Shown: positions 1 to 64,000 of the stretch, in pieces
Layout of the letters: each line of letters starts with the position of its first letter
How positions within the stretch are numbered: the stretch's first letter is position 1
Assembly: GCA_017452505.1 (NCBI GenBank)
Contig: JAFTMI010000027.1
Span: forward strand, 48,203-112,202
Length of the DNA: 64,000 nucleotides
Direction of reading: 5' to 3'
Origin: Oscillospiraceae bacterium
GTDB lineage: Bacteria; Bacillota; Clostridia; Oscillospirales; Oscillospiraceae
Program-made: the position numbers and the translations under genes
Notes under the pieces: generated by a model
Databases searched by the model: none
What the model was told of the DNA's origin: nothing
Seen by the model: only the letters and a program-made list of their open reading frames with translations

Positions 1-298
1 CCCGGGAAACACCGGCGGATAAGTACTTTTCCACCGTTTCCATATTGCGGATGCCGCCGCCGATCTCCACAAAGAGGGAGGTTTCTTTGGCGACCTGCTC
101 CACGATAGCAAGATTGGGGGTCGTGCCGTCCTTAGCGCCCTCCAAGTCCACCATATGAATATGGGTGCAGCCGCTCTTTTCAAAATCTTGAGCGATTTCA
201 ATGGGATTTTCGCTGTAAACGGTCATATTGGCGTAATCGCCCTTGTAAAGCCGCACGGCTTTCTTTTCATATAAATCGATTGCCGGAAACAAGATCAT
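1..298 (-). CDS. hisA: HisA, ProFAR isomerase (partial, N-terminal 99 codons)
   Basis: N-terminal part of phosphoribosylformimino-5-aminoimidazole carboxamide ribotide isomerase, the (beta/alpha)8 barrel enzyme of histidine synthesis. The gene starts with ATG at 298 and runs off the left edge. Visible family landmarks are the opening MILFPAIDLYEKKAVRLYKG, in which the Asp of PAID is the expected catalytic acid/base, then HMVDLEGA and the phosphate-binding VEIGGGIR. Its ATG overlaps the TGA stop of hisH (ATGA), so the two are probably translationally coupled. The rest of the gene, and any hisF/hisI/hisE, lie outside the window. Confidence 0.93.
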   Translation of the reverse strand, partial: MILFPAIDLYEKKAVRLYKGDYANMTVYSENPIEIAQDFEKSGCTHIHMVDLEGAKDGTTPNLAIVEQVAKETSLFVEIGGGIRNMETVEKYLSAGVSR

Positions 299-915
299 AT
301 GGCTTCCTCCTTTTCGCAGAAGGCCCGCAGAATGTTAAGACCTACCTCGCCGCTTTTTTCCGGGTGGAACTGGCAGCCCATCACATTGCCGCACTGCACA
401 GCGGCGGTGACGAATTTACCGTACTCAGCGGTGGCCACCACACTTTCCGCACCGGGGTCTACATAGAAGGAATGGACGAAATACACGCAATCGCCCGCTT
501 TGATGTACTTAAGAAGCTTGCTGTCTTTAGTAAAATGCAGGGCGTTCCAGCCAATATGGGGAATCTTCAATTCCGCGGGGATCGTGCCATCCATTGGGAT
601 CACACTGCCCTTCAGCAGACCAAGACCGGTATGCTCACCAAACTCATAGCTTTTTTCAAACAGCAGCTGCATACCCAGGCAAATGCCCATAATTTCCTTG
701 CCGGCGGCAGCCTGCTCCAAAATCACCTTGTCAAGACCGGAATCCCGGAGCTTTTTTGCCGCATCGGCAAAAGCACCCACGCCGGGAAGGATGATCTTCT
801 CAGCGCTGCGAATTTCGTCCGGATTGGATGTAACCTTGGCATCAGCGCCGATCCGCTCCAGGGAGCAGCACAGGGAAAAGAGATTTCCCACGCCGTAATC
901 AACAACTGCAATCAT
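295..915 (-). CDS. hisH: HisH, glutamine amidotransferase subunit of imidazole glycerol phosphate synthase
   Basis: Class I glutamine amidotransferase that supplies ammonia to HisF. At 206 residues it has normal family length. The nucleophile elbow GICLGMQ places the catalytic Cys at about residue 79, and the C-terminal QFHPEKSG supplies the His (about 184) and Glu (about 186) of the triad. The start codon overlaps the hisB stop by one base (TAATG), and the stop overlaps the hisA start. HisF is not in view; by family knowledge it would be needed as partner. Confidence 0.96.
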   Translation of the reverse strand: MIAVVDYGVGNLFSLCCSLERIGADAKVTSNPDEIRSAEKIILPGVGAFADAAKKLRDSGLDKVILEQAAAGKEIMGICLGMQLLFEKSYEFGEHTGLGLLKGSVIPMDGTIPAELKIPHIGWNALHFTKDSKLLKYIKAGDCVYFVHSFYVDPGAESVVATAEYGKFVTAAVQCGNVMGCQFHPEKSGEVGLNILRAFCEKEEAI

Positions 916-1502
916 TATAAGATTCCTTTCGTGGAGGGTACTTCATTGGCAAAAGCCTTGTCAATGGCAACGGCCTTGCGCAGCGTCCGGGCCACAGACT
1001 TGAAAGTGCCTTCAATGATGTGGTGGGAGTTGCCGCCGCAAAGCTGCCGCAGATGTAAGGTCAGGCCTGCGTTGTTGGCAAGGGCAATAAAGAACTCCAG
1101 CACCAGCTCTGTGTCAAAATCCCCCACCTTTTCCGTGGGGATCTCCAATGCATAGTAGCAGCCGCCCCGTCCGGAAATGTCCACCGCGGTGAGGATCAGG
1201 CTTTCATCCATCGCCAGGGTGGTGTCGCCATAGCGGATGATGCCCTTTTTGTCGCCCAGGGCTTCGGCAAAGGCCTTGCCTAAGCAGATGCCGATGTCTT
1301 CCACGGTGTGGTGGTAATCCACATAGGTATCACCCACGCAGGTGACCTCCAAGTCAAACCGGCCGTGCTTGGCAAAGAGGGTCAGCATATGGTCTAAAAA
1401 GCCGCAGCCGGTTGCTATCTTGGATGCGCCGGTGCCGTCTAAACTTAAGGACAGGGAGATATCGGTCTCCCCGGTTTTACGCTTGATTTGGGTGGTTCTC
1501 AT
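915..1502 (-). CDS. hisB: HisB, imidazoleglycerol-phosphate dehydratase
   Basis: Dehydrates imidazole glycerol phosphate to imidazole acetol phosphate. The protein is 195 residues, the single-domain form, with no fused histidinol phosphatase domain as in enterobacteria. The metal-binding His clusters are visible as DYHHTVEDIGICLG and GGNSHHIIEG. It lies two bases after hisC and overlaps hisH by one base. A separate histidinol-phosphatase would be required and is not seen in the window. Confidence 0.96.
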   Translation of the reverse strand: MRTTQIKRKTGETDISLSLSLDGTGASKIATGCGFLDHMLTLFAKHGRFDLEVTCVGDTYVDYHHTVEDIGICLGKAFAEALGDKKGIIRYGDTTLAMDESLILTAVDISGRGGCYYALEIPTEKVGDFDTELVLEFFIALANNAGLTLHLRQLCGGNSHHIIEGTFKSVARTLRKAVAIDKAFANEVPSTKGIL

Positions 1503-1504
1503 AG

Positions 1505-2563
1505 TTATGCTCCCAGTATTTCTTTGATTTTTTCAATAAGGGTCTCCATCTGCTGCAAAGTGCCGATGGTGATGCGTACATAGGGGGAAATGCGTGCCTT
1601 GGTAAAGTGCCGCACCAGTACGCCCCGGGCTTTCAGCTCCTTATAAAGCTTTTCACCGTCGATTTTGTCAGACTTGGCAAAGACAAAGTTTGCCTTGGAA
1701 TCAAGCACGGTAAAGCCCAGCTTTTGTAGCTCCGACACTGTCCATGCCCGGTTTGCCATAATGGTCTTGGCGTTTTGCAGATAGTAGTCATTTTCTTCCA
1801 ATGCCGCAACGCCGGCAAACTCCGTCATCCGGTTTACATTGTAGGGGTTGGTGGAGTAGCGGATGGTGTTTAAGTCGGCGATCAGCTTTTCATTACCGAT
1901 GGCAAAGCCCAACCGGGCGCCGGCCATAGACCGGGACTTGGAGAAGGTCTGCACCACCAGCAGATTTTCATAGTGCTCCACTAATTTTACAGCGCTCTCC
2001 CCGCCAAAATCCACATAGGCCTCGTCCACGATCACCACATTACCCGGATTGCTCTTTAGGATATCTTCAATATCCTGAAGCGGCAGGCACATACCGGTGG
2101 GGGCATTGGGGTTGGCAATGACCACGGTCTTATGGATGGCCATATAATCGGCAGGGTCGATGGAAAAGTCCTCTTTCAAGGGGATTTGGGTGTAGGGGAT
2201 GTGATTCAGTTGGGCAAACACCGGATAAAAACCGTAGGTGATGTCCGGAAAAGCCAGGGGGGATTTTTCGTCGGCAAAGGCCATAAAGGCGAAGTTCAGC
2301 GCCTCGTCAGAGCCGTTGGACACCAACACCTGGGAGGGTTTTACCCCATAAACCTCCGCTAATCTTTTCCGCAGAGCGGTGCTTTCCGGGTCGGAATACA
2401 GCTGGAGTTTGGAACATTCCTTAGCCACGGCTTCCGCAACACCGGCAGAGGGCGGGAAGGGGGATTCATTGGTGTTCAGCTTCACATATTGCATATCTCT
2501 GGGCTGCTCACCGGGGGTGTAGGGCTCCAAAGCGGCAAATTTCTCTGTAAAAAACTTACTCAT
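1505..2563 (-). CDS. hisC: HisC, histidinol-phosphate aminotransferase
   Basis: PLP-dependent fold-type I aminotransferase, 352 residues. The motifs appear in order: LNTNESPFPP near the N-terminus, NPNAPTG at about 151-157, VDEAYVDF with the PLP-pyridine Asp at about 180, and the Schiff-base Lys at about 209 in TFSKSRSMAGARLG. Its ATG overlaps the hisD stop by four bases (ATGA). The position inside a contiguous his operon makes histidinol phosphate the expected substrate rather than another amino acid. Confidence 0.96.
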   Translation of the reverse strand: MSKFFTEKFAALEPYTPGEQPRDMQYVKLNTNESPFPPSAGVAEAVAKECSKLQLYSDPESTALRKRLAEVYGVKPSQVLVSNGSDEALNFAFMAFADEKSPLAFPDITYGFYPVFAQLNHIPYTQIPLKEDFSIDPADYMAIHKTVVIANPNAPTGMCLPLQDIEDILKSNPGNVVIVDEAYVDFGGESAVKLVEHYENLLVVQTFSKSRSMAGARLGFAIGNEKLIADLNTIRYSTNPYNVNRMTEFAGVAALEENDYYLQNAKTIMANRAWTVSELQKLGFTVLDSKANFVFAKSDKIDGEKLYKELKARGVLVRHFTKARISPYVRITIGTLQQMETLIEKIKEILGA

Positions 2564-3843
2564 TTTTTGTCCTCGAATCGAATGGTTGCGCTCTTGGCGT
2601 GGGCATCCAGGCCCTCTTTGTGGGCAAAGAATGCGATCTTGTCCGCCACTTTCTCCAGAGCATTTTCTGTATAATAAGTAAACTGGGTCTTCTTCACAAA
2701 GTCATCCACGGACAACGGCGAAGAGAACCGGGCTGTGCCGCTGGTGGGCAGGGTGTGGTTAGGGCCTGCGAAATAGTCGCCCAAGGCCTCGGGGCAGTAC
2801 TTGCCCATAAAGATAGAACCGGCGTGCTTGATCTTATCCAGGTAATCAAAGGGATTGTCCACGCAAAGCTCCAAATGCTCGGGAGCGATCTCGTTGGCGA
2901 TCTCAATGGCCTGCATCAGATTGCCCTCCGCCACAATGATTTTACCACCCAAGTCAATAGATGCTCTTGCAATCTCGGAGCGGGGCAGCTGGGGGATCTG
3001 CTCTTCCAGTTCACGGCTTACTTCCTCAGCAAAGGCACGGCTGTCGGTGACCAGCACGGCGCTGGCCATCTTGTCATGCTCTGCCTGGCTCAGCAGGTCC
3101 GCTGCCACAAAACGGGGATTTGCCGTGGCATCTGCCACCACCAAGATCTCACTGGGGCCGGCGATCATATCGATGGACACCCGGCCGAAGACCTGCTTTT
3201 TGGCCTCTGCCACATAGGCATTGCCCGGGCCCACGATCTTGTCCACCTTGGGAATGCTCTCCGTGCCGTAGGCCAAGGCAGCAACAGCCTGTGCGCCGCC
3301 CACCTTGAAGATCCGGTCCACACCGGCGATCTTGGCAGCGGCCAAAATCACGGGATTCACCTTGCCGTCCTTGGCAGGGGGTGTGACCATTACAATCTCC
3401 TTACAGCCGGCGATCTTGGCGGGAATGGAATCCATCAGCACCGTGGAGGGATATGCGGCTGTGCCGCCGGGCACATACAGACCCACCTTTTCAATGGGGG
3501 TCACTTTCTGACCGATGACCACGCCGTCTTTTTCATTCAGAATAAAGCTGTTCCGCACCTGCTTTTCGTGATAGGCACGGATGTTGGCAGCTGCCTCCCG
3601 GAGGATGTCCAAAAACTCCGGCTCTACGGCGGCGAAAGCCTCGTCGATCTCGGCGGCGGTCACTTCCAAAGCGGTGAGATTCACCTTGTCGAATTTGGCA
3701 GCGTAGGCATAGAGGGCCTTGTCGCCTAAGCTTGCCACGGTGGAAATGATCTCCGTGACCACGCCTTCCACATTGGCGGCAATATTTTCCCGGGCAAAGA
3801 TCTCCTTGTTGGGGACTTGCCCATAATTATAAATCTTAATCAC
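2560..3843 (-). CDS. hisD: HisD, histidinol dehydrogenase
   Basis: Zinc-dependent NAD enzyme that oxidises histidinol to histidine in two steps. At 427 residues it is full length. Recognisable elements are GLYVPGGTAAYPS (about 121-133), VGPGNAYVAEAK, DMIAGPSEILVVAD, the zinc ligands Gln253/His256 in LLSQAEHDK, and the APEHLEL segment. It overlaps hisG by eight bases upstream and hisC by four downstream. Nothing is missing or unusual. Confidence 0.97.
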   Translation of the reverse strand: MIKIYNYGQVPNKEIFARENIAANVEGVVTEIISTVASLGDKALYAYAAKFDKVNLTALEVTAAEIDEAFAAVEPEFLDILREAAANIRAYHEKQVRNSFILNEKDGVVIGQKVTPIEKVGLYVPGGTAAYPSTVLMDSIPAKIAGCKEIVMVTPPAKDGKVNPVILAAAKIAGVDRIFKVGGAQAVAALAYGTESIPKVDKIVGPGNAYVAEAKKQVFGRVSIDMIAGPSEILVVADATANPRFVAADLLSQAEHDKMASAVLVTDSRAFAEEVSRELEEQIPQLPRSEIARASIDLGGKIIVAEGNLMQAIEIANEIAPEHLELCVDNPFDYLDKIKHAGSIFMGKYCPEALGDYFAGPNHTLPTSGTARFSSPLSVDDFVKKTQFTYYTENALEKVADKIAFFAHKEGLDAHAKSATIRFEDKK

Positions 3844-4465
3844 AACTGTTCACCTGGTTTCTTACTTCACGCAGAAGCTCTTCGATCTGCGCGCCTTTGA
3901 ATTGAAAACTTGCTTTGTTGGCGATCAGCCTTGCGCTGATGGGGAGAATGGTCTGCTTCACTTCCAGATTGTTTTCTTTCAGGGTTGTGCCGGTCTCCAC
4001 AATATCCACGATCACATCGCTAAGACCCAAAATGGGAGCCAGCTCGATAGAGCCGTTGAGCTTGATAATGTCGATCTGCCGACCGATGCTATTATAGTAA
4101 TTGGCGGCAATGTTGGTAAATTTGGTGGCGACCTTCAAGGTGCGGTTTTCGTTGTCGCGGAAGGAAGCCGGGGCAGCCACTGCCATACGGCATTTGCCCA
4201 AAGCCAAATCCAGCAGCTCGTAAACATCCGGCTCGTATTCCAGCAAAATGTCCTTGCCGGCCACGCCGATATCCGCCGCGCCCCGCTCCACATAGATGGC
4301 AACATCCGAGGGCTTGACCCAGAAGTAACGGACCTGCTTTTCGGTGTTTTCAAAAATCAGCTTGCGGTTGTTTTCCTTGATAGAGGGGCATTCAAAGCCG
4401 GCATTTTCAAACATAGCGTAAACTTTTTCGCCAAGGCGACCCTTGGGGAGTGCAATATTTAGCAT
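3836..4465 (-). CDS. hisG: HisG, ATP phosphoribosyltransferase, short form
   Basis: First enzyme of histidine synthesis, condensing ATP with PRPP. The 209-residue length marks the short HisG form, which lacks the C-terminal regulatory domain. Family knowledge says this form needs HisZ as regulatory partner, and hisZ is directly upstream with a seven-base overlap. The opening LNIALPKGRLGEK and the PRPP-loop region VDIVETGTTLKENNL are characteristic. A GGAGGG ribosome binding site lies inside the end of hisZ. Confidence 0.96.
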   Translation of the reverse strand: MLNIALPKGRLGEKVYAMFENAGFECPSIKENNRKLIFENTEKQVRYFWVKPSDVAIYVERGAADIGVAGKDILLEYEPDVYELLDLALGKCRMAVAAPASFRDNENRTLKVATKFTNIAANYYNSIGRQIDIIKLNGSIELAPILGLSDVIVDIVETGTTLKENNLEVKQTILPISARLIANKASFQFKGAQIEELLREVRNQVNSCD

Positions 4466-5550
4466 AATGCGCCCTCCTTTGACAGTTTCATAAGCTTGCG
4501 GTAGCGCAGCTTGGGGGGTGTGGCTTTTTGGGCGCAGACAGTTTTGCCCACAGAGGTCAGTGCGGAAACCGCCTTGGCCACCGCCAGATAGTCAGTGCCT
4601 TCCTCATAAAGCAGCAGCACATCCACATCGTATTCCTCGTCCTCGTTGGGCAGCTGCTCCAACAGATCCAGATACACCGCAAAACCCACTGCGCCTGCCC
4701 GGCGGTCCAGCTTTTCCATCAGCTTGTCATACTGACCGCCTGCCAGCACACTTTCGCAGATGCCGCTCAGGAAACCCCGGAACACGATGCCGTTGTAGTA
4801 ATTCATATTGTTCACCGCGGAAAAATCAAAGACGATCTTATCTCCCCAGGGCAGCTGATCCAAAAGGGCGGACAAAGTCTTCAGCTCCTGCAGCGCCTCT
4901 TGACCGCAGGTTAAGTTTTCAAGAGCTTTCAGCACCTTAGTGCGAGGGCCGTATGCCTCCAACAGCCGGATCAGCTGCCGATCCTCCACGCCGTACTGCC
5001 GGCACAGCCGGGACAGGTCGTGGGGGTTTTTGCTCTTCATACAGCCGATGACCTTTTGCCGGAAACTTTGGTCGGGAGAGATCTCCTCCAGTACCGCAGA
5101 CAGCACGCCCAAATGGGAGATCTGCAGCACGAAATCCTCGGAGATCAGCGCCAGGCTCTGGGCGGCTAAGGAAACCGCCTCGAAAATATCGTACAGGTCG
5201 ATATCGCCGATGCACTCTAAGCCTGCCTGCATAATTTCCTTGAACTGGTGGGTGTTCTCGGAGACCCGGTAGACGTTCTCATTATAATATACCTTTTGCT
5301 TGCAGCCGGGGGCGTCCTCACCGTTTTTGATGATGGACAGGGTCACATCGGGCTTCAGAGCCAAAAGTCTTCCGTTGGTGTCGTTAAAAGTGATAAACCT
5401 GTCACTGACTAAGAAATCCTTGTTTTGGATGTAGTATTCATAGGACTCGAACTTGCTCATTTTGTAGGGCAAATACCCATACTGCCGGTACAGCTTTCGC
5501 AGGGCAAATACGGCCTTTTCTTCGTTTTTCAGAATCTTGGTATCAAGCAT
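4459..5550 (-). CDS. hisZ: HisZ, ATP phosphoribosyltransferase regulatory subunit
   Basis: Histidyl-tRNA-synthetase-like regulatory subunit of the HisG/HisZ complex, 363 residues. It shows class II synthetase-like segments such as LKPDVTLSIIK and a late VLAGGQYDKLM motif, but has no C-terminal anticodon-binding domain, as expected for HisZ rather than HisS. It overlaps the yerC-like gene by eight bases at its start and hisG by seven at its end. Adjacency to short-form HisG supports the assignment strongly. Confidence 0.93.
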   Translation of the reverse strand: MLDTKILKNEEKAVFALRKLYRQYGYLPYKMSKFESYEYYIQNKDFLVSDRFITFNDTNGRLLALKPDVTLSIIKNGEDAPGCKQKVYYNENVYRVSENTHQFKEIMQAGLECIGDIDLYDIFEAVSLAAQSLALISEDFVLQISHLGVLSAVLEEISPDQSFRQKVIGCMKSKNPHDLSRLCRQYGVEDRQLIRLLEAYGPRTKVLKALENLTCGQEALQELKTLSALLDQLPWGDKIVFDFSAVNNMNYYNGIVFRGFLSGICESVLAGGQYDKLMEKLDRRAGAVGFAVYLDLLEQLPNEDEEYDVDVLLLYEEGTDYLAVAKAVSALTSVGKTVCAQKATPPKLRYRKLMKLSKEGALC

Positions 5551-5842
5551 TGTCCTTCTCCTTGTTCAGCCGGGAAATGACTTTCTTATAGCCTCCGGCG
5601 CCGTATTCATAGCTGCGGCTGACACGGCTGATGGTGGCGGTGCTGGCGCCGGTCTCCTTACAAATGGTGGTGTAGCTGATGCCCTGGCTGAGCAGTTTAG
5701 CCACCTCCAAGCGCTGGGAAATATCCTGGATCTCCTTAATGGTGCAGATGTCCTCCAAAAAAGCCAGGCATTCCTCTTTGGTCTTCAGGCACAGGAGGGC
5801 TTTACACAGATCCTCCGTACTCTCGTCATACCGATTTTGCAT
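5543..5842 (-). CDS. YerC/YecD-family TrpR-like regulator leading the his operon
   Basis: A 99-residue helix-turn-helix protein of the TrpR-like YerC/YecD family. The DNA-binding segment is visible around VAKLLSQGISYTTICKETGASTATISRVSRS. I chose the ATG at 5842 (MQNRYDEST) rather than an upstream in-frame start because GAAGGAG lies six bases before it. The gene is first in the operon, overlapping hisZ, directly behind the promoter at 5888-5915. Family knowledge links some members to histidine-gene control in Firmicutes, so an autoregulatory his repressor is a reasonable inference. No operator was identified by eye. Confidence 0.85.
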   Translation of the reverse strand: MQNRYDESTEDLCKALLCLKTKEECLAFLEDICTIKEIQDISQRLEVAKLLSQGISYTTICKETGASTATISRVSRSYEYGAGGYKKVISRLNKEKDNA

Positions 5843-5887
5843 AGTTTTCTCCTTCGGGCACTTTACTGTGCTAATGTGATAAAACAT

Positions 5888-5915
5888 ATTATATAGCTTT
5901 TGTGCAGAATGTCAA
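5888..5915 (-). promoter_or_regulatory. Sigma-A-type promoter of the his operon
   Basis: On the minus strand TTGACA (5910-5915) and TATAAT (5888-5893) are separated by 16 bases. Both hexamers match consensus perfectly. It lies 46 bases upstream of the yerC-like ATG and is the only strong promoter seen for the leftward operon. Confidence 0.85.
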
Positions 5916-6023
5916 TAGGAAATTTCCTTGATTTTTCAAAAGTTTTTTGGTTTTTGGGCAGATTCTTTCAAAAAGTCTTGGGAATTTTTTACAGGGTGTG
6001 AGAAACCACAAAAAGGAAATGTC

Positions 6024-6052
6024 TTGCAAAGTACATTACGGGGCGGTATAAT
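6024..6052 (+). promoter_or_regulatory. Promoter of the C39-thioesterase-M20 gene set
   Basis: TTGCAA (6024-6029) and TATAAT (6047-6052) are spaced 17 bases apart, 25 bases before the ATG at 6077. It diverges from the his promoter across a spacer of about 110 bases. Confidence 0.75.
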
Positions 6053-6076
6053 AACAAAAAAACGGAGGGAAGCCCT

Positions 6077-6673
6077 ATGCGTCATATCAATCAGCGCAGA
6101 TACTCTTACATTCCCTATCCCCAGCATACAGAGGAGCCGGACAATCCCCGGGGCAAGAAGGTCACCGTCCGCAACGGCGGGTGCGGCCTGTGCAGCGCCT
6201 GCATGGTGGTGGACCAGCTCACTACGGAAAAATTCTCTGTCCGGGAGGCCGCGGAGCTTTCTGTTGCGGTGGGCGGAAGCCACGGCAGCGGTACGGATAT
6301 GGAAGTTTTCGGCCCGGTGGTTGCTGAGAAATTCAATCTGGATTTCGGGATGACCTCTGACATAAACGAAGCCATAGAGGCGATTCGTGACGGTGGCCGG
6401 GTCATTGCCCGGATGGCAAATTTAGAGCCCCACCACAAGGGCATTTTCACCAAGAAGGATCATTATATTACCGTGATTGCCGCCACGAAAGACGAGGTCT
6501 GTATTTTAGACCCCAGCTGGACCTCCAAGAAGTTTACAAAGTGGGAAAAAGAGGGTCTTGTCCGGCTGGATGGCACATTGGTTTACACCACCCCGGAAAT
6601 TCTCCATAACGAGAGAAACACCTTTGTGCCTTCCTACTATATTTTCCGCCGCAAGAAAGGAAATAAAATATGA
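6077..6673 (+). CDS. C39-like papain-fold peptidase family protein
   Basis: A 198-residue cytoplasmic-looking protein with no signal peptide. It contains a putative papain-like catalytic set: Cys in NGGCGLCSACMVV (about residues 33-45), His in KKDHYITVI (about 127) and Asp in ILDPSW (about 143). This order matches C39-like peptidase domains, which in bacteria include bacteriocin-leader peptidases and less well known stand-alone enzymes. No bacteriocin precursor or ABC exporter is adjacent, so the substrate is unknown. A GGAGGG site precedes the ATG, and its TGA overlaps the next gene's ATG. Confidence 0.7.
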   Translation: MRHINQRRYSYIPYPQHTEEPDNPRGKKVTVRNGGCGLCSACMVVDQLTTEKFSVREAAELSVAVGGSHGSGTDMEVFGPVVAEKFNLDFGMTSDINEAIEAIRDGGRVIARMANLEPHHKGIFTKKDHYITVIAATKDEVCILDPSWTSKKFTKWEKEGLVRLDGTLVYTTPEILHNERNTFVPSYYIFRRKKGNKI

Positions 6674-7143
6674 GAGAAACCAAAAAGGTCAGCGATTCGC
6701 TGACAGAGCAGCAATATCTCATTCGCCCCGGCCATATCAATCACTACGGCCGGCTTTTTGGCGGTCAGCTGATCTACTGGATCGATGAGCTGGCGGGCAT
6801 CGTTGCCATTCGCCACTCCGGTGCCATCGTCACCACCGCCGCCATCGACAATCTCCAGTTCCAGGCCCCGGCCTATGAGGGAGATATGGTGGTTCTGCAA
6901 GGCATGGTGACCAATGTGGGCCGCAGCTCTATGGAGATCCGGGTGGATACATTTCGGGAAGCCCTGGACGGCAGCCGGGTGATGATCAACAGAGCCTATA
7001 TCGATATGGTTGCCATTGACAGTGAGGGCCGCCCGGTAGAGGTTCCCGACCTGCTCCCGGAAACAGAAGAACAAAAACAAGAACAACAGGCGGCCATTAA
7101 GCGCAAAGCCCTTAGAAAACAGCGCCGCCAGGAGGGATTTTAA
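6670..7143 (+). CDS. Hotdog-fold acyl-CoA thioesterase
   Basis: A 157-residue single hotdog-domain protein of the YciA/YkhA acyl-CoA thioesterase type. Diagnostic stretches are HINHYGRLFGGQLIYWIDE, with the helix-forming GG and the Asp/Glu region, and the following AIDNLQFQAPAYEGDMVVL. The C-terminus is a charged Gln/Lys/Arg tail after about residue 130. It overlaps the preceding C39-like gene by four bases and is followed two bases later by the M20 gene, so all three are probably co-transcribed. The acyl substrate cannot be predicted. Confidence 0.85.
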   Translation: MRETKKVSDSLTEQQYLIRPGHINHYGRLFGGQLIYWIDELAGIVAIRHSGAIVTTAAIDNLQFQAPAYEGDMVVLQGMVTNVGRSSMEIRVDTFREALDGSRVMINRAYIDMVAIDSEGRPVEVPDLLPETEEQKQEQQAAIKRKALRKQRRQEGF

Positions 7144-7145
7144 GG

Positions 7146-8324
7146 ATGGAAAATAAGTATTTGCAGGAAGCCAAGTCCATAGCCCCTTGGATGGAAGAAG
7201 TTTTTAAGCACTTGCACCAGAATCCGGAGCTGAGCCATCGGGAATATGAAACCCAGAAGTTTATCTTGGCTGAGCTGGAGAAAATGGGCATCGAGGCTGT
7301 GCCTTGCGCCGACACCGGCGTGGTGGGCATCATCCGTGGCGGCAAGCCCGGCAAGACCGTGGGTTTCCGGGCAGATATGGATGCGCTGCCCGTGGAGGAA
7401 GCCACCGACCTGCCCTATAAATCCCAAAATCCCGGCGTGATGCACGCCTGTGGCCACGATTCCCATATGACCATCCTGCTTGGTATGGCCAAAATTATGA
7501 ACGAGAAAAAAGAGGAGCTTGCCGGTAACATCAAGCTGTTCTTCCAGCCTGCTGAGGAAAAAGAGGGCGGCGCCAAGCGTATGATCGAGGCCGGCTGTAT
7601 GGAGAATCCCAAAGTGGACGCGGTGTTCTTCAGCCATTGCAGTGCCACCGTGCCTGTGGGCAAAATCCATGTCCGCTCCGGTGCCACCAGCGCCGCCAGC
7701 GACAAATTCACCGTGACCTTCAAGGGCGTGGGCTGCCACGGCGCCTATCCCCACAGAGGTGTTGACCCGGTCGTGGCTGCCTGCCAGGTGGTAATTGCAT
7801 TGCAGACCATTTCCAGCCGCCGTAACAATCCCGCGGACCCTGTGGTGGTGACGGTGGGCTCTATCCATGCAGGCTCTGCAGGCAATGTGATCCCCGCTAC
7901 CTGTGAGATTTGCGGCACCATACGTACCCTCGATCCCAATACCCGCAAGCGGGTACATGAGGATCTCAAGCAGATCGTCACCGGTGTGGCCGGCGGTATG
8001 GGCGTGGAGACGGATATTTCCATCAAGTGGGGCTACAGCGCTACCATCTGCAATGACGAAATGGTTGCGTTGACCCGGGCGGCCGGCGAGAAGGTGCTGG
8101 GCGCAGAGAATGTACTGAAGCACCCGGAGACCTCCATGGGTGCAGAGGACTTTGCCTATTTCTGCGAAGCAGCCCCCGGCTGTAATTTCCGCTACGGTGT
8201 GAATAGCGAAAAGACAGGCAAGGCGACCATCCACAATCCTGCCTTTATGGTGGATCTGGATGCCCTGCCCATCGGCGCAGCGGTGTATGCTCAGATCGCA
8301 GATGACTTCTTAAACAGCAACTAA
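7146..8324 (+). CDS. M20-family amidohydrolase/peptidase
   Basis: A 392-residue metal-dependent amidohydrolase of peptidase family M20, subgroup of hippurate / N-acyl-amino-acid hydrolases. Visible signatures are GFRADMDALPVEEATDLPY and MHACGHDSHM near residues 80-105 (metal-binding Asp and His), FQPAEEKEGGAK with the catalytic Glu, and SMGAEDFAYF near the C-terminus. The dimerisation domain lies between about 185 and 300. A strong AGGAGG lies in the end of the thioesterase gene. It probably hydrolyses acylated amino acids or short peptides, but the substrate is not shown by the sequence. Confidence 0.9.
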   Translation: MENKYLQEAKSIAPWMEEVFKHLHQNPELSHREYETQKFILAELEKMGIEAVPCADTGVVGIIRGGKPGKTVGFRADMDALPVEEATDLPYKSQNPGVMHACGHDSHMTILLGMAKIMNEKKEELAGNIKLFFQPAEEKEGGAKRMIEAGCMENPKVDAVFFSHCSATVPVGKIHVRSGATSAASDKFTVTFKGVGCHGAYPHRGVDPVVAACQVVIALQTISSRRNNPADPVVVTVGSIHAGSAGNVIPATCEICGTIRTLDPNTRKRVHEDLKQIVTGVAGGMGVETDISIKWGYSATICNDEMVALTRAAGEKVLGAENVLKHPETSMGAEDFAYFCEAAPGCNFRYGVNSEKTGKATIHNPAFMVDLDALPIGAAVYAQIADDFLNSN

Positions 8325-8330
8325 AAATCA

Positions 8331-8363
8331 AACGGTCATTGTTTCGACAATGGCCGTTTTTCT
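8331..8363 (+). terminator. Rho-independent terminator after the M20 gene
   Basis: A 12-bp stem (8331-8342 with 8347-8358, one G-T pair) closed by a TTCG tetraloop and followed by a T run. It starts six bases after the M20 stop codon. Confidence 0.88.
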
Positions 8364-8425
8364 TTGCATATTTTTTGCGCCGGTGGCAAACACTACCTCC
8401 GAACACAAATACAGGAGGATTTTCA

Positions 8426-9634
8426 ATGAAACGAATTCGTATCATCTGCCTAATTTTGGCCTGCGTTTGCCTGTTAGGTCTGACTGCCGCCGCTACGGAA
8501 GTGGACTGCGACAGCGTTTACTGCTTCACTGCCAAAGAATTTACCACGGAAGAAACACCTTTGTCCGGGGTTTGCATCACGGAGCTTCCCGATGCCGCCA
8601 CCGGCACTGTGATGCTGGGCAACCGCGTCCTGCGGGCCGGGGATATTCTCACCGCCGGTCAGCTGGAGCAGCTCTCCTTCCACCCTCTGCGCACCGAAGA
8701 AGACGCCCAGGCAACCATCAGCTACCTGCCCATTTATGAAAACCGGGTGGAAAAGACCGCCACCATGACCATTGCCATCCGGGGCAAGGAGGATAAAGCC
8801 CCCGTAGCCCAGGATCTGTCCATGGAGACCTATAAGAACCTGCCCAACGATGGTGTGCTGAAAGCCAGCGATCCCGAGGGGGAACAGCTTACCTTTACTG
8901 TGGTTCGCGGTCCGAAGCGGGGCAGTGTGGAGGTAAAGGCCGACGGCACCTTCACCTACACCCCTAAGAAGAATAAGGTGGGCATCGACTCCTTCACCTA
9001 CACCGCCGCCGATCCTGCCGGCAATGTATCCCGCACCGCAACTGTCACCATCCAGATTCTGAAGCCCTCCGACGGCCGGAAGTACACCGATACGGTTGGC
9101 CTTAACAGCCGCTTTGAGGCGGAATGGCTGCGAAACACCGGCCTGTTTGTGGGTGAGGAGGTGGGCGGCAATGCCTGTTTCTATCCCGATAAGACCGTCA
9201 CCCGTGAGGAGTTTCTCACCATGGTGGTAAAGCTCTTGGAGATCCCCGCAGGCAATGCAGATAGTATTGAACTGCCTGCGAACACCCCCGCCTGGCTGAA
9301 GCCTTATATGGTGGCTGCCCAGCGCAGCGGTCTGATGGCCGGCTGGCAGGATACGGCGGATCTTTCCCAGCCCATCACCGGCGCAGAGGCTGCGGTGATG
9401 CTGCAAAATGTTCTGGATCTAACCGTAAGCGCCGATGTGGTGGAGCAGACTGCCGCCAATGACACGGAGATCCCCACCTGGGCATATGCCAGCCTGACTG
9501 TGATGGCGGAAAACGGCATTAAGCTGGATGCCAACGCACCGCTGACCCGTGAGGCTGCGGCGGAGGCGCTGTATCAAGTGAACCTCATTGCCCCCGATGC
9601 CCCCGGTATGGCGGTCATCCGCATGCAGAAATAA
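8426..9634 (+). CDS. Secreted protein with cadherin/Ig-like domain and SLH-like tail
   Basis: A 402-residue exported protein. I chose the ATG at 8426 because of ACAGGAGG just upstream; the predicted signal peptide runs from MKRIRIICLILACVCLL to about residue 22. Around residues 125-210 lies a bacterial cadherin/Ig-like repeat with SDPEGEQLTFTV, GTFTYTPKKN and DSFTYTAADPAGN. The C-terminal 160 residues resemble degenerate S-layer-homology repeats (TREEFLTMVVKLLEIP, EAAVMLQNVLDL, LTREAAAEALYQV), which would attach it to cell-wall polymers. Function is probably cell-surface adhesion or structure; no catalytic motif is seen. Confidence 0.75.
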   Translation: MKRIRIICLILACVCLLGLTAAATEVDCDSVYCFTAKEFTTEETPLSGVCITELPDAATGTVMLGNRVLRAGDILTAGQLEQLSFHPLRTEEDAQATISYLPIYENRVEKTATMTIAIRGKEDKAPVAQDLSMETYKNLPNDGVLKASDPEGEQLTFTVVRGPKRGSVEVKADGTFTYTPKKNKVGIDSFTYTAADPAGNVSRTATVTIQILKPSDGRKYTDTVGLNSRFEAEWLRNTGLFVGEEVGGNACFYPDKTVTREEFLTMVVKLLEIPAGNADSIELPANTPAWLKPYMVAAQRSGLMAGWQDTADLSQPITGAEAAVMLQNVLDLTVSADVVEQTAANDTEIPTWAYASLTVMAENGIKLDANAPLTREAAAEALYQVNLIAPDAPGMAVIRMQK

Positions 9635-9635
9635 T

Positions 9636-9699
9636 CCCTCGTTTTCATTGCGAGGGGAAGCGCAAGAAACCCACCGGCAATGCCAGTGGGTTTCTTGCG
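9636..9699. terminator. Bidirectional terminator between convergent genes
   Basis: Two hairpins lie between the convergent Ig-like and CapA-like genes. The first is CCCTCG/CGAGGG at 9636-9656. The second is a longer stem pairing 9661-9674 with 9686-9699, with an additional inner GGC/GCC pair. Strong stem and position indicate termination in both directions, though the T runs are short. Confidence 0.7.
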
Positions 9700-10938
9700 T
9701 TATTCGCCTGCCACGCGGGCTTCAATTCTTTGGAGGGCATACTTCATTTTGGCATAGGTTTCTGCTGTCACCTTGTCCAAATATCCGCTTTCATAGGCGG
9801 CCATGGTTTCTTTCAAACGCACCACCTTAAGGGGCTTATTCTCTTCACTTACGGTAAAGATGGGAGTGTAGGTGCAGTTTGTGATCCTGGCATCGCCGGA
9901 TTTATGATCCTTGGTGATCTCCAAGTCCAGCACGATGGAATACTCCGAACCGGACCGGGAGGCATCGGAGAAGAAATCACCCAAAGAATAGGCCAGCACC
10001 TTGCCGGTTTCCGGGTTGAAGTCCACCTTCTGCACATAGTGGGAATGGGTGCCGAGAATGGCGTCCACATCATGGGACTGCAGCAGCTCCACAATGGCTT
10101 CCTGGCTGGGGCTGATGGTGTTGTTGAACTCACTGCCCCAGTGGAGCAGCGCCACCATAATATCCGGTTTTTCTTTCTTGGCGGCACCTATAATGGAAGA
10201 GATTTTCTCTGTATCCACCACCTGGTAGGCGCTGTCATAGTCCGTATACAGCACATTCACGCAGTTTTCACTGCCCACAGGCAGCGCCATGCCGTCCATG
10301 CCCTTGGTAAATGCCACAAAGGCAATGCGAATGCCTTGCACATTCTTGATGGTATAGCCCTTACCGGCCTTAAAATCCTTGTTGGTGGCATAAGCACCCA
10401 CAGGCTCCATGCCTGCGGCGGTGATGCCGTTTAAGGAAGTGGCAAGTCCGGAAATGCCCTTGTTGATGGAGTAGGAATTGGCCATCTGCACCAGGTCAAT
10501 GCCCATACTGCCCATAGCCTCGGCCAAGGCTTGGGGGGCAGAGCCACCTGCACCATAGGGCTCACCGCAGAGGTTGCCCTCAAAATTGATGGAGGCCACA
10601 TCCGCCTTGGCCAGCAAATGGGCTACATCCAAAAAGGCTTCTGTATAGCCGGCTGCATCGCCGGCGCCCACGGTTTTATCGTTCACATTCAGGTCGCCTG
10701 CCGCCGCATAGTGGATCACGGTTTTGGAGGGCTTGGTTTCGGCTGTGGCAGCAGTAGTGGCCGGAGTTGTTCCCTGGGTAGGGACTGTGGTACTGACTGT
10801 GGGGTCAGCCGGAGCGGGGTCTTTGCCGGAAATGCTGAAAATCAGCACGCCGCAAACGATCAGCACGGTGGCTGCAATCAACAGCCGAATTGGCAATTTT
10901 GTGACTTTTTTCGGCGGTCTGCGCCGGGGTTTCTCCAT
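9700..10938 (-). CDS. CapA-family protein (metallophosphatase-like, membrane anchored)
   Basis: A 412-residue protein related to CapA of poly-gamma-glutamate synthesis. The ATG at 10938 is preceded by AAAGGAGG. After a basic N-terminus comes one membrane helix (about 20-42), a Pro/Thr-rich linker (about 45-80), then the CapA domain with GDLNVNDK, NFEGNL, LLHWGSEF, LGTHSHYVQ and YSLGDFF in family order. No capB or capC is adjacent, so poly-gamma-glutamate synthesis is not implied. Many clostridial genomes carry stand-alone CapA-like proteins of unknown role at the cell surface. Confidence 0.85.
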   Translation of the reverse strand: MEKPRRRPPKKVTKLPIRLLIAATVLIVCGVLIFSISGKDPAPADPTVSTTVPTQGTTPATTAATAETKPSKTVIHYAAAGDLNVNDKTVGAGDAAGYTEAFLDVAHLLAKADVASINFEGNLCGEPYGAGGSAPQALAEAMGSMGIDLVQMANSYSINKGISGLATSLNGITAAGMEPVGAYATNKDFKAGKGYTIKNVQGIRIAFVAFTKGMDGMALPVGSENCVNVLYTDYDSAYQVVDTEKISSIIGAAKKEKPDIMVALLHWGSEFNNTISPSQEAIVELLQSHDVDAILGTHSHYVQKVDFNPETGKVLAYSLGDFFSDASRSGSEYSIVLDLEITKDHKSGDARITNCTYTPIFTVSEENKPLKVVRLKETMAAYESGYLDKVTAETYAKMKYALQRIEARVAGE

Positions 10939-10970
10939 GGGAACACCTCCTTTACTCAAATTATGTAGCT

Positions 10971-10999
10971 ATTTTACACCATTTTTCTCCGTTGCACAA
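10971..10999 (-). promoter_or_regulatory. Probable promoter of the CapA-like gene
   Basis: On the minus strand TTGTGC (10994-10999) and TAAAAT (10971-10976) are 17 bases apart, 32 bases before the start codon. The -35 match is weak. Confidence 0.5.
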
Positions 11000-11052
11000 G
11001 TACCAAACCTTTACATAAGGGGAAAATTAAGATAAAATAAGAAAAAACCCGG

Positions 11053-11083
11053 TTCGTAGGGGAGGGATACCATCCCTCCCGAA
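11053..11083. repeat. Palindromic repeat family 1, half copy
   Basis: A TTCGTAGGGG end followed by a GGGAGGGATA / TATCCCTCCC-type palindrome. It is a half-length copy of the element seen in two-palindrome form at 12061, 17924, 25466, 34282, 42521 and 50492. It lies between the CapA-like promoter and gluQ. Confidence 0.75.
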
Positions 11084-11125
11084 TATAATAACAAAGAAAC
11101 TTGTTATGTAATTATTGGTGACTAT

Positions 11126-12055
11126 ATGAACAAAATCTTTACACCTCCCGTGGGTCGATTTGCCCCCACGCCCTCCGGGCGAATGCACCTGGGCAATGTG
11201 TTTGCGGCGCTGATCGCCTGGCTTTCCGTCAAGTCCCGGGGCGGCTACCTGATCCTGCGTATGGAGGACTTAGACACCCAGCGGACAAGCGCGGAATTTG
11301 CCGACCTTTTGCGGTCAGATCTGCGGTGGCTGGGTCTTGACTGGGACTTGGAAACCGACCCCCAAAGCCAGCGCTCGGCAATTTATGACCAATATTTTCA
11401 AAAATTGGAGCAAATGGGTCTGCTCTACCCCTGCTACTGCACCCGCAGCCAGCTGCATAGTGTAAATGCCCCCCATCTGTCCGACGGCACTTATGTGTAT
11501 GCGGGCACTTGCCGAAATCTCACGGAAGCGCAAAAAGCCGCCTTTGGCAGAGCCCCTGCCTGGCGGGTAAAAGTTCCGGACAGAATATGGACCGTCGAGG
11601 ACCTGGCCCAAGGCACTTATACGGAGAATTTGTTAAGCGATTGCGGCGACTTTGTGGTGCGCAGAGCCGATGGGGTGTATGTGTACCAGCTGGCGGTGAC
11701 GGTGGACGATGGCGAAGCCGGGGTCACAGAGGTGGTCCGGGGTATGGATTTGCTCAGCTCCGCCCCCCGGCAGATGTATTTGCAGGAGCTTTTCGGCTTT
11801 CAGCACCCGGCATACGGCCATGTGCCCATGCTTTTAGCCCCGGACGGCCGGCGGCTCAGCAAGCGGGATAAGGATATGGACTTAGGCTTTTTGCAGGCAC
11901 ATACCACCCCGGAAGCCCTTTTGGGGCTACTCGGCTATGCTTGCGGTATTCTTAACAAGCAAGCCCCCATCTCCGCCAAGGAACTGTCCGCTGAATTCAG
12001 CTGGAACAAGCTAAAGCCCCAAGACATTTACCTGGATATTTCCTCTTTGCTGTAA
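11126..12055 (+). CDS. gluQ: Glutamyl-Q tRNA(Asp) synthetase
   Basis: A 309-residue truncated glutamyl-tRNA synthetase paralogue (YadB/GluQRS type). By family knowledge it attaches glutamate to queuosine in the anticodon of tRNA(Asp). It keeps the class I catalytic core: HIGH-like APTPSGRMHLGN near residue 13, and a KMSKS-like RRLSKRDKD near 245. It ends soon after, so the anticodon-binding domain of true GltX is missing. The zinc site expected in this family is visible as YPCYCTR followed by TYVYAGTC. The ribosome binding site is weak (TTGGTGA). Confidence 0.88.
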   Translation: MNKIFTPPVGRFAPTPSGRMHLGNVFAALIAWLSVKSRGGYLILRMEDLDTQRTSAEFADLLRSDLRWLGLDWDLETDPQSQRSAIYDQYFQKLEQMGLLYPCYCTRSQLHSVNAPHLSDGTYVYAGTCRNLTEAQKAAFGRAPAWRVKVPDRIWTVEDLAQGTYTENLLSDCGDFVVRRADGVYVYQLAVTVDDGEAGVTEVVRGMDLLSSAPRQMYLQELFGFQHPAYGHVPMLLAPDGRRLSKRDKDMDLGFLQAHTTPEALLGLLGYACGILNKQAPISAKELSAEFSWNKLKPQDIYLDISSLL

Positions 12056-12060
12056 CCCTC

Positions 12061-12150
12061 TTGTAGGGGAGGCATAATATGCCTCCCGGATGTGCCGTCA
12101 AAGAACCATCTTCGATGGTTACGGGAGGGATGATATCCCTCCCCTACAAC
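12061..12150. repeat. Palindromic repeat family 1, full two-palindrome copy
   Basis: A 90-base element beginning TTGTAGGGGAGG and ending CCTCCCCTACAA. Each end is itself a palindrome (GAGGCATAATATGCCTC and GAGGGATGATATCCCTC), and the middle contains a small AACCATC/GATGGTT hairpin. It could fold as two or three short hairpins or as one long stem. It begins six bases after the gluQ stop. Confidence 0.85.
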
Positions 12151-12158
12151 ATTGCGGC

Positions 12159-12186
12159 TTGCTTTTTTAGAAAAATTTGGTAGAAT
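12159..12186 (+). promoter_or_regulatory. Promoter of the nucleotidyltransferase gene
   Basis: TTGCTT (12159-12164) and TAGAAT (12181-12186) are 16 bases apart, starting directly after a family-1 repeat. The arrangement closely resembles the pheB promoter at 42631-42658, which also follows such a repeat. Confidence 0.65.
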
Positions 12187-12216
12187 AGAGTTATCATAAT
12201 TTTGGAGGTACATATT

Positions 12217-13143
12217 ATGAACAAACCCGTTCTTGTGGTACTGGCAGCCGGTATGGGCAGCCGTTACGGCGGTCTGAAGCAGATCGACCCCGTTGGTAGC
12301 CACGGCGAAGCAATTTTGGACTACTCCCTCTTTGATGCCCATGAAGCCGGTTTTGAAACCGCCGTTATCATCATCAAGGACATGATCAAAAAGGACTTTA
12401 TGGACACTGTGGGCAAGCGCCTGGAAAAGTGCCCCATGGAGATCCGCTACGCATTCCAGGAGCTGGAGAAGATCCCTGCAGGCTGCGAGATCCCCGCAGA
12501 GCGCACCAAGCCCTGGGGCACCAGCCACGCAGTGCTCTGCGCCAAGGAAGAGATCGGCAACGCTCCCTTTGCAGTGGTCAATGCCGACGATTACTACGGC
12601 AAGCAGGCTTACAAGGAACTGTACAACTTCCTGTCCAAGATCCAAGACCCCGCTTCCTGCGACTACTGCATGGTGGGCTACCGGCTGGGCAATACCGTCA
12701 CCGACCACGGCTCTGTAGCCCGCGGTGTCTGCGCCACCGATGAAAACAGCTACCTGACCGACATCGTAGAGCGCACCAAGATCGAAAAGTACGAAGGCGG
12801 CATCCACTTCACCGAAGATGACGGCGCTACCTGGACCGATGTGGACGCAGATACCCCTGTTTCCATGAATATGTGGGGTCTGACCCCCGGCTTTATTGCC
12901 GAGGTGGAGAAGGATTTCCCCCGTTTCTTCAAGGAAGAAGTCCCTGCTAACCCCGCAAAGTCTGAAATGTTCCTGCCCATGACCGTGGGTCAGCTTTTGC
13001 ACGCAGGCAAGGCCACCGTCAAGGTGCTGCGCACTGCCGATAAGTGGTACGGCGTGACCTATGCTGCCGACAAGCCCCAGGTGGTAGCAGCACTGAAGGA
13101 ACTGGCTGCCAAGGGCGCATACCCCGACGGACTTTGGAAATAA
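12217..13143 (+). CDS. Sugar-phosphate nucleotidyltransferase family protein
   Basis: A 308-residue NTP_transferase-fold protein. The N-terminus VLAAGMGSRYGGLKQIDPVG is the nucleotide-binding signature of sugar-1-phosphate nucleotidylyltransferases, and AVVNADDYYGKQAY is the metal-binding Asp-containing loop. The ATG at 12217 has TTGGAGG ten bases upstream. It is a single-gene unit behind its own promoter. Stand-alone proteins of this type are common in Clostridia and usually annotated only to family level; the sugar and nucleotide cannot be assigned. Pronounced synonymous-codon bias towards C-ending codons suggests good expression. Confidence 0.85.
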   Translation: MNKPVLVVLAAGMGSRYGGLKQIDPVGSHGEAILDYSLFDAHEAGFETAVIIIKDMIKKDFMDTVGKRLEKCPMEIRYAFQELEKIPAGCEIPAERTKPWGTSHAVLCAKEEIGNAPFAVVNADDYYGKQAYKELYNFLSKIQDPASCDYCMVGYRLGNTVTDHGSVARGVCATDENSYLTDIVERTKIEKYEGGIHFTEDDGATWTDVDADTPVSMNMWGLTPGFIAEVEKDFPRFFKEEVPANPAKSEMFLPMTVGQLLHAGKATVKVLRTADKWYGVTYAADKPQVVAALKELAAKGAYPDGLWK

Positions 13144-13224
13144 TTTTTCGAACCTTTTTTCATAATCGGAATATCTTGGAATGAGCGGTCAATCACCGCG
13201 AATAAATTTCGGAGGTATCTGATT

Positions 13225-13368
13225 ATGTGTAACAACGGTTTCTGCGGCGGTAATATTTGCTGGATCATCCTGATCATCCTGTTGCTGTGCAACTGCGGCG
13301 GCAACGGCCTGGTCGGCAACAACAACGGCTGCGGCTGTGGCTGCAACGATAACTGCGGCTGCTGCTAA
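13225..13368 (+). CDS. 47-residue Cys/Gly/Asn-rich small protein
   Basis: A small gene preceded by GGAGGT eight bases before its ATG. The peptide has 11 cysteines (positions 2, 7, 12, 22, 24, 36, 38, 40, 44, 46, 47), a hydrophobic core of about ten residues (WIILIILLLC, 13-22) and a Gly/Asn-rich C-terminal half with CGCGC and CGCC. The layout of a polar head, short membrane-like stretch and Cys/Gly-rich tail recalls small spore-coat or YjcZ-type peptides and metal-binding peptides, but I do not recognise a family. No processing or export genes are adjacent. Confidence 0.7.
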   Translation: MCNNGFCGGNICWIILIILLLCNCGGNGLVGNNNGCGCGCNDNCGCC

Positions 13369-13564
13369 TTTAAATAAGCATAACCGTTGATTAGATCGTC
13401 TTCGGTTGTCAGCGGATTTTTTGACCCAGCTTCGCGGTTTGTAAAACTTGAAATACACAAAGTATGTCTTCGTTTTCCAAACCTTAATCTGTGCCAAAAT
13501 CTCTCGCCGGCAACTCTCGCCGACTGAATCACCGGCTATGCAGAAAATCTTCTAAAGAAACATT

Positions 13565-13597
13565 TTGCCCGGGTGGAAAACCACCCGGGCAACATTT
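13565..13597. repeat. 33-bp hairpin repeat, left copy
   Basis: A perfect hairpin, TTGCCCGGGTGG / CCACCCGGGCAA around AAAA, followed by CATTT. The same 33 bases recur at 14191-14223 in the same orientation. The left copy overlaps the stop codon of the leftward gene and may work as its terminator, although the T tract is poor. Confidence 0.85.
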
Positions 13598-13910
13598 ATT
13601 TTCCGGAAAATTGCTGTCCGTACCAAAACATCAAACGGCAAAGCTCCCTCTCCATATCCATATAGCAGCGAATGATACATTCCACATCCTCGTCCTCATC
13701 CACTACACCCAATCTGTCGCACAGACGGTCATAGGCATCCCGCATTTTTCCATACAACACCATACACTTAGCACCGTCAGCAAAGGCATTTTCCACCCCC
13801 GGCATTCGCCACGGTTCTAAAACGTGACAGGTCAAAGATTCATATACCTGTTCCCACAAATCTGTTTTTATAAAAACCCCACCTTTCTGATAGTGTTCGT
13901 ATGTGAACAC
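13596..13910 (-). CDS. Small acidic protein of unknown function, divergent from XRE regulator
   Basis: About 104 residues if the GTG at 13910 is used; the start is uncertain because no convincing ribosome binding site exists, and an upstream TTG (13952) in the same frame overlaps the likely -35 box. The sequence is rich in acidic residues and Cys (VVDEDEDVECIIRCYMDM) and appears all-helical. I do not recognise the family. It is transcribed away from the XRE regulator, with a 24-bp palindrome overlapping its putative start. Confidence 0.55.
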   Translation of the reverse strand: MFTYEHYQKGGVFIKTDLWEQVYESLTCHVLEPWRMPGVENAFADGAKCMVLYGKMRDAYDRLCDRLGVVDEDEDVECIIRCYMDMERELCRLMFWYGQQFSGK

Positions 13911-13913
13911 TAT
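13890..13913. promoter_or_regulatory. 24-bp perfect palindrome, likely operator
   Basis: Arms ATAGTGTTC and GAACACTAT around the six bases GTATGT. It lies just downstream of a putative leftward promoter (TTGCTT 13947-13952, TAAAAT 13924-13929, 17-base spacer) and between the two divergent genes. A binding site for the adjacent XRE protein is the natural inference. Confidence 0.65.
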
Positions 13914-13972
13914 TCCTTTCTTGATTTTACGGCAATAATAGAGAAAAAGCAAGTAAAAAGAGGGGTGTTGGT

Positions 13973-14185
13973 ATGATAAAATATGATCGACTTTGGGAAA
14001 CTATGAAAGCCCGGGGAATTACGCAATACGATCTATACACCCACTACAATGTGAATCGCTCTCAAATCAACAGATTGCGTCAAAACAAAAATGTGGAAGT
14101 CAACACGATTGATAAGCTGTGCAATATTCTCCAATGCTCTGTTGAGGAAATTATGGAGCATTTCCACGATGATAATAAATTTTAA
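13973..14185 (+). CDS. XRE-family (Cro/CI) transcriptional regulator
   Basis: A 70-residue single helix-turn-helix protein of the Cro/CI type. The HTH spans about residues 14-55, with GITQYDLYTHYNVNRSQINR as the recognition region and the family-typical ending VNTIDKLCNILQCSVEEIMEH. AGAGGGG precedes the ATG. It diverges from a small unknown gene with a palindromic operator in between, a layout like toxin-antitoxin or phage-type control units, though no toxin domain is recognised in the partner. Confidence 0.88.
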   Translation: MIKYDRLWETMKARGITQYDLYTHYNVNRSQINRLRQNKNVEVNTIDKLCNILQCSVEEIMEHFHDDNKF

Positions 14186-14190
14186 TCAAA

Positions 14191-14223
14191 TTGCCCGGGT
14201 GGAAAACCACCCGGGCAACATTT
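14191..14223. repeat. 33-bp hairpin repeat, right copy
   Basis: Identical to 13565-13597 and in the same orientation, six bases after the XRE gene stop. Together the two copies bracket the divergent gene pair (659 bp from end to end). Confidence 0.85.
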
Positions 14224-14265
14224 TACACAAATTACAATCTTCTACACAATGCTGCACCCCCGGAC

Positions 14266-14379
14266 AATGCGCCCGGAGGGGTACATAGGGGAGGGGCGTT
14301 TCGCAAGCGGGAGTTGCGGCTCAGCCCCTCCCCTATGGCGCATTCTTTGGGTACTTTCTTGGCGCAACAAGAAAGTACC
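14266..14379. repeat. Two palindromic intergenic elements
   Basis: First, an inverted repeat with left arm AATGCGCC (14266-14273) plus CATAGGGGAGGGGC (14284-14297) and right arm 14324-14344; the left arm carries a ten-base insertion. Second, a perfect 12-bp stem GGTACTTTCTTG / CAAGAAAGTACC (14350-14361, 14368-14379) with a six-base loop. Neither has a T tract, so they look like REP-type repeats rather than terminators. This spacer holds no gene. Confidence 0.65.
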
Positions 14380-14402
14380 GCCACCGGCAGGTATTCCTAA
14401 AA

Positions 14403-14430
14403 AAGCCCCGCCTTTTGGTGGGGCTTTTTG
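14403..14430 (-). terminator. Terminator of the NfnAB-like operon
   Basis: Hairpin AAAAGCCCC / GGGGCTTTT on the minus strand directly after the stop of the leftward gene ending at 14432, with a T run on that strand. Confidence 0.85.
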
Positions 14431-14431
14431 C

Positions 14432-15817
14432 TTACTTGTCCTGCAAATACTTATCGATGGCAGCGGCGGCCTTCTTGCCGGCGCCCATTGCCAGGATAAC
14501 GGTGGCAGCGCCGGTAACAGCATCGCCGCCGGCGAACACGCCGTCACGGGTGGTCATCTCGTCCTCATTGACGATGAGGCCGCCCTTGCGGTTGGTTTCC
14601 AGACCGGGGGTGGTAGACCGGATCAGCGGGTTGGGGCTGGTGCCCAAGCTCATAATCACAGTATCCACATCCAGCACGAACTCAGAACCGGGAACCTCGA
14701 TGGGACGGCGGCGGCCGGAAGCATCGGGCTCACCCAACTCCATACGGATGCAGTTCATACCGCAGACGCGGCCATCCTCGTCGCCGATGATGGAAGTGGG
14801 GTTGCACAGGGTCTTAAACTCGATGCCCTCTTCCTTGGCGTGGTGCTGCTCTTCCAGACGGGCGGGCATCTCAGCCTCACCGCGGCGGTAAACAACATAA
14901 ACATGTTCAGCGCCCAGACGCATCGCGCAGCGGGCAGCGTCCATTGCCACGTTACCGCCACCCACAACAGCAACTGCCTTGGACTTGATGACGGGAGTAT
15001 CGTAATTCTCGTCGTAAGCCTTCATCAGATTGGTACGGGTCAGATACTCGTTGGCGGACATAACTCCCTTGAGGGATTCACCGGGAATGTTCATAAACAT
15101 GGGCAGACCTGCGCCGGAGCCCACAAACACAGCCTTGAAGCCCATGTCGAACAGCTCGTCGATGGTGAGCACTCTGCCGATAACCATATTGGTCATCACT
15201 GTCACGCCCTGGGCCTCCAGCTTGCTGATTTCGTTGGCAACGATGGCCTTGGGCAGACGGAACTCGGGGATGCCGTAAACCAGCACGCCGCCGGCGGTAT
15301 GGAGAGCCTCGAACATAGTGACCTCATAGCCCCGCTTGGCCAAATCGGAAGCAGCGGTCATACCGGCAGGGCCGGAACCCACAACGGCCACCTTCTTGCC
15401 GTTGGACTCGACCTTCTCGGGCATTGCGTTCACATTCTCCCGGTACCAGTCAGCAACGAAGCGCTCCAGGCGGCCGATAGCAACGGGCTCACCCTTGATG
15501 CCGCGAACACACTTGGCCTCGCACTGGGTCTCCTGGGGGCAAACACGGCCGGAAAGAGCGGGCAGCGCATTGGTGGAGGTGATGACCTCGTAAGCGGCCT
15601 TGAAGTCGCCTTCCTGGACCTTCTTAATAAACTCGGGGATACGCACGTTAACGGGGCAACCCTCTACGCAAGCGGGCTTCTTACAGCCTAAGCAGCGGTT
15701 TGCCTCTTCGATAGCCATTTCGGCGGTGTAGCCGATGGCAACTTCCTTAAAGTTCCGGGCACGAACCTTGGGGTCCTGCTCAGGCATAGGAGTTTTTGTC
15801 AGTGTCATATTAGCCAT
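14432..15817 (-). CDS. nfnB: NfnB-like / GltA-family NADPH-binding flavoprotein
   Basis: A 461-residue protein homologous to the small subunit of glutamate synthase. The N-terminus carries Cys motifs for two [4Fe-4S] clusters (CLGCKKPACVEGCP near 42-55 and CPQETQCEAKC near 95). Two Rossmann sites follow: VAVVGSGPAGMTAASDLA near 147 (FAD) and VAVVGGGNVAMDAARCAMR near 285 (NADPH). No glutamate synthase large subunit is nearby, and the gene lies 13 bases after a dihydroorotate-dehydrogenase-electron-transfer-like gene. That pairing matches NfnAB, the electron-bifurcating ferredoxin:NADP+ oxidoreductase of anaerobes. Automated annotation may call it glutamate synthase. Confidence 0.8.
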   Translation of the reverse strand: MANMTLTKTPMPEQDPKVRARNFKEVAIGYTAEMAIEEANRCLGCKKPACVEGCPVNVRIPEFIKKVQEGDFKAAYEVITSTNALPALSGRVCPQETQCEAKCVRGIKGEPVAIGRLERFVADWYRENVNAMPEKVESNGKKVAVVGSGPAGMTAASDLAKRGYEVTMFEALHTAGGVLVYGIPEFRLPKAIVANEISKLEAQGVTVMTNMVIGRVLTIDELFDMGFKAVFVGSGAGLPMFMNIPGESLKGVMSANEYLTRTNLMKAYDENYDTPVIKSKAVAVVGGGNVAMDAARCAMRLGAEHVYVVYRRGEAEMPARLEEQHHAKEEGIEFKTLCNPTSIIGDEDGRVCGMNCIRMELGEPDASGRRRPIEVPGSEFVLDVDTVIMSLGTSPNPLIRSTTPGLETNRKGGLIVNEDEMTTRDGVFAGGDAVTGAATVILAMGAGKKAAAAIDKYLQDK

Positions 15818-15830
15818 TTTTTCTTCCTCC

Positions 15831-16685
15831 TTACTTGATCAGGTCCTTGCCCATCTTTTCGATGCGGCAGGCATGCTTTTCGGTAACCTCAGCCTCACGG
15901 CCACGGTACAGGCTGTTACGGCTCATCAGCTCGGCAAAGTCAACCTTGTGACCGTCGAACTCGGGGCCGTCCACGCAGGCAAACTTCACTTCGCCACCCA
16001 CGGTAACACGGCAGCCGCCGCACATACCGGTGCCGTCAACCATAATGGGGTTCAGGGACACGGAGGTGTGAACACCAAAAGGCTCGGTGGTCTTGCAGAC
16101 GAACTTCATCATGGGAATGGGTCCGATGGCCAGCACTTCGTCGAAGTTTTCGCCAGATTCCAGCAGCTGCTGCAGCTTCACGGTAACAAAACCCTGCTCG
16201 CCGTAGGAGCCGTCGTCGGTCATCAGATACATATGATCGGCGCAGGCCTTGAACTCGTCCTCCAGAATGACGATGTCCTTGTTACGGAAGCCAACGATAA
16301 CGGTAACTTCCGCGCCGGCTTCCTTGAAAGCCTTGGCAGAGGGCAGTGCGATGGCGCAGCCAACACCGCCGCCAACCACACAGACCTTCTTCTTGCCCTC
16401 CACGGGGGTGGGCTTGCCCAGAGGGCCAACGAAGTCACGAATGAAGTCGCCTTCGTTCAGCTGACCCAGGGCCTTGGTGGCAAAGCCGACCTTCTGGAAA
16501 ATGATGGTAACCGTGCCCTTTTCCCGGTCATAACCGGCAACGGTCAGAGGAACACGCTCGCCCTGCTCATCAATACGGAAAATGATGAACTGGCCGGCCT
16601 TTGCCTTCTTTGCGATGAAGGGTGCCTCAATATCCATCAGCGTGACGGCTTCATTGAGCTCTTTCTTGCGTACAATTTTAAACAT
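15831..16685 (-). CDS. nfnA: NfnA-like FAD/NAD-binding [2Fe-2S] subunit
   Basis: A 284-residue ferredoxin-reductase-type protein. It starts at the ATG at 16685 behind GGAAGGA. The FAD-binding beta-barrel covers about 1-95, and the NAD-binding domain carries CVVGGGVGCAIALP near 100. A C-terminal [2Fe-2S] motif MCGGCRVTVGG with a following Cys in KFACVDGPEFDG lies at about 220-245, as in dihydroorotate dehydrogenase electron-transfer subunits. With the downstream GltA-like partner it fits NfnA of the NADH-dependent ferredoxin:NADP+ oxidoreductase, which would balance NADH, NADPH and reduced ferredoxin in fermentation. Confidence 0.8.
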   Translation of the reverse strand: MFKIVRKKELNEAVTLMDIEAPFIAKKAKAGQFIIFRIDEQGERVPLTVAGYDREKGTVTIIFQKVGFATKALGQLNEGDFIRDFVGPLGKPTPVEGKKKVCVVGGGVGCAIALPSAKAFKEAGAEVTVIVGFRNKDIVILEDEFKACADHMYLMTDDGSYGEQGFVTVKLQQLLESGENFDEVLAIGPIPMMKFVCKTTEPFGVHTSVSLNPIMVDGTGMCGGCRVTVGGEVKFACVDGPEFDGHKVDFAELMSRNSLYRGREAEVTEKHACRIEKMGKDLIK

Positions 16686-16732
16686 TTTTATTTTCCTTCC
16701 TTCTTTTGCGGAAATAATTAACTTAGAACAAG

Positions 16733-16904
16733 TCTTCCCCTTGAGGGTGTTGCAGAGCGCAGCGAATCCTGCAATACCAATGCTTGCCGGGGGCAAGCAT
16801 ACAATAATTTATAAGCTGTCACCGAAGGTGACTGATGAGGTGTAAAATCACACCACCTCATCAGTCGGCCTAAAAGGCCGCCACCTTCTCCTCAAGGAGA
16901 AGGC
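16733..16904. repeat. Repeat family 2 copy (CTTCTCC/GGAGAAG-ended), extended
   Basis: The left part begins CTTCCCCTTGAGGG and the right end is CTTCTCCTCAAGGAGAAGGC. The interior contains GACTGATGAGGTG and CACCTCATCAGTC arms plus extra palindromes (GCTTGCCGGGGGCAAGC, GTCACCGAAGGTGAC, GGCCTAAAAGGCC). Related copies lie at 25059, 26413, 41344, 55584 and 62479. Its right edge abuts the stop codon of the lipoprotein gene. Confidence 0.75.
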
Positions 16905-17407
16905 TATTTCGGCTGTATGCCTTCCAAAATAATGTCGATCTCCGGCTGATTCTCAGCCAAAGTATCCTTGGGGCAGTAGAACTGGAGGATCCAGAAATTT
17001 TCCTGCGCCTCATAGGTAGCCACTGTGTAACTGTAAACCGTATCGTCCACGTCCGCCTCGTAGGTGAATACATACCCTGCGCCGGAGGCTTTCGGGGTTG
17101 CGGTTTTCTTGTTGGCGCTGATGACCTGGTCGGTGTATGCCTGCAAGGTCATACCCTGCAGCCCAGATTTTGCCTCTGCCAGGCCCTTGAACACCAGGGA
17201 ATGCCGGCCATAGAGGAAATCAGCGCCGTCGGTGTTTTCCACCCCCAATTCTTCCGCCGATAAGAAATCCGCCGGCAGGATCAGTGTCAGATCCTTATGG
17301 GTCTCGGCTCTTCCCACCGGGTCGGAACAACCGGTCAAAAGCAGCCCCACCAACAGGCAGGCAGCCAAAACCAGGCACAGATATCCTGCGCAGCCGCTCT
17401 TCTGCAC
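16904..17407 (-). CDS. Putative lipoprotein of unknown function
   Basis: A 167-residue exported lipoprotein. The N-terminal hydrophobic segment ends in the lipobox LLTGC, with lipid-modified Cys at about residue 27. The mature part is a mixed alpha/beta domain with no family signature that I recognise; several small Gram-positive lipoproteins of similar size are equally uncharacterised. The gene begins three bases after the mscL stop, so it is probably co-transcribed with mscL. Its TAG stop sits at the junction with a family-2 repeat. Confidence 0.75.
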   Translation of the reverse strand: MQKSGCAGYLCLVLAACLLVGLLLTGCSDPVGRAETHKDLTLILPADFLSAEELGVENTDGADFLYGRHSLVFKGLAEAKSGLQGMTLQAYTDQVISANKKTATPKASGAGYVFTYEADVDDTVYSYTVATYEAQENFWILQFYCPKDTLAENQPEIDIILEGIQPK

Positions 17408-17410
17408 TGC

Positions 17411-17878
17411 TTATTTCTCCTTCAGCAGGTCGCGGATCTCGGTGAGCAGAACCTCCTCAGCAGAGGGCGCAGGAGGTGCAGGCTCTTCAGCGGGAGCTTC
17501 CTCTTCCTTCTTCTTGCCAACCTCGGACAGCTTGTTCAAACCCTTGACCAGCATAAATACAACAAAAGCCAAAATGAAGAAGTTGATCACAGCGGAAATG
17601 AAGTTGCCCCAGTTCAGCGTGTTCAAAATGGGGTTGCCGGCCTCATCCAGAGGGGTTTCGCCCCACAGACGGGGCAGAGCGATCTTCAGCTCGGAGAAAT
17701 CGATACCACCCAAGAAGATGGACACGATGGGCATAATGATGTCATCAGTCAGGCTCTTGGTGATGGTGGAGAACGCAGCGCCGATGATAGTACCAACAGC
17801 CAGCGCCATTGCATTGCCCTTGATGGCAAATGCCTTAAACTCTTCCCAGAAGTTTGCCAATTTTTTGTTCTTTTTCAT
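17411..17878 (-). CDS. mscL: Large-conductance mechanosensitive channel MscL
   Basis: A 155-residue membrane channel that opens under membrane tension to release solutes. The family opening FWEEFKAFAIKGNAMALAVGTIIGAAF forms the N-terminal amphipathic helix and TM1. The second helix is FISAVINFFILAFVVFMLVKG (about 92-112). The cytoplasmic tail carries an acidic Pro/Glu/Ala linker and ends in a bundle helix, EEVLLTEIRDLLKEK. It lies upstream of a lipoprotein gene and downstream of a family-1 repeat that separates it from serS. Confidence 0.95.
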   Translation of the reverse strand: MKKNKKLANFWEEFKAFAIKGNAMALAVGTIIGAAFSTITKSLTDDIIMPIVSIFLGGIDFSELKIALPRLWGETPLDEAGNPILNTLNWGNFISAVINFFILAFVVFMLVKGLNKLSEVGKKKEEEAPAEEPAPPAPSAEEVLLTEIRDLLKEK

Positions 17879-17923
17879 GTTTCTCTTCCTTTCTTGGTTT
17901 ACATAATTTCAATCTCTATTTGC

Positions 17924-18003
17924 TCGTAGGGGAGGCATACTATGCCTCCCGAAACTGTCGAAAGGCAATCTCCTGGCGGGAGGGATACTATCCCTCCCCT
18001 ACA
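17924..18003. repeat. Palindromic repeat family 1, full copy
   Basis: Ends CGTAGGGGAGGCATA and TATCCCTCCCCTACA, each with its own small palindrome (GAGGCATACTATGCCTC, GAGGGATACTATCCCTC), about 80 bases long. It lies between serS and mscL. Confidence 0.85.
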
Positions 18004-18019
18004 GAGGTTTACATAACTC

Positions 18020-19351
18020 TTACTTCTTCTCGATGACTTCCAAGCCGCCCAGGTACTTACGCAACACCTCGGGAACTACGATGGAACCGTCAGCGCGCTG
18101 ATTCTGCTCCACCAGTGCGGGGAAGATACGGGAGGTTGCCAGGCCGGAGCCGTTGAGGGTGTGCACGAACTCGGGCTTGCCGGTGGACTCACGGCGGAAG
18201 CGGATGTTACCCCGGCGAGCCTGGTAATCCCGGGCATTGGACACGGAAGAAACTTCCTTGTAGCCGTCCATGGAGGGAATCAGGATCTCGATATCGTAGG
18301 TTCTTGCCATGGATGCGGAACAGTCGCCGGCAGCCAGCTTCACAGTACGGAAGTGGAAGCCCAGACCCTCCACCAGTTTTTCAGCCTTGGTGACCAGCTC
18401 ATCGAAGGCTGCGTCGGAATCCTCGGGCTTGCAGAACTGGAACATCTCCACCTTGTTGAACTGGTGGCCACGAACCATACCACGCTCATCAGCACGATGG
18501 CTGCCTGCCTCACGGCGGAAGCAGGGGGTGTAGGCAAACAGCTTCTTGGGCAGGTCGCTCTCGGACAGGATCTCATCCCGGTAAAGCGATGCCAGTGCAG
18601 CCTCAGCGGTGGGCAGCATATAATGAATGCGGTCATCGGTGGGGTTGGCGATCTTGTAGACCTCGTCAGCAAACTTGGGGAACTGACCGGCAGTTTCGCC
18701 GCACATATACTCCAACATATGAGGAGGCAGGATAAAATCATAGCCATCGGCGGTGTGGGTGTCGATGAAGTAGTTCAGCAGCGCCCATTCCAGACGCGCG
18801 CCCATACCGGTGTACATCCAGTTGCCGGCACCGGCCAGCTTAACACCACGCTCATAGTCAATGAGACCCAGATCGGTGCAAAGATCCACATGGTGCTTGG
18901 GTTCAAAGTCAAAGCTGGGCTTTTCACCAATGTAGCGCAGGGGCTCGTTGGCCTCCTTGCCGCCGGGAACCAAGTCGGGGTCGGGCAGGTTGGGCAGGCT
19001 GAGCATAGCAACCTTGAATTCATCGGACAGAGTCTTCAGACTTGCCGCATCCTCTTCGATAGCCTTATCCAGCTCCACGGACTTTGCGGAATTGGCGGCG
19101 ATCTGTGCTTCCAGGGCAGAGGTGTCCTCGCCCTTCTTCTCAGCGCCCTTCTTTTGGCCGAACAGCTTGCCGTTTTCCTTGGCCAGCTTGTTTTTCTCGG
19201 CGGTTTTGGTTTCGGTGGTGGTCTTCAGCGCCCGGATCTTCTCATCCAGCACCAAAATTTGGTCCACCACAGCATCGCAGTCCACTTCCTTAGCCTTGAG
19301 ACCGGCCTTGACTGCATCGGGATTTTCCTTGATTCTTCTGATATCCAACAT
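18020..19351 (-). CDS. serS: Seryl-tRNA synthetase
   Basis: A 443-residue class II aminoacyl-tRNA synthetase. I chose the ATG at 19351 (MLDIRRIKENPDAVKAGLKA), preceded by AGGAGAG, because family members start this way. Residues about 25-105 form the tRNA-binding antiparallel coiled coil, rich in Lys/Glu/Ala. The catalytic domain shows motif 2 (FAYTPCFRREAGSHRADERGMVRGHQF, split around residue 290) and motif 3 (NGSGLATSRIFPALVEQNQ). It lies 19 bases after the PspC gene, so it is apparently the last gene of the parA-parB-pspC-serS unit; no T-box leader precedes it. Confidence 0.97.
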   Translation of the reverse strand: MLDIRRIKENPDAVKAGLKAKEVDCDAVVDQILVLDEKIRALKTTTETKTAEKNKLAKENGKLFGQKKGAEKKGEDTSALEAQIAANSAKSVELDKAIEEDAASLKTLSDEFKVAMLSLPNLPDPDLVPGGKEANEPLRYIGEKPSFDFEPKHHVDLCTDLGLIDYERGVKLAGAGNWMYTGMGARLEWALLNYFIDTHTADGYDFILPPHMLEYMCGETAGQFPKFADEVYKIANPTDDRIHYMLPTAEAALASLYRDEILSESDLPKKLFAYTPCFRREAGSHRADERGMVRGHQFNKVEMFQFCKPEDSDAAFDELVTKAEKLVEGLGFHFRTVKLAAGDCSASMARTYDIEILIPSMDGYKEVSSVSNARDYQARRGNIRFRRESTGKPEFVHTLNGSGLATSRIFPALVEQNQRADGSIVVPEVLRKYLGGLEVIEKK

Positions 19352-19370
19352 TTTCGTATCTCTCCTTCGT

Positions 19371-19574
19371 TTATACGTCAATTATATCCGTGGGTTCATC
19401 GGGCATTACAAGGGCGCAAACAATATACGCCAAAACGCCGCTGCCACCAAGGAGGCAAAAGGCCACAAGCCCCAACCGCACCAAGGTGACATCAATGGAA
19501 AAATATTTGGCAAAGCCTGTGCAAACGCCGCACAGCTGCTTACCTTTTTCGACCTTATGCAACTTCTTTTCCAT
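19371..19574 (-). CDS. PspC-domain small membrane protein
   Basis: A 67-residue protein consisting of a single PspC domain. It shows KGKQLCGVCTGFAKYFSIDVTLVRL followed by one strongly hydrophobic segment, VAFCLLGGSGVLAYIVCALVMP. PspC proteins are membrane sensors or partners in envelope-stress responses in proteobacteria; single-domain versions in Firmicutes are poorly characterised. It lies between parB (10 bases) and serS (19 bases), suggesting co-transcription rather than functional kinship. Confidence 0.88.
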   Translation of the reverse strand: MEKKLHKVEKGKQLCGVCTGFAKYFSIDVTLVRLGLVAFCLLGGSGVLAYIVCALVMPDEPTDIIDV

Positions 19575-19584
19575 TTTTCTTACC

Positions 19585-20439
19585 TCACTTTTTTATATTC
19601 ATTAAGGTATCGATCAGCGTTTGCAGGTCGTCCTGGTCATAAAATTCCAGCTCAAAGCGGCCTTTGCGCTTGCCGTTTACGATCTTCACGCCGCGGCCCA
19701 GGACTTTTGACAGCTTTTTCTCGCATTCTGCCACATAATCCACTTCTAAGGTCACGGGCTTGGGCTTCGCGGGGGCTTTCTGCACATTGCTGCACAAAAG
19801 CTCCGTCTGCCGCACGGAAAGTCCCAAGGCGGCGACCTTTTGCGCCACTTCCTTTTGCTGTTTTTCTGACTTCAAGGCGGCAATTGCCCGGGCATGACCG
19901 GCAGAGATCCGACCGTCACGGACCATTTCCAGCACATCGTCGCACAGATTCAAAAGTCGCAGCATATTTGCCACCACAGGGCGGGATTTGCCCACTCTTG
20001 CGGCGGTTTCCTCCTGGGTAAGGCCGTATTCGTTCATAAGGGTCTGATAACCCAGGGCCTCTTCCACGGGATTTAAGTCCTGCCGCTGTAAATTCTCGAT
20101 CAGCGCCAGTTCCATCACCTTTTTGTCGTCCGCCTGGATGATCACCGCAGGGATCTCCCTTAGTTCTGCCATCCGGGCAGCCCGCCACCGCCGTTCGCCG
20201 GCGATGATTTGATAATAGCCGTTGCCCATTTCCCGGACGGTCAGCGGCTGCATCACGCCGTGGATCGCTATGGAATCCGCCAGGGATTGCAGCTCTTCGG
20301 GATCAAAATCCCGCCGGGGCTGATGGGGGTTCGGCTCAACTTTATGCAAGGGCAGCAATTGATAGGGGCTCTTCTGGACGGATTCTTCTGCAAAATCGCC
20401 CATCAAAGCGCCTAAGCCCTTTCCCAAGCCTTTCGCCAT
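19585..20439 (-). CDS. parB: ParB/Spo0J chromosome-partitioning protein
   Basis: A 284-residue ParB that loads on parS sites and spreads along DNA. I chose the ATG at 20439 because it opens with the canonical AKGLGKGLGALMGDF. The CTP-binding ParB/sulfiredoxin domain shows NPHQPRRDF, VREMGNGYYQIIAGERRWRA and AELREIPAVII. The helix-turn-helix lies around TQEETAARVGKSRPVVANMLRLLNL, and a C-terminal dimerisation domain follows. A variant family-1 repeat separates it from parA. Confidence 0.95.
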   Translation of the reverse strand: MAKGLGKGLGALMGDFAEESVQKSPYQLLPLHKVEPNPHQPRRDFDPEELQSLADSIAIHGVMQPLTVREMGNGYYQIIAGERRWRAARMAELREIPAVIIQADDKKVMELALIENLQRQDLNPVEEALGYQTLMNEYGLTQEETAARVGKSRPVVANMLRLLNLCDDVLEMVRDGRISAGHARAIAALKSEKQQKEVAQKVAALGLSVRQTELLCSNVQKAPAKPKPVTLEVDYVAECEKKLSKVLGRGVKIVNGKRKGRFELEFYDQDDLQTLIDTLMNIKK

Positions 20440-20473
20440 ATTTTCACTTCCTTGTTGAAATTCTATGGAGGTA

Positions 20474-20543
20474 TTGTAGGGCGGGGGTTTACTCCCGCCG
20501 AAACATTTTCCTTTATGCGGCGGGACCAAGGCCCCGCCCTACA
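20474..20543. repeat. Repeat family 1, divergent copy between parA and parB
   Basis: Ends TTGTAGGGCGGG and CCCCGCCCTACA, with an inner GCGGG / CCCGC pair. It has the same end design as the other family-1 copies but the sequence between is different. It splits the parA-parB pair by about 100 bases. Confidence 0.7.
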
Positions 20544-21299
20544 TTATAATTTCTTGTTCATTTCCTCGGCCATGGCCTTATAGGCCTCTGCGCCCCGGCT
20601 GTACTTATCGTACACCGTCACCGGCAAGCCATGGCTGGGCGCCTCCGCAAGCCGGACATTCCGGGGGATCACCGTTGCGAAGACCTTTCCGGGGAAATGG
20701 CGGCGCACTTCCTGTGCCACCTGGTTGGAGAAATTGGTTCTGCCATCGAACATAGTCAGCGCCACACCAAAAATCTCCAAATTGGGGTTAATGCGCTTTT
20801 TCACCAAGCGCAGGGTATTCATTAGGTCAGTCAAGCCCTCCAATGCGTAATATTCGCATTGCACGGGCACCAAAATACCTTCCGCCGCTGCCAAGGCATT
20901 TAAGGTCAGCATTTCCAAAGACGGCGGGCAATCGATCAAAATCAAATCGTATTGATCCTTTACCGCATTCAAAGCCTCTTTCAGCTTTTGGGTGGGATTT
21001 TCCATGGAGATCAGCTCCACCGCCGCACCTGCCAGGTCTGCAGCCGAAGGCAGCACATCGCCATAGGGCGTGTGGATGATCGCCTCCTGCACGGGAGTTT
21101 CGTTCACCACCACATCATAGACGCTGGCCCGAAGCTTTCGTTTGTCCACGCCCAAGCCGGAGGTGCCATTGGCCTGGGGGTCAAAATCGCAGAGCAGGAC
21201 TTTTTTGCCCAGCGCCTGCAGCGCAGCGGTCAGATTCACGCAGGTGGTGGTTTTGCCCACGCCGCCCTTTTGGTTGACCACCGCAATTATCTTAGCCAT
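20544..21299 (-). CDS. parA: ParA/Soj chromosome-partitioning ATPase
   Basis: A 251-residue deviant-Walker ATPase. The Walker A motif KGGVGKTTTCVNL is near residue 11, followed by DFDPQANGTSGLG (about 40) and the Walker B-like LILIDCPPSLEMLTL near 120. It works with ParB in segregation and, by family knowledge, in controlling DnaA at initiation. A perfect parS site lies 22 bases upstream of its start codon. It is probably transcribed with the preceding zinc-ribbon gene and the following parB. Confidence 0.96.
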   Translation of the reverse strand: MAKIIAVVNQKGGVGKTTTCVNLTAALQALGKKVLLCDFDPQANGTSGLGVDKRKLRASVYDVVVNETPVQEAIIHTPYGDVLPSAADLAGAAVELISMENPTQKLKEALNAVKDQYDLILIDCPPSLEMLTLNALAAAEGILVPVQCEYYALEGLTDLMNTLRLVKKRINPNLEIFGVALTMFDGRTNFSNQVAQEVRRHFPGKVFATVIPRNVRLAEAPSHGLPVTVYDKYSRGAEAYKAMAEEMNKKL

Positions 21300-21320
21300 T
21301 GTTATGCCTCCTTCGTCAAA

Positions 21321-21336
21321 TGTTTCACGTGAAACA
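21321..21336. other. parS centromere site
   Basis: TGTTTCACGTGAAACA, a perfect 16-bp palindrome identical to the consensus parS bound by Spo0J/ParB in Bacillus and many other bacteria. It lies between the zinc-ribbon gene stop (21338) and parA. By family knowledge most parS sites lie near the chromosomal origin. Confidence 0.95.
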
Positions 21337-21337
21337 A

Positions 21338-21667
21338 TCAGGTGGTGGGCTCGGTATAGGTGTAGTTTTGGCCGGGTAGCTTAATCTCGGGAATCACTGT
21401 ATCCCTGCCCAAAGATGCCGCCAGTGCCAGCAGCAACAAAATAATCACCGCCCACATCCAGCGGATCTGCTTTCGCAGATTAGCCGCCTGGCGTTGCTTG
21501 CGAGATCGGCTTTTACGGGTTTGCTTTTTGGAGGATTCCTCCGCTTTGCGGTTCGGCAGCTGGATATGCGCATCCGGCTTGACAGGGTACGCATCCATCC
21601 CTTCCAAGCAGTGGGCGCAGAAAGCCTGTCCGTCTTCCGTGTCTTTTCCGCACTTCATGCAAGACAT
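21338..21667 (-). CDS. Zinc-ribbon single-pass membrane protein
   Basis: A 109-residue protein with an N-terminal zinc ribbon (MSCMKCGKDTEDGQAFCAHC, two CxxC pairs), a basic linker (about 40-68, with KKQTRKSRSRKQRQ) and one membrane helix (MWAVIILLLLALAASLG, about 71-87) followed by a short tail. Zinc-ribbon membrane proteins of this build are common in Clostridia and of unknown function. It precedes parA, with only the parS site between, and may share its transcript. Confidence 0.8.
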   Translation of the reverse strand: MSCMKCGKDTEDGQAFCAHCLEGMDAYPVKPDAHIQLPNRKAEESSKKQTRKSRSRKQRQAANLRKQIRWMWAVIILLLLALAASLGRDTVIPEIKLPGQNYTYTEPTT

Positions 21668-21723
21668 ATCTCCGCCTCCTGCTTCCTAAGGGATAGCAAC
21701 ACCACCCCAATTTATTACTCTAT

Positions 21724-21752
21724 ATTGTACAACACTTTTCTCCGTTCGTAAA
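21724..21752 (-). promoter_or_regulatory. Possible promoter of the zinc-ribbon-parAB-pspC-serS unit
   Basis: Minus strand TTTACG (21747-21752) and TACAAT (21724-21729), 17 bases apart, about 57 bases before the zinc-ribbon ATG. The -10 is good and the -35 weak. Confidence 0.5.
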
Positions 21753-21829
21753 GAGGAAAGGACAAAATATTTTTAATAAAAAATCAGCAAAATTTGCACG
21801 GAATTTACAATTTAGTCATATAATCCCTA

Positions 21830-21858
21830 TTGACAATCAGCTGACCATATGATATTAT
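21830..21858 (+). promoter_or_regulatory. Promoter of the DUF1836-hflKC unit
   Basis: TTGACA (21830-21835), a 17-base spacer and TATTAT (21853-21858). It lies 36 bases before the DUF1836 start, with a near-consensus -10. Confidence 0.85.
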
Positions 21859-21894
21859 CACAGTACCGCAACATACAGAAAGTTGGTGATCACA

Positions 21895-22452
21895 ATGAAC
21901 TGGACAATACCCGGCACGGTGCTGACCGTCCCCCAGGAAGACATTGCCCACATCCCCGAGCAATTTAAGGCGATGTTTCTGCCCGGCGGGATGGTACTGA
22001 GCCAGATTTCCGCCATTACCGGTCTGGAGAGCTATACCATTCAGAACTGGGTAAAGCGAGGCTTTCTCACCCCACCGGAAAACAAGCGGTATACCCTGCG
22101 GCAGCTTTGCCGCATCATCCACATCAATATGCTGAAATCCGTAATGCCCTTAGAGCGGATCTGCAGCCTGCTCAGCTTCGTGAACGGCCAGCTTGACAGC
22201 GAAGCCGACGATATGATCGACGACAGTGATCTGTACTTCATATTCGTAGGTTTGGCAGCCAAGGCAAAGGCGCTTTACCGGGCTGAGGACAGAGAAGCCC
22301 TTCTGGACAGCGCTTTGGCTGACTACCAAGAGCCTGTTCCCGGCGCAAAGCTGCGGGTCAAGGAAACCCTGCGCATTATGCTCACGGCCTGGCTTGCCGC
22401 CCGGATGATCCAGGAGTCAGAACGGATGCTGCAGCAGCTGCAAAACCCATAA
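21895..22452 (+). CDS. DUF1836-family protein
   Basis: A 185-residue protein of the DUF1836 family found in Firmicutes. The ATG at 21895 follows GGTGAT; in-frame TTG and GTG codons just upstream are less likely. Residues about 40-80 form a MerR-like helix-turn-helix: ISAITGLESYTIQNWVKRGFLTPPENKRYTLRQLCRI. The C-terminal half is helical with no recognised motif. Members are thought to be DNA-binding but have no established target. It sits 21 bases before hflK in the same direction. Confidence 0.8.
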   Translation: MNWTIPGTVLTVPQEDIAHIPEQFKAMFLPGGMVLSQISAITGLESYTIQNWVKRGFLTPPENKRYTLRQLCRIIHINMLKSVMPLERICSLLSFVNGQLDSEADDMIDDSDLYFIFVGLAAKAKALYRAEDREALLDSALADYQEPVPGAKLRVKETLRIMLTAWLAARMIQESERMLQQLQNP

Positions 22453-22473
22453 TCAAGAAAGGAAGATGTAAAA

Positions 22474-23463
22474 ATGGAAGAAAACAACACCTATCGTTGG
22501 AGCCCCTCTGATAACATCAAAAAGAAGTTTGATTTCAAAAATTTCCCCAAGCTGGCGCTCATCGCCCTCATCGTGGTGGCGCTGATCATCACCGTTTCCA
22601 CCTGCTTCTACACGGTGGATGAAAAGCAGGTCGCCGTTGTGACCACCTTTGGCCGGGTCACCGATACCACCGGTGCCGGTGTCCACTTCAAGCTGCCCTT
22701 CGGCATTCAGCGGGAGCGCAAGGTGGATGCCAATGTGTATCAGAAGATCGAGCTGGGCTATGAGACCACCCCCAACGGCGTGGAAACCGTCCTGGACGAG
22801 TGCAGTATGATCACCGGCGACTACAATATTGTAAATGTAGATTTCTTTATTGAGTATAAGATCTCCGACCCGGTGGCTTATCTGTATGCCTCCACCCAGC
22901 CGGAAGTGATCCTCAAAAATCTCATTCAGAGCCAGGTGCGCAATGTGGTCGGCTCCACCACCGTGGACGCTGTCCTTACCGACGGCAAGGAAAGCATTCA
23001 GATGCAGGTAAAGGAACTGGTCACCGAGATCTTAGCCGAGTACAACATCGGTCTGACCTTAGTGGATGTGAAGATCCAGGACGCAGAGCCTCCCACGAAG
23101 GATGTTATCGAAGCCTTCAAGGCGGTGGAAACCGCCAAACAGCAGGCTGAAACCGTCCTCAACGACGCAAAGGCCTATCAGAATGCCGAGCTGCCCAAGG
23201 CCCAGGCCGAGGCCGATAAGCTGCTGCAGAACGCAGAGTATCTGAAGCAAAAGCGTATCAACGAAGCTTTGGAGCAGGTGGCTATGTTCGAGGCTATGTA
23301 CAAAGAATATGCCCAGAACCCCAACATCACCAAATCCCGTATGTACTATGAGGCTATTTCCCAGATCCTGCCCGGCGTGAAGCTGTATATCAACACCGGT
23401 GACGGAAATTCTGTGGATATGCTTTTGCCCCTGGAATCCATCGTAGGAGGTAACGCAAAATGA
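22474..23463 (+). CDS. hflK: HflK-like SPFH-domain membrane protein
   Basis: A 329-residue stomatin/prohibitin (SPFH) protein with one N-terminal membrane helix (LIALIVVALIITVSTCFYTVD, about 30-50) preceded by a basic cytosolic segment. The SPFH domain follows (VVTTFGRVTDTTGAGVHFKLPF), then a long Ala/Glu/Gln-rich coiled coil (about 215-270). In other bacteria HflK pairs with HflC to form a cage around FtsH. Its stop overlaps the hflC start (ATGA). ftsH is not in the window. Confidence 0.9.
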   Translation: MEENNTYRWSPSDNIKKKFDFKNFPKLALIALIVVALIITVSTCFYTVDEKQVAVVTTFGRVTDTTGAGVHFKLPFGIQRERKVDANVYQKIELGYETTPNGVETVLDECSMITGDYNIVNVDFFIEYKISDPVAYLYASTQPEVILKNLIQSQVRNVVGSTTVDAVLTDGKESIQMQVKELVTEILAEYNIGLTLVDVKIQDAEPPTKDVIEAFKAVETAKQQAETVLNDAKAYQNAELPKAQAEADKLLQNAEYLKQKRINEALEQVAMFEAMYKEYAQNPNITKSRMYYEAISQILPGVKLYINTGDGNSVDMLLPLESIVGGNAK

Positions 23464-24335
23464 AAAAACGCACCATTATCATCGCCATCGCTGCGATTCT
23501 GCTGCTGATCGTCTTAGGCAACAGCGTGTATGTGGTACAGGCCAATCAGCATGCCTGCGTGGCAGAGTTTTCCAAGGTGGTCTCCACCACCAACACTCCC
23601 GGCCTGCACTTCAAGATCCCCTTTATTCACACTGTAAAATACTTCTCCAGCGCCACACAGTTCTATGACATCCCGCCCTCCGAGGTCATCACCTTAGATA
23701 AGCAGAATATGACCGCAGACTGCTATGTGCTGTGGAAGATCACCGATCCGCTGAAGTTCTATCAGACCCTGGGCAGCAATTCCGTTGCCGAGCAGCGCTT
23801 GGGCGACCAGACCTACACCGCTCTTAAGAACGCAATGGGCACTTTGGCCCAGGCGGACATCATTAATATGGAAGACGGCGGCAAGCGTAATGAAATTTAC
23901 GATTCCATCGCCACCACCGTCAACGAAAAGGCAAAAACCTACGGCATCAATGTGCTGGATGTGAAGATCAAGCGCTTTGACCTGCCCGAGAGCAACCTGA
24001 ACGCAGTGTATGCCCGTATGATCTCCGAGCGGAATCAGATGGCATCCAAGTTCACCGCCGACGGCAATTATGACGCATCCATCATCCGCAACGATGTGGA
24101 TAAGCAGGTAAACATCCTGGTTTCCAACGCCAAGGCCAATGCCGCCAAGCTGGAAGCCGAGGGCGAGGCTGAGTATATGCGCAAGCTGGCAGCGGCCTAT
24201 AACTCCCAGGATAAGCAGGATTTCTACGAGTTCATCCTGGCTCTGGACGCTTTGCAGAACAGCCTCACCGGCGACGAAAAGACCATCATTTTGGACAAGG
24301 ACTCCGACCTTGCCAAGATCCTGGCCGGACAATAA
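23460..24335 (+). CDS. hflC: HflC-like SPFH-domain membrane protein
   Basis: A 291-residue SPFH partner of HflK. The N-terminal anchor is IIIAIAAILLLIVLGNSVYVV (about 5-25), followed by SPFH segments VVSTTNTPGLHFKIPFI and FYDIPPSEVITLDKQNMTADCYVLWKI, and a C-terminal Ala/Glu coiled coil. It is preceded by TAGGAGG inside hflK and overlaps it by four bases. By family knowledge the complex modulates FtsH proteolysis of membrane proteins. Confidence 0.9.
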   Translation: MKKRTIIIAIAAILLLIVLGNSVYVVQANQHACVAEFSKVVSTTNTPGLHFKIPFIHTVKYFSSATQFYDIPPSEVITLDKQNMTADCYVLWKITDPLKFYQTLGSNSVAEQRLGDQTYTALKNAMGTLAQADIINMEDGGKRNEIYDSIATTVNEKAKTYGINVLDVKIKRFDLPESNLNAVYARMISERNQMASKFTADGNYDASIIRNDVDKQVNILVSNAKANAAKLEAEGEAEYMRKLAAAYNSQDKQDFYEFILALDALQNSLTGDEKTIILDKDSDLAKILAGQ

Positions 24336-24349
24336 GCAACAAATCACCG

Positions 24350-24457
24350 TGTCATTGCTAGGAGCGCAGCGACGTGGCAATCTCCTGTTACTATGCTTGC
24401 GATTGGTAGATACTTCCGGGAGATTCCCACGCCTGCTGTCGCAGGCTCGAAATGACA
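24350..24457. repeat. Repeat family 3 (GTCATTGCNAGG-ended), copy 1
   Basis: Ends GTCATTGCTAGG and CGAAATGAC, with the internal phrases GTGGCAATCTCC and GGGAGATTCCCACG that recur at 32976-33124 and 63629-63716. It lies between hflC and a small membrane-protein gene and has REP-like imperfect palindromy. Confidence 0.8.
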
Positions 24458-24509
24458 CCGTAGGGGTGATTCACGAATCGCCCGCTACATAGAAACAGGA
24501 GGTAGGAAT

Positions 24510-25025
24510 ATGCTGAAACTTTACTTCAAGAAATTTTTCTTGACCATCCTTTTCTTTGTCGGATTTCTCCTTATTGGTGCCGCAGCGGCCTTTCTTTGGG
24601 TATTGGTGCTTAGAAATTTGTTCTCTGAACAAATTCGTTTCTACGCTTGTATCATCCTTGCCGGCATCATTATCCTCAAACTTGTCTATGATACACGTCG
24701 GGACAGTAACCCTTACAAACGCGAGTTTTTGAACAGCACCGACGCCATTTCAATTCCCTTTTGGAAGGACTTTTGGGCCACACTGCGATCCAAGGAGAAC
24801 CTGATCCACACCCTTGCTTTTACGACACTAAACTTCTTCTTTTCGCTCCCAATCGGGATTCGCGCCAGTTCCTCATTATGGACACTGATTATCGGAATGA
24901 TTATTTTGCTGGTACATCAAGGATTGATGTTTACAGCAGGAAACACTCTGCTGTGGTGCGTGGTACATCGGCGGTGGCTGCGCTACCGGCAGTACGCAAA
25001 CTACAATGCTGACATGCAAAAATAA
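24510..25025 (+). CDS. Multi-pass membrane protein of unknown function
   Basis: A 171-residue protein with four predicted membrane segments: about 9-33 (FFLTILFFVGFLLIGAAAAF), 42-60 (FYACIILAGIIILKLVY), 100-117 and 122-150. ACAGGAGGT precedes the ATG. I recognise no family. Its codon use is more AT-rich than that of neighbouring genes, which may point to weaker expression or a separate origin. It is followed by a strong terminator. Confidence 0.7.
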   Translation: MLKLYFKKFFLTILFFVGFLLIGAAAAFLWVLVLRNLFSEQIRFYACIILAGIIILKLVYDTRRDSNPYKREFLNSTDAISIPFWKDFWATLRSKENLIHTLAFTTLNFFFSLPIGIRASSSLWTLIIGMIILLVHQGLMFTAGNTLLWCVVHRRWLRYRQYANYNADMQK

Positions 25026-25029
25026 GCAC

Positions 25030-25058
25030 AAAGGGGAACGGCTCAGCCGTTCCCCTTT
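25030..25058 (+). terminator. Terminator after the four-TM protein gene
   Basis: Stem AAAGGGGAACGGCT / AGCCGTTCCCCTTT with a single-base loop, five bases after the stop codon. A weak T run ends in a family-2 repeat. Confidence 0.8.
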
Positions 25059-25177
25059 GCCTTCCCCTTGAGGGGAAGGTGCCCCGAAGGGGCGGATGAG
25101 GTGTTATCTCATTTGTATATCCACCTCATCAGTCAAAAATCAGAGATTTTTGACAGCTTCTCCTCCAGGAGAAGCCT
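25059..25177. repeat. Repeat family 2 copy
   Basis: Ends CTTCCCCTTGAGGGGAAGG and CTTCTCCTCCAGGAGAAGCC. The interior has GGATGAGGTG / CACCTCATCAGTC arms and small hairpins (GCCCCGAAGGGGC; GTCAAAAATC/GATTTTTGAC). Confidence 0.85.
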
Positions 25178-25181
25178 TTAC

Positions 25182-25448
25182 TCAGCCATAATAAAGTCCG
25201 GCAAAAATGCCGGCTGCAGCCAAAAGGACTGCGCCTGTAATCAGTAGGGGACGGGTCGCCCGTCCCTTGTTTTCTTTTGGTTTATACGGCTTTGCCTGCT
25301 GAAAGGTCAGCAATCGCAGGGCATTTCCCCAAACATAGTTTGCGCCCCGGAACGCGCCCTGTCCTGCCAGCCACCACAGCGTGCCCAAAAACAGACAAAA
25401 CAGCCCCGGCACAGCAAAAAAGTCACTCAATATTCGGTAGATTTCCAT
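25182..25448 (-). CDS. Small two-TM membrane protein, DUF3899-like
   Basis: An 88-residue protein with two hydrophobic segments: about 9-30 (FFAVPGLFCLFLGTLWWLAGQG) and 66-86 (ATRPLLITGAVLLAAAGIFAGLYYG). The N-terminal hydrophobic segment followed by GQGAFRGANYVWGNALRLL resembles DUF3899 proteins of Firmicutes; the assignment is tentative. It is bordered by repeats on both sides and stands alone. Confidence 0.6.
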   Translation of the reverse strand: MEIYRILSDFFAVPGLFCLFLGTLWWLAGQGAFRGANYVWGNALRLLTFQQAKPYKPKENKGRATRPLLITGAVLLAAAGIFAGLYYG

Positions 25449-25465
25449 TGTTCACTCCATATGGC

Positions 25466-25548
25466 TTCGTAGGGGAGGGATATCATCCCTCCCGCTATTT
25501 TTCATTTCTCGCGTACTTTCGGGAGGGATATTATCCCTCCCCTACAAC
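25466..25548. repeat. Palindromic repeat family 1, full copy
   Basis: Ends TTCGTAGGGGAGGG and CCCTCCCCTACAA, each end palindromic (GAGGGATATCATCCCTC; GAGGGATATTATCCCTC). It lies directly downstream of oppF. Confidence 0.85.
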
Positions 25549-25551
25549 AGG

Positions 25552-26394
<843 letters not shown>

Positions 26395-26412
26395 CACGAA
26401 ACCTCCTAATAA

Positions 26413-26533
26413 AGCCTTCTCCTCGAGGAGAAGGTGGCCCGGAGGGCCGGATGAGGTGGTTGTTAGATTCTTACACCTCATCAGTCAGCAGCTCGTACCT
26501 CGCTCGCTGACAGCTTCCCCTCAAGGGGAAGCC
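26413..26533. repeat. Repeat family 2 copy, supplies the oppD stop codon
   Basis: Ends CTTCTCCTCGAGGAGAAGG and CTTCCCCTCAAGGGGAAGCC, with GGATGAGGTG / CACCTCATCAGTC inside. The TGA stop of oppD (26521-26523, complement) lies inside the right end of the repeat. Confidence 0.85.
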
Positions 26534-27522
26534 TTTTTCCACTTTACCTTGGGGGCGTTGGGGTGGAGCAGCCAGGTAGCGGCTGCATGGGTGGACGAGA
26601 TCTCAAACATGGGCGGCTGCTCCTCAAAATCGATCTCCATGGCGTAAGGATTCCGGGGCGCAAAGGCATCTCCCACAGGCGGATGGAGCATATTGGGCGG
26701 TGCGCCGGGAATGGCCTGTAATTTTCCTGTGGTGGTAAGGTCCGGCATGGCAGTGAGCAACGCCCAGGTATAAGGATGCCGGGGGTCATAGAAAATATCC
26801 TCTGCCGTCCCCCGCTCCACGATTTTCCCCGCGTACATCACGGCAATATCGTCAGCCACATTGGCAACCACCCCCAAGTCGTGGGTGATAAAAATCACCG
26901 ACAGGTGGCGCTCCTCTTTTAATTTGTTGATAAGCTCCAAAATCTGCGCCTGGATGGTCACATCCAGGGCAGTGGTGGGCTCGTCGCAGATGAGGATCTC
27001 CGGGTCAGCCGCCAAAGCGATGGCAATGACGATCCGCTGGCGCATACCCCCGGAAAATTCAAAAGGGTATTTCCCATACCGGCTTTTGGCATTCCGGATG
27101 CCCACCTCTTCCATCAGCCGGAGCGCCTTATTCTTCGCATCGGCTTTGGATAGTTTGCCGTTTATCACCATGGCTTCGGCAATTTGCTTGCCGATGGGCA
27201 TAATGGGGTCAAGGGCGGACATAGGGTCCTGGAAGATCATTGCGATCTTGTCGCCCCTTAGTTTACATAACTCTTTTTCTGACATTTTCAGAAGGTCTTT
27301 TCCCTTGTAAAGGATCTCGCCCCCCTCCACCACCGCGTTGGGGGCTAAAAGACCCATGATCGCCCGACTGGTGACGGATTTCCCCGACCCGGACTCCCCC
27401 ACAATGGCCAAAGTCCTGCCCTTTTCCAGCCGGAAGGAGATATCCCGTACCGCCCGGACAAGGCCGTTTCCTGTGCGGAAGGCAATTTGCAGGTGATTCA
27501 CTTGCAAGGTGTGTTCCCTCAT
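26521..27522 (-). CDS. oppD: Oligopeptide ABC transporter ATP-binding protein OppD
   Basis: A 333-residue ATPase subunit. Walker A is IVGESGSGKSVTSRAIMG (about 36), the signature is FEFSGGMRQRIVIAIAL (about 157), Walker B is ILICDEPTTALD, and the C-terminal oligopeptide_HPY domain carries FAPRNPYAM in place of the usual Cys-rich stretch. The last residues (KKASP) are encoded by a family-2 repeat that also provides the stop. Its start overlaps the oppC stop by four bases. Confidence 0.94.
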   Translation of the reverse strand: MREHTLQVNHLQIAFRTGNGLVRAVRDISFRLEKGRTLAIVGESGSGKSVTSRAIMGLLAPNAVVEGGEILYKGKDLLKMSEKELCKLRGDKIAMIFQDPMSALDPIMPIGKQIAEAMVINGKLSKADAKNKALRLMEEVGIRNAKSRYGKYPFEFSGGMRQRIVIAIALAADPEILICDEPTTALDVTIQAQILELINKLKEERHLSVIFITHDLGVVANVADDIAVMYAGKIVERGTAEDIFYDPRHPYTWALLTAMPDLTTTGKLQAIPGAPPNMLHPPVGDAFAPRNPYAMEIDFEEQPPMFEISSTHAAATWLLHPNAPKVKWKKASP

Positions 27523-28976
27523 TGGTCCGCTCCTCTTAGAGATGGGTTAAAGGCATCCCGCAGGCCGTTGCCGACGAGGTTAAAGGAGATCTCCAGCAAA
27601 GAAATAAACAAAGCGGGAAACAGAATAATATGGGGGTCGGTGGACAGGTACTGCCGGCCGTTTGCCAGCATCGTGCCAACGGAAGTCATGGTTGAGCTGT
27701 CCAAATTCACGATGCCCAAATAGGTCAGGCTGGATTCCAGGAAGATCACCCCGGGGATCACCAGCACCGAGCCGGTGATGATGGTACCCAGGGCATTGGG
27801 AAAGATATGCCGGAACATGATCCGCCCGTCACCTGCCCCCAAGACCCGGGCCGCCTGGACAAATTCTCTGTCCTTGTAGCGGTAAAACTGCATCCGGGTG
27901 GTGTTGGCAATGCCCAGCCAACCCGTCAGCACAAAGGCAAACAGCAGCGATACGATCGGCCCTACCTTTGCCGCCAAGTGGAGCTGAAACAGGGTCGCCA
28001 CCACCAAAAAGGGTACTCTTGACAGAATATCCGTGATCCGCTCCATCAAAAGGTCGGCTGTACCGCCGTAATAGCCCTCGATCGCGCCGTAAACTGCGCC
28101 GATGAGCAGGTTGATGGCCGACACGCACAGGGCAAACACCAAACTAAACCGGGCGGCAAATGCCAACCGGGTAAGAATATCCTGCCCCTGGCCGGTTGTG
28201 CCCAGCAAAAAGGACGGCTCGAACCCATACCGGTACTGAAAATAGCTGTGCAGAAACACCCGGCAGCGGTAGGAAGACCCATCTCCCGTCACTATCCAAT
28301 AGCGGTAATTTCCGTTTTCGTCAATGGCATATTGGTTAACATAATTTCCTTGGCTGTCTAACTGGGGAATGCCCTTTCGGTTAGCCTTGTACCAAATATT
28401 GGCATCGCTCTGCCCCTCTACCATAGGATAAATCACCTGCAGGTCATTTTCCCGCTGCCAAGCTTCAATTTTCTCATATTCCGCCCGGCTGAGGGTCATA
28501 TACACAAAGCCCTTTGCCAAATAGCTGTCCACCCGGCATTTATATTGGAGATTTCCGTCCGTATCGACGGTTTCTCCCAAAACCTTTTTGATCACCGGCT
28601 GCCCGGTTTCCCGGGCAATACCCTGTAAATACAGGTAATTGCCCCGGCTCAAGGTTTTCACGCTGCAACCGTCCCAAGCCGGGATCCCCCAGCGCACAAA
28701 AAGCCTGTTCCGGGGCTTTAATTTGGTGTACTGCAAATAGGTGGTGTCCGTCAGCGCCACAGAATAGGAAGTTTGGCAGAACATAGGCACGAACACCGCG
28801 TAGGCCACCAAACACAAAATAATGATCCCCGCCACCACCGAGGACTTATTTTTCCGAAACCGCCCAAAGGCCTCCCGGAAATAGCCGATGTGCTTTCCCG
28901 GGAGGATTTCCTCTTGTTGGGGTTTGGGGGTGACAAAGCGGAATTTCTCCGCCGGGATCTCATTTATCTCACGCAT
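27519..28976 (-). CDS. oppC: Oligopeptide ABC transporter permease OppC with large extracellular insertion
   Basis: A 485-residue permease, longer than the roughly 300 residues usual for OppC. The N-terminal OppC_N segment with TM1 (SSVVAGIIILCLVAYAVFVPMF, about 45-66) is followed by about 190 mostly polar residues before the BPD_transp_1 domain starts near FAARFSLVFALCVSAINLLIG. The inserted region has Tyr- and Asp-rich stretches and no recognised motif. The EAA loop is present near the C-terminus (EFVQAARVLGAGDGRIMFRHIFPNA, split here in text only). It overlaps oppB by eight bases and oppD by four. Confidence 0.9.
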   Translation of the reverse strand: MREINEIPAEKFRFVTPKPQQEEILPGKHIGYFREAFGRFRKNKSSVVAGIIILCLVAYAVFVPMFCQTSYSVALTDTTYLQYTKLKPRNRLFVRWGIPAWDGCSVKTLSRGNYLYLQGIARETGQPVIKKVLGETVDTDGNLQYKCRVDSYLAKGFVYMTLSRAEYEKIEAWQRENDLQVIYPMVEGQSDANIWYKANRKGIPQLDSQGNYVNQYAIDENGNYRYWIVTGDGSSYRCRVFLHSYFQYRYGFEPSFLLGTTGQGQDILTRLAFAARFSLVFALCVSAINLLIGAVYGAIEGYYGGTADLLMERITDILSRVPFLVVATLFQLHLAAKVGPIVSLLFAFVLTGWLGIANTTRMQFYRYKDREFVQAARVLGAGDGRIMFRHIFPNALGTIITGSVLVIPGVIFLESSLTYLGIVNLDSSTMTSVGTMLANGRQYLSTDPHIILFPALFISLLEISFNLVGNGLRDAFNPSLRGADQ

Positions 28977-29943
28977 TTTTCGCTCCTATCCGGATCCTGG
29001 GGTCAATAAATCCGTAGCTCAAATCTACCACGATGCCGGCAGTCAGCCCAATCACCGTGTAAAAGGCCGACAGCAGCAGGAAAAAGTTGTAATCCAAGGC
29101 CGTAATGGCGTTCACATACAGCGACCCCACCCCCGGAACCACGAAAATGCTCTCAATGATCAGCGAACCGCTTAAGACCGCGATCACCTCGCTGATAATG
29201 GAGGGCACGATGGGCACCATGGCATTGCGGAGGGCGTGACGGAGGGTGGTCTGCCCCCGGGTTAACCCCTTGGCCCGGGCCAAAAGGAGAAATTCTCCCG
29301 TGAGAACTTCCGTCAGTTCCCCCCGGGTGAACCGGGCGTACCCGGCAATGGAGCTCAGGCTCAAGGAAAGCACTGGGGGAATCATACTCCTAAGCATTTG
29401 GGGGCTGAAATAATCCCGCCCCGCCTCCATCACCACCGGAAACAGCTTCAGCCGAAAGCAGAGAAAATACTGGATGAGGAATGCGTACACATAGCTTGGC
29501 ACACTCACCAGCACCATCACGCCGGTGGAAATGGCATGATCCTGCCAGCGGTTTTTCTTTAGGGCAGCATAGATACCCAAGGCCAAACCCAAGGGTATGG
29601 CCAAAAGGGATGCATAAAAGTTAATCAGCACAGTATTGGGCAGCTTTTCCAAAAAGATCTTCAAGCAATCCTGGCCCAGGTACAGCTTTTCGCTGATGCC
29701 CCAGTTAAAGCCCAGGATGGTGTTTTTTAAGAAATTGCCGTACTGGGTCAGCAGGGGTATGGGGTTGCCGTTGATATCCGTCAAGCCCTGCCGGTAGCGG
29801 CTTTGCAGCACCAACTGCATATCCTTGCCGAACTGCTCCGGGGGGTCGTCCGGCAGCAGCCGGATGAACACAAAGCACATGGAAATGATGATTAGAAAGG
29901 TCAGCAGCAAAAATGCGATCCGCTTTGCAATATAGCTTGCCAT
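28969..29943 (-). CDS. oppB: Oligopeptide ABC transporter permease OppB
   Basis: A 324-residue inner-membrane permease. I chose the ATG at 29943 (MASYIAKRIAFLLLTFLIII), preceded by GAAAGGAAGG; the upstream extension of the frame lies in repeat DNA. The first TM helix is followed by the FVFIRLLPDDPPEQF motif typical of OppB. The EAA loop is LLLARAKGLTRGQTTLRHALRN (about 235-256). It overlaps oppC by eight bases. Confidence 0.93.
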   Translation of the reverse strand: MASYIAKRIAFLLLTFLIIISMCFVFIRLLPDDPPEQFGKDMQLVLQSRYRQGLTDINGNPIPLLTQYGNFLKNTILGFNWGISEKLYLGQDCLKIFLEKLPNTVLINFYASLLAIPLGLALGIYAALKKNRWQDHAISTGVMVLVSVPSYVYAFLIQYFLCFRLKLFPVVMEAGRDYFSPQMLRSMIPPVLSLSLSSIAGYARFTRGELTEVLTGEFLLLARAKGLTRGQTTLRHALRNAMVPIVPSIISEVIAVLSGSLIIESIFVVPGVGSLYVNAITALDYNFFLLLSAFYTVIGLTAGIVVDLSYGFIDPRIRIGAKNA

Positions 29944-29961
29944 AAAACCTTCCTTTCCTCT

Positions 29962-30116
29962 AAGCCCTCCCCTGGGGGAGGGTGGATTTTTGCGAAGCAA
30001 AAAGACGGGTGAGGGATTGCTTGCAGCATTGGTCTGCAACATTTCACAAAGCCATAGATTTCCGCCCGCATTCCTCATCCGCCCCCTTCGGGGGCACCTT
30101 CCCCCCGGGGGAAGGC
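29962..30116. repeat. Repeat family 2-related element between oppA and oppB
   Basis: Ends AGCCCTCCCCTGGGGGAGGG and CCTTCCCCCCGGGGGAAGGC. The interior carries GACGGGTGAGGGATTGC on one side and CCTCATCCGCCCCC on the other, so it is built like family 2 but its two halves appear to come from different subfamilies. It splits the opp operon by about 170 bases. Confidence 0.7.
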
Positions 30117-30117
30117 T

Positions 30118-32175
30118 TTAAGTGTAATCCAATAATCCGCCGGATTTGGTGACAAATTCATTCCACTGGGCATCGGTATAGGCATAAGTGAAGTACTTCA
30201 CACCGCCGTAACCCAAGGGGTAGATATAATCCTCGGTGCGGTATTTGATCTGCCGCCCCCTTAAATGCCCCTCCCCATCGTCCATAATGGGAATAAAATT
30301 GTAATTGCCCAGCACAGCCCCCTCCAATGCGCTTAAGATCGCCAGCCTGTCCGCTTGTTCGGTGGCGGCATAGGATTTGGTGCTGCCGTCGGCGGCAGTG
30401 GCCTTGCGGGTCTGTCCGTTCATCATCGCCAGCCAATCGGTTGCCGGGGCGGTGTAGGTTTCCCCGGAAACTGTCACTGTCAAGGGCAATTTGCTGTAAT
30501 CGTTGGAGGGGTCATACTGATAATTGGGGGAAATATACGCCTCCATCAGCTCATATGGGTCTAAGGCAGACCCGGTCCAGCCCACGCCGAAGAGCATATC
30601 CACCTGGTTTTTCTTGAGCGCGCCGGAATAGGCATTGCCTAAGGTGTCATCCCGGGTGAAGGTCAGCTTTCCTTCCAATTTCGTTCCCTCCACCGCCCGG
30701 GTGTAGTTGTTCACGATAAATTCGTAGCCGTTGTTATAAAAAGCGGAGGTGCTGTTGGGTGTGCCGATCTTAATCTCCACCCGGTCGGTTGCCTGCATCA
30801 GTCCCTGCTCTATCGCCTTATCATAGGCGATGTTGAACATCTCTTTCGCCCGGGTCAGATCGTAGCCGGAGATGGCAGCCACCGCCTGGTCTAAATCCTT
30901 ATAAAGCTTTCCCTCGCCGATCTTATCGGAAAGCCCCCAGGTTTCCGCCAAAACCTGTTTTGCCCCTTCCGTTTCCCGGTAGGGCGTGCGGTCATCCGGG
31001 TCGGCGATAATACTCTCGGAGAACAGGCCAAAGCCCGGAGTATTCAGCGGCGATGCCGCCAAGCAAAAGGCGGCCCGATCCAAGCCGTAGCACATAGCAA
31101 TTCTAAATTCCGGAATGGTGAGAATGGTCTTGTTTATCCCGCTTCCAGAGCGCTCCTGGGCGGATTTCAAGGCCTCAAAATTAGGATTAAAAGCCATACC
31201 GAAGGTAGAATCTCCGGTATGATAGTAGGCAAAATCCGAAAGGCCGTAGGCATCTGTATCGTCCACGGTAAGGGCATAGGTGTCCAGCTTTCCCTGGCGG
31301 AACAGCTGCAGCCGGGTGGACGCCTCTTTCACAAAGTCCACCACGATGGCGGTGGTCTGGTAGGTATTGTCCTCCTGTCCGTAATACTCTTCATTCCGGG
31401 TGAGGGTGTACTGCTTGTCCGCCTGGAATGCGGTAAGCTTATATGGGCCAAAGGACTTGGTGGTGGCAACAGAAGTTCCGTAGCTGTTGGTGTAAATGCC
31501 GTTTTCCATCTTGGCGCTCTCATCGTAGGTGGGGATATGCACCAAGGGCGTGGGCAGATTATATTTCAGATAGAACCCGGACAAGGGACTATCCAGCACA
31601 ATGCAAAGCTCGTACTTTGACCGGGCAAACCATCCCACATTCCCCTCCCAGGCAAGGGCAGGATAGCCCTCCTGACCCTGTTTCAGATAGTTTTCCGCAT
31701 TGTGGATCACCAAAGAGCCGCCGTAGAGATTGTCCGCCCGGTAATTTTGCGCCTTGGGGTCCAAGAGCCGCTTGGCAGACTCCACGAAATCCTGGGCGGT
31801 GATGGGCGTTCCGTCCTCCCAGCGCAGATCCTCCCGCAGCTCGATCACATAGGCACGGTTTGTGTCGCCGGCTTTGATGCCATACTGACCCACCAGCTCC
31901 TCCGTCACATCTTCGGGCTCATCGTCGGCCATGCCCGGCTGGAGGGAGAAGCCTGTGCCATCTTCGTTGTAGTCGAACACATAAAAGCTGTCGCTGATAT
32001 AGTCCAAAATCTCAGAATCATTGGAGGTTCTGTAGGAATTGGGGTTCCAGTTGGTGGGGAAGGTAGAAAGGGCATAGTTGTAGGTATAGGTTTCCTTCTG
32101 GGTGGCAGCGGGTTCTTTTTTTCCGCAGCCGGCGCAGAGCACCGCCACCAAAATCAGCGCAACGATTTGTTTCAT
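30118..32175 (-). CDS. oppA: Oligopeptide-binding lipoprotein OppA
   Basis: A 685-residue extracellular solute-binding protein (SBP family 5). I chose the ATG at 32175 with CGGAGGC upstream. The lipobox VLCAGC places the lipidated Cys at about residue 17. SBP_bac_5 landmarks include ELREDLRWEDGTPITAQDFVESAKRL (in two parts near 120-145). It is longer than typical OppA proteins (about 540-600), with extra length spread through the chain. It is the first gene of an oppA-B-C-D-F operon importing oligopeptides for nutrition or sensing. Confidence 0.92.
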   Translation of the reverse strand: MKQIVALILVAVLCAGCGKKEPAATQKETYTYNYALSTFPTNWNPNSYRTSNDSEILDYISDSFYVFDYNEDGTGFSLQPGMADDEPEDVTEELVGQYGIKAGDTNRAYVIELREDLRWEDGTPITAQDFVESAKRLLDPKAQNYRADNLYGGSLVIHNAENYLKQGQEGYPALAWEGNVGWFARSKYELCIVLDSPLSGFYLKYNLPTPLVHIPTYDESAKMENGIYTNSYGTSVATTKSFGPYKLTAFQADKQYTLTRNEEYYGQEDNTYQTTAIVVDFVKEASTRLQLFRQGKLDTYALTVDDTDAYGLSDFAYYHTGDSTFGMAFNPNFEALKSAQERSGSGINKTILTIPEFRIAMCYGLDRAAFCLAASPLNTPGFGLFSESIIADPDDRTPYRETEGAKQVLAETWGLSDKIGEGKLYKDLDQAVAAISGYDLTRAKEMFNIAYDKAIEQGLMQATDRVEIKIGTPNSTSAFYNNGYEFIVNNYTRAVEGTKLEGKLTFTRDDTLGNAYSGALKKNQVDMLFGVGWTGSALDPYELMEAYISPNYQYDPSNDYSKLPLTVTVSGETYTAPATDWLAMMNGQTRKATAADGSTKSYAATEQADRLAILSALEGAVLGNYNFIPIMDDGEGHLRGRQIKYRTEDYIYPLGYGGVKYFTYAYTDAQWNEFVTKSGGLLDYT

Positions 32176-32239
32176 AGGAATGCCTCCGGTTATGGTCTTA
32201 TTTTCCATAGCATTCCCAAATTTGCAAAAAGCATACAAA

Positions 32240-32265
32240 AAAGCCGCCCTTTGGGCGGCTTTTTT
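32240..32265 (-). terminator. Terminator overlapping the rsmG stop
   Basis: Hairpin AAGCCGCCC / GGGCGGCTT with T runs on both strands. It overlaps the end of rsmG and could terminate it before the oppA promoter region. Confidence 0.85.
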
Positions 32266-32956
32266 ATAGCGGCATCTGTTTGATTTTTGCGTAGCGGCGG
32301 GGGTACTGGGGCGGAGTGTTTTTCACCTTTTTCAGCACGATCACCGTATGGGCCGTGCCATCCATGGGAAATTCCTCCACTTTCTCAACCTGTAACCCTA
32401 ACCGGCTGATGGCATTTTTGGCTTCCTGGAGTTCTTCCCGGGCGGCAGTGCCTTTCATGGCCAAAACCTTGCCGCCCACCTTTACATAGGGCGCGGTCAG
32501 CTCCAGCAGGATGTTAAGTCTTGCAACCGCCCGGCTGGTGGCGTAATCATAGCACTCCCGGCGGTCACTGACCGCCTCTTCTGCCCGGGCGGTAACGCAT
32601 TCAGCCTCCACGCCTAAAGTAGGCAGCACCGTTTCCAGCCACTGCATCCGCTTTCCCAAAGAATCCAGCAAAGTCAGCTGCATCCCGGGGCAGGCGATCT
32701 TCACCGGCACACCGGGAAATCCTGCGCCGCAGCCCACATCGATGACCTTTTTGCCCGTTAAGTCTTCCAAAGAAAGCAGGGAAAGGCTGTCAAGCAGATG
32801 GAGTTTTGCCACCTGCGTAGGTTCGGTGATAGCGGTCAGATTCATCACCTTATTCTGTTCGATCACGGCTTCGCCGAAAGCACACAGGGTATTCTGTATT
32901 TCTTCCGGCAGGGAAAGACCCAACCCGGACAGCCCCTTGGCCAATGTTTCTTTCAT
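32264..32956 (-). CDS. rsmG: 16S rRNA (guanine(527)-N7)-methyltransferase RsmG
   Basis: A 230-residue SAM-dependent methyltransferase (GidB). Its family pattern is clear: NLTAITEPTQVAKLHLLDSL near 38-57, SAM-binding VIDVGCGAGFPGVPVKIA near 71-88, and ATSRAVARLNILLELTAPYVK near 138. rsmG commonly lies beside mnmG and parAB near the origin in Firmicutes. Here it is about 11 kb from parAB, alone, with a family-3 repeat upstream. Confidence 0.95.
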   Translation of the reverse strand: MKETLAKGLSGLGLSLPEEIQNTLCAFGEAVIEQNKVMNLTAITEPTQVAKLHLLDSLSLLSLEDLTGKKVIDVGCGAGFPGVPVKIACPGMQLTLLDSLGKRMQWLETVLPTLGVEAECVTARAEEAVSDRRECYDYATSRAVARLNILLELTAPYVKVGGKVLAMKGTAAREELQEAKNAISRLGLQVEKVEEFPMDGTAHTVIVLKKVKNTPPQYPRRYAKIKQMPL

Positions 32957-32975
32957 AGTTTATCTCCAAATCGCG

Positions 32976-33124
32976 GTCATTGCGAACCAGTGCGCCATAG
33001 CGACGCGCTAAGAGCCGCCGCTTTGCGGCGGTTGCGCTCTGCACGCGCCTGCGGGCGCAGTGGTGTGGCAATCTCCCTCTTAAGATGGGGATTCCCACGT
33101 CGCCTTCGGCTCCTCGGAATGACC
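32976..33124. repeat. Repeat family 3, expanded copy
   Basis: Begins GTCATTGCGAACCAGTGCGC and ends CTCCTCGGAATGACC. It shares GTGGCAATCTCC, AAGATGGGGATTCCCACGTC and CGCCTTCGGCTCC with 63629-63716. It has an additional palindromic insert (GCCGCCGCTTTGCGGCGG and CGCGCCTGCGGGCGC). Confidence 0.8.
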
Positions 33125-33131
33125 CGGTAAA

Positions 33132-34205
33132 TTACGCTCTCGGATTGTCGCTCAAGTCCACCTTGGACTTATCCAGGGGGTCAAATGCGCCCTTTTCTTC
33201 CACCAAACCGGGCAGCACCACTTCCTGGATATGCCAGCTGGTCAGCAGGTCGCAGGTATCTGCATCGTCCTGCTCGCCCTTTTCCAAAAAGGCGCTGCAG
33301 GTATCCAGATCCTTGCGCACATTGGCATTTTCGCCGGCCCGGCACTCTACATCACGGCCCAGCTCCTCCAAGGCCTCCAGGCAGTAGCGGTAGCCCATCA
33401 AAGCACCGGAGTACTGGAACTGGGGGTCGGGGTTGGCCATACAGGCCATATACGCGCCAAAGCTTGCATCCTTGGGAATCAGAATACTTGCCCGGTGGGC
33501 CATTTCCCGGCAGATGGCAAAGGGCATCAGCACCGAGGGCACATCGGGATTCACCGCTGCCTCGCCGGTCAGACCCACCGTCACACCGGTAATGCCCTGG
33601 CGGGTGTAGTTTTTATTCCAGCCCAGCTTCTTCACCGGCTGCATAGGGCCGGCAAACACCGCTAAGGACTCATCATAAACCAATTTTTCATAGCCGTTGA
33701 CAGCCCGCTCAGCCAGCACATCAAACTGGGATAGGATCGCTTCGCCGTTTTGATCCCGCTGGAGCAGGTCAGAAACCCGGTTCGCCTGGTCCCGGTAATA
33801 GATGGCGGCCTTTTCCAGCTCCGTGATGGTGTAGTCAGTCTCTTCCAGACGGATATCATCCGCCAAAGAGCCCGCATACATATTCAGCTGGAACAGGCCG
33901 GTGTTCAGAAAATACACCACCGCCACCACAGCGCAGACCCAGCCAAACCACTGGACAGGATTCCATTTGAAGATCAGCACCAGCACCAATGTGCCGATGG
34001 CGGCCGCAGCCAGTACCAAAAGCAGCACCTGCCACACACAGAAATCCACATTTCCGGACCAATCCGCCAGGAACATCTGCATCATCCGGGTGATATAGGG
34101 ATAGACGGTATCCATCAGCGCCACATGGGCCTTGGCAAAGGACTCCAGCGCCCAGGCGCAGGCAAGCACGATGCCGGCAGTGAGATAGCCACGCCAATAT
34201 TTCAA
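33132..34205 (-). CDS. DUF3810-family membrane protein
   Basis: A 357-residue protein matching DUF3810, a membrane family of unknown function in Firmicutes and Bacteroidetes. The TTG start at 34205 is inferred from AGGAGG nine bases upstream; an upstream ATG-less extension overlaps the promoter. Three N-terminal membrane segments (about 5-22, 50-70, 78-98) precede a long soluble domain. That domain contains PFAICREMAHRASILIPKDA: a His-containing segment in the position where related proteins carry a zinc-protease-like HExxH, but here the motif reads REMAH, so peptidase activity is doubtful. Confidence 0.75.
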   Translation of the reverse strand: MKYWRGYLTAGIVLACAWALESFAKAHVALMDTVYPYITRMMQMFLADWSGNVDFCVWQVLLLVLAAAAIGTLVLVLIFKWNPVQWFGWVCAVVAVVYFLNTGLFQLNMYAGSLADDIRLEETDYTITELEKAAIYYRDQANRVSDLLQRDQNGEAILSQFDVLAERAVNGYEKLVYDESLAVFAGPMQPVKKLGWNKNYTRQGITGVTVGLTGEAAVNPDVPSVLMPFAICREMAHRASILIPKDASFGAYMACMANPDPQFQYSGALMGYRYCLEALEELGRDVECRAGENANVRKDLDTCSAFLEKGEQDDADTCDLLTSWHIQEVVLPGLVEEKGAFDPLDKSKVDLSDNPRA

Positions 34206-34242
34206 AAGGCAACGCCTCCTTCTTTGCTTAATCGGATAGTTT

Positions 34243-34271
34243 AGTATAACACGATTTTCAAAAATTGTCCA
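34243..34271 (-). promoter_or_regulatory. Promoter of the DUF3810 gene
   Basis: Minus strand TGGACA (34266-34271) and TATACT (34243-34248), 17 bases apart, 38 bases before the inferred TTG start. Confidence 0.8.
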
Positions 34272-34281
34272 GTACACTATC

Positions 34282-34337
34282 TTGTAGGGGAGGCATAGTA
34301 TGCCTCCCGCGGGAGGGATAATATCCCTCCCCTACAA
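34282..34337. repeat. Palindromic repeat family 1, compact copy, supplies the mtaB stop
   Basis: Two palindromes almost touching (GAGGCATAGTATGCCTC and GAGGGATAATATCCCTC) between TTGTAGGGG and CCCCTACAA ends. The TAG stop of mtaB (34332-34334, complement) is part of the terminal TTGTAGGGG. Confidence 0.88.
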
Positions 34338-35621
34338 AAGCAATTCTCCTATTAAGCCGTCCTTATAAAGTCCTGTGATTTCCACAGTGCAGACGGTGTT
34401 GTGCAGGTTTTCGCCTTTTGCGTAAACCTTCACATAATTGGGGGTGTGTCCTGTGTAGTATTCCCCGCTTTCCTCCTCAAAGAGCACTTCCTGCCGGGAG
34501 CCTGCCATATTTTCCCGGTAGTCCTTAGACATTTCGGCGGCGATGGCAAAGGCTTTTTTGCTCCGCTGCTCTTTCACCCCATTGCCCAGCTGGCCGGGCA
34601 TTTTGTCCGCCGGTGTGCCCGGACGGCGGGAGTAGGGGAAGATGTGCATATCCGCAAAGCGGCACTTTTGGATAAATTCCAAAGACTGCGCAAATTCTTC
34701 CTCGGTTTCTCCGGGGAATGCCACGATCATATCGGTAGTCACGGCACAGCCGGGGAAGTGTTTATTCAAAAGTTCCACACTTTCATAGTACCGAGCGGTA
34801 TCGTACTTCCGCTTCATGCGGGAAAGTACCGTATCACAGCCGGACTGCATGGAAAGATGGAACTGGGGGCACAAGTTGGGAAATTCCTGCAGTTTTTCGC
34901 AGAACTCCCGGGTAACGATGCGAGGCTCTAAAGACCCAAGGCGCACCCGCAAATCGGGAACAGCCGTACAAACCGCCGTCAAAAGCTCCGTCAGCGGAGG
35001 CTTGCCGGGCAAGTCCGCGCCCCAGGAGGCAATTTCGATGCCGGTGACGATAATTTCCTTGTAGCCCTGGTTTTTCAGCTCCTTGGCCTGTTCCACCGCC
35101 AATTCTATGGGGGCGGAACGGATCGGGCCTCTTGTATAGGGAATGATGCAGTAGCTGCAAAAATTCACGCAGCCGTCCTGCACCTTCAGCATAGCCCGGG
35201 TGCGGCCCTCTAAACCGCCGGCAGGAAGCACTTCAAACTGCCGGCGCTTCAGCGCTTCGTCCAAGCAGGTGGCTTTTTGTTTATTTTCGGCACAGGCAAG
35301 CACCTGCTCTATAAATTCTGCCCGTTTTGCACTGCCGCCAATCACATCAATGCCCAAATCCGAAAGCTTTTCTGCCGCATGCTGGGGATAGCAGCCGCAA
35401 ACGGCAATCACCGCCTTCGGATTCTCCCGGCGGCAGCGGCGGATAACAGCCCGATTCTTCTTGTCCGCCACGGCGGTCACGGAGCAGGTATTGATGATAT
35501 AGCCGTCACATTTTTCGGAGAAATCGCCGATGGTGTGGCCTTGCTGAACAAGCAGCTGCTCCATGGCCTGGGTCTCGTACTGATTCACTTTGCAGCCCAA
35601 GGTGTAAAAACCGAATTTCAT
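34332..35621 (-). CDS. mtaB: tRNA (t6A37)-methylthiotransferase MtaB
   Basis: A 429-residue radical SAM methylthiotransferase that converts t6A37 to ms2t6A37 in tRNA. The N-terminal UPF0004 domain carries three cluster cysteines: YTLGCKVNQYE (Cys10), NTCSVTAVADKKNR, and VCGCYPQ. The radical SAM motif CVNFCSYC is near residues 151-158, and a TRAM-like domain closes the protein. The opening KFGFYTLGCKVNQYETQ and CVNFCSYCIIPYTRGPIRS separate MtaB from MiaB and RimO. The final codons lie against a family-1 repeat that supplies the stop. Confidence 0.93.
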   Translation of the reverse strand: MKFGFYTLGCKVNQYETQAMEQLLVQQGHTIGDFSEKCDGYIINTCSVTAVADKKNRAVIRRCRRENPKAVIAVCGCYPQHAAEKLSDLGIDVIGGSAKRAEFIEQVLACAENKQKATCLDEALKRRQFEVLPAGGLEGRTRAMLKVQDGCVNFCSYCIIPYTRGPIRSAPIELAVEQAKELKNQGYKEIIVTGIEIASWGADLPGKPPLTELLTAVCTAVPDLRVRLGSLEPRIVTREFCEKLQEFPNLCPQFHLSMQSGCDTVLSRMKRKYDTARYYESVELLNKHFPGCAVTTDMIVAFPGETEEEFAQSLEFIQKCRFADMHIFPYSRRPGTPADKMPGQLGNGVKEQRSKKAFAIAAEMSKDYRENMAGSRQEVLFEEESGEYYTGHTPNYVKVYAKGENLHNTVCTVEITGLYKDGLIGELLL

Positions 35622-35691
35622 AGCCTGCTCCTTTCTTTTTGTTAATTCTTATTATATGCGAAAAAATCCCGTTTGTACAGTAGAAAATCCG

Positions 35692-35720
35692 TTGTCAAAC
35701 ATGGGCAAATATGCTATCAT
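35692..35720 (+). promoter_or_regulatory. Promoter of the ruvC-ruvA unit
   Basis: TTGTCA (35692-35697), a 17-base spacer and TATCAT (35715-35720), 23 bases before the ruvC start. No clear LexA-type operator is seen. Confidence 0.8.
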
Positions 35721-35743
35721 AACAGAAAAAGGAGGTGGTGGCT

Positions 35744-36241
35744 TTGCGGATATTGGGAATCGACCCGGGCTATGGCATCACGGGCTTTGGCCTTATCGAG
35801 GCCGAGCGTAATCAGTTTCGTCTTCTGCGGTGCGGCGCCATCACCACCCCGGCAGGTATGGATTTCTCCGCCCGCTTGGAAATCATTTACAATGATATGA
35901 CCGAGCTTTTGCAGGTGGCAAAACCCGACCAGGTGGCCATCGAGGAGCTGTTTTTCGGACAAAATGTCACCACCGGCATTGGCGTTGCCCAGAGCCGGGG
36001 CGTGATCCTTTTGGCCATTCGCCAGGCGGGCTTGGAGGTTTCGCAGTACAAGCCCATGCAGGTAAAGCAGGCGGTGGTGGGTTACGGCAACGCCACCAAG
36101 CACCAGGTGATGGATATGACCAAGCGGATCCTGGGTCTTTCCCAAATGCCCAAGCCCGACGATGCCGCCGACGCTATTGCCATCGCCCTGTGCCATGCAA
36201 GATCCGCAAGCAGCCTTATCACCAAGGCGACAAGAAATTGA
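35744..36241 (+). CDS. ruvC: RuvC, Holliday junction resolvase
   Basis: A 165-residue endonuclease that cuts Holliday junctions. I chose the TTG at 35744, eight bases after AGGAGG, because the protein then opens with the canonical RILGIDPGYGITGFG; GTG codons at 35735 and 35738 overlap the ribosome binding site. The catalytic acidic residues are visible as Asp in ILGIDPG, Glu in VAIEELFFGQN and Asp in DDAADAIAIALCH. The TGA stop lies inside the left arm of the 27-bp inverted repeat that encloses the next gene. Confidence 0.95.
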   Translation: MRILGIDPGYGITGFGLIEAERNQFRLLRCGAITTPAGMDFSARLEIIYNDMTELLQVAKPDQVAIEELFFGQNVTTGIGVAQSRGVILLAIRQAGLEVSQYKPMQVKQAVVGYGNATKHQVMDMTKRILGLSQMPKPDDAADAIAIALCHARSASSLITKATRN

Positions 36242-36635
36242 AAATTGAAAGTTGAAAATTAAAAATTATGAAAAACATAATTCGGGAAAAAAGTTACACA
36301 TTTGCTTTGCGCATTGTGAAATTATGTAATTATCTATATAAAGAAAAGCGTGAGTCAATAATGTCCAAACAGTTACTTCGTTGCGGTACCAGCATTGGCG
36401 CAAACGTTGCAGAATCCCAACATGCGCAGAGTCGCGCAGATTTTTGCTCCAAGTTGAATATTGCCTTAAAAGAAGCAGCAGAAACAGATTATTGGTTGCG
36501 ATTGCTCCATGATTCCAGTTACTTAAGCGACGCTGAGTTTCAATCTGTTTTTTCAGATTGCAAAGAAATCGAAAGTCTTTTGGCTTCGATAGTAAAGTCT
36601 GTGAAGAGTTAATTTTCAACTTTCAATTTTCAATT
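36236..36635. mobile_element. 400-bp IVS-like cassette with 27-bp perfect inverted repeats
   Basis: The left arm 36236-36262 is the exact reverse complement of 36609-36635. Each arm is built of ATTGAAA-type heptads. Between them sits one gene for a four-helix-bundle (23S rRNA intervening-sequence family) protein. Both the ruvC stop and the internal gene's stop lie in the arms. The cassette interrupts the ruvC-ruvA spacing, and its transcript could form a 27-bp stem, like the stems at the ends of 23S rRNA intervening sequences. No transposase is present, so mobility is inferred. Confidence 0.7.
36268..36612 (+). CDS. Four-helix-bundle protein (23S rRNA intervening-sequence protein family)
   Basis: A 114-residue all-helical protein of the S23/IVP family. 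Characteristic stretches are IREKSYTFALRIVKLCNYLY at the N-terminus, QLLRCGTSIGANVAESQHAQS in the middle and FCSKLNIALKEAAETDYWLRLL next. Members are encoded inside intervening sequences of 23S rRNA genes and as stand-alone genes; related proteins (Avd) serve diversity-generating retroelements. No reverse transcriptase or variable repeat is visible here. There is no clear ribosome binding site, and base composition is markedly more AT-rich than ruvC or ruvA, both signs of insertion. Confidence 0.92.
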   Translation: MKNIIREKSYTFALRIVKLCNYLYKEKRESIMSKQLLRCGTSIGANVAESQHAQSRADFCSKLNIALKEAAETDYWLRLLHDSSYLSDAEFQSVFSDCKEIESLLASIVKSVKS

Positions 36636-36673
36636 TTCAATTTTGAATTTCAGAATACTTGGAGGACTTTCCT

Positions 36674-37273
36674 ATGTTATACTATGTTTCCGGTACTGTG
36701 ACTGTTTTGGAGCCGGGTTTGGCGGTCATTGATTGCGGCGGCGTGGGCTACGGCTGCCGTGTCACCGCTTACACCGCTGCCCAGCTGAAATTAAATCAGA
36801 GCGCCAAGCTGTTTATCACCGAGTCTATTCGGGAGGATGCCTTTGATCTGTACGGCTTTTCCAGCCGGGAGGAGCAGAAATGCTATGAGCTGCTCACCTC
36901 CGTTAATGGTGTTGGCCCCAAGGCCGCCTTGGCGATCCTGTCCGCTGGCCCCCAGAATTTCACCTTAGCGGTGATGACCGGGGACGAAAAACTCCTCACT
37001 GCCGCTCAAGGCGTGGGCAAAAAGCTGGCCCAGCGCATCATTTTGGAGCTGAAGGACAAAATGGGCGGTGCAAACACGGAGATCGATTTCTCCGCCGGTG
37101 TCTCCGTCGCCGCACCCGCTGCCGGCAACAACGCCCAGTTGGCTACCGCCGCTTTGCAGGAGCTGGGCTACTCGCCTGCTGAGATCGCCACCGCCCTCAA
37201 GGGCGTTGACCCGGGCGCTACCACCGAGGAAATGGTCCGCTTTGCCTTGCGGACAATGGTTATGAAATCATGA
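36674..37273 (+). CDS. ruvA: RuvA, Holliday junction branch-migration subunit
   Basis: A 199-residue DNA-binding tetramer subunit that loads RuvB. I chose the ATG at 36674 (MLYYVSGTVTVLEPG) with GGAGG eight bases upstream. Domain I is the OB fold, domain II has helix-hairpin-helix motifs (LTSVNGVGPKAALAIL; AAQGVGKKLAQRIILELKDK), and domain III near 150-199 contains ALQELGYSPAEIATALKG. Its stop overlaps the start of the AraC-type gene (ATGA). ruvB is not adjacent; it lies at 48.9 kb. Confidence 0.96.
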   Translation: MLYYVSGTVTVLEPGLAVIDCGGVGYGCRVTAYTAAQLKLNQSAKLFITESIREDAFDLYGFSSREEQKCYELLTSVNGVGPKAALAILSAGPQNFTLAVMTGDEKLLTAAQGVGKKLAQRIILELKDKMGGANTEIDFSAGVSVAAPAAGNNAQLATAALQELGYSPAEIATALKGVDPGATTEEMVRFALRTMVMKS

Positions 37274-38169
37274 AAACATCTAATCTACAACAAGTGCCGT
37301 ATTTTGACAACCGGAGCTTTTTCAAGGACAGTTGCCCTGTCTATATCCAGCTTTCCACGGAGTTTCCCAAGTATGTGGGTGTTATGCACCGGCATCAGTT
37401 CGTGGAGATCGTGTATATTCTCTCCGGCGAGGCTACCCACACCGTTGGCGACCGGGAATACACGGTAAAAAGCGGCGATGTGGTGGTCATCAACTGTGGT
37501 GTGCCCCACAAATTCACCGCCAACGCCGCCGCGGGCGAGCTTTTTGTGGCCTACGATCTGATGTTCGGCCTTCCATTTATCGACCCCACCGCCGGAAACG
37601 ATGCCACTTTTGAATCCCTGCAGGATAGCTTTTTGTTTGGCGCTTTGTTCCCCGGTGAAGCCGCCTTACCCGATATCCACATCAGCGGCAAGCGCTACGG
37701 CTCCTACGGTGACCTGTTCACCCGCATCTACCACGCACTAAAGGGCAAGGAGCGGGGCTATATGGAGCTGAGCCGGGCCTATGTGATCGAGCTGATCGTA
37801 AAGATCCTGCGGGACTTAGGTCGAAACAGCGCAAAGGAACTGACCTCCGAAAACAAAAAAGCGGTTTTTGCCGCCATCAGCTATATGGAGCGCCGCTACA
37901 ACACCCCCCTGGACTTGGAAGACATTGCCGCCCAGGTATTTCTGAGCCCGGAGTATTTCCGAAAGCTGTTCAAGAAGATGACCGGCGAATCGGTACGCAC
38001 CTACCTGCACGGCCTGCGGGTGGATGAAGCCTGCCGGCTGCTGACTGTGACGGATATGTCCATACAGGATATTTCCCTTGCTGTGGGCTACCAGGATATG
38101 AAGTCTTTTTACCAGGCCTTTAAGCAAAAAACAGGCAAAACACCGAAAGAATACCGAAATCACCAATAA
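37270..38169 (+). CDS. AraC-family regulator with cupin sensor domain
   Basis: A 299-residue regulator. The N-terminal cupin (about 35-110) shows MHRHQFVEIVYILSGEATHTV and GDVVVINCGVPHKFTA, which would bind a small ligand. The C-terminal double helix-turn-helix (about 200-299) has the AraC signature: DLEDIAAQVFLSPEYFRKLF followed by DISLAVGYQDMKSFYQAFKQKTGKTP. It overlaps ruvA by four bases but precedes a catabolic-looking gene set and is its likely controller. A dyad at 38208-38230 is a candidate target. Confidence 0.92.
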   Translation: MKTSNLQQVPYFDNRSFFKDSCPVYIQLSTEFPKYVGVMHRHQFVEIVYILSGEATHTVGDREYTVKSGDVVVINCGVPHKFTANAAAGELFVAYDLMFGLPFIDPTAGNDATFESLQDSFLFGALFPGEAALPDIHISGKRYGSYGDLFTRIYHALKGKERGYMELSRAYVIELIVKILRDLGRNSAKELTSENKKAVFAAISYMERRYNTPLDLEDIAAQVFLSPEYFRKLFKKMTGESVRTYLHGLRVDEACRLLTVTDMSIQDISLAVGYQDMKSFYQAFKQKTGKTPKEYRNHQ

Positions 38170-38207
38170 AATATCCGTTTTTCCCAATTACACTGGCTCC
38201 TTTTTTT

Positions 38208-38230
38208 GATAGTATAAGATTGATACTATC
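38208..38230. promoter_or_regulatory. Inverted repeat upstream of the phosphotriesterase-like gene
   Basis: GATAGTAT and ATACTATC separated by seven bases, ending 19 bases before the TTG start. There is no T run after it, so an operator is more likely than a terminator. It could bind the adjacent AraC-type regulator. Confidence 0.5.
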
Positions 38231-38249
38231 GGAAAAGGAGCTGATTTTT

Positions 38250-39296
38250 TTGGCAATTCAAACCGTAACGGGCATTTTGCAGAAAAAAGATGCCGGCATC
38301 GTGACCCCTCACGAGCATATTTTCATCGAGCTGACAGCTTTTTTTGAGGAACGCCCCCTGAAAGACTGCGAAAGTCCCGCCACCGCCCCTGTCACCATGG
38401 ACAAGCTGGGCATTCTGAACCGTGACCCCTATGCCCTCCGGGACAATCTGCGGATGAACGACTACGAAACCCAGAAGAAAGAGATCCTCCGCTTTAAGAA
38501 TGCCGGCGGCGCCACCATTGTGGACGCTACCATGCCCGGCATCGGCAGAGATCCCAAAATGCTGCGGCGCATCGCCGAGGCCACCGGCATCAACGTGGTG
38601 ATGGGTACGGGCTACTATGTCTGCTCCACCCACCCGGAAGCCATGAAGTCCATGACCGAGGAGCAGATCGCCGAGGAAATGATCCGGGAGATCACCGTGG
38701 GCGCCGAGGGTACGGACATCAAGGCCGGTGTCATCGGCGAGATCGGCATCAGCGAGGTGTTCAACGAGGAAGAGCGCCGGGTGCTCCGGGCAGCCGCCAT
38801 CGCCTGCAAAAAGACCGGTACTCCCATTTTGGTCCACATCAACCCCTGGACCGTGAACGGCTTGGAGGCAGCGGAAATCCTGCTGAATGCCGGTGTTGAC
38901 CCCAAGAAGATCGCCATTTCCCACATCGATGTTGAAAACAATATGGATTACATCCACAAGCTGCTCCAAATGGGCGTGTATGTGGAATTTGACAACTTCG
39001 GCAAGGAGTACTATGTGGACCGGGAGGCCCGCCGGGAGGGCTACGGCCTGTTCGTCCACGATACCGACCGGGTAGAATGCCTCAAGGCCCTCATCGACGA
39101 GGGCTACGGCAAGCAGCTGCTGGCAAGCTGCGATGTGTGTCTGAAGACCTGCCTGCGCACCTACGGCGGCTGGGGCTATGACCATGTTTTGGTAAATATC
39201 GTGCCTATGATGGAGGATGCCGGTATTCAACAGGCAGCCATCGACGATCTGCTGATCCATAACCCGGCAGAATTTTTGGATAACGGAGGACTTTGA
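38250..39296 (+). CDS. Phosphotriesterase-family (PHP/PTE) metal-dependent hydrolase
   Basis: A 348-residue TIM-barrel amidohydrolase of the phosphotriesterase family. The TTG at 38250 is chosen for AAAAGGAG nine bases upstream. Metal-binding landmarks: TPHEHIFIE (HxH, about residue 26), IGEIG with a Glu where many relatives have a carboxylated Lys, HINPW, SHIDV, and the late Asp in LASCDVCLKTC. Real substrates of such PTE-like proteins are often lactones or esters rather than organophosphates. It lies two bases before an M24 peptidase-like gene with which it must be co-transcribed. Confidence 0.88.
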   Translation: MAIQTVTGILQKKDAGIVTPHEHIFIELTAFFEERPLKDCESPATAPVTMDKLGILNRDPYALRDNLRMNDYETQKKEILRFKNAGGATIVDATMPGIGRDPKMLRRIAEATGINVVMGTGYYVCSTHPEAMKSMTEEQIAEEMIREITVGAEGTDIKAGVIGEIGISEVFNEEERRVLRAAAIACKKTGTPILVHINPWTVNGLEAAEILLNAGVDPKKIAISHIDVENNMDYIHKLLQMGVYVEFDNFGKEYYVDREARREGYGLFVHDTDRVECLKALIDEGYGKQLLASCDVCLKTCLRTYGGWGYDHVLVNIVPMMEDAGIQQAAIDDLLIHNPAEFLDNGGL

Positions 39297-39297
39297 T

Positions 39298-40482
39298 ATG
39301 GATAGAATTTGCATTCCCGACAGTGAATTTTTAGAAAGAGTGACCCGTGTGCAGGAGAAAATGGCCCAGGAGGGCTACGATATCCTGCTGTGCTACGGCA
39401 ATGAGGCAGAGCCCCAGTTTGTCCGCTATTTCAGTGACTACTGGCCCTCTTTTGAGACCGCCGGCGTACTGATCCCCAAAACCGGCGCAGCCCGGCTGCT
39501 CATCGGCCCGGAAAGCTATACCTACGCCGCCGACCGCTCCCGGATCCCGGAGATCCGCCTGCTGAAGGCCTTCCGGGAATCCTCCGAGCCGGAATATCCC
39601 GGCAAGCCTCTGGACACCTTCAACACCGTATTTACCGAGTGCCTGGGCGATGCGCCTGTGAAGCGAATCGGTGTTGCCGGTCTGCCCCTCATGACCGTGG
39701 GTGTTTACAATGCACTGGCTGAGAGCCTGAAGGTTTACGGCGATGTGAAGATTGAAAAGGCTGACTACATCGTTTCCGCCCTGCGTATGATCAAGTCCGA
39801 AAACGAGCTTGCCTGTATGCGCAAGGCCGCGGAGATCACCCGCAAGACCATGGACTATGTGCTGGAGAATATCCATGTGGGTATGACCGAATCCCAGGTG
39901 GTGGGTCTTGCTCTGGGCAAGATGCACGAGCTGGGCGCAGAGCGGGAAAGCTATCCTCTGTGGGTGCTCACCGGCGCCGGCTCTGACCAGGCCATCAGCC
40001 GTCCCCGGCATAAGGTGATCCAGGAGGGCGATCTGACCTTCCTGCAGATTGGCGCAAGATATGAGGGCTATGCCTCCTCCATCGGCCGTCCGGTGGTGTT
40101 CGGCAAGGCAACAGAAGCCCAGAAGTCCCTCATCGAGGCCGGCTACGCGGTACAGGAAGAGATGCTCTCCATGACCAAGGCCGGTGTACCTGCCTGCGAG
40201 ATTGCCAAGCGCCACAAGGAAAAGGTGGCAGAGCTGGGCTATGCTGACCACTTCCTGTACGGCCCCTACCACGGCAACGGTCTGATGGAAGGCGAAGCTC
40301 CCTGGGTGGAGACCGATTCTGACTATCTAATGCAGGAGAATATGACCTTCTGCTCCGATATTTTCCTGGGCAGCCACGAAACCAAGGTGGGTCTGCGGAT
40401 CGAGGACGTGATCCGTGTCACCGCCGACGGCGTGGAAAACCTCACCAATTACCCCAGAAAACTCTTTGAAATCAATCGATAA
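39298..40482 (+). CDS. M24-family (Xaa-Pro aminopeptidase-like) peptidase
   Basis: A 394-residue pita-bread-fold protein. The N-terminal creatinase-type domain (about 1-155) is followed by the M24 catalytic domain beginning at about 160. Some metal ligands are altered: the segment QIGARYEGYASSIGRP stands where the family normally has a DxxxxxxGYxxD-type metal site, and FLYGPYHGNGLMEGEAP corresponds to the GHGxG region. Substitution of the Asp pair suggests an atypical or non-aminopeptidase enzyme. TAACGGAGGA lies just before the ATG. It is the middle gene of a three-gene set. Confidence 0.85.
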   Translation: MDRICIPDSEFLERVTRVQEKMAQEGYDILLCYGNEAEPQFVRYFSDYWPSFETAGVLIPKTGAARLLIGPESYTYAADRSRIPEIRLLKAFRESSEPEYPGKPLDTFNTVFTECLGDAPVKRIGVAGLPLMTVGVYNALAESLKVYGDVKIEKADYIVSALRMIKSENELACMRKAAEITRKTMDYVLENIHVGMTESQVVGLALGKMHELGAERESYPLWVLTGAGSDQAISRPRHKVIQEGDLTFLQIGARYEGYASSIGRPVVFGKATEAQKSLIEAGYAVQEEMLSMTKAGVPACEIAKRHKEKVAELGYADHFLYGPYHGNGLMEGEAPWVETDSDYLMQENMTFCSDIFLGSHETKVGLRIEDVIRVTADGVENLTNYPRKLFEINR

Positions 40483-40495
40483 GGGAGAATTTACT

Positions 40496-41305
40496 ATGAA
40501 ATTACGCGAGAAAATTTGGCTGTGGGGCCATCCCGAAGGCCGCTACAACAACGAGCACGGCAACACCCAGGTATCCCGTATGACACCTATGGAGTGCTGC
40601 CTGTACTTAGGCATTCGCAACACCTTTATGGTGCCGGACAAGTGGGTGGTAAACCGCCGGCAGTACAATAAGTCCTTCACCACCCTCAGCAATGTGGCCT
40701 GGGAGTGCTATGATGCAGGCAACGACCCCACCGTGGTAGACCCCCTCATTGCCGAGGCTGCGGATTTCCCCAATATCAGCGGCGTGGTCTTTGACGATTT
40801 CCAGCGGGGCGGCGCCAAGCAGTACAAGGAAATTCCCCTGCAGAATCTGTGGGATATCCGGGAAAAGCTCCACACCAACCCCATCCGCCCCTTAAATATG
40901 TGGATGGTGCTCTACACCCACGAATTTGCCCTTGACCCCAACGATCCTGCCTCCAAGCCCTACGACGAAGAGGCATTCCCCGCCTATGTCGAACCCTTTG
41001 ACGGCATCATTATGTGGACCTGGAGCGAGAAGGATGTCCATCTGATCCCCGAGAAGTTCGAGGCCTTCAAGAAGCTCACCGAGGGCAAGCGCCGTATGGT
41101 TGGCTGCTATCTGTGGAATTTCGGTCAGAAGAAGCCCGCCACCGGCGAGGCTGTGAAGTGGCAGCTGGATTGGTGGCGTGAAAAGCTCCTGGCCGGCGAG
41201 ATCGAAGGAATCGTCCTGCACACCAACACCATGGCTGACCTGGATTTGGAATCCTATGATGTGGCAAAAGCCTGGATGGAAGAACACGGCGACGAAGAAA
41301 TTTAA
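40496..41305 (+). CDS. Protein of unknown function, probable barrel-fold enzyme
   Basis: A 269-residue soluble protein with AAGGGAG before the ATG at 40496. I do not recognise its family. It is rich in Trp and acidic residues, and segments such as NISGVVFDDFQRGG, NMWMVLYTHEFAL, FDGIIMWTWSEKD and GCYLWNFG look like successive beta strands ending in acidic or aromatic residues, as in glycoside-hydrolase-like TIM barrels. It follows the M24-like gene by 13 bases and ends at a strong terminator, closing the AraC-controlled set. Confidence 0.65.
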   Translation: MKLREKIWLWGHPEGRYNNEHGNTQVSRMTPMECCLYLGIRNTFMVPDKWVVNRRQYNKSFTTLSNVAWECYDAGNDPTVVDPLIAEAADFPNISGVVFDDFQRGGAKQYKEIPLQNLWDIREKLHTNPIRPLNMWMVLYTHEFALDPNDPASKPYDEEAFPAYVEPFDGIIMWTWSEKDVHLIPEKFEAFKKLTEGKRRMVGCYLWNFGQKKPATGEAVKWQLDWWREKLLAGEIEGIVLHTNTMADLDLESYDVAKAWMEEHGDEEI

Positions 41306-41308
41306 CAC

Positions 41309-41340
41309 AAAAAGGAACGGCAACTGCCGTTCCTTTTTTA
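41309..41340 (+). terminator. Terminator of the PTE-M24-unknown gene set
   Basis: Stem AAAAAGGAACGGCA / TGCCGTTCCTTTTT with a two-base loop and a T run, four bases after the stop. Confidence 0.92.
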
Positions 41341-41343
41341 TTA

Positions 41344-41457
41344 AGGCTTCTCCTTGAGGAGAAGCTGTCTGCGAAGCAGACTGATGAGGTGTTTCTGTAT
41401 CGACCACCTCATCCGACCTCGCTACGCTCGGCCACCTTCCCCTCAAGGGGAAGGCTT
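41344..41457. repeat. Repeat family 2 copy, supplies the stop of the AI-2E family gene
   Basis: Ends CTTCTCCTTGAGGAGAAGC and CTTCCCCTCAAGGGGAAGG; interior GACTGATGAGGTG / CACCTCATCCGACC and small hairpins (CTGCGAAGCAG). The TGA stop of the gene on the minus strand (41443-41445) lies inside the repeat's right end. Confidence 0.88.
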
Positions 41458-42495
41458 TCCTGTTGGGCGCAGGGCAGATATGATTGCCGATGCCAAAATG
41501 GGTGTGAACACCAGCCCCAAAAAGCCCCAAAACCGAAAACCCACATAGAGAAATACCAAAGTCAGCAAGGGGTCTAAATTGAGGCTTCTGCCAATGAACC
41601 TGGGCTCTAAGGCCGTCCGGGTGACAAAGGTACAGCCGTAGACCACCAAAAGGCCGATGGCCAGCAGCTGCCTGCCCTGGAGCAGACACACCAGCGCCCA
41701 GGGCAGCAAAATCGTGCCCGTGCCCAAAATGGGCACAGCATCCACCACCGCCACCACAGCCGCCCACAAAATGCCGTAGGGGATCCGCAGCAGCAAAAAG
41801 CCAATGAGCAGTATGGCAAAGGTGATGCCCATGAGCTTTGCCTGGGCCTTCAGCCAGGCAAAAAGGGCGGTTTTTGTCCGCTTCAGCGCCGGCAGGATAT
41901 TGGTGCGGACTTTTTCCGGCAAGTGCTCCATCAAGGCTTTTTTCAGCCGGGGCAGGCGAATGGAAATGAGAAATCCGGACAAAATCCCCGTACCTGCCGT
42001 CAGCGCACCCTTGGGGATCTTCCCCAAAAAACCGGTGACCAGTCCCGGCAGCCGCCCGGATACCTGCTTCACCACCACCTCGGGAGAGGAGAACAGTTCC
42101 TCCACCGACCGCTCTGCCAAAGGCCGTACCCCCTCCGGGGCGTGGGCAACTGCATTGTCTATAAAGCCCCGCAAGGTCTCTACCGATTGCCGGGCCGTGT
42201 CCTCCAGGGCCGGCAGCTTTCCTGCCAGCACACCCAGCTCCCGCACCAGCGCCGCGCCGATGATGCCAAAGAGCACCGCGGCCAGCGCCAGGGTCGCCGT
42301 GACCCCCAGCCCGGCGGCTGCCCACCGGGGCAGCTTCAGATAGCGATTTCCGGCCTTCACCGCAGGCTCTGCCGCCAAAGCAAGCGCCAATCCAATGCCA
42401 AAAGGAAACAGCAGCGGCAGCAAATACTGAATTCCCAGCCACGCAGCCAGCAATCCTGCTCCGATCCACAGCCACTTGCGGATATTCCCCTGCAT
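41443..42495 (-). CDS. AI-2E family (YtvI/PerM-like) membrane protein
   Basis: A 350-residue polytopic membrane protein of the AI-2E exporter/PerM family. I chose the ATG at 42495. Two N-terminal helices (about 7-24, 28-40), an amphipathic soluble stretch (about 80-170) and a C-terminal block of helices with VVAVVDAVPILGTGTILLPWA (typical family signature) are visible. In Clostridia such proteins include the sporulation protein YtvI, but there are no sporulation neighbours here. The last residues (KPSP) come from a family-2 repeat. Confidence 0.85.
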   Translation of the reverse strand: MQGNIRKWLWIGAGLLAAWLGIQYLLPLLFPFGIGLALALAAEPAVKAGNRYLKLPRWAAAGLGVTATLALAAVLFGIIGAALVRELGVLAGKLPALEDTARQSVETLRGFIDNAVAHAPEGVRPLAERSVEELFSSPEVVVKQVSGRLPGLVTGFLGKIPKGALTAGTGILSGFLISIRLPRLKKALMEHLPEKVRTNILPALKRTKTALFAWLKAQAKLMGITFAILLIGFLLLRIPYGILWAAVVAVVDAVPILGTGTILLPWALVCLLQGRQLLAIGLLVVYGCTFVTRTALEPRFIGRSLNLDPLLTLVFLYVGFRFWGFLGLVFTPILASAIISALRPTGKPSP

Positions 42496-42520
42496 TTTTG
42501 TTTCCCCTTTCCTGATCCTT

Positions 42521-42605
42521 TTCGTAGGGGCGGCATAGTATGCCGCCCGCAATTCTTCCGAAGCCTCCGCCGCTGTGGGAGAGATGATATCCCTCCCCTA
42601 CAAAA
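42521..42605. repeat. Palindromic repeat family 1, full copy
   Basis: Ends TTCGTAGGGGCGGC and CCCTCCCCTACAA. The left palindrome is GCGGCATAGTATGCCGC; the right one is mutated (GGGAGAGATGATATCCCTCCC). It lies between the AI-2E gene and the pheB promoter. Confidence 0.83.
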
Positions 42606-42630
42606 TAAAATTTCATTTCGTTTATAGGGC

Positions 42631-42658
42631 TTGCTTTTTCCAAAATATGTGGTACAAT
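42631..42658 (+). promoter_or_regulatory. Promoter of pheB
   Basis: TTGCTT (42631-42636), a 16-base spacer and TACAAT (42653-42658), 41 bases before the ATG. Confidence 0.65.
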
Positions 42659-42699
42659 AGCCGTGATAACAGGACAATTGTCCAGTATGGGAGGACATC

Positions 42700-43140
42700 A
42701 TGGCAAGCACACCAAAATATTACATCGTCGAGGCTTCCGCTCTGCCGGAGGTTTTTATAAAGGTCGCCGAGGCCAAGCGTTTGCTTTCCACCGGCAAGGC
42801 CGCCACCGTCAACGACGCTACCCAAATGACCGGCATCAGCCGCAGCGCTTTTTATAAATACCGGGATGCGATCATGCCCTTTCAGGATATGCGCAGCAGC
42901 CGGATGGTCACCTTCCAGATCCTTTTACACGACGAGCCCGGTTCTCTGAACAAGCTGCTGACCATTTTGGCAGACTACCAGGCCAATATTATGACCATCA
43001 ATTCCACCGTGCCCTCCAACGGCAGCGGCGCTGTGACCATCGCCGCCGAGACTGTCAATTTGGAAGTGCCCCTGGAGGATCTGTTGGAGGCGTTCCGGCA
43101 GGTGCCCGGTGTGATCAAGGCGGATATTTTGGCCGGCTGA
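42700..43140 (+). CDS. pheB: PheB/UPF0735 ACT-domain protein
   Basis: A 146-residue protein of the ACT-domain UPF0735 (PheB) family of Firmicutes. The N-terminal half resembles a helix-turn-helix (VNDATQMTGISRSAFYKYRDAI), and the C-terminal half is an ACT domain (TFQILLHDEPGSLNKLLTIL and IMTINSTVP). ACT domains bind amino acids, and the family name comes from linkage to phenylalanine genes in Bacillus. Here it is monocistronic, so a regulatory role in aromatic amino acid metabolism is only inferred. GGGAGG lies nine bases upstream. Confidence 0.85.
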   Translation: MASTPKYYIVEASALPEVFIKVAEAKRLLSTGKAATVNDATQMTGISRSAFYKYRDAIMPFQDMRSSRMVTFQILLHDEPGSLNKLLTILADYQANIMTINSTVPSNGSGAVTIAAETVNLEVPLEDLLEAFRQVPGVIKADILAG

Positions 43141-43155
43141 TAATATTGCATTTAC

Positions 43156-43192
43156 TGTCATTGCGAACCGGTGTTGCCGATTCGCAATGACA
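43156..43192. terminator. Short family-3 palindrome acting as terminator after pheB
   Basis: TGTCATTGCGAA / TTCGCAATGACA, a 12-bp perfect stem with a 13-base loop, followed by TTTCCTTTTT. It has the same GTCATTGCGA end as repeat family 3, and it follows pheB by 15 bases. Confidence 0.75.
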
Positions 43193-43244
43193 TTTCCTTT
43201 TTATAGCTTAGCCATATTGATAGAAATTATACCCAGGAGTACCT

Positions 43245-44006
43245 ATGCTTACAAAGATAAAGGCAATTTGCAAAGAACCGGTGTTTTGGGAACTGGTGAC
43301 CGTCAGCTTGCTTTTGCTGCTTACCGTGATCGCTTTGGCGGTCTTCCTGCAACCCTCCAGCCCCCAAGCGCCCACTGAAAACACCGCATCTACCCAGCCT
43401 ACCGCGCCCCCTGTGCTGGGCATTGATGTATCCGAGCACCAGGAAGCCATCGATTGGCAGCAGGTGAAAGCATCCGGCATCGAGTTTGTGATGATCCGGG
43501 TGGGTTGGCGGGGCTACACCCAGGGCGAGCTCTTCGCCGACACCCTGGCGCAGACCCACTACACAGGCGCCAAGGCCGCCGGCTTAAAGGTAGGCGCTTA
43601 TATTTTCTCCCAGGCCACATCCGCCGAAGAAGGCGTCGAGGAAGCCAATTATCTGCTGGAACAGACCAAGGACTGGGACATCGATATGTACTTAGCCCTC
43701 AACTGGGAGCATGTGGGGGAGGAAAACCGCACCGCAGCGGTGGATGCCCGGTGTCTTACCGACATCACCAAGGCCTTCTGCCAGACTGTCGCCAAGGCAA
43801 ACAAACGGCCTATGGTTTATTTCGATGCCTATTTGGCATCCTCCCGGCTATTTATTGACGAGCTGACGGATTATCCATTTTGGCTTGCCCAGTATGCTGC
43901 GGAAATGGCGTTTACCCACCCTGTAAAAATGTGGCAGTACACCTGCACCGGCCGGGTGGACGGCATCGACGAGGATGTGGACATCAACCGGTATTATGCA
44001 GAATGA
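43245..44006 (+). CDS. GH25-family (lysozyme-like) protein with altered catalytic motif
   Basis: A 253-residue membrane-anchored protein: one N-terminal helix (LVTVSLLLLLTVIALAVFL, about 17-35), a Thr/Pro/Ala linker to about 55, then a glycoside hydrolase 25 domain. The domain begins with VLGIDVSEHQEAIDWQQVK and ends with KMWQYTCTG. GH25 muramidases use a DxE motif on a central strand; here the corresponding stretch reads ALNWEH, with Asn153 in place of the expected Asp and Glu155 kept. It may be a weakened enzyme or a peptidoglycan-binding protein. Confidence 0.88.
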   Translation: MLTKIKAICKEPVFWELVTVSLLLLLTVIALAVFLQPSSPQAPTENTASTQPTAPPVLGIDVSEHQEAIDWQQVKASGIEFVMIRVGWRGYTQGELFADTLAQTHYTGAKAAGLKVGAYIFSQATSAEEGVEEANYLLEQTKDWDIDMYLALNWEHVGEENRTAAVDARCLTDITKAFCQTVAKANKRPMVYFDAYLASSRLFIDELTDYPFWLAQYAAEMAFTHPVKMWQYTCTGRVDGIDEDVDINRYYAE

Positions 44007-44009
44007 AAA

Positions 44010-44034
44010 AGGAGCAGCAAAGCTGCTCCTTTCT
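44010..44034 (+). terminator. Terminator after the GH25 gene
   Basis: Stem AAAGGAGCAGC / GCTGCTCCTTT with an AAA loop, four bases after the stop. Confidence 0.85.
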
Positions 44035-44111
44035 TCGTCTGTAATGGCAACGGAACATCGGTTGACATAACGCGAAAATTATGGCTTTTTCTCAACTTTT
44101 TCTCTCTGAAG

Positions 44112-44199
44112 TTTTCCACATTGTTAACAGGCTTTTCCACAGGCAAATGGCAAAATCACCCTTGTCAGCACCTTGTTTTCCGGAAATCCCTGTGGATAA
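44112..44199. other. DnaA-box cluster in a gene-free spacer
   Basis: The 300-base stretch between the GH25 terminator and the thioesterase gene has no gene. It holds two TTTTCCACA sequences (44112-44120 and 44133-44141, each one mismatch from the TTATCCACA DnaA box) and one perfect box on the other strand (TGTGGATAA, 44191-44199). A further weak match is TTCTTCACA near 44208. Flanking sequence is AT-rich. This resembles an origin or a DnaA-titration/control site. dnaA, dnaN and rpmH are absent from the window, so an oriC assignment is not established. Confidence 0.55.
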
Positions 44200-44304
44200 C
44201 CCCCATTTCTTCACAAGTTTACAGAATACCGTTTTGCTTTACATAACAACCCTTGTTTTCGGCAGAATTTTTTGCAAAATGACACCTTCCAACTTGCAAA
44301 AATA

Positions 44305-44337
44305 ATTGTAGGGGAGGCGTTTCGCCTCCCCTACAAT
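44305..44337 (-). terminator. Family-1 repeat remnant serving as terminator of the acyl-ACP thioesterase gene
   Basis: A perfect 33-base palindrome with ATTGTAGGGGAGGCG and CGCCTCCCCTACAAT arms around TTT. On the minus strand it is followed by TTATTTTT. It keeps both ends of family 1 with no interior, the shortest version in the window. Confidence 0.8.
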
Positions 44338-44342
44338 TTTCA

Positions 44343-45062
44343 TCAATATAAGATCTGTGCGGAGAAGATCCGCTCGTCACCCCGGGTGGCATCCACTGTT
44401 AGCACCGGGCCGTCACTAAGCTCATAGCTGAGGGCAATTTCGTCGCCCTCCCGGGCCTCGTTGAGGTAGCACACGGTAAATTCCTGCGCCGGATGCGCCC
44501 GGTGGAAATCGCTTGGGAGCAGATCGTCCACCCAATCCATATACCGGGTGTTGTTCATATGGCCGTTCCGGTCTAAAAGGGAATAGCCCACATTGCAGAC
44601 CTTTGCGCCCTCCATAGGCCGGGCAACAATGGCCCGGGGCACAGTCAGCTCCTTGCCGGTAAGGGTGCCGTCCACGGTAATGCCGCTTTTCCCCGGCAGG
44701 ATCATCGCCCTTGTCCTCTCATCCATCAGCACCCACAGGCTGATGGAGCGAAACAGCTCCAAGCCCTTTTCGTCATAGGCCACCACCGACCGGGGATAGG
44801 CCACCCGGGTGGTGGGCATGGGCCAGGTTTCCACAAAAACCTTCTCCCCCAGCCGGGGCAGTCTTGTGATCTGCACCCGATTCCGGGTCACAGCCCAAAA
44901 AAGGTGCTTGTGAGAGAGGGTATCGTGATCCACAGCAAGGAGCGAGCAGTGCTGTCCCGCCGCCTCCTGGACAAAGTATAACAGCACTGAGGGCTTCACC
45001 CGGCCAAACCGATCCACATGGATCTCAGACACAGTAAATTGATGCTTGTAAATGGGTTCCAT
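44343..45062 (-). CDS. Acyl-ACP thioesterase
   Basis: A 239-residue double-hotdog protein of the bacterial FatA/acyl-ACP thioesterase family, releasing fatty acids from acyl carrier protein. The N-terminal hotdog shows LLYFVQEAAGQHCSLL, and the conserved catalytic-region motif NGHMNNTRYMDW (family pattern NxHxNNxxY) is near 172-183. No fatty-acid synthesis genes are adjacent; such enzymes are common single genes in gut Clostridia. It lies nine bases after the PDZ-protein gene. Confidence 0.93.
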   Translation of the reverse strand: MEPIYKHQFTVSEIHVDRFGRVKPSVLLYFVQEAAGQHCSLLAVDHDTLSHKHLFWAVTRNRVQITRLPRLGEKVFVETWPMPTTRVAYPRSVVAYDEKGLELFRSISLWVLMDERTRAMILPGKSGITVDGTLTGKELTVPRAIVARPMEGAKVCNVGYSLLDRNGHMNNTRYMDWVDDLLPSDFHRAHPAQEFTVCYLNEAREGDEIALSYELSDGPVLTVDATRGDERIFSAQILY

Positions 45063-45071
45063 AGTTGCTCC

Positions 45072-45548
45072 TCATTTTGAAATGGTAAGAAAAAACTTCT
45101 GGCCTTTCCGCCACAGCGTAAGCACATGCTTTCCCTGCAACAGATCTTCCATATCCTCCAAGGTGGAAACCGGGGTCTTATCCAGCGCTGTCACCACATC
45201 GCCCGGCTGGATCTTAAGCTTATCCGCCTGACTGCCCGGCTCGACCTTGGCAACATACAGCCCATCGGGCAGCTTGTGGAGCTGCTGGTACACGGGGTCT
45301 GTTTCCTGCAAAGCCATACCTGCCAAAGCTAAGCAATCCTCAGCCGCCTCCGCCGCCTCTCCTGCGGCAAAAGCCAGGGGCGCTGCCTCCGTACTGCGCA
45401 GCATCCGGAACAGGTGGATATTCATAATGCTCAATGCGCTGACCAATCCGCCTAAGAAGATCACGCAGATGAGCAGCACCGCGATCAAGCCCCGGCTGCT
45501 TTTGGCCGGGTCCGTCCGCCCGGTGCGGTATGCATACTGTTCGTCCAT
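45072..45548 (-). CDS. Membrane-anchored PDZ-domain protein
   Basis: A 158-residue protein with a short cytosolic N-terminus, one membrane helix (GLIAVLLICVIFLGGLVSAL, about 20-40), a linker, and a C-terminal PDZ domain. The PDZ part reads YVAKVEPGSQADKLKIQPGDVVTALDKTPVSTLEDM. There is no protease domain, so it differs from HtrA/DegP-type proteins and may present or regulate a partner at the membrane. AAAGGGG precedes the ATG at 45548. It lies between the two-component kinase gene and the thioesterase gene, in the same direction. Confidence 0.82.
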   Translation of the reverse strand: MDEQYAYRTGRTDPAKSSRGLIAVLLICVIFLGGLVSALSIMNIHLFRMLRSTEAAPLAFAAGEAAEAAEDCLALAGMALQETDPVYQQLHKLPDGLYVAKVEPGSQADKLKIQPGDVVTALDKTPVSTLEDMEDLLQGKHVLTLWRKGQKFFLTISK

Positions 45549-45564
45549 AAAATACCCCTTTATA

Positions 45565-45684
45565 ATGCAAAATGTAAAATGCAAAGTGCAAAATTGAGGT
45601 GTCGCTCCGCAACTATTTTAAATCATTGCCGTAGGCAATACCTTCATTTTGCATTTATCATTTTGAATTTTGCATTCTTAATTT
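45565..45684. repeat. Heptad-phased inverted tracts between the PDZ and kinase genes
   Basis: The left tract is ATGCAAA-ATGTAAA-ATGCAAA-GTGCAAA (45565-45592). The right tract (45644-45684) repeats TGCATTT-type heptads in inverse orientation. Between them is a small hairpin-forming segment (ATTGCCGTAGGCAAT). The kinase stop codon (45678-45680, complement) lies in the right tract. The design parallels the arms of the 36236-36635 cassette but without a gene inside. Confidence 0.7.
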
Positions 45685-47108
45685 ACTAACGGTAGCGTAA
45701 ACGTAAATTCCGTTTTATCATTTTGACTGGTGACGGAGATGTCCTCTCCGTGCCGGCAAATAAGGGTCTTAACGATGTACAGACCCAAGCCCCAGCCGTC
45801 CCGGTTCTCCGCCCGGCTCTTATCCAACTTGTGGAATCGGTCGAAAACCAGGGGCAGCTCCTCCGGCGGGATGGTCTGTCCGTCGTTGCCCACGGTCACA
45901 TAGGCCTTGTTGCCGCCCTCTTTGATGCCCAGGGTGAGATTGCCGCCCTGGGGGCAGAATTTCACCGCATTGTCCACCAAATTGTAAACCACCTGGGTGA
46001 TGGCATCCCGATCCGCCCGGGTATACACCGTATGCTCCGGGAAATCCACCGTAACCGCCAAGTCTTTCTCGGTGATCTTCTGCTCAAAGGTGATCAGCAC
46101 CTGTCCCACGCACTCGTCTAATTCAAACCGGCTCATACGCTCGGCGGGGATGCTCTCCTGATCCTGCATCCGGGAAATATCCAGCATACTGCGCACCAAC
46201 CGGCTCAGCCGCTTGGTCTCCCCGGACACCAATTCCATATACCGCGGATGCAGCTCCTTGGGGATCGTGCCGTCCAGCATACCGTCCACATAGCCGGAAA
46301 TGGTGGTCATGGGGGTTTTCAGCTCGTGGGACACATTGGCCACGAACTCCTGCCGCTGATACTCGCTCTTTTGCAGGGACGATGCCATATTGTTGAAGGC
46401 CAGCGCCAGCTCCTGCACCTCCCGGGGATGCCCTTTTTCCACAGTAACCCGGGCATCCAAATGCCCATGGCCGAAATCGCTGGCAGCCTTTGCCATATCC
46501 TTGAGGGGAGAGCTTTGTCTTCTTGCCAGCAGGCTGATGGCTATGACCGCCACGATCACCACCAGCACCGCCACCAGCATAAAGGCATCCGCCAGCTTGT
46601 CAAGCAGCGCCATAGCTGTAGATGTGGGGGTGGACAGCACCACCACGCCCACGGGCCTGTTTGTCCGGGTATCCAAAATGGGCATACCCACCACATACCG
46701 TGTGTCCGTGTACAGCCCTTCCACCATGCCCTTGTCCAGCACCATACCCTCCCGGTACACCTGCTGCAGATAGCTTTCTGACAGCATCATGCCCTGGTGG
46801 CTGCAGCCCATGGGAGAATCGGAGCACAGAACCAGCTTGCCCGTTTTGTCGCAAATCACCGCGTCAGCGCCGCTGACCTGGGTGGCGATGGACAGATTCA
46901 CAAAGAAATCCCGGGTGGACAGAGAGCCCTCTGCATAATAAGCAGACGCCAGGCTGGCAACGGTGCTGCAATCATCCCGCAGAGCCGTTTCCGTTTGGCG
47001 GGTCATCAGATTCCGCACCACAAGCTGGAACGCCGCGCCCACCAGCAGCAGCGCCGCCAGCAGCACCACCGCAGCCATAGTAAAGGTGCGGCTGAATGTC
47101 GTTTTCAT
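45678..47108 (-). CDS. Sensor histidine kinase, PhoR-like
   Basis: A 476-residue membrane kinase. TM1 (VVLLAALLLVGAAFQLVV, about 14-31) and TM2 (FMLVAVLVVIVAVIAISLLA, about 170-190) bracket an extracellular sensor domain of about 135 residues. A HAMP domain follows, then HisKA with the phosphoacceptor His in FVANVSHELKTPMTTISGY (about 255). The HATPase_c domain has NLVDNAVKFCP (N box) and DGWGLGLYIVK (G box). It lies downstream of the response regulator gene, with a family-1 repeat in between. The signal is unknown. Confidence 0.93.
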   Translation of the reverse strand: MKTTFSRTFTMAAVVLLAALLLVGAAFQLVVRNLMTRQTETALRDDCSTVASLASAYYAEGSLSTRDFFVNLSIATQVSGADAVICDKTGKLVLCSDSPMGCSHQGMMLSESYLQQVYREGMVLDKGMVEGLYTDTRYVVGMPILDTRTNRPVGVVVLSTPTSTAMALLDKLADAFMLVAVLVVIVAVIAISLLARRQSSPLKDMAKAASDFGHGHLDARVTVEKGHPREVQELALAFNNMASSLQKSEYQRQEFVANVSHELKTPMTTISGYVDGMLDGTIPKELHPRYMELVSGETKRLSRLVRSMLDISRMQDQESIPAERMSRFELDECVGQVLITFEQKITEKDLAVTVDFPEHTVYTRADRDAITQVVYNLVDNAVKFCPQGGNLTLGIKEGGNKAYVTVGNDGQTIPPEELPLVFDRFHKLDKSRAENRDGWGLGLYIVKTLICRHGEDISVTSQNDKTEFTFTLPLVN

Positions 47109-47127
47109 CTTTTCTACCTCAATTATC

Positions 47128-47183
47128 TTCGTAGGGGAGGGATATCATCCCTCCCGCGGCAGGCTCTGTAGCCTCCCCTACAA
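47128..47183. repeat. Palindromic repeat family 1 copy between regulator and kinase genes
   Basis: Ends TTCGTAGGGGAGGG and GCCTCCCCTACAA. The left palindrome GAGGGATATCATCCCTC is intact, and the right half is truncated. It separates the stop of the response regulator gene from the kinase start. Confidence 0.8.
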
Positions 47184-47189
47184 GCCTTC

Positions 47190-47876
47190 TTATAACAGCT
47201 CAAACTTGTACCCTACGCCCCAGACGGTCTTGACGCTCCATTTTTCCGAAACACCCTCTAATTTTTCCCGCAAACGCTTGATATGCACATCCACCGTCCG
47301 GGAGTCACCAAAGTAGTCAAAGCCCCACACCTCATCCAAAAGCTGGTTGCGGGTGTAGACCCGGTTGGGAGTGGATGCCAAATAGAACAGCAGCTCCATC
47401 TCCTTGGGGGGTGTATCCACCTTTTTGCCGTCTACAGTCAGCTCGAAAGCGTCCATATCGATGGTGAGCTTGTCAAAGTTCAGCCGCCGGGACTTGTTTT
47501 CTTCGCAATTGCGGTCGGTGCGGCGGAGCACTGCCTCGATGCGGGCCAGCAGCTCCTTCATTTCAAAGGGCTTGGTCACATAATCGTCAGCGCCGGACTT
47601 CAGACCCATCACCTTGTCATCGGTCTCGCCCTTGGCGGTGAGCATGATCACAGGGGTATCCCCCTCAGCCCGGATAGCCTTGCACACAGCCCAGCCATCC
47701 ATCACCGGCATCATCACATCCAAAAGCACCAGATCGGGCTTGATGGAACGGAATTTCTCCAAACCCTGTCCGCCATCGGCTGCCAAGGTGACCGCATAGC
47801 CGTCCTTTTCCAGGTACATCTGCAGCAGCTCCCGGATGTTAGCATCATCTTCCACGATCAAAACAGAGATAGCCAT
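47190..47876 (-). CDS. OmpR/PhoP-type response regulator
   Basis: A 228-residue two-component regulator. The receiver domain has the acidic pocket in VLIVEDDANIRELL, the phosphoacceptor Asp in LVLLDVMMPVMDGW (about 53), Thr in VIMLTAKGE and Lys in DDYVTKPFEMKELL. The C-terminal winged helix ends with TRNQLLDEVWGFDYFGDSRTVDVHIKRLREKLE (divided around residue 200). AGGAGG lies eight bases before the ATG at 47876. Upstream TTCACA-type repeats in 11-bp phase suggest autoregulation. Confidence 0.94.
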   Translation of the reverse strand: MAISVLIVEDDANIRELLQMYLEKDGYAVTLAADGGQGLEKFRSIKPDLVLLDVMMPVMDGWAVCKAIRAEGDTPVIMLTAKGETDDKVMGLKSGADDYVTKPFEMKELLARIEAVLRRTDRNCEENKSRRLNFDKLTIDMDAFELTVDGKKVDTPPKEMELLFYLASTPNRVYTRNQLLDEVWGFDYFGDSRTVDVHIKRLREKLEGVSEKWSVKTVWGVGYKFELL

Positions 47877-47908
47877 AGCCAAAACCTCCTAAAGTTTCCT
47901 TTTTTACT

Positions 47909-47972
47909 ATTATAACGCATTTTCGGCTTTTGCGGTGAATAAATTGTGAATTGTTTCCCCCAAATTTGTGAA
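47909..47972 (-). promoter_or_regulatory. Response-regulator promoter with PhoP-like box repeats
   Basis: On the minus strand TATAAT (47909-47914) has no consensus -35. Instead TTCACC (47934-47939), TTCACA (47945-47950) and TTCACA (47967-47972) lie 11 and 22 bases apart, i.e. on the same DNA face. Such 11-bp-phased TTMACA-type direct repeats are what PhoB/PhoP-family regulators bind when activating. Confidence 0.6.
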
Positions 47973-47986
47973 CGGGCAAAATTTTC

Positions 47987-48015
47987 TTGTATCTTACGGG
48001 TGTTAATGTTATAAT
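47987..48015 (+). promoter_or_regulatory. Possible promoter of uppP-ruvB
   Basis: TTGTAT (47987-47992), a 17-base spacer and TATAAT (48010-48015). The -10 is perfect and the -35 weak. A heptad tract lies between it and the uppP ribosome binding site. Confidence 0.6.
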
Positions 48016-48024
48016 AAATAATAA

Positions 48025-48052
48025 TTCTCAATTCTCAACTCTCAATTCTCAA
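48025..48052. repeat. TTCTCAA heptad tract in the uppP leader
   Basis: Four consecutive heptads (TTCTCAA, TTCTCAA, CTCTCAA, TTCTCAA) sit just before the uppP ribosome binding site. A related shorter tract lies at 56298-56318. Confidence 0.75.
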
Positions 48053-48067
48053 TTTTTGGAGGCAATC

Positions 48068-48922
48068 ATGGTCATCATTGAATTATTGAAGGCGGTGCTG
48101 TTTGGCATCGTGGAGGGCATCACCGAATGGCTGCCCGTTTCTTCCACCGGACATATGATCCTGCTTGACGAGTTTATCAAGCTGAAGGTCACCCCGGAGT
48201 TTTACGAAATGTTCCAGGTGGTGATCCAGCTGGGCGCCATTGCCGCGGTTTTGGTGCTGTTTTTCCATAAATTGAACCCCTTCTCTCCGAAAAAAGACCA
48301 GCTGCAGAAGAAAAACACCTGGACTTTGTGGTTCAAGGTCATCGTGGCCGTGCTGCCCTCCGCTGTGATCGGTCTTATTCTGGACGACTGGATGGATGCC
48401 CACCTGTATAACTATATCGTGGTGGCCATTATGCTCATCGTCTACGGTGTGGCGTTCCTGTATGTTGAAAAGCTGAACGAAAAGCGCCCTGTAAAAATCG
48501 ACGATGTACATACTATCGACTACCGCACCGCCCTTTATATCGGTGCATTCCAGTGCTTAAGTCTGATCCCCGGCACTTCCCGCAGCGGCGCCACCATTTT
48601 GGGCGCGATTTTGCTGGGTGTGGGCCGCTCCGCCGGCGCAGAATTTTCTTTCTTCCTGGCCATCCCCACTATGCTGGGCGCCAGCGCCTTGAAGATCCTC
48701 AAGTACGGCTTGGATATTATGGAGCAGGAAGCCGCTCTGCCCACCGGCCTGGAATTTGCCGACCTGGCTGTGGGCTGCGTGGTGAGCTTTATCGTAAGTC
48801 TTTTGGTGATCCGTGGGCTTATGGAATATGTCCGCAAGCACAGCTTCGCTGTTTTTGGCAAGTACCGCATCGGCCTTGGCATTTTGGTGCTGGGTTATTT
48901 TGTGATTAGGAGTATCGTATGA
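48068..48922 (+). CDS. uppP: Undecaprenyl-diphosphatase UppP (BacA)
   Basis: A 284-residue polytopic membrane enzyme that recycles the lipid carrier undecaprenyl pyrophosphate for cell-wall synthesis and can give bacitracin tolerance. I chose the ATG at 48068 behind TTTGGAGG. Family motifs are [18 protein letters not shown] (about 16-33) and [18 protein letters not shown] (about 172-190), containing the catalytic Glu and Arg/Ser residues. Its stop overlaps the ruvB start (ATGA). Confidence 0.95.
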
Positions 48923-49956
48923 GCTTAGAATTTTCCCAGGAGCTGGACAGCCCCATTATTTCCCCCACCTTTGCTCCCCAGGATGCCGGCGAGATCGGTC
49001 TGCGGCCCAAGCTTTTGTCCGACTATACCGGCCAGGAAAAGGCCAAGGGAAATCTGTCCGTTTATATCGAGGCGGCCCGGCTTCGGAATGAGCCGCTGGA
49101 CCACACCCTGCTTTACGGCCCTCCCGGCCTGGGCAAAACCACCCTGGCAGGCGTTATTGCCAATGAGATGGGTGTGAATATCCGCATCACCTCCGGCCCG
49201 GCTATTGAAAAGCCCGGCGATTTGGCAGCGCTGCTGACCAACTTAAATCCCGGCGACATTCTGTTCATCGACGAAATTCACCGCTTAAACCGGGTGGTAG
49301 AAGAGATTCTCTACCCGGCTATGGAGGATTTCGCCATCGATATCATCGTGGGCAAAGGCCCTTCCGCCAACTCCATCCGCTTAGACCTGCCCAAGTTCAC
49401 CCTGGTGGGCGCAACCACCCGGGCCGGTCAGCTTTCCGCGCCGCTGCGTGACCGCTTTGGTGTGAATCTGCGGCTGGAGCTGTACACAGCCGAGGAACTT
49501 GCCAAAATCGTCACCCGGTCGGCAACCATTTTGGGCATGGAAATCGAGCCCGAGGGCGCAATGGAGATCGCCTCCCGGAGCCGGGGCACACCCCGTATCG
49601 CCAACCGCTTCCTGCGCCGTGTCCGGGACTTTGCCCAAATTATGTGCAACGGTGTCATCACCAAGGAAGCAGCCGACCTGGCTCTGCAGCGTTTGGAGGT
49701 GGATGCCCTGGGTCTTGACAACATCGACCGCAGAATGCTCACTGCCATCATTCAAAATTACGGCGGCGGCCCGGTAGGTCTGGAGACCCTGGCTGCCACC
49801 ATCGGCGAGGAGGCCATCACCTTAGAGGATGTGTACGAGCCTTATTTGATGCAGCTGGGATTTTTGACCCGCACCCCCCGTGGCCGGTGTGTTACGCCCC
49901 TTGCCTACCAGCACCTGCATATTCCCTATTTGGGGCAGGAACAGTTTGAAATCTAA
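48919..49956 (+). CDS. ruvB: RuvB, Holliday junction branch-migration ATPase
   Basis: A 345-residue AAA+ motor that drives branch migration with RuvA. Walker A is [15 protein letters not shown] (about 66-80), Walker B is [16 protein letters not shown] (about 113), sensor 1 is [14 protein letters not shown], and the arginine-finger segment is PLRDRFG. The C-terminal winged-helix domain ends with the FLTRTPRGR motif. It is detached from ruvC and ruvA by about 12 kb and instead overlaps uppP by four bases. Confidence 0.97.
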
Positions 49957-50009
49957 GGAAAAAGTACCGGAAAACCCAAAAAATTTGCAACAAAAATTTC
50001 AGAAAACCA

Positions 50010-50038
50010 TTGACAAAAGTTTACAGCTTGTGTATAAT
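50010..50038 (+). promoter_or_regulatory. Perfect-consensus promoter of the double zinc-ribbon gene
   Basis: TTGACA (50010-50015), a 17-base spacer and TATAAT (50033-50038), all consensus. The predicted transcript has a leader of about 90 bases before the ATG. Confidence 0.92.
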
Positions 50039-50043
50039 TCGGG

Positions 50044-50106
50044 TAATGGCGCATAGTCGTCAGAAATTTAACGACCCTGCGTTATCCAGTTAAATTCGGG
50101 CTTTCA
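50044..50106 (+). promoter_or_regulatory. Structured 5' leader of the zinc-ribbon gene
   Basis: The leader can pair GGTAA with TTATCC, CGCA with TGCG and GTCGT with ACGAC as one nested imperfect stem spanning about 50044-50092. The loop is CAGAAATTTA-like. It does not match any riboswitch class that I can recognise, and no T-box or terminator is present. Confidence 0.4.
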
Positions 50107-50135
50107 CGGGGCAAATACAAGAGAGGTATCATCCT

Positions 50136-50414
50136 ATGTACGAAGACAAGACTTTAGTTTGCAAAGAGTGCGGCAACGAATTCGTTTTCACTGCCGGCGA
50201 GCAGGAATTCTACGCTGAGCGTGGCTTCCAGAACGAGCCCCAGCGCTGCAAGGCCTGCCGTGACGCTCGCAAGAACGCCGCTCGTGGTCCCCGTGAGTTC
50301 TTCACTGCTACCTGCGCCCGTTGCGGCGGTGAGGCAAAGGTTCCCTTCGAGCCCAAGTCCGACCGTCCCGTATTCTGCAGCGAGTGCTTCGCTCAGATGA
50401 AGGCAGAAGGCTAA
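50136..50414 (+). CDS. Small protein with two CxxC-CxxC zinc ribbons
   Basis: A 92-residue protein with two zinc-binding modules: Cys9/Cys12 with Cys38/Cys41, and Cys60/Cys63 with Cys81/Cys84. The first (LVCKECGNEFVFTAGEQEFY ... RCKACR) matches the zinc-ribbon family zf-trcl found in Firmicutes and Chloroflexi. The function is unknown, but DNA or RNA binding is plausible. A perfect promoter, C-ending codons and a strong terminator suggest high expression. AAGAGAGG lies upstream of the ATG. Confidence 0.88.
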   Translation: MYEDKTLVCKECGNEFVFTAGEQEFYAERGFQNEPQRCKACRDARKNAARGPREFFTATCARCGGEAKVPFEPKSDRPVFCSECFAQMKAEG

Positions 50415-50426
50415 TATTTGTCTAAG

Positions 50427-50460
50427 AAAAAGCAGCACCAAAAACCGGTGCTGCTTTTTT
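50427..50460 (+). terminator. Terminator after the zinc-ribbon gene
   Basis: Stem AAAAAGCAGCACC / GGTGCTGCTTTTT with a seven-base loop and T run, 13 bases after the stop. Confidence 0.92.
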
Positions 50461-50491
50461 GCGCCTACACGCCGGTACGGGTGATTCCCTT

Positions 50492-50582
50492 TTCGTAGGG
50501 GCGGGATACTATCCCGCCCGCATCACCGGAAGGCGATCTCGTATTGTTACCTTCGGGAGGGATAATATCCCTCCCCTACAAG
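50492..50582. repeat. Palindromic repeat family 1, full copy
   Basis: Ends TTCGTAGGGGCGGG and CCCTCCCCTACAA; palindromes GCGGGATACTATCCCGC and GAGGGATAATATCCCTC. About 90 bases long, it lies between two convergent terminators. Confidence 0.85.
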
Positions 50583-50594
50583 AGGATTTTGCAT

Positions 50595-50628
50595 AAAAAA
50601 GGAACGCCCTTTGGGCGTTCCTTTTTTA
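50595..50628 (-). terminator. Terminator of the hup-rqcP unit
   Basis: Stem AAAAAAGGAACGCCC / GGGCGTTCCTTTTTT directly after the rqcP stop; T runs on both strands. Confidence 0.92.
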
Positions 50629-50868
50629 TTAGATTTCCTTGTACATGGTCTCTGCATCGTCCTTGCGGACATTGTCAGCAACCACCAAGACCTCCACGGC
50701 TACGGTTCTTGCACCCAGGGCGATCTCGATCTTGTCGCCGGGCTTGACCTCGTAGCTGGCTTTCACCACACGGCCGTTGACGCTGATGCGGCCATTGTCG
50801 CAGGCTTCGTTGGCAACGGTGCGGCGTTTGATCAGCCGGGAGACCTTCAGATACTTATCTAAGCGCAT
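50629..50868 (-). CDS. rqcP: RqcP, S4-domain ribosome quality-control factor
   Basis: A 79-residue single S4 RNA-binding domain protein (YabO family). The S4 core is [41 protein letters not shown]. By family knowledge RqcP works with RqcH on stalled 50S subunits to add C-terminal alanine tails. Its ATG overlaps the hup stop by one base (TAATG), so the two are translationally coupled. The hup-rqcP pair downstream of a SpoVB-like gene parallels the yabM-yabN-yabO region of Bacillus. Confidence 0.9.
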   Translation of the reverse strand: MRLDKYLKVSRLIKRRTVANEACDNGRISVNGRVVKASYEVKPGDKIEIALGARTVAVEVLVVADNVRKDDAETMYKEI

Positions 50869-51143
50869 TACTTAGCGACGGTATCCTTCAAAGCCTTGCT
50901 TGCCTTGAAAACGGGCAGCTTGGTAGCGGGAATCTGAATGGTTTCCTTGGTGCGGGGGTTGCGGCCGGTGCGGGCTTCGCGGGTCTTGACCTCGAAGTTA
51001 CCGAAACCGAAAACCTGTACCTTCTCACCCTTTGCCAGGGCAGCGGTAACGGTCTCGAAAGTAGCGGAAACGACGCGCTCTGCGTCCTTCTTGGTCAGGC
51101 CGGTCTTCTCGGCAACTGCTGCGATGAGTTCAGTCTTGTTCAT
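50868..51143 (-). CDS. hup: HU-family nucleoid protein
   Basis: A 91-residue histone-like DNA-binding protein. The N-terminus [25 protein letters not shown] and the signature [22 protein letters not shown] (beta arm with the conserved NP) are diagnostic. It compacts DNA as a dimer. GAGGT precedes the ATG, and a promoter is at 51183-51211. It shows the optimal-codon pattern of an abundant protein. Confidence 0.97.
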
Positions 51144-51182
51144 AATGTTTACCTCGTTTCATTATTTTAGATTGCTAAAGTA

Positions 51183-51211
51183 ATCGTATCACTTTTTTGC
51201 ACATATTGCAA
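51183..51211 (-). promoter_or_regulatory. Promoter of hup-rqcP
   Basis: Minus strand TTGCAA (51206-51211), a 17-base spacer and TACGAT (51183-51188), 39 bases before the hup ATG. Confidence 0.7.
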
Positions 51212-51235
51212 GCATTTTTTTGCAAAAATAACCAA

Positions 51236-52831
51236 TTATAGCCTTAAAATTTTCGAAATCTTGTCACCTTTTGGCAAAAGAAGGCAGTCTTCCCGGGAAA
51301 TTGCCTTACAAAGCACCACGCAGACCAGGTAGGTAACTACGCCCACAGCCACGGGAATACCGCACAGGAACACCCGGCTTGCGCCGCTTCCCAAAACCGC
51401 GATCAGCAGCCGATACGCGCCGTAGACCACAACGCCCATCAAAACAGCGGGAGCCGCAGGCCGCAGGAGATTCCGTAAGATCCGGGGCTTGTGGGGAACG
51501 ACCCGGTTAATGGCGATGAGATTCATAACACCAATGCACAGATAGCAAAGGGTCATACCGATGGGCGCGCCCACGATGCCGATCTGGGGATTGCCCACCA
51601 GCACATACACCACAGCCAGCTTCACACCGCCGCAAAGGAGGGTGTTGATGACCGGGATATGGGCATAGCCGTGGGATTGGAGCACCACATTGGTGTACTG
51701 AATGGTGGCGTAGAAGAAGATATTCACGCCTAAAATCGCCAAAATCTTGCCGGCTAAAATGAGATTGTCTCCGGTGTAGCCGCCCAAAAGGCTGATGACC
51801 GGGGTGGCCAAAATGCTCAGACCCACGGCGCAGGGCAGGCTGATGAGGCCGGTGATCCGGGCGGCGGATTCTTCCGTTGCCTTGGCCCCGTCAAAATTCT
51901 TGGTGGTGAGCAGAGCGGTGATTGCCGGCAGCACCGAGGTGGTGATGGGTACCATAAATGCGCAGGGCATATTGAACACCGTAAAGCACATATCGTAAAT
52001 GCCCTTGGTGATGTCAGCGGTGTTTTGGCTCATGCCGTTGGCTGTCAGCAGCTGACCCATGTACAGGTTGGTCTCCACCAGGGTCAGCACCTGCAGGCCT
52101 GCAGAGCCGATGGTGATGGGCACAGCGATGGCCAAAAGCTCCTTGGCCGTGCGGCGGTAGGTCTTGGTTTCGCCGCCGCCCGTGGGCATCTCCCGGTAGG
52201 CAGGCCGCAGCTGGGCATACAGGTAGATGGAAGACACCAGGCAGCTCACCGTCACGCCCAAAATAGCGCCGCCGGCAGCCAGGCCCACACTTCCTGTCTG
52301 CTTCATAATGAGATATGCTAAAGCCAAGCCCACAAACAGCTTGAAAACCGCCTCCAAAATCTGAGAATTGGAGGTGGGGCGCATATCGCCCTGGCCCTGG
52401 AAAAAGCCCCGGAATGTGGACATAATGCACATCAAAAAGGCGCTGGGTGCCAGGCAGAAAATGGCCGCCCAGGCATCAGGCTGCTTTTGGAACGCCGCTA
52501 ACTGGTGGGCAAAAATCATCATCAGCGCGGAGCTGACTGCACCCAGTCCTAAGAAAATACCCCGGCTGGTGGCATAGACCCGGCGCACCTGGTTGTAGTT
52601 GCCTACGGAGTGAGCCTGGCTGATGAGCCGGCTCATGGCAATGGGCAGACCGGCGGTGGAGATCATCAGCAGCACCGCATAGATATTGTAGGCGGTGTTG
52701 AAATAGCCGAAGCCCTGTTCGCCGATGATCATATTTAGAGGGATCTTATAGAACGCACCGATGATCTTCACAATGGCGGTTGCCATGGCTAAAAGGGCTG
52801 CGCCGTGGAGGAAATTTTGCTTTTTGTTCAT
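51236..52831 (-). CDS. SpoVB/MurJ-like polysaccharide or lipid flippase
   Basis: A 531-residue membrane protein of the MOP superfamily with about 14 helices. The opening LHGAALLAMATAIVKIIGAFYKIPLNMIIGEQGFGYFN is typical of the SpoVB/YabM/YkvU branch, which includes lipid II flippases and spore-cortex exporters. No spore-specific neighbours are present, so a role in cell-wall precursor or exopolysaccharide export is inferred. Its start overlaps the stop of the amidohydrolase-like gene by four bases, making it the last gene of the recJ-to-flippase run. Confidence 0.88.
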   Translation of the reverse strand: MNKKQNFLHGAALLAMATAIVKIIGAFYKIPLNMIIGEQGFGYFNTAYNIYAVLLMISTAGLPIAMSRLISQAHSVGNYNQVRRVYATSRGIFLGLGAVSSALMMIFAHQLAAFQKQPDAWAAIFCLAPSAFLMCIMSTFRGFFQGQGDMRPTSNSQILEAVFKLFVGLALAYLIMKQTGSVGLAAGGAILGVTVSCLVSSIYLYAQLRPAYREMPTGGGETKTYRRTAKELLAIAVPITIGSAGLQVLTLVETNLYMGQLLTANGMSQNTADITKGIYDMCFTVFNMPCAFMVPITTSVLPAITALLTTKNFDGAKATEESAARITGLISLPCAVGLSILATPVISLLGGYTGDNLILAGKILAILGVNIFFYATIQYTNVVLQSHGYAHIPVINTLLCGGVKLAVVYVLVGNPQIGIVGAPIGMTLCYLCIGVMNLIAINRVVPHKPRILRNLLRPAAPAVLMGVVVYGAYRLLIAVLGSGASRVFLCGIPVAVGVVTYLVCVVLCKAISREDCLLLPKGDKISKILRL

Positions 52832-54150
52832 TGCTCCTCCTTACTTTCTCCCAACAGACGGGGAATGGCGTATTCCATGATCTCAGACACCACCCCATTT
52901 AGATCGATGGTGGGGAAGTGGCCGTTTTGGTACAGGATCTTGCCCCGGACCATGGTCATGGCCACATCGCCGCCCTTGGCGGAGAACACCAGACCGGCCG
53001 GTACATTGTGGCAGGGCATCAAATGGGGCGCGGAGAAGTCCACAAGGATAATATCCGCATCGAGCCCCTCTTTCAGCATACCGCAATCGGTCCGGCCCTG
53101 GGCCTTGGCGCCGCAGACGGTAGCCATCATCAAAGGCGCAGCGGCAGGCAGCGCAGCGGAATCACCCTGTTCCTGCCGGGCTTGCAGGCAAGCATAGCGC
53201 ATCACTTCAAACATATCCAAATTGCCGCATTCAAATGCGCCGCCCGTACCCAAGGAAACATTCATACCGGCCTTGACACAGGCGGTGATGGGGGTGGTGG
53301 GCGCGCCTAACTTGGCGCTGGCAAGGGGGGTGGCTACAGCAGTTGCCTTGTATTTACCCAGCATGGCCTGCTCATTTTCCGTTAAGCAGGCGCAGGTGGC
53401 AGCCGTTACAGGCCGGTCAAAGATCTTGTGGCAGCTGAGAAGCTCCGCCGGGGTGAGGCCGGAGCGGTCTTCACAGGATTCGACTTCTTCTTTGGTTTCC
53501 GACAAGTGGAGCTGGATTCCCAAGCCCTTTTCCGCGGCAAAGGAGGCTATGCCCTCCCAAAGCCGGAAATTGCTGGTATACTCGGCATAAATGCCGCCGT
53601 CGATCTTAATGCGGCCGTCGTCATAGCCGTGCCAGGTATCCACTAACCGGACAAGTTCCTTGCACTGCTCGTCAGTTTCAAAATCAAAGTCCTCGTTCTG
53701 GTCGATGAACCGATAGGAAGACAGGGCCAAATTGGCCTTGATGCCGCTCTCTGCCACAGCCTGGGCGGTGGCCTCCGGGAAATAGTACAGGTCTGACACA
53801 GAGGTGATACCAAACCGCAGACACTCGGCGATTGCCAACTGAGCCGCCGCCTTAGCCGCCCGGTTGTCTAACTTATCCTGCCGGGTGAGCAGCTGCTCCA
53901 AAGCCTCCCGCTTTTCTCCATCATCCACAAAATTCCGCAGCACGGCTGTGGCCAAATGGGTATGGCAGTTGATGAGGCCCGGCATTGCCACCATTCCGGT
54001 GCCGTCAATGATGGTCTTGGGCTGCTCAGTGGGGGCGTCTTTGCCCATATAGGCTATTTTGCCGTTTTCGATGCCGATGTATGCGCCAAACAGCACATCC
54101 ATTTTTTCATTCATGGTCACCACCGTGACATTGGAGATCAATGTATCCAA
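52828..54150 (-). CDS. Amidohydrolase (MTA/SAH deaminase-like) lacking key active-site residues
   Basis: A 440-residue TIM-barrel amidohydrolase that aligns throughout with 5'-methylthioadenosine/S-adenosylhomocysteine deaminases. Residues equivalent to the metal ligands in LINCHTHLATAVLR (His63, His65) and LHLSE (His215, Glu218) are present. The catalytic His of the usual AHCVHLT is replaced (ATCACLT, Thr252), HNP reads ATP, and the metal-binding Asp of GTDGA is Gly (GTGGA, residue 303). The gene is otherwise intact, so it may be a repurposed or inactive deaminase homologue. It follows hemZ by 12 bases. Confidence 0.85.
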   Translation of the reverse strand: MDTLISNVTVVTMNEKMDVLFGAYIGIENGKIAYMGKDAPTEQPKTIIDGTGMVAMPGLINCHTHLATAVLRNFVDDGEKREALEQLLTRQDKLDNRAAKAAAQLAIAECLRFGITSVSDLYYFPEATAQAVAESGIKANLALSSYRFIDQNEDFDFETDEQCKELVRLVDTWHGYDDGRIKIDGGIYAEYTSNFRLWEGIASFAAEKGLGIQLHLSETKEEVESCEDRSGLTPAELLSCHKIFDRPVTAATCACLTENEQAMLGKYKATAVATPLASAKLGAPTTPITACVKAGMNVSLGTGGAFECGNLDMFEVMRYACLQARQEQGDSAALPAAAPLMMATVCGAKAQGRTDCGMLKEGLDADIILVDFSAPHLMPCHNVPAGLVFSAKGGDVAMTMVRGKILYQNGHFPTIDLNGVVSEIMEYAIPRLLGESKEEQ

Positions 54151-54162
54151 AATAACACTTCC

Positions 54163-55569
54163 TTATAACAGGTCAAATAGTTCCTCTTTTTGCCGCAGTA
54201 CATCGCCGATCTGGCCTATGTACTGCTCCGGGAATTTGGGGTTGTGGAATCGCTGCAAAGTGCCGTCCGGCAGGTTTACCTTATTCATACCGCCGCCACC
54301 TAAGGACAAAATGGTATGCAGCTCCTCCATCATATAAATATTGTACAGGCAATCCAAATTATCCCGGCTCCAGCCCACATTCTCAAAAGAACCGGACATA
54401 TACTTCTGCCGGTACAGGTAATAGGGCTTGTAGCCCAGGGCACGGAGGGTATGCTCTGCGTATTCCACCATCTGCGCCACATCCTCCACGCCGGGTAGCT
54501 GTACCTTTCGCTCAAACAGGTCTGCGCCCTTCTTGAGGGCTAAGGTATGAACAGTGATGTTGGCAGGGTTCAGCGCCGCCACTTTATCCAAAGAATCCCG
54601 GAATCCCTCCAAGGTATCCTTGGGCAGGCCGGCGATCAAGTCCATATTGATGGCGGCAAAGCCGGCATTTTCCGCCTCCCGATAGCGACTTAAAATGTCG
54701 GCGGCGGTGTGGGGTCTGCCACAGGCCCGCAGGACTTCGTCCTGCATGGTTTGGGGATTGATGCTCATGCGGTCAGCGCCGCATAAGCGGATGGCAGAGA
54801 GCTTTTCGGCGGTAAGGGTATCCGGCCGGCCGCCCTCCACAGTAAACTCTATGCACCGGGAAAGGTCAAAGGTATCTTTCACCCGGTCCAAAAGCTCCGA
54901 CATCTGCTCGGTAGACAAGGTGGTGGGCGTACCACCGCCTATATAGATGGTACGAACCCTTTTCCCGGAATTTGCCAAAAGTTTTCCGGTGTGCTCCAGT
55001 TCCTGGTACAGGGCGTGGAGGTACGAGTCTAACAAATCGGTGTTTTTGCCCACAGTGCGGCTGACAAAGCTGCAATAGCTGCACCGGGTAGGGCAGAAAG
55101 GAATGCCGATGTACAGGGATATGTCGTTTTTGTCCATCTTATTGATGGCGCTCACTGTGGATTTGGAGCAGTCAATGGCCAGCTGCCGCCGCTGCGGTGT
55201 CACGAAATACACATCGCGGAGCAATTTGTCCGGGTCATCGCCCTCCAAAATCGCCTTGGTGCTCAGCTTGGTGGGCCGTACACCGGAAAGGGCGCCCCAG
55301 GCGGGCGTATTTTCCAAATGGGGAAGCGCCGCCAAATAAAAGCTCTGCTGCAGGATTCTCCTGCGCAGGCGGACAGTTTCTTCTGTCACTTTCAAGCGCC
55401 GGGAAGACTTGGTCTTCCTGCCCGCTATTTCAATTTCCGTCACGGCGGTGAGCCAGGTTTTGCCCCGGGAAAGCCGGGAAACCGCTGTTCCCTCAGTTTC
55501 GGCAAACAGGCTGAGCATCAGCTGCTCCACCGCATATAAATCATCGTGACCGGTTATCGTCAAATTCAT
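54163..55569 (-). CDS. hemZ: HemZ-type coproporphyrinogen dehydrogenase-like radical SAM protein
   Basis: A 468-residue radical SAM protein. The cluster motif IPFCPTRCSYC places cysteines at about 159, 163 and 166, followed by the SAM-binding YIGGGTPTTLS. The N-terminal extension of about 150 residues and the GVRPTKL motif distinguish HemZ from HemN. Such proteins are annotated as oxygen-independent coproporphyrinogen dehydrogenases, but many clostridial members may be haem-related proteins of other function. AGGAAACC lies upstream; a family-2 repeat separates it from the MBL gene. Confidence 0.88.
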   Translation of the reverse strand: MNLTITGHDDLYAVEQLMLSLFAETEGTAVSRLSRGKTWLTAVTEIEIAGRKTKSSRRLKVTEETVRLRRRILQQSFYLAALPHLENTPAWGALSGVRPTKLSTKAILEGDDPDKLLRDVYFVTPQRRQLAIDCSKSTVSAINKMDKNDISLYIGIPFCPTRCSYCSFVSRTVGKNTDLLDSYLHALYQELEHTGKLLANSGKRVRTIYIGGGTPTTLSTEQMSELLDRVKDTFDLSRCIEFTVEGGRPDTLTAEKLSAIRLCGADRMSINPQTMQDEVLRACGRPHTAADILSRYREAENAGFAAINMDLIAGLPKDTLEGFRDSLDKVAALNPANITVHTLALKKGADLFERKVQLPGVEDVAQMVEYAEHTLRALGYKPYYLYRQKYMSGSFENVGWSRDNLDCLYNIYMMEELHTILSLGGGGMNKVNLPDGTLQRFHNPKFPEQYIGQIGDVLRQKEELFDLL

Positions 55570-55583
55570 AAGGTTTCCTCCAA

Positions 55584-55703
55584 AGGCTTCCCCTTAAGGG
55601 GAAGCTGTCAAAAATCCGTGATTTTTGACTGATGAGGTGTAAAAATCATTCCACCTCATCCGTCAGCCCTTTGGGCTGCCACCTTCTCCTCAAGGAGAAG
55701 GCT
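55584..55703. repeat. Repeat family 2 copy between MBL gene and hemZ
   Basis: Ends CTTCCCCTTAAGGGGAAGC and CTTCTCCTCAAGGAGAAGG; interior GACTGATGAGGTG / CACCTCATCCGTC arms plus GTCAAAAATC/GATTTTTGAC and AGCCCTTTGGGCT hairpins. Its right end touches the MBL stop. Confidence 0.88.
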
Positions 55704-55704
55704 T

Positions 55705-56295
55705 TTATCGCAAATAGGGATTGTACTTCCGCTCCTCTGCCAACTGGGTGGCTGGGCCGTGGCCGGGGAGGACTTTGTAATCTCCCTCCAGCTGCGCCAG
55801 CCGCTTGAGAGATTCTCGCATTTGGGCCATACTGCCCCCGGGGAAGTCCGTCCGTCCGCAGGAATCCATAAACAGGGTGTCCCCGGAGAACATGGTGTCC
55901 TGGCACATAAGGCACACCGAGCCGGGGGTATGTCCCGGGGTGTGGAGAACCCGCAAAGAAAGACCTGCAAACGCAAGCACATCCCCCTCGTCATAGTTTG
56001 CCGTGTAGCAAAGCGGGCCGTCGGTGAAGCTCTCCGGCAGAGAAAGCTCCGCTGCATGGATATAAACCGGGCAATCCGCTTTTTCTGCCAAAAACCGCAC
56101 GCCGCCCACATGGTCAAAATGGCCGTGGGTCAGCAGGATGGCATCAATGGTCTTGCCCAAACGGATCACTTCTGAAAGCACCGTTTCCGGCTCATAGCCC
56201 GGGTCGATGACGATGCAGGAATCCGCGCCCTCTGCCCAGGCAATATAACAATTGGTCTGATAAGAACCCAAAGGCAATGTGAGAATGTTCAGCAT
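55705..56295 (-). CDS. MBL-fold metallohydrolase, glyoxalase II-like
   Basis: A 196-residue metallo-beta-lactamase-fold hydrolase. The ATG at 56295 is chosen for GGAGAA upstream; the longer frame overlaps dtd and is not supported. The metal motif LLTHGHFDHVGG (HxHxDH) is near 58-69, followed by LHTPGHTPGSVCL, FSGDTLFMDSCGRTDFPGG and LPGHGPAT, the usual order for short glyoxalase II-like proteins. The substrate is probably a thioester such as S-lactoyl-thiol, but that is an inference. It lies 19 bases after dtd, in the same direction. Confidence 0.88.
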   Translation of the reverse strand: MLNILTLPLGSYQTNCYIAWAEGADSCIVIDPGYEPETVLSEVIRLGKTIDAILLTHGHFDHVGGVRFLAEKADCPVYIHAAELSLPESFTDGPLCYTANYDEGDVLAFAGLSLRVLHTPGHTPGSVCLMCQDTMFSGDTLFMDSCGRTDFPGGSMAQMRESLKRLAQLEGDYKVLPGHGPATQLAEERKYNPYLR

Positions 56296-56297
56296 AA

Positions 56298-56318
56298 TTC
56301 TCAATTCTCCATTTTCAA
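56298..56318. repeat. TTCTCAA-type heptad tract before the MBL gene
   Basis: Three heptads (TTCTCAA, TTCTCCA, TTTTCAA) fill the 19-base gap between dtd and the MBL start and contribute its ribosome binding site on the minus strand. Confidence 0.6.
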
Positions 56319-56782
56319 TTTCTTCTGGGTGTGTCCAGCAGTTCTGCGGTGTCCAAAATGAGGGTGACAGGGCCGTCGTTGACGGACTCCACCTGCATAT
56401 CCGCGCCAAACTGGCCGTGCTGGGGAGGATAGCCCAGTTCCTCACAGACGGCAAGGAACTTTTCATACAATTCATTGCCCAATTCCGGGCCGGCTGCCCC
56501 CACAAAGCTGGGGCGGCGACCCTTGCGGCAGTTGCCGTACAGGGTAAACTGGCTCACCACCAGCACCTGTCCGCCCACATCATCCAGGCCCAAATTCATT
56601 TTACCGTTTTCGTCCTCGAAAATGCGCAGGCCCAGGGCCTTTTCCGCCAAATACCGGCACTCCTTTTCGGTATCCTCCGGGCCAACGCCCAGCAGGATCA
56701 GAAAACCCTGGCCGATTTTGCCTACAATTTCACCGTCGATTTCCACCGACGCAGATTTTACTCTCGTTAAAACCGCTCGCAT
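56315..56782 (-). CDS. dtd: D-aminoacyl-tRNA deacylase
   Basis: A 155-residue DTD enzyme that removes D-amino acids (and glycine mischarged on tRNA-Ala) from tRNA. The opening MRAVLTRVKSASVEIDGEIVG, the active-site SQFTLYGNCRKGRRPSF and the late NDGPVTLILDT, containing the cross-subunit Gly-Pro motif (here G-P in NDGPVT), are all present. I chose the ATG at 56782 with AAGGAG. It follows rel by 41 bases, a gene order conserved in Bacilli and Clostridia. Confidence 0.95.
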   Translation of the reverse strand: MRAVLTRVKSASVEIDGEIVGKIGQGFLILLGVGPEDTEKECRYLAEKALGLRIFEDENGKMNLGLDDVGGQVLVVSQFTLYGNCRKGRRPSFVGAAGPELGNELYEKFLAVCEELGYPPQHGQFGADMQVESVNDGPVTLILDTAELLDTPRRN

Positions 56783-56795
56783 AATAACTCCTTCA

Positions 56796-56823
56796 TTATG
56801 CATTATGCATTACGCATTCTGCA
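56796..56823. repeat. TTATGCA-type heptad tract between dtd and rel
   Basis: Heptads TTATGCA, TTATGCA, TTACGCA, TTCTGCA directly next to the rel stop codon. Confidence 0.7.
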
Positions 56824-59007
56824 TTAGTTCTGTCCTCTCCGGGTGCCGATCACGTCCCGGATATTCATCAGCTTATTGCGGATAGAGTCCAGCTCATCCA
56901 CGTTCTTGACCTCAAAGCGCACGGTGATCACGCTGTGACCGCCGGGCATATCCTTACCGCTGATCTCCTTCATATGCACCCGGGTGGTGGTAAGGGTGGT
57001 AACGATGTCCAGCAGCAAGCCATCCCGGGTGATGCAATCCAGCTCCAGGGTGGTGTCAAAGGGCTGATCGTCCTGGACAGCCCAGCGCACCCGCACCCAA
57101 CGGGCGGCCTGGTGGGGTTCGTCCCGGTTCTGGGCATTGGGACAGTCGATCCGGTGGACGGACACACCAAAGCCCTTGGTGATAAAGCCCAAAATGCCAT
57201 CACCCGGCACGGGGGTACAGCACTTGGCAAACTTGATCATACAGTTGTCGATATCCTCCACGATCACGCCATTGACGCTGTGGCGGTTCTTGGGGGCAGT
57301 ATCAGGCTTGACGGCGTTGGATACCACCTGCTTTTCCAGGTTTTGCGCCTTCATCGCCCGGTTGATGTCGTCCCGGATGCGGCCAACGGCCTTCACGGCG
57401 GTTAAGCCACCGTAGCCGATGGCGGCATACATATCCTCCCAGGTGTCGAAAGCTAACTTTTTCAGCAGCTGGGGGCTCAGCTCCGGGTCTACCGTGAGTG
57501 ACAGGGGCAAGCCGATCCGGCGCATTTCACCCTCGAAGGATGCCCGGCCATGGGCCACATTCTCCTCCCGGCGCTCCCGCTTGAACCACTGCTTGATCTT
57601 GGTGCGGGCCTGGTTAGACTTACAGATATTCAGCCAGTCACGGCTGGGGCCACGGGCGGCCTTGGAGGTGATGATCTCCACGATGTCGCCGTTTTGCAGC
57701 TTGGTATCGATGTTGCAGATGCGGTTATTCACCTTGGCGCCAACCAGGGAGTTACCCACACCGGAGTGAATGGCATAGGCAAAGTCAATGGGGGTAGAGC
57801 CGGCGGGCAAGGACACGATCTTGCCCTTGGGGGTGAAGGCAAACACCTCGTCGTCGAACATATCGATCTTCATGGAGTTCAGATAGTCCTCGGCATCGGT
57901 GTCCTGCTGGCTTTCCAGCAGGCGGCGTACCCATTCAAAATCCTTTTCCTGGCCTGCGCCCTCGCCCTGCTTGTATTTCCAGTGAGCGGCGATGCCGTAT
58001 TCGGCAGTTTCGTGCATATCCCAGGTGCGGATCTGCACCTCAAAGGGAATGCCCTGCTTGCCGATGACCGTGGTGTGCAGGCTCTGGTACATATTGGGCT
58101 TGGGGGTAGAGATATAGTCCTTGAACCGGCCCGGTACCAGGTTAAACAGGTCATGGATATGACCCAAAACATTGTAGCAATCGGGAATGGTGTCCACGAT
58201 GACCCGGAAGGCGTAAATATCATACAGCTCGTCGATGGTCTTGCCCTGGGCATTCATCTTCCGATAGATGGAGTACACGTGCTTGATCCGTCCGTAGGTC
58301 TTGCTGTGGATGCCCATAGACTCCAGCCGCTCAGAGATCTGATCCTGAATGGTGTGCATAAAGGCCTCGTCCTTTTCCTTGTGGGCGGACAGGTAGGTGA
58401 GGATCTCCTCGTAGCTTTGGGGATCCAGATACCGCAGAGCAATATCCTCCAGCTCCCATTTCATCTTCTGAATACCAAGGCGGTGCGCCAGGGGCGCGTA
58501 AATATCCATGGTCTCCCGGCACTTGATGATCTGCTTTTCCGGGGTCTGATACTGCATGGTGCGCATATTGTGGAGTCGGTCGGCGATCTTGATGAGAACC
58601 ACCCGGATGTCCTTGCTCATGGCCATGAACATCTTCCGCAGGTTCTCCATCTGCGCCTCCTCCGTGGAGGAGAAATTGGCTCGGGTCAGCTTGGTAACAC
58701 CCTCCACCAGCTCGGCGGTGGTGGTGCCGAAAAGCTTGGCAATCTCAGAAAAAGATGCGTCGGTGTCCTCGATGCAATCGTGGAGCAGCGCGCCCAAAAT
58801 CGCATCCATATCCAGGCCCATTTCCGCCACGATCTCCGCCACCGCCAAGGGGTGGATGATGTAGGGAGAGCCGTCCTTGCGCTTTTGGTCCTTGTGCTTT
58901 TCCCGGGCATATTCCACAGCCCGGTCAACAAGCTCCATATCCACACCGGGTACGCACCGATTTAAGGTTTGGTACAGTGACCCATAGTGTTCAGCAAAAG
59001 TTTCCAT
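56824..59007 (-). CDS. rel: Bifunctional (p)ppGpp synthetase/hydrolase Rel
   Basis: A 727-residue long RSH protein. The N-terminal HD hydrolase domain contains LLHDCIEDTDASFSEI (about 70-85). The synthetase domain includes YDIYAFRVIVDT and PKPNMYQSLHTTVIG (about 235-330). The TGS domain (VFAFTPKGKIVSLPAGSTPIDFAYAIHS, divided near 405) and C-terminal zinc-finger/ACT region (NCMIKFAKCCTPVPGDGI; FEVKNVDELDSI) complete the standard order. It makes and degrades the stringent-response alarmone. It begins two bases after the recJ stop. Confidence 0.97.
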   Translation of the reverse strand: METFAEHYGSLYQTLNRCVPGVDMELVDRAVEYAREKHKDQKRKDGSPYIIHPLAVAEIVAEMGLDMDAILGALLHDCIEDTDASFSEIAKLFGTTTAELVEGVTKLTRANFSSTEEAQMENLRKMFMAMSKDIRVVLIKIADRLHNMRTMQYQTPEKQIIKCRETMDIYAPLAHRLGIQKMKWELEDIALRYLDPQSYEEILTYLSAHKEKDEAFMHTIQDQISERLESMGIHSKTYGRIKHVYSIYRKMNAQGKTIDELYDIYAFRVIVDTIPDCYNVLGHIHDLFNLVPGRFKDYISTPKPNMYQSLHTTVIGKQGIPFEVQIRTWDMHETAEYGIAAHWKYKQGEGAGQEKDFEWVRRLLESQQDTDAEDYLNSMKIDMFDDEVFAFTPKGKIVSLPAGSTPIDFAYAIHSGVGNSLVGAKVNNRICNIDTKLQNGDIVEIITSKAARGPSRDWLNICKSNQARTKIKQWFKRERREENVAHGRASFEGEMRRIGLPLSLTVDPELSPQLLKKLAFDTWEDMYAAIGYGGLTAVKAVGRIRDDINRAMKAQNLEKQVVSNAVKPDTAPKNRHSVNGVIVEDIDNCMIKFAKCCTPVPGDGILGFITKGFGVSVHRIDCPNAQNRDEPHQAARWVRVRWAVQDDQPFDTTLELDCITRDGLLLDIVTTLTTTRVHMKEISGKDMPGGHSVITVRFEVKNVDELDSIRNKLMNIRDVIGTRRGQN

Positions 59008-59009
59008 GG

Positions 59010-61055
59010 TTATACCTCATTACATACAGACAACAGTTTCTGCATTGTTTGGCTGGCATTTAAGTCCGCTTTCTCAGTAGCAGGCAGCAGCCGTATCATA
59101 ATATCATTATGCAGCCGGGCAGTTTCCAATAAACCAACATCGGCAAAAATATCAATACAGGTAAGCATTTGGTCCAAGCTCAGGGGTTGGTCGGACCAGC
59201 GGACGATCTTCCGGCACAGGCAGATGGGATTTTCCCGCACTTCCTTGCGCACCGCCAAATACCGCCAAACCAGCGCTTGCGTGGCCCGGTTGGGGATCAG
59301 CCGGGCGGCTGCATCGGGGGTAAGGGCATCTTCCTGCAGCAGCCGGTAATCGTCACCGTCGCAGGAAATGGCCGCCTTGCAGGAGGGGCGAATATCCTGC
59401 ACGTTCATCTGCACGGACTTTTCTCCCCGGAACTCATTGATCTGCGGCTGGAAAGCCACATCCACCCGGTCACCCAGCTCCACAGAGGCAGATTCTGCGG
59501 TGGCGGAGAAGAAAATACCGTTAAAGCCAAAGCCGCCCTTTTGCAGGCGCATACGCAAATGCCGGCCACCCCCCACAGCGCTGAGCTTATCCAAGGTCAA
59601 GCCCTCCATCACCAGCACAGGCTTGGGACAGCCGGTGCCGCAGGGCTCCAAAGCATCCAGGGACTGGATATTGGGCAGAGTCAGCAGCTCCGGCGGGATG
59701 ACACAATCCGCTTCCAGCACGGTCTTCGGACCTGCGCCCCGGTAAAATTCCCCGGCCAGGCGGCAGATCTCCTTGCGGAAGGCTGGGATCTGGTCGCGGT
59801 GAATGGTAAAGCCCGCCGCCAGCTCGTGGCCGCCGTAGCTTTCCAGCAGATGGGAAAGGTTTGTCAGCGCGCCAAACAGATTGAAGCCCCCAAAGCTCCG
59901 GGAGCTGGCTTTGCCGTGCTCCCCATCCAGGCAGATGAGGAAAGCGGGGCAGCAGTATTCCTCGGCAATGCGGCTGGCAACGATGCCCACCACGCCTTGG
60001 TGCCAGCTTTCGTCAGCCAAGACGATGGCCTCGGGGAACTTCCCCTCCGGGAGCATTTCTACAGCCTGCCGGTAAATTTCCGACTCCACCGCCTGCCGCT
60101 GCTTATTCAGCTCGCACAGAGCCGTTGCAGCCGCCTGTCCCCGCTCCGGGTCATCGGTCAAAAACAGTTCGATAGCCAATTCGATCTGGCCCATTCTGCC
60201 GGCGGCATTGATCCGGGGGGCAAGCATATAGCCCACCACAGAAGCAGACACCTGCTCCGATGTACAGCCGCACTCCGCCATTAAGGCCTTTAGGCCCGGG
60301 CGGGAAGTGTTCTTCAGCATGGCGATACCCCGGGACACAAACACCCGGTTCTCCCCCTGCAGGGGCATCACATCTGCCACAGTACCCAGGCAGACCATAT
60401 CCGCGTACTGTTCCAGCACCTTTTCCTGGTCGCCCCGCAGCGCCGCCGCTAACTTGAAGGCCACGCCTACGCCGGAGAGGGTCTTGTGGGGGTAGGTGCA
60501 GTCGGGGCGGTGGGGGTCTACCACCGCAATCGCTTCGGGAAGGCAATCCTTGCACTCGTGGTGGTCGGTGATGACCAGGTCGATGCCCTTTTCTTTGCAA
60601 AGAGCCGCCTCTTCTACAGCGGTAATGCCGCAGTCCACGGTGATGATCAGCTTGACGCCCAAGCCCTGCAGATAGTCGATGGCGATGGGATTCAGGCCGT
60701 AGCCCTCTTCCAGCCGGCCGGGAATGTAGGGCACGCAATCGCAGCCCTGTTTCCGTAAGAAATCCGTCAGCAGGCAGGTGGCAGTGATGCCGTCCACATC
60801 GTAGTCGCCAAAGACGGCGATTTTCTCCCCTTTGTCCATAGCCAGGGCCACCCGGCCCACCGCCATAGCCATATCGGTCATCAAAAAGGGGTCGCAGAGG
60901 TTACAGTTGCAGTCTAAGTACTTGTCAGCTTTTTCCCTGTTTTCCATACCCCGGGAGGCCAAAACCATAGCCGCCAACGGGGCATAGCCGCCTTTCACCA
61001 GGGCATTGACTGCATCCATCCCCGGCTGGGCGGTTTTCCATGTTCCGTATTTCAA
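59010..61055 (-). CDS. recJ: Single-stranded-DNA exonuclease RecJ
   Basis: A protein of about 681 residues with DHH and DHHA1 domains. Metal motifs are FGDYDVDGITATCLL (about 81), VDCGITAVEEA, and ITDHHECKDCLPEAIAVVDPH (the DHH motif); the DHHA1 motif is YGGHELAAGFTI (about 390). The start is uncertain: the TTG at 61055 gives the usual opening KYGTWKTAQPG and has GGATGTGG upstream, while ATGs at 61067 and 61079 lie very close to the predicted transcription start. It processes DNA ends in repair and leads the long rel-dtd-MBL-hemZ run. Confidence 0.93.
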   Translation of the reverse strand: MKYGTWKTAQPGMDAVNALVKGGYAPLAAMVLASRGMENREKADKYLDCNCNLCDPFLMTDMAMAVGRVALAMDKGEKIAVFGDYDVDGITATCLLTDFLRKQGCDCVPYIPGRLEEGYGLNPIAIDYLQGLGVKLIITVDCGITAVEEAALCKEKGIDLVITDHHECKDCLPEAIAVVDPHRPDCTYPHKTLSGVGVAFKLAAALRGDQEKVLEQYADMVCLGTVADVMPLQGENRVFVSRGIAMLKNTSRPGLKALMAECGCTSEQVSASVVGYMLAPRINAAGRMGQIELAIELFLTDDPERGQAAATALCELNKQRQAVESEIYRQAVEMLPEGKFPEAIVLADESWHQGVVGIVASRIAEEYCCPAFLICLDGEHGKASSRSFGGFNLFGALTNLSHLLESYGGHELAAGFTIHRDQIPAFRKEICRLAGEFYRGAGPKTVLEADCVIPPELLTLPNIQSLDALEPCGTGCPKPVLVMEGLTLDKLSAVGGGRHLRMRLQKGGFGFNGIFFSATAESASVELGDRVDVAFQPQINEFRGEKSVQMNVQDIRPSCKAAISCDGDDYRLLQEDALTPDAAARLIPNRATQALVWRYLAVRKEVRENPICLCRKIVRWSDQPLSLDQMLTCIDIFADVGLLETARLHNDIMIRLLPATEKADLNASQTMQKLLSVCNEV

Positions 61056-61089
61056 GCAATTCCACATCCATTTTATCATTTTTCTTAAT

Positions 61090-61118
61090 ATTATATCAAA
61101 AAAACCACCGTAACACAA
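61090..61118 (-). promoter_or_regulatory. Promoter of the recJ-rel run
   Basis: Minus strand TTGTGT (61113-61118), a 17-base spacer and TATAAT (61090-61095). Transcription would begin near 61083, leaving a very short leader. Confidence 0.75.
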
Positions 61119-61182
61119 TAGGAAAGTTCCATTTCTTAGGTCTAACTTTGGACCAAGCCACATACAGTGGAATATAAGAAAA

Positions 61183-61320
61183 GGCCCCCTTGCCTAAAGG
61201 GGGCTGTCGAGCACAGCGAGACTGGGGGATTTTATGCCGCTACGCGGCATATTGCCCTACGGGCAATTATCCCTCCGTCACGACTTACGTCGTGACACCT
61301 CCCTTTAGGCAAGGGAGGCT
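61183..61320. repeat. Repeat related to family 2, CCTTGCCTAAAGG-ended
   Basis: Ends GCCCCCTTGCCTAAAGGGGGC and CTCCCTTTAGGCAAGGGAGGC. The interior has ACTGGGGGATT / ATCCCTCCGT arms and four small hairpins (GAGCACAGCGA; GCCGCTACGCGGC; GCCCTACGGGC; CACGACTTACGTCGTG). It has the same architecture as family 2 with different sequence. Confidence 0.75.
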
Positions 61321-61343
61321 TTCCCATAATTAGGAGGGTCTGT

Positions 61344-62474
61344 ATGAAAAAACTATTGTGTTTACTTTGTATTTTTGCCTTAATATTGCCGGTGTCCGCG
61401 GCGGAGCTGAATGTACCGGCCAAAAGTGCGGTGCTGATGGATGTGGCCACCGGGCAGCTTTTATATGAACAGGACGCCCATACGCCCTTAGCCCCGGCCA
61501 GCGTGACCAAGGTGATGACCATGCTCCTCATTATGGAGGCCATCGACTCCGGTCGCATCGGCTGGAACGATACCGTCACCACCTCCGAGGCCGCTGCAGC
61601 CAAGGGCGGCAGTCAGATCTACTTAAAAGTGGGAGAGGGTATGTCCGTTTCCGATATGGTCAAATCCATTGCCGTCAGCTCTGCCAACGATTGCGCCTGC
61701 GCCATGGCCGAGCATATTGCCGGCAGCGAAACCGCTTTTGTGGAAATGATGAACAAGCGGGCCAAGGAACTGGGGATGAACGACACCAATTTCGTCAACT
61801 GCACCGGCCTTGACGACAGCGAGGATGCCAAAAACCACAAGACCTCCGCCCACGATATCGCCATTATGTCCCGGGAATTGCTGAAAAACCACCCGGATAT
61901 CAAGAAATTCACCACCATTTGGATGGATACGGTGCGGGACGGGGCGTTCGGCCTGTCCAACACCAACAAGCTGGTGCGGTTTTACCCCGGGGCAACGGGC
62001 TTAAAAACCGGCTTTACCTCCCAGGCAGGCTACTGCCTGTCCTCGTCCGCCATGCGGGACGAGATGGAATTGGTGGCAGTGGTCATGGGCTGTGAGACCT
62101 CCAAAGACCGGTTCGCCGCCTGCAAATCCCTCTTAGACCACGGCTTTGCCTCCTATGCCCTCATCACCCCCCAGCAGGATCAAGTGGAAATCCCCGTAAA
62201 GCTGGGAAATGCGGATACGGTCACCGCCGTTCCCTCCGGAATGGATTCCGTCCTCATCGACAAAGGGCAAAAGGCGATGGTCACCCAGGAAACCGAGCTT
62301 TTGGAGCAGGTTTCCGCGCCGGTGAGCCAGGGACAGCGGCTGGGCACGCTGTATATCAAGGCCGGGGAGCAGGTGCTCAAAGAAATTCCGTTGGTAGCAG
62401 AAACCGCCGTTCCCAAGCTGACCTTTGGCCAAATGTTCAGCCGCCTCCTCCGGCTTTTAACAATGGCAGCATAA
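61344..62474 (+). CDS. D-alanyl-D-alanine carboxypeptidase (DacF/PBP5-like)
   Basis: A 376-residue S11 peptidase that trims peptidoglycan pentapeptides. A signal peptide (KKLLCLLCIFALILPVSAA) precedes the catalytic domain, with Ser53-Val-Thr-Lys56 (SxxK), Ser113-Ala-Asn115 (SxN) and Lys221-Thr-Gly (KTG), all intact. The PBP5_C domain covers about 275-355, and a C-terminal amphipathic helix (FGQMFSRLLRLLTM) may anchor it to the membrane. TTAGGAGGG precedes the ATG. It stands alone between two repeats. Confidence 0.95.
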   Translation: MKKLLCLLCIFALILPVSAAELNVPAKSAVLMDVATGQLLYEQDAHTPLAPASVTKVMTMLLIMEAIDSGRIGWNDTVTTSEAAAAKGGSQIYLKVGEGMSVSDMVKSIAVSSANDCACAMAEHIAGSETAFVEMMNKRAKELGMNDTNFVNCTGLDDSEDAKNHKTSAHDIAIMSRELLKNHPDIKKFTTIWMDTVRDGAFGLSNTNKLVRFYPGATGLKTGFTSQAGYCLSSSAMRDEMELVAVVMGCETSKDRFAACKSLLDHGFASYALITPQQDQVEIPVKLGNADTVTAVPSGMDSVLIDKGQKAMVTQETELLEQVSAPVSQGQRLGTLYIKAGEQVLKEIPLVAETAVPKLTFGQMFSRLLRLLTMAA

Positions 62475-62478
62475 CAAA

Positions 62479-62604
62479 GGCTTCTCCTTGAGGAGAAGCT
62501 GTCAAAAATCTTTGATTTTTGACTGATGAGGTGGAAATAAACACACAACAACACCTCATCCGTCACGGCTTACGCCGTGCCACCTTCCCCTCAAGGGGAA
62601 GGCT
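62479..62604. repeat. Repeat family 2 copy
   Basis: Ends CTTCTCCTTGAGGAGAAGC and CTTCCCCTCAAGGGGAAGG, with GACTGATGAGGTG / CACCTCATCCGTC arms and GTCAAAAATC/GATTTTTGAC and CACGGCTTACGCCGTG hairpins. It starts four bases after the carboxypeptidase stop. Confidence 0.88.
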
Positions 62605-62626
62605 TGGCAGGATCAAAATTATTAAC

Positions 62627-62661
62627 AAAAAAACCCGCGGGTGCATTGCACTCGCGGGTTT
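62627..62661 (-). terminator. Terminator of rpsB-tsf
   Basis: Stem AAAACCCGCG / CGCGGGTTTT with an inner GTGCA/TGCAC pairing, 12 bases after the tsf stop, with A/T runs on both sides. Confidence 0.85.
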
Positions 62662-62673
62662 TGCAATCTTTAA

Positions 62674-63600
62674 TTACTTGTTAGCGCCGGCGATCTGTGC
62701 GGCAACCTCATCAGCGAAGTTCTCTTCCTTCTTCTCGATGCCCTCACACTTGATGTAGTGAATAGCGTCAACGAAGGTGACCTTGCCGCCCAGCTTCTTG
62801 GCAGCGTCAGCAATGTAGCCAGCCACATCGCCCTTGAACAGGTCGGAGCGGACGAACTCCTGCTGCAGCAGGCAGATCTCCTTGTAGAAAGCGTTCATCT
62901 TACCGGCAGCGATCTTTTCCTTGACCTCAGCGGGCTTGTTAGCCATCTTGGGATCGTTGTCCATCAGAGCAACCTGAACAGAGAGCTCCTTGTCGATCTC
63001 AGCCTGAGGCACCTGGGTCTTATCCCAGTACTTAGCGCCCATAGCAGCGATCTGCATAGCCACGTTCTTACCGATCTCGGTAGCGTCGCAGCCTTCCACA
63101 GCCAGGTTTACCAGAACACCGTGGGTGCCGCCGGCGTGAACGTAAGCGACGGAAGTGTTCTCAGCAAAACGGGCAAAACGGCGGATCTGCATATTCTCAC
63201 CGATGGACATGACCTTCTCCTGCATGATCTCGGTAACGGTCAGCTCGGAGTTGGGGTACTTAGCGGCCTTCAGAGCCTCCACATCAGCGGGGTTAGCGGT
63301 AGCAACCACCTCAGCCAGGTTCTTGACCAGATCCATAAATGCATCGGTCTTAGCAGCGAAGTCGGTCTCGGAGTTCACCTCGATCACAACGCCCACACCG
63401 TTTACTACGGTAGCGTAAGCAACGCCCTCAGCGGCGATGCGGTCAGCCTTCTTGGCAGCCTTTGCCAGGCCCTTCTCACGGAGCCAGTCAACAGCCTTGT
63501 CCATATCACCGTCGGTAGCAGACAGAGCAGCCTTGCAGTCCATCATGCCGACGTTGGTCATTTCACGGAGCTTCTTAACATCCAGTGCAGTAAATGCCAT
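62674..63600 (-). CDS. tsf: Elongation factor Ts
   Basis: A 308-residue guanine-nucleotide exchange factor for EF-Tu. The N-terminal UBA-like domain and signature VKKLREMTNVGMMDCKAALSATDGDMDKAVDWLREKG (begins at residue 9) are diagnostic, and VIEVNSETDFAAKTDAFM is the second family signature. GGAGGAAAAATAAA precedes the ATG. It follows rpsB in the standard rpsB-tsf order, but a family-3 repeat is inserted between them. Confidence 0.97.
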   Translation of the reverse strand: MAFTALDVKKLREMTNVGMMDCKAALSATDGDMDKAVDWLREKGLAKAAKKADRIAAEGVAYATVVNGVGVVIEVNSETDFAAKTDAFMDLVKNLAEVVATANPADVEALKAAKYPNSELTVTEIMQEKVMSIGENMQIRRFARFAENTSVAYVHAGGTHGVLVNLAVEGCDATEIGKNVAMQIAAMGAKYWDKTQVPQAEIDKELSVQVALMDNDPKMANKPAEVKEKIAAGKMNAFYKEICLLQQEFVRSDLFKGDVAGYIADAAKKLGGKVTFVDAIHYIKCEGIEKKEENFADEVAAQIAGANK

Positions 63601-63628
63601 TTTATTTTTCCTCCAAATTCTATATTGG

Positions 63629-63716
63629 GGTCATTGCGAGGGCGCCAACAGCGCCCGTGGCAATCTCCTTCTTAAGATGGGGATTCCCACGTCGCCTTCG
63701 GCTCCTCGGAATGACC
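63629..63716. repeat. Repeat family 3 copy inserted between rpsB and tsf
   Basis: Begins GTCATTGCGAGGGCGCC, contains GTGGCAATCTCC and GGGGATTCCCACGTCGCC, and ends CTCGGAATGACC. It occupies most of the 130-base rpsB-tsf spacer. Confidence 0.85.
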
Positions 63717-63729
63717 GAAGGTGTTCAAA

Positions 63730-64000
63730 TTACTCTTCTACGGGAGCCTCGGCAGCCTCAGCGGGAGCCTCTTCGATAGCAGCATCCTCACCCTGACGGC
63801 CCTCGATGGCAGCAGATGCCATAGCAGCGGCGATCAGACGGATAGCGCGGATAGCGTCATCGTTGCCGGGGATCACGTAGTCGATCTCGTCGGGATCGCA
63901 GTTGGTATCAATGATAGCCACGATGGGGATGTTCAGCTTGTGAGCCTCAGCGATGGCGTTGCGCTCCTTGCGGGGGTCAACGATGAACAGGCAAGCGGGC
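63730..64000 (-). CDS. rpsB: 30S ribosomal protein S2 (partial, C-terminal part)
   Basis: About 90 C-terminal codons of ribosomal protein S2; the start lies beyond the right edge. The segment [49 protein letters not shown] (in pieces) is the highly conserved C-terminal S2 signature. The last 30 residues form an Ala/Glu-rich acidic tail ([14 protein letters not shown]), a common extension in Clostridia. Confidence 0.97.

Follow-up and report, generated by a model that had tools for sequence, protein, structure and literature searches.

REPIN-RAYT systems combine one gene framed by hairpin repeats with scattered geneless hairpins of the same kind.

The intervening sequences (IVSs) of 23S rRNA offer a further point of comparison. 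Passages of PMC4990558 describe the cleavage of their stem by RNase III, a Coxiella IVS, given as 428 and 444 nt, containing an ORF with a poor Shine-Dalgarno (SD) sequence, and the S23 protein of Xanthomonas, which is a homopentamer. The protein family PF05635 is related to Avd (according to part of PMC10053308), and a figure legend in PMC10910872 names a '23S rRNA IVP', the abbreviation that we use for these proteins. Heptameric repeats form a separate body of literature. In passages of PMC4692102, where Mrazek 2007 is cited, they are stated to be over-represented in many bacterial genomes, with no detailed literature available at that time; the heptamers GGGAATC and GGGGATT of Xanthomonas and Nostoc are described there as generally not associated with mobile elements, and paired convergent heptamer sites are noted in Xanthomonas. 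Part of PMC4679880 reports TAACTGA arrays from Beggiatoaceae, cyanobacteria and Bacteroidetes, with no evident transfer mechanism; its main text gave no matches for 23S, S23, intervening or four helix. Among the matches listed from the open-access PMC literature, none joins PF05635 or IVP genes to heptamer arms.

Here we analyse an IVP gene that lies between inverted heptamer arrays. We consider it probable that it represents a compact mobile-element family in which such an IVP gene is enclosed by arms that also form a stem in the transcript, and that this family works by the mechanism proposed below.

The ruvC-IVP-ruvA locus

In the window, the whole stretch of 64,000 nucleotides that was analysed, the IVP gene lies between ruvC and ruvA on the same strand (Table 1). 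Its ORF matched PF05635 (E=1.9e-28) and TIGR02436, 'four helix bundle protein' (3.1e-31), and both neighbours were confirmed by Pfam and NCBIfam, in agreement with the first-pass annotation of an IVS-family gene enclosed by repeat arms within this gene pair. The inverted repeat described there as perfect over 27 bp is real, and its perfect arms measure 28 bp; a 34-nt version is 91% complementary. The best ungapped arm score was 28, compared with a maximum of 10 in 20 single-base shuffles of the same flanks. By a period scan, both arms are tandem period-7 arrays of AATTGAA with small variations, a build that had been overlooked at first. Other initial observations were borne out: the arms contain the stop codons of ruvC (TGA, 36239-36241) and of the IVP gene (TAA, 36610-36612); the IVP gene is AT-rich, with a GC content of 0.38 compared with 0.57 in ruvC and 0.58 in ruvA; and no SD-like stretch was seen before the IVP ATG at 36268, which the left arm reaches. 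The element has a length of ∼400 bp. Pfam and NCBIfam detected no recognised transposase in it, only matches of the PF05635 and TIGR02436 type, and Rfam yielded no match in window positions 35000-38500, around ruvC-IVP-ruvA. RNA folding gave -115.3 kcal/mol (z -4.1) with a predicted arm stem.

Table 1. Features of the armed element, its host genes and other heptamer arrays in the window.
Feature	Positions	Strand	Remarks
ruvC, upstream host gene	35735-36241	+	RuvC by Pfam and NCBIfam; frame ends inside left arm
Left arm, heptamer array AATTGAA AATTGAA AGTTGAA AATTAAA AATT	36235-36267	+	perfect inverted-repeat part 36235-36262; contains ruvC stop
IVP gene, 114-aa four-helix-bundle protein	36268-36612	+	PF05635/TIGR02436
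Right arm, inverted heptamer array including IVP stop codon	36609-36650	+	perfect part 36609-36636
ruvA, downstream host gene	36674-37273	+	RuvA by Pfam and NCBIfam; TGGAGG at 36660-36665 before start
Geneless heptamer hairpin, unit AATGCAA, two inner hairpins; copy of multicopy miniature	45564-45676		array scan, genome matches
Solo heptamer array, unit AATTGAG on other strand	48023-48054		just before SD of next ORF
Weaker heptamer array, AATTGAA/AATGGAG/AATTGAG on other strand	56296-56321		array scan
Solo heptamer array, AATGCAT/AATGCGT type on other strand	56794-56825		equal-length gap in G083

The genome of the window (G000) is a MAG with 82.5% completeness and 6.1% contamination. A 100% identical copy on its contig C69 was rejected as a separate insertion because 2218 identical bases there represent the same ruvC-ivp-ruvA locus, assembled twice. 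A third IVP, on contig C38, is 42% identical to that of the window and has no arms. No further copy with the window's arms was found elsewhere in G000; the search for same-armed copies that had been suggested for this genome thus returned nothing besides the doubly assembled locus. A different miniature type is present at window positions 34282-34337, where a hairpin with 28-nt arms (89% complementary, no loop) occupies the 3' end of the gene at 34332-35621. By eye it resembles the GTAGGG-type inserts in the ruvC-ruvA gaps of relatives (L019, L229, L234).

Arms, descent and placement of the family

IVPs were present in 60 of the 99 genomes picked as relatives, and 60 further IVP places from relatives' genomes, part of those found, were fetched. 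Among loci L001-L122, 37 of the 94 distinct copies have period-7 inverted arms (arm score ≥12, lag-7 agreement ≥0.6). A protein-only scan with one genome per species gave at least 586 matching stretches; of the best 80 (L123-L202), 76 were scorable, 62 being armed under a stricter rule (score ≥14, lag-7 agreement ≥0.6) and 14 failing it. For the analysis of arms we scored 192 IVP copies with both flanks, leaving out repeats (L002, L004, L035, L211, L225, L230 and L233), identical genes, domain fragments, copies with <50 bp of flank and loci from L310 on. Heptamer arms were found in 116 of the 192 copies, with a median span of 454 bp; these comprise 34 in L001-L122, 63 in L123-L202, 10 on viral contigs, 5 on plasmid records and 4 in later loci. 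The viral contig L213 contributes three of the 116 and L046 two.

These 116 strong-armed copies were chosen regardless of period; the best lag was 7 in 114 of them. We counted arrays scoring ≥12 in 452 kb, comprising the window and loci up to L122 (picked around ruvC or an IVP, some overlapping): period 7 occurred 110 times, period 12 once, and periods 4-6 and 8-11 not at all. Outside elements, 278 kb of L123-L202 contained 45 arrays of period 7, five of period 8, four of period 9, six of period 11, five of period 12 and none of periods 4, 5, 6 or 10. The left-arm unit is mostly ARTKNNN; ARTK is found in 101 of the 116 copies, which comprise 64 distinct heptamers, compared with 32% of shuffled units, and the aligned units hold 4.43 bits compared with ≤2.88 in 50 shuffles. 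The unit fits the left arm better than its reverse complement does in 102 of 116 copies; because 58 of the 116 units also show ARTK on their opposite strand, the polarity is weaker than this fit suggests. We considered the left arm as a universal stop signal, a unit of 7 = 3n+1 bases placing a stop in all frames, and dropped this function because the units AAGATAC, TTGCAAA and TTCACTA contain no stop.

The three variable bases of the unit vary between elements and are common to both arms of one element. Paired with its own partner, an arm scored 22.9 on average, compared with 6.0 with the right arms of other elements; in 85 of the 116 elements no other right arm did better than the own one. 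At one site as well, arms built from different heptamer types match each other poorly. Two Planktothrix plasmids (97% identity) differ in one arm by 21 nt, equal to three units, and in nearby arrays by 7 and 10 nt. In an IVP tree limited to the relatives' loci, with fragments and copies with an internal stop left out (94 reduced to 87 rows), all 36 armed rows belong to one clade of 41 rows (support 99/98), which includes five unarmed rows; the 46 rows outside it are all unarmed. These observations bear on the idea that the arrays are ordinary simple repeats, arising anywhere and enclosing an IVP by chance, as the over-representation of bacterial heptamers generally not with mobile elements might suggest (passages of PMC4692102). 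However, the two arms that flank the gene are inverted and match each other, such arms are absent from the 46 IVP rows outside the armed clade, and their unit has a consensus; chance enclosure therefore appears to us very improbable.

By record titles, armed copies span at least seven phyla. Those from L123-L202 are assigned to Clostridia, Bacteroidales/Prevotella/Flavobacterium, Acidobacteria, Lentisphaeria, Arcobacter/Sulfurovum/Nitratifractor, Ignavibacteria and Alcanivorax, and armed copies on plasmid records come from Nostoc, Aulosira, Planktothrix, Euhalothece and Bernardetia; a copy on a Monoglobus plasmid record was armed in one of two scorings only. Carriage by phages or plasmids was rejected, being rare (14 loci in viral contigs, 27 of 72,556 plasmid records and 2 of 50,697 phage records). 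In eight of nine pairs of relatives dN/dS was well below 1 (for example dN 0.049 and dS 1.36 for L048-L064), indicating purifying selection on the IVP; the exceptional pair, L074-L062, had a dN of 2.1, perhaps owing to a wrong frame in one of the two. The solved relative 2rld matches the IVP family at 9.5e-54, and 2rld and 2gsc were each deposited with five chains.

Another layout was seen in some unarmed IVPs (L059, L078, L092, L099, L101, L104, L105, L108 and L112), which are near separate TATTCAC-type heptamer arrays or hairpins. Armed IVPs of Planktothrix plasmids (L222, L263) lie inside a defence locus, between drmD and a methyltransferase/type IIL gene, and a Monoglobus IVP with heptamer arms (L218) lies inside a defence locus between hsdS and hsdR.

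Judged by ORF heuristics, 69 of the 116 armed copies are in sense orientation between co-directional genes and 8 are antisense there, 16 lie between convergent genes, at the end of one of them, and 2 between divergent genes, while 21 have no call on one or both sides. The upstream stop codon precedes the arm by a median of 3 nt and lies inside the arm in 39 of 98 cases; the next start follows a median of 16 nt past the element. Always-sense, RNA-only insertion was rejected, since antisense orientation was found in 8 of the 77 co-directional cases and, according to its annotation, in L223. Several sites recur: ruvC-ruvA; ruvA-ruvB (G064, G124); SRP RNA-dnaX, with six loci having an SRP RNA match (dnaX named by Pfam in L040 and by eye in the others); and purH-purD, with ten loci (named by Pfam in L051). 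Armed elements also stand beside tRNA genes in L039, L045, L130 and L151. At purH-purD, a PurH+PurD tree joins L056 with L054 (99/99), whereas the IVP tree gives it a long branch and groups it with the AGATACA elements (100/98). Because host and IVP trees disagree for L056, repeated insertion or exchange at this site is likelier than simple inheritance; owing to the same disagreement, a change of heptamer in situ was not established.

Placement also bears on the initial proposal that the IVS kind of element had entered an mRNA operon. The IVP family, the complementary ends, the ORF filling the loop and the mRNA operon all stand. The locus does not, however, represent an rRNA element strayed into one operon: armed relatives are mostly at gene junctions, and Rfam found no rRNA match in any of 80 loci, those of the best relatives among at least 586 matching stretches. 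A relative of the 23S rRNA IVSs that strayed into mRNA only here would account for the PF05635 protein and the complementary ends, as IVSs are described in part of PMC4990558, but in view of these 80 loci we give it hardly any credence.

The same placement, between a stop codon and the next start and mostly sense, would suit a domesticated RNA-processing device, in which RNase III cuts the ruvC-ruvA mRNA at the stem, the IVP regulates, and mobility is incidental and old. The strong predicted stem, purifying selection on the IVP and the recurrent sites ruvC-ruvA, SRP RNA-dnaX and purH-purD are compatible with such a device. It fits poorly with the many unrelated sites and with the patchy occurrence even among nearest relatives, and we judge it improbable.

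Presence, absence and geneless hairpins

Patchiness is apparent at ruvC-ruvA itself. Of 136 same-genus genomes searched, 119 had a match, and IVP elements at ruvC-ruvA were found in G000, G135, G134, G014, G116, G105 and G123. The ruvC-ruvA gap of 28 other same-genus genomes measured 14-59 bp in 17 (counted from the last aligned ruvC codon), held an IVP element in one (G014) and measured 86-944 bp in ten, among them two with geneless heptamer hairpins (L011, L025). G083 and G140, which are the two nearest relatives searched (RuvA 96% identical), have no IVP element at ruvC-ruvA, their gaps being filled by another hairpin and a geneless heptamer hairpin. In G064, AATTGAAAATTATAAATT is retained at the ruvC-ruvA place and is possibly a scar; the IVP of this genome stands at ruvA-ruvB and is 79% identical to that of the window. 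G027 has an ORF of its own, 250 aa long, in the ruvC-ruvA gap (L005 2177-2929).

The first-pass annotation would have given up its reading had the element been present at the same place in all relatives, with no empty site, no other copies and no transcript processing at its arms. What we found instead are element-free gaps, copies elsewhere and two nearest relatives without the element. The spacer comparison in relatives that it recommended thus revealed element-free gaps in 17 of 28 same-genus genomes, but no clean empty-site pair for an IVP-bearing element among the pairs compared; only miniatures yielded empty sites that were fairly clean. In Nostoc, element-free plasmids carry 332 bp of a methyltransferase gene that plasmids with the element lack at its site; in L223 the element replaces ∼33 nt of the empty site and is antisense to both annotated neighbours. 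Filled/empty comparisons gave no consistent target-site duplication. In L045, where the element lies next to tRNA-Leu, it is flanked on either side (∼1430 and ∼1885) by the 14-nt sequence CACACGCGGATATG, as though insertion had duplicated the start of the tRNA; no flanking repeat of this type was seen in L039 or L130.

Geneless heptamer hairpins provide present/absent pairs. The miniature at 45564-45676 was matched in seven of eight genomes searched, including its own, and in G140 at 18 places of 83-126 bp. Hairpins of G083 are absent from G000 (flanks 95 and 94% identical) and G140 at L297 ∼15130-15290, from G140 at L305 ∼9800-9950 (flanks 97 and 95%), and from G140 at L296 ∼11880-12030 (flanks 78 and 94%); the hairpin-free sequence at this last place joins a stop codon to an SD. 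The flanks of these miniature empty sites are thus 94-97% identical in two pairs and 78-94% in others. The cassette of the window belongs to a family with mobile members, in line with the 'mobile unit' reading offered at the outset. The stop-SD junction of L296 carries a heptamer hairpin in G083, an unrelated insert in G000 and nothing in G140, and thus is a hot spot for several insert types. At the junction of the array at 48023-48054, G083 and G140 hold other inserts.

We aligned 20 of 25 miniature rows, having left out reverse strands of the same copy and copies at the same place. Eight of 20 predicted pairs had changed on both sides, compared with a mean of 2.3 in shuffled alignments (0 of 500 reached 8) and with 1-4 for sliding partners; the RNAalifold covariation term was small (-0.85 of -13.98). 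In one miniature copy, AATTGAA arms take the place of AATGCAA arms around the same core. The IVP element of G140 has AATGCAA arms, the word of the G140 miniatures. More generally, 37 of the 74 arrays counted as outside (>300 bp away from the armed element of their locus) differ from its word by at most one base, and 23 of them are identical to it. Permutation gave a mean of 10.8 and a maximum of 20 in 500; it leaves base composition uncorrected, and part of the agreement could stem from local duplication or from the presence of two elements in one locus (L046, L213).

With regard to candidate enzymes, a PF00078/RVT_1 search found no reverse transcriptase in G000 (82.5% complete); one was found in 6 of 12 relatives. 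Y1_Tnp, a Y1-type transposase, is present in G000 on contigs other than that of the element, and no Y1 transposase was found in G140, G083, G064 or G014. The hairpin-rich G140 (83% complete), with the most copies of the eight genomes searched, has neither RVT_1 nor Y1_Tnp. The heptamer hairpins might nevertheless be DNA elements whose movement is due to some transposase or to errors of replication, with the IVP as a passenger or hairpin binder and not a mobiliser. That geneless hairpins outnumber IVP copies (18 places compared with one IVP in G140), that G000 has a Y1-type transposase, and that a miniature core occurs with AATTGAA in place of AATGCAA arms would all be accommodated. Against this, the genome richest in copies among the eight searched (83% complete) shows no Y1 transposase or reverse transcriptase, in the relatives' tree the arms accompany a single IVP clade, and the word of the local IVP tends to recur in outside arrays. 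We regard this reading as rather unlikely.

Proposed mechanism and relation to known systems

At the level of sequence, these comparisons demonstrate the anatomy, the matched words, a single armed clade in the relatives' tree, wide spread, mostly sense placement after stops, patchiness, purifying selection, and presence or absence of hairpins. For the IVP-bearing mobile-element family that we favour, we propose the following mechanism. The element would live off read-through from the upstream gene, and its arms would pair into a long stem in RNA or single-stranded DNA. The IVP, whose solved relatives were deposited with five chains, would recognise the heptamer stem, promote its copying or insertion and in this way act as the driver of mobility; it may also serve geneless hairpins in trans, much as RAYT serves REPINs. 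By analogy with 23S IVSs, the stem in mRNA is probably an RNase III substrate, and cutting there would split the ruvC message from that of ruvA and keep harm low. The arrays probably keep their word by 7-nt slippage together with copying of one arm from the other.

A broader reading is conceivable, and we advance it tentatively, as somewhat short of an even chance. The elements would constitute a new mobile-element class in many phyla, in which a pentameric four-helix-bundle protein replaces the transposase and recognises hairpins marked by ARTK plus a three-base code, each lineage having its own word, the same in both arms. The protein would mobilise geneless hairpins via a transcript or single-stranded intermediate, and the long-noted heptamer excess of bacteria would be largely debris left by this class.

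The annotation '23S rRNA-intervening sequence protein', where no rRNA is nearby, can now be taken to point to a defined element of predictable anatomy, and heptameric repeats recorded earlier without a mechanism acquire a testable origin. If the IVP moves or protects heptamer hairpins, bacteria would possess a mobile system that lacks a recognised transposase and whose elements and satellites have a common, element-specific 7-base word. Cleavage of transcripts within operons such as ruvC-ruvA, SRP RNA-dnaX and purH-purD is predicted.

By strict membership, the window element is not a 23S IVS; it works in part like one, with MITE-like satellites. Like 23S IVSs, it has a PF05635 protein, an ORF in an insert with complementary ends (the stem here being predicted) and a poor SD, as in Coxiella (passages of PMC4990558). 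Unlike them, such elements are between protein genes or beside SRP RNA or tRNA genes and not in rRNA; they have tandem heptamer arrays as arms, each element with a word of its own, and geneless hairpins accompany them. A related four-helix-bundle protein, Avd, is part of diversity-generating retroelements (PMC10053308, in part), in contrast to which no RVT_1 was found in G000. The arrays resemble known heptamer repeats in being mostly intergenic tandem 7-mers, and the opposite strand of TAACTGA reads AGTTATC, in agreement with ARTKNNN; GGGAATC and GGGGATT, in contrast, give AATCGGG and AATCCCC, with no fit to ARTK. Our hairpins differ from MITEs in their arms of 7-bp arrays, their covarying inner hairpins and the lack of an identified transposase partner, and resemble them in being short, geneless and multicopy, with inverted arms and present/absent differences between close genomes. 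Finally, compared with REPIN-RAYT systems, the framed gene here has PF05635 only and no Y1 transposase domain by Pfam, and the arms are heptamer arrays, whereas the overall plan, a gene framed by hairpin repeats with geneless hairpins of the same kind dispersed, is alike.
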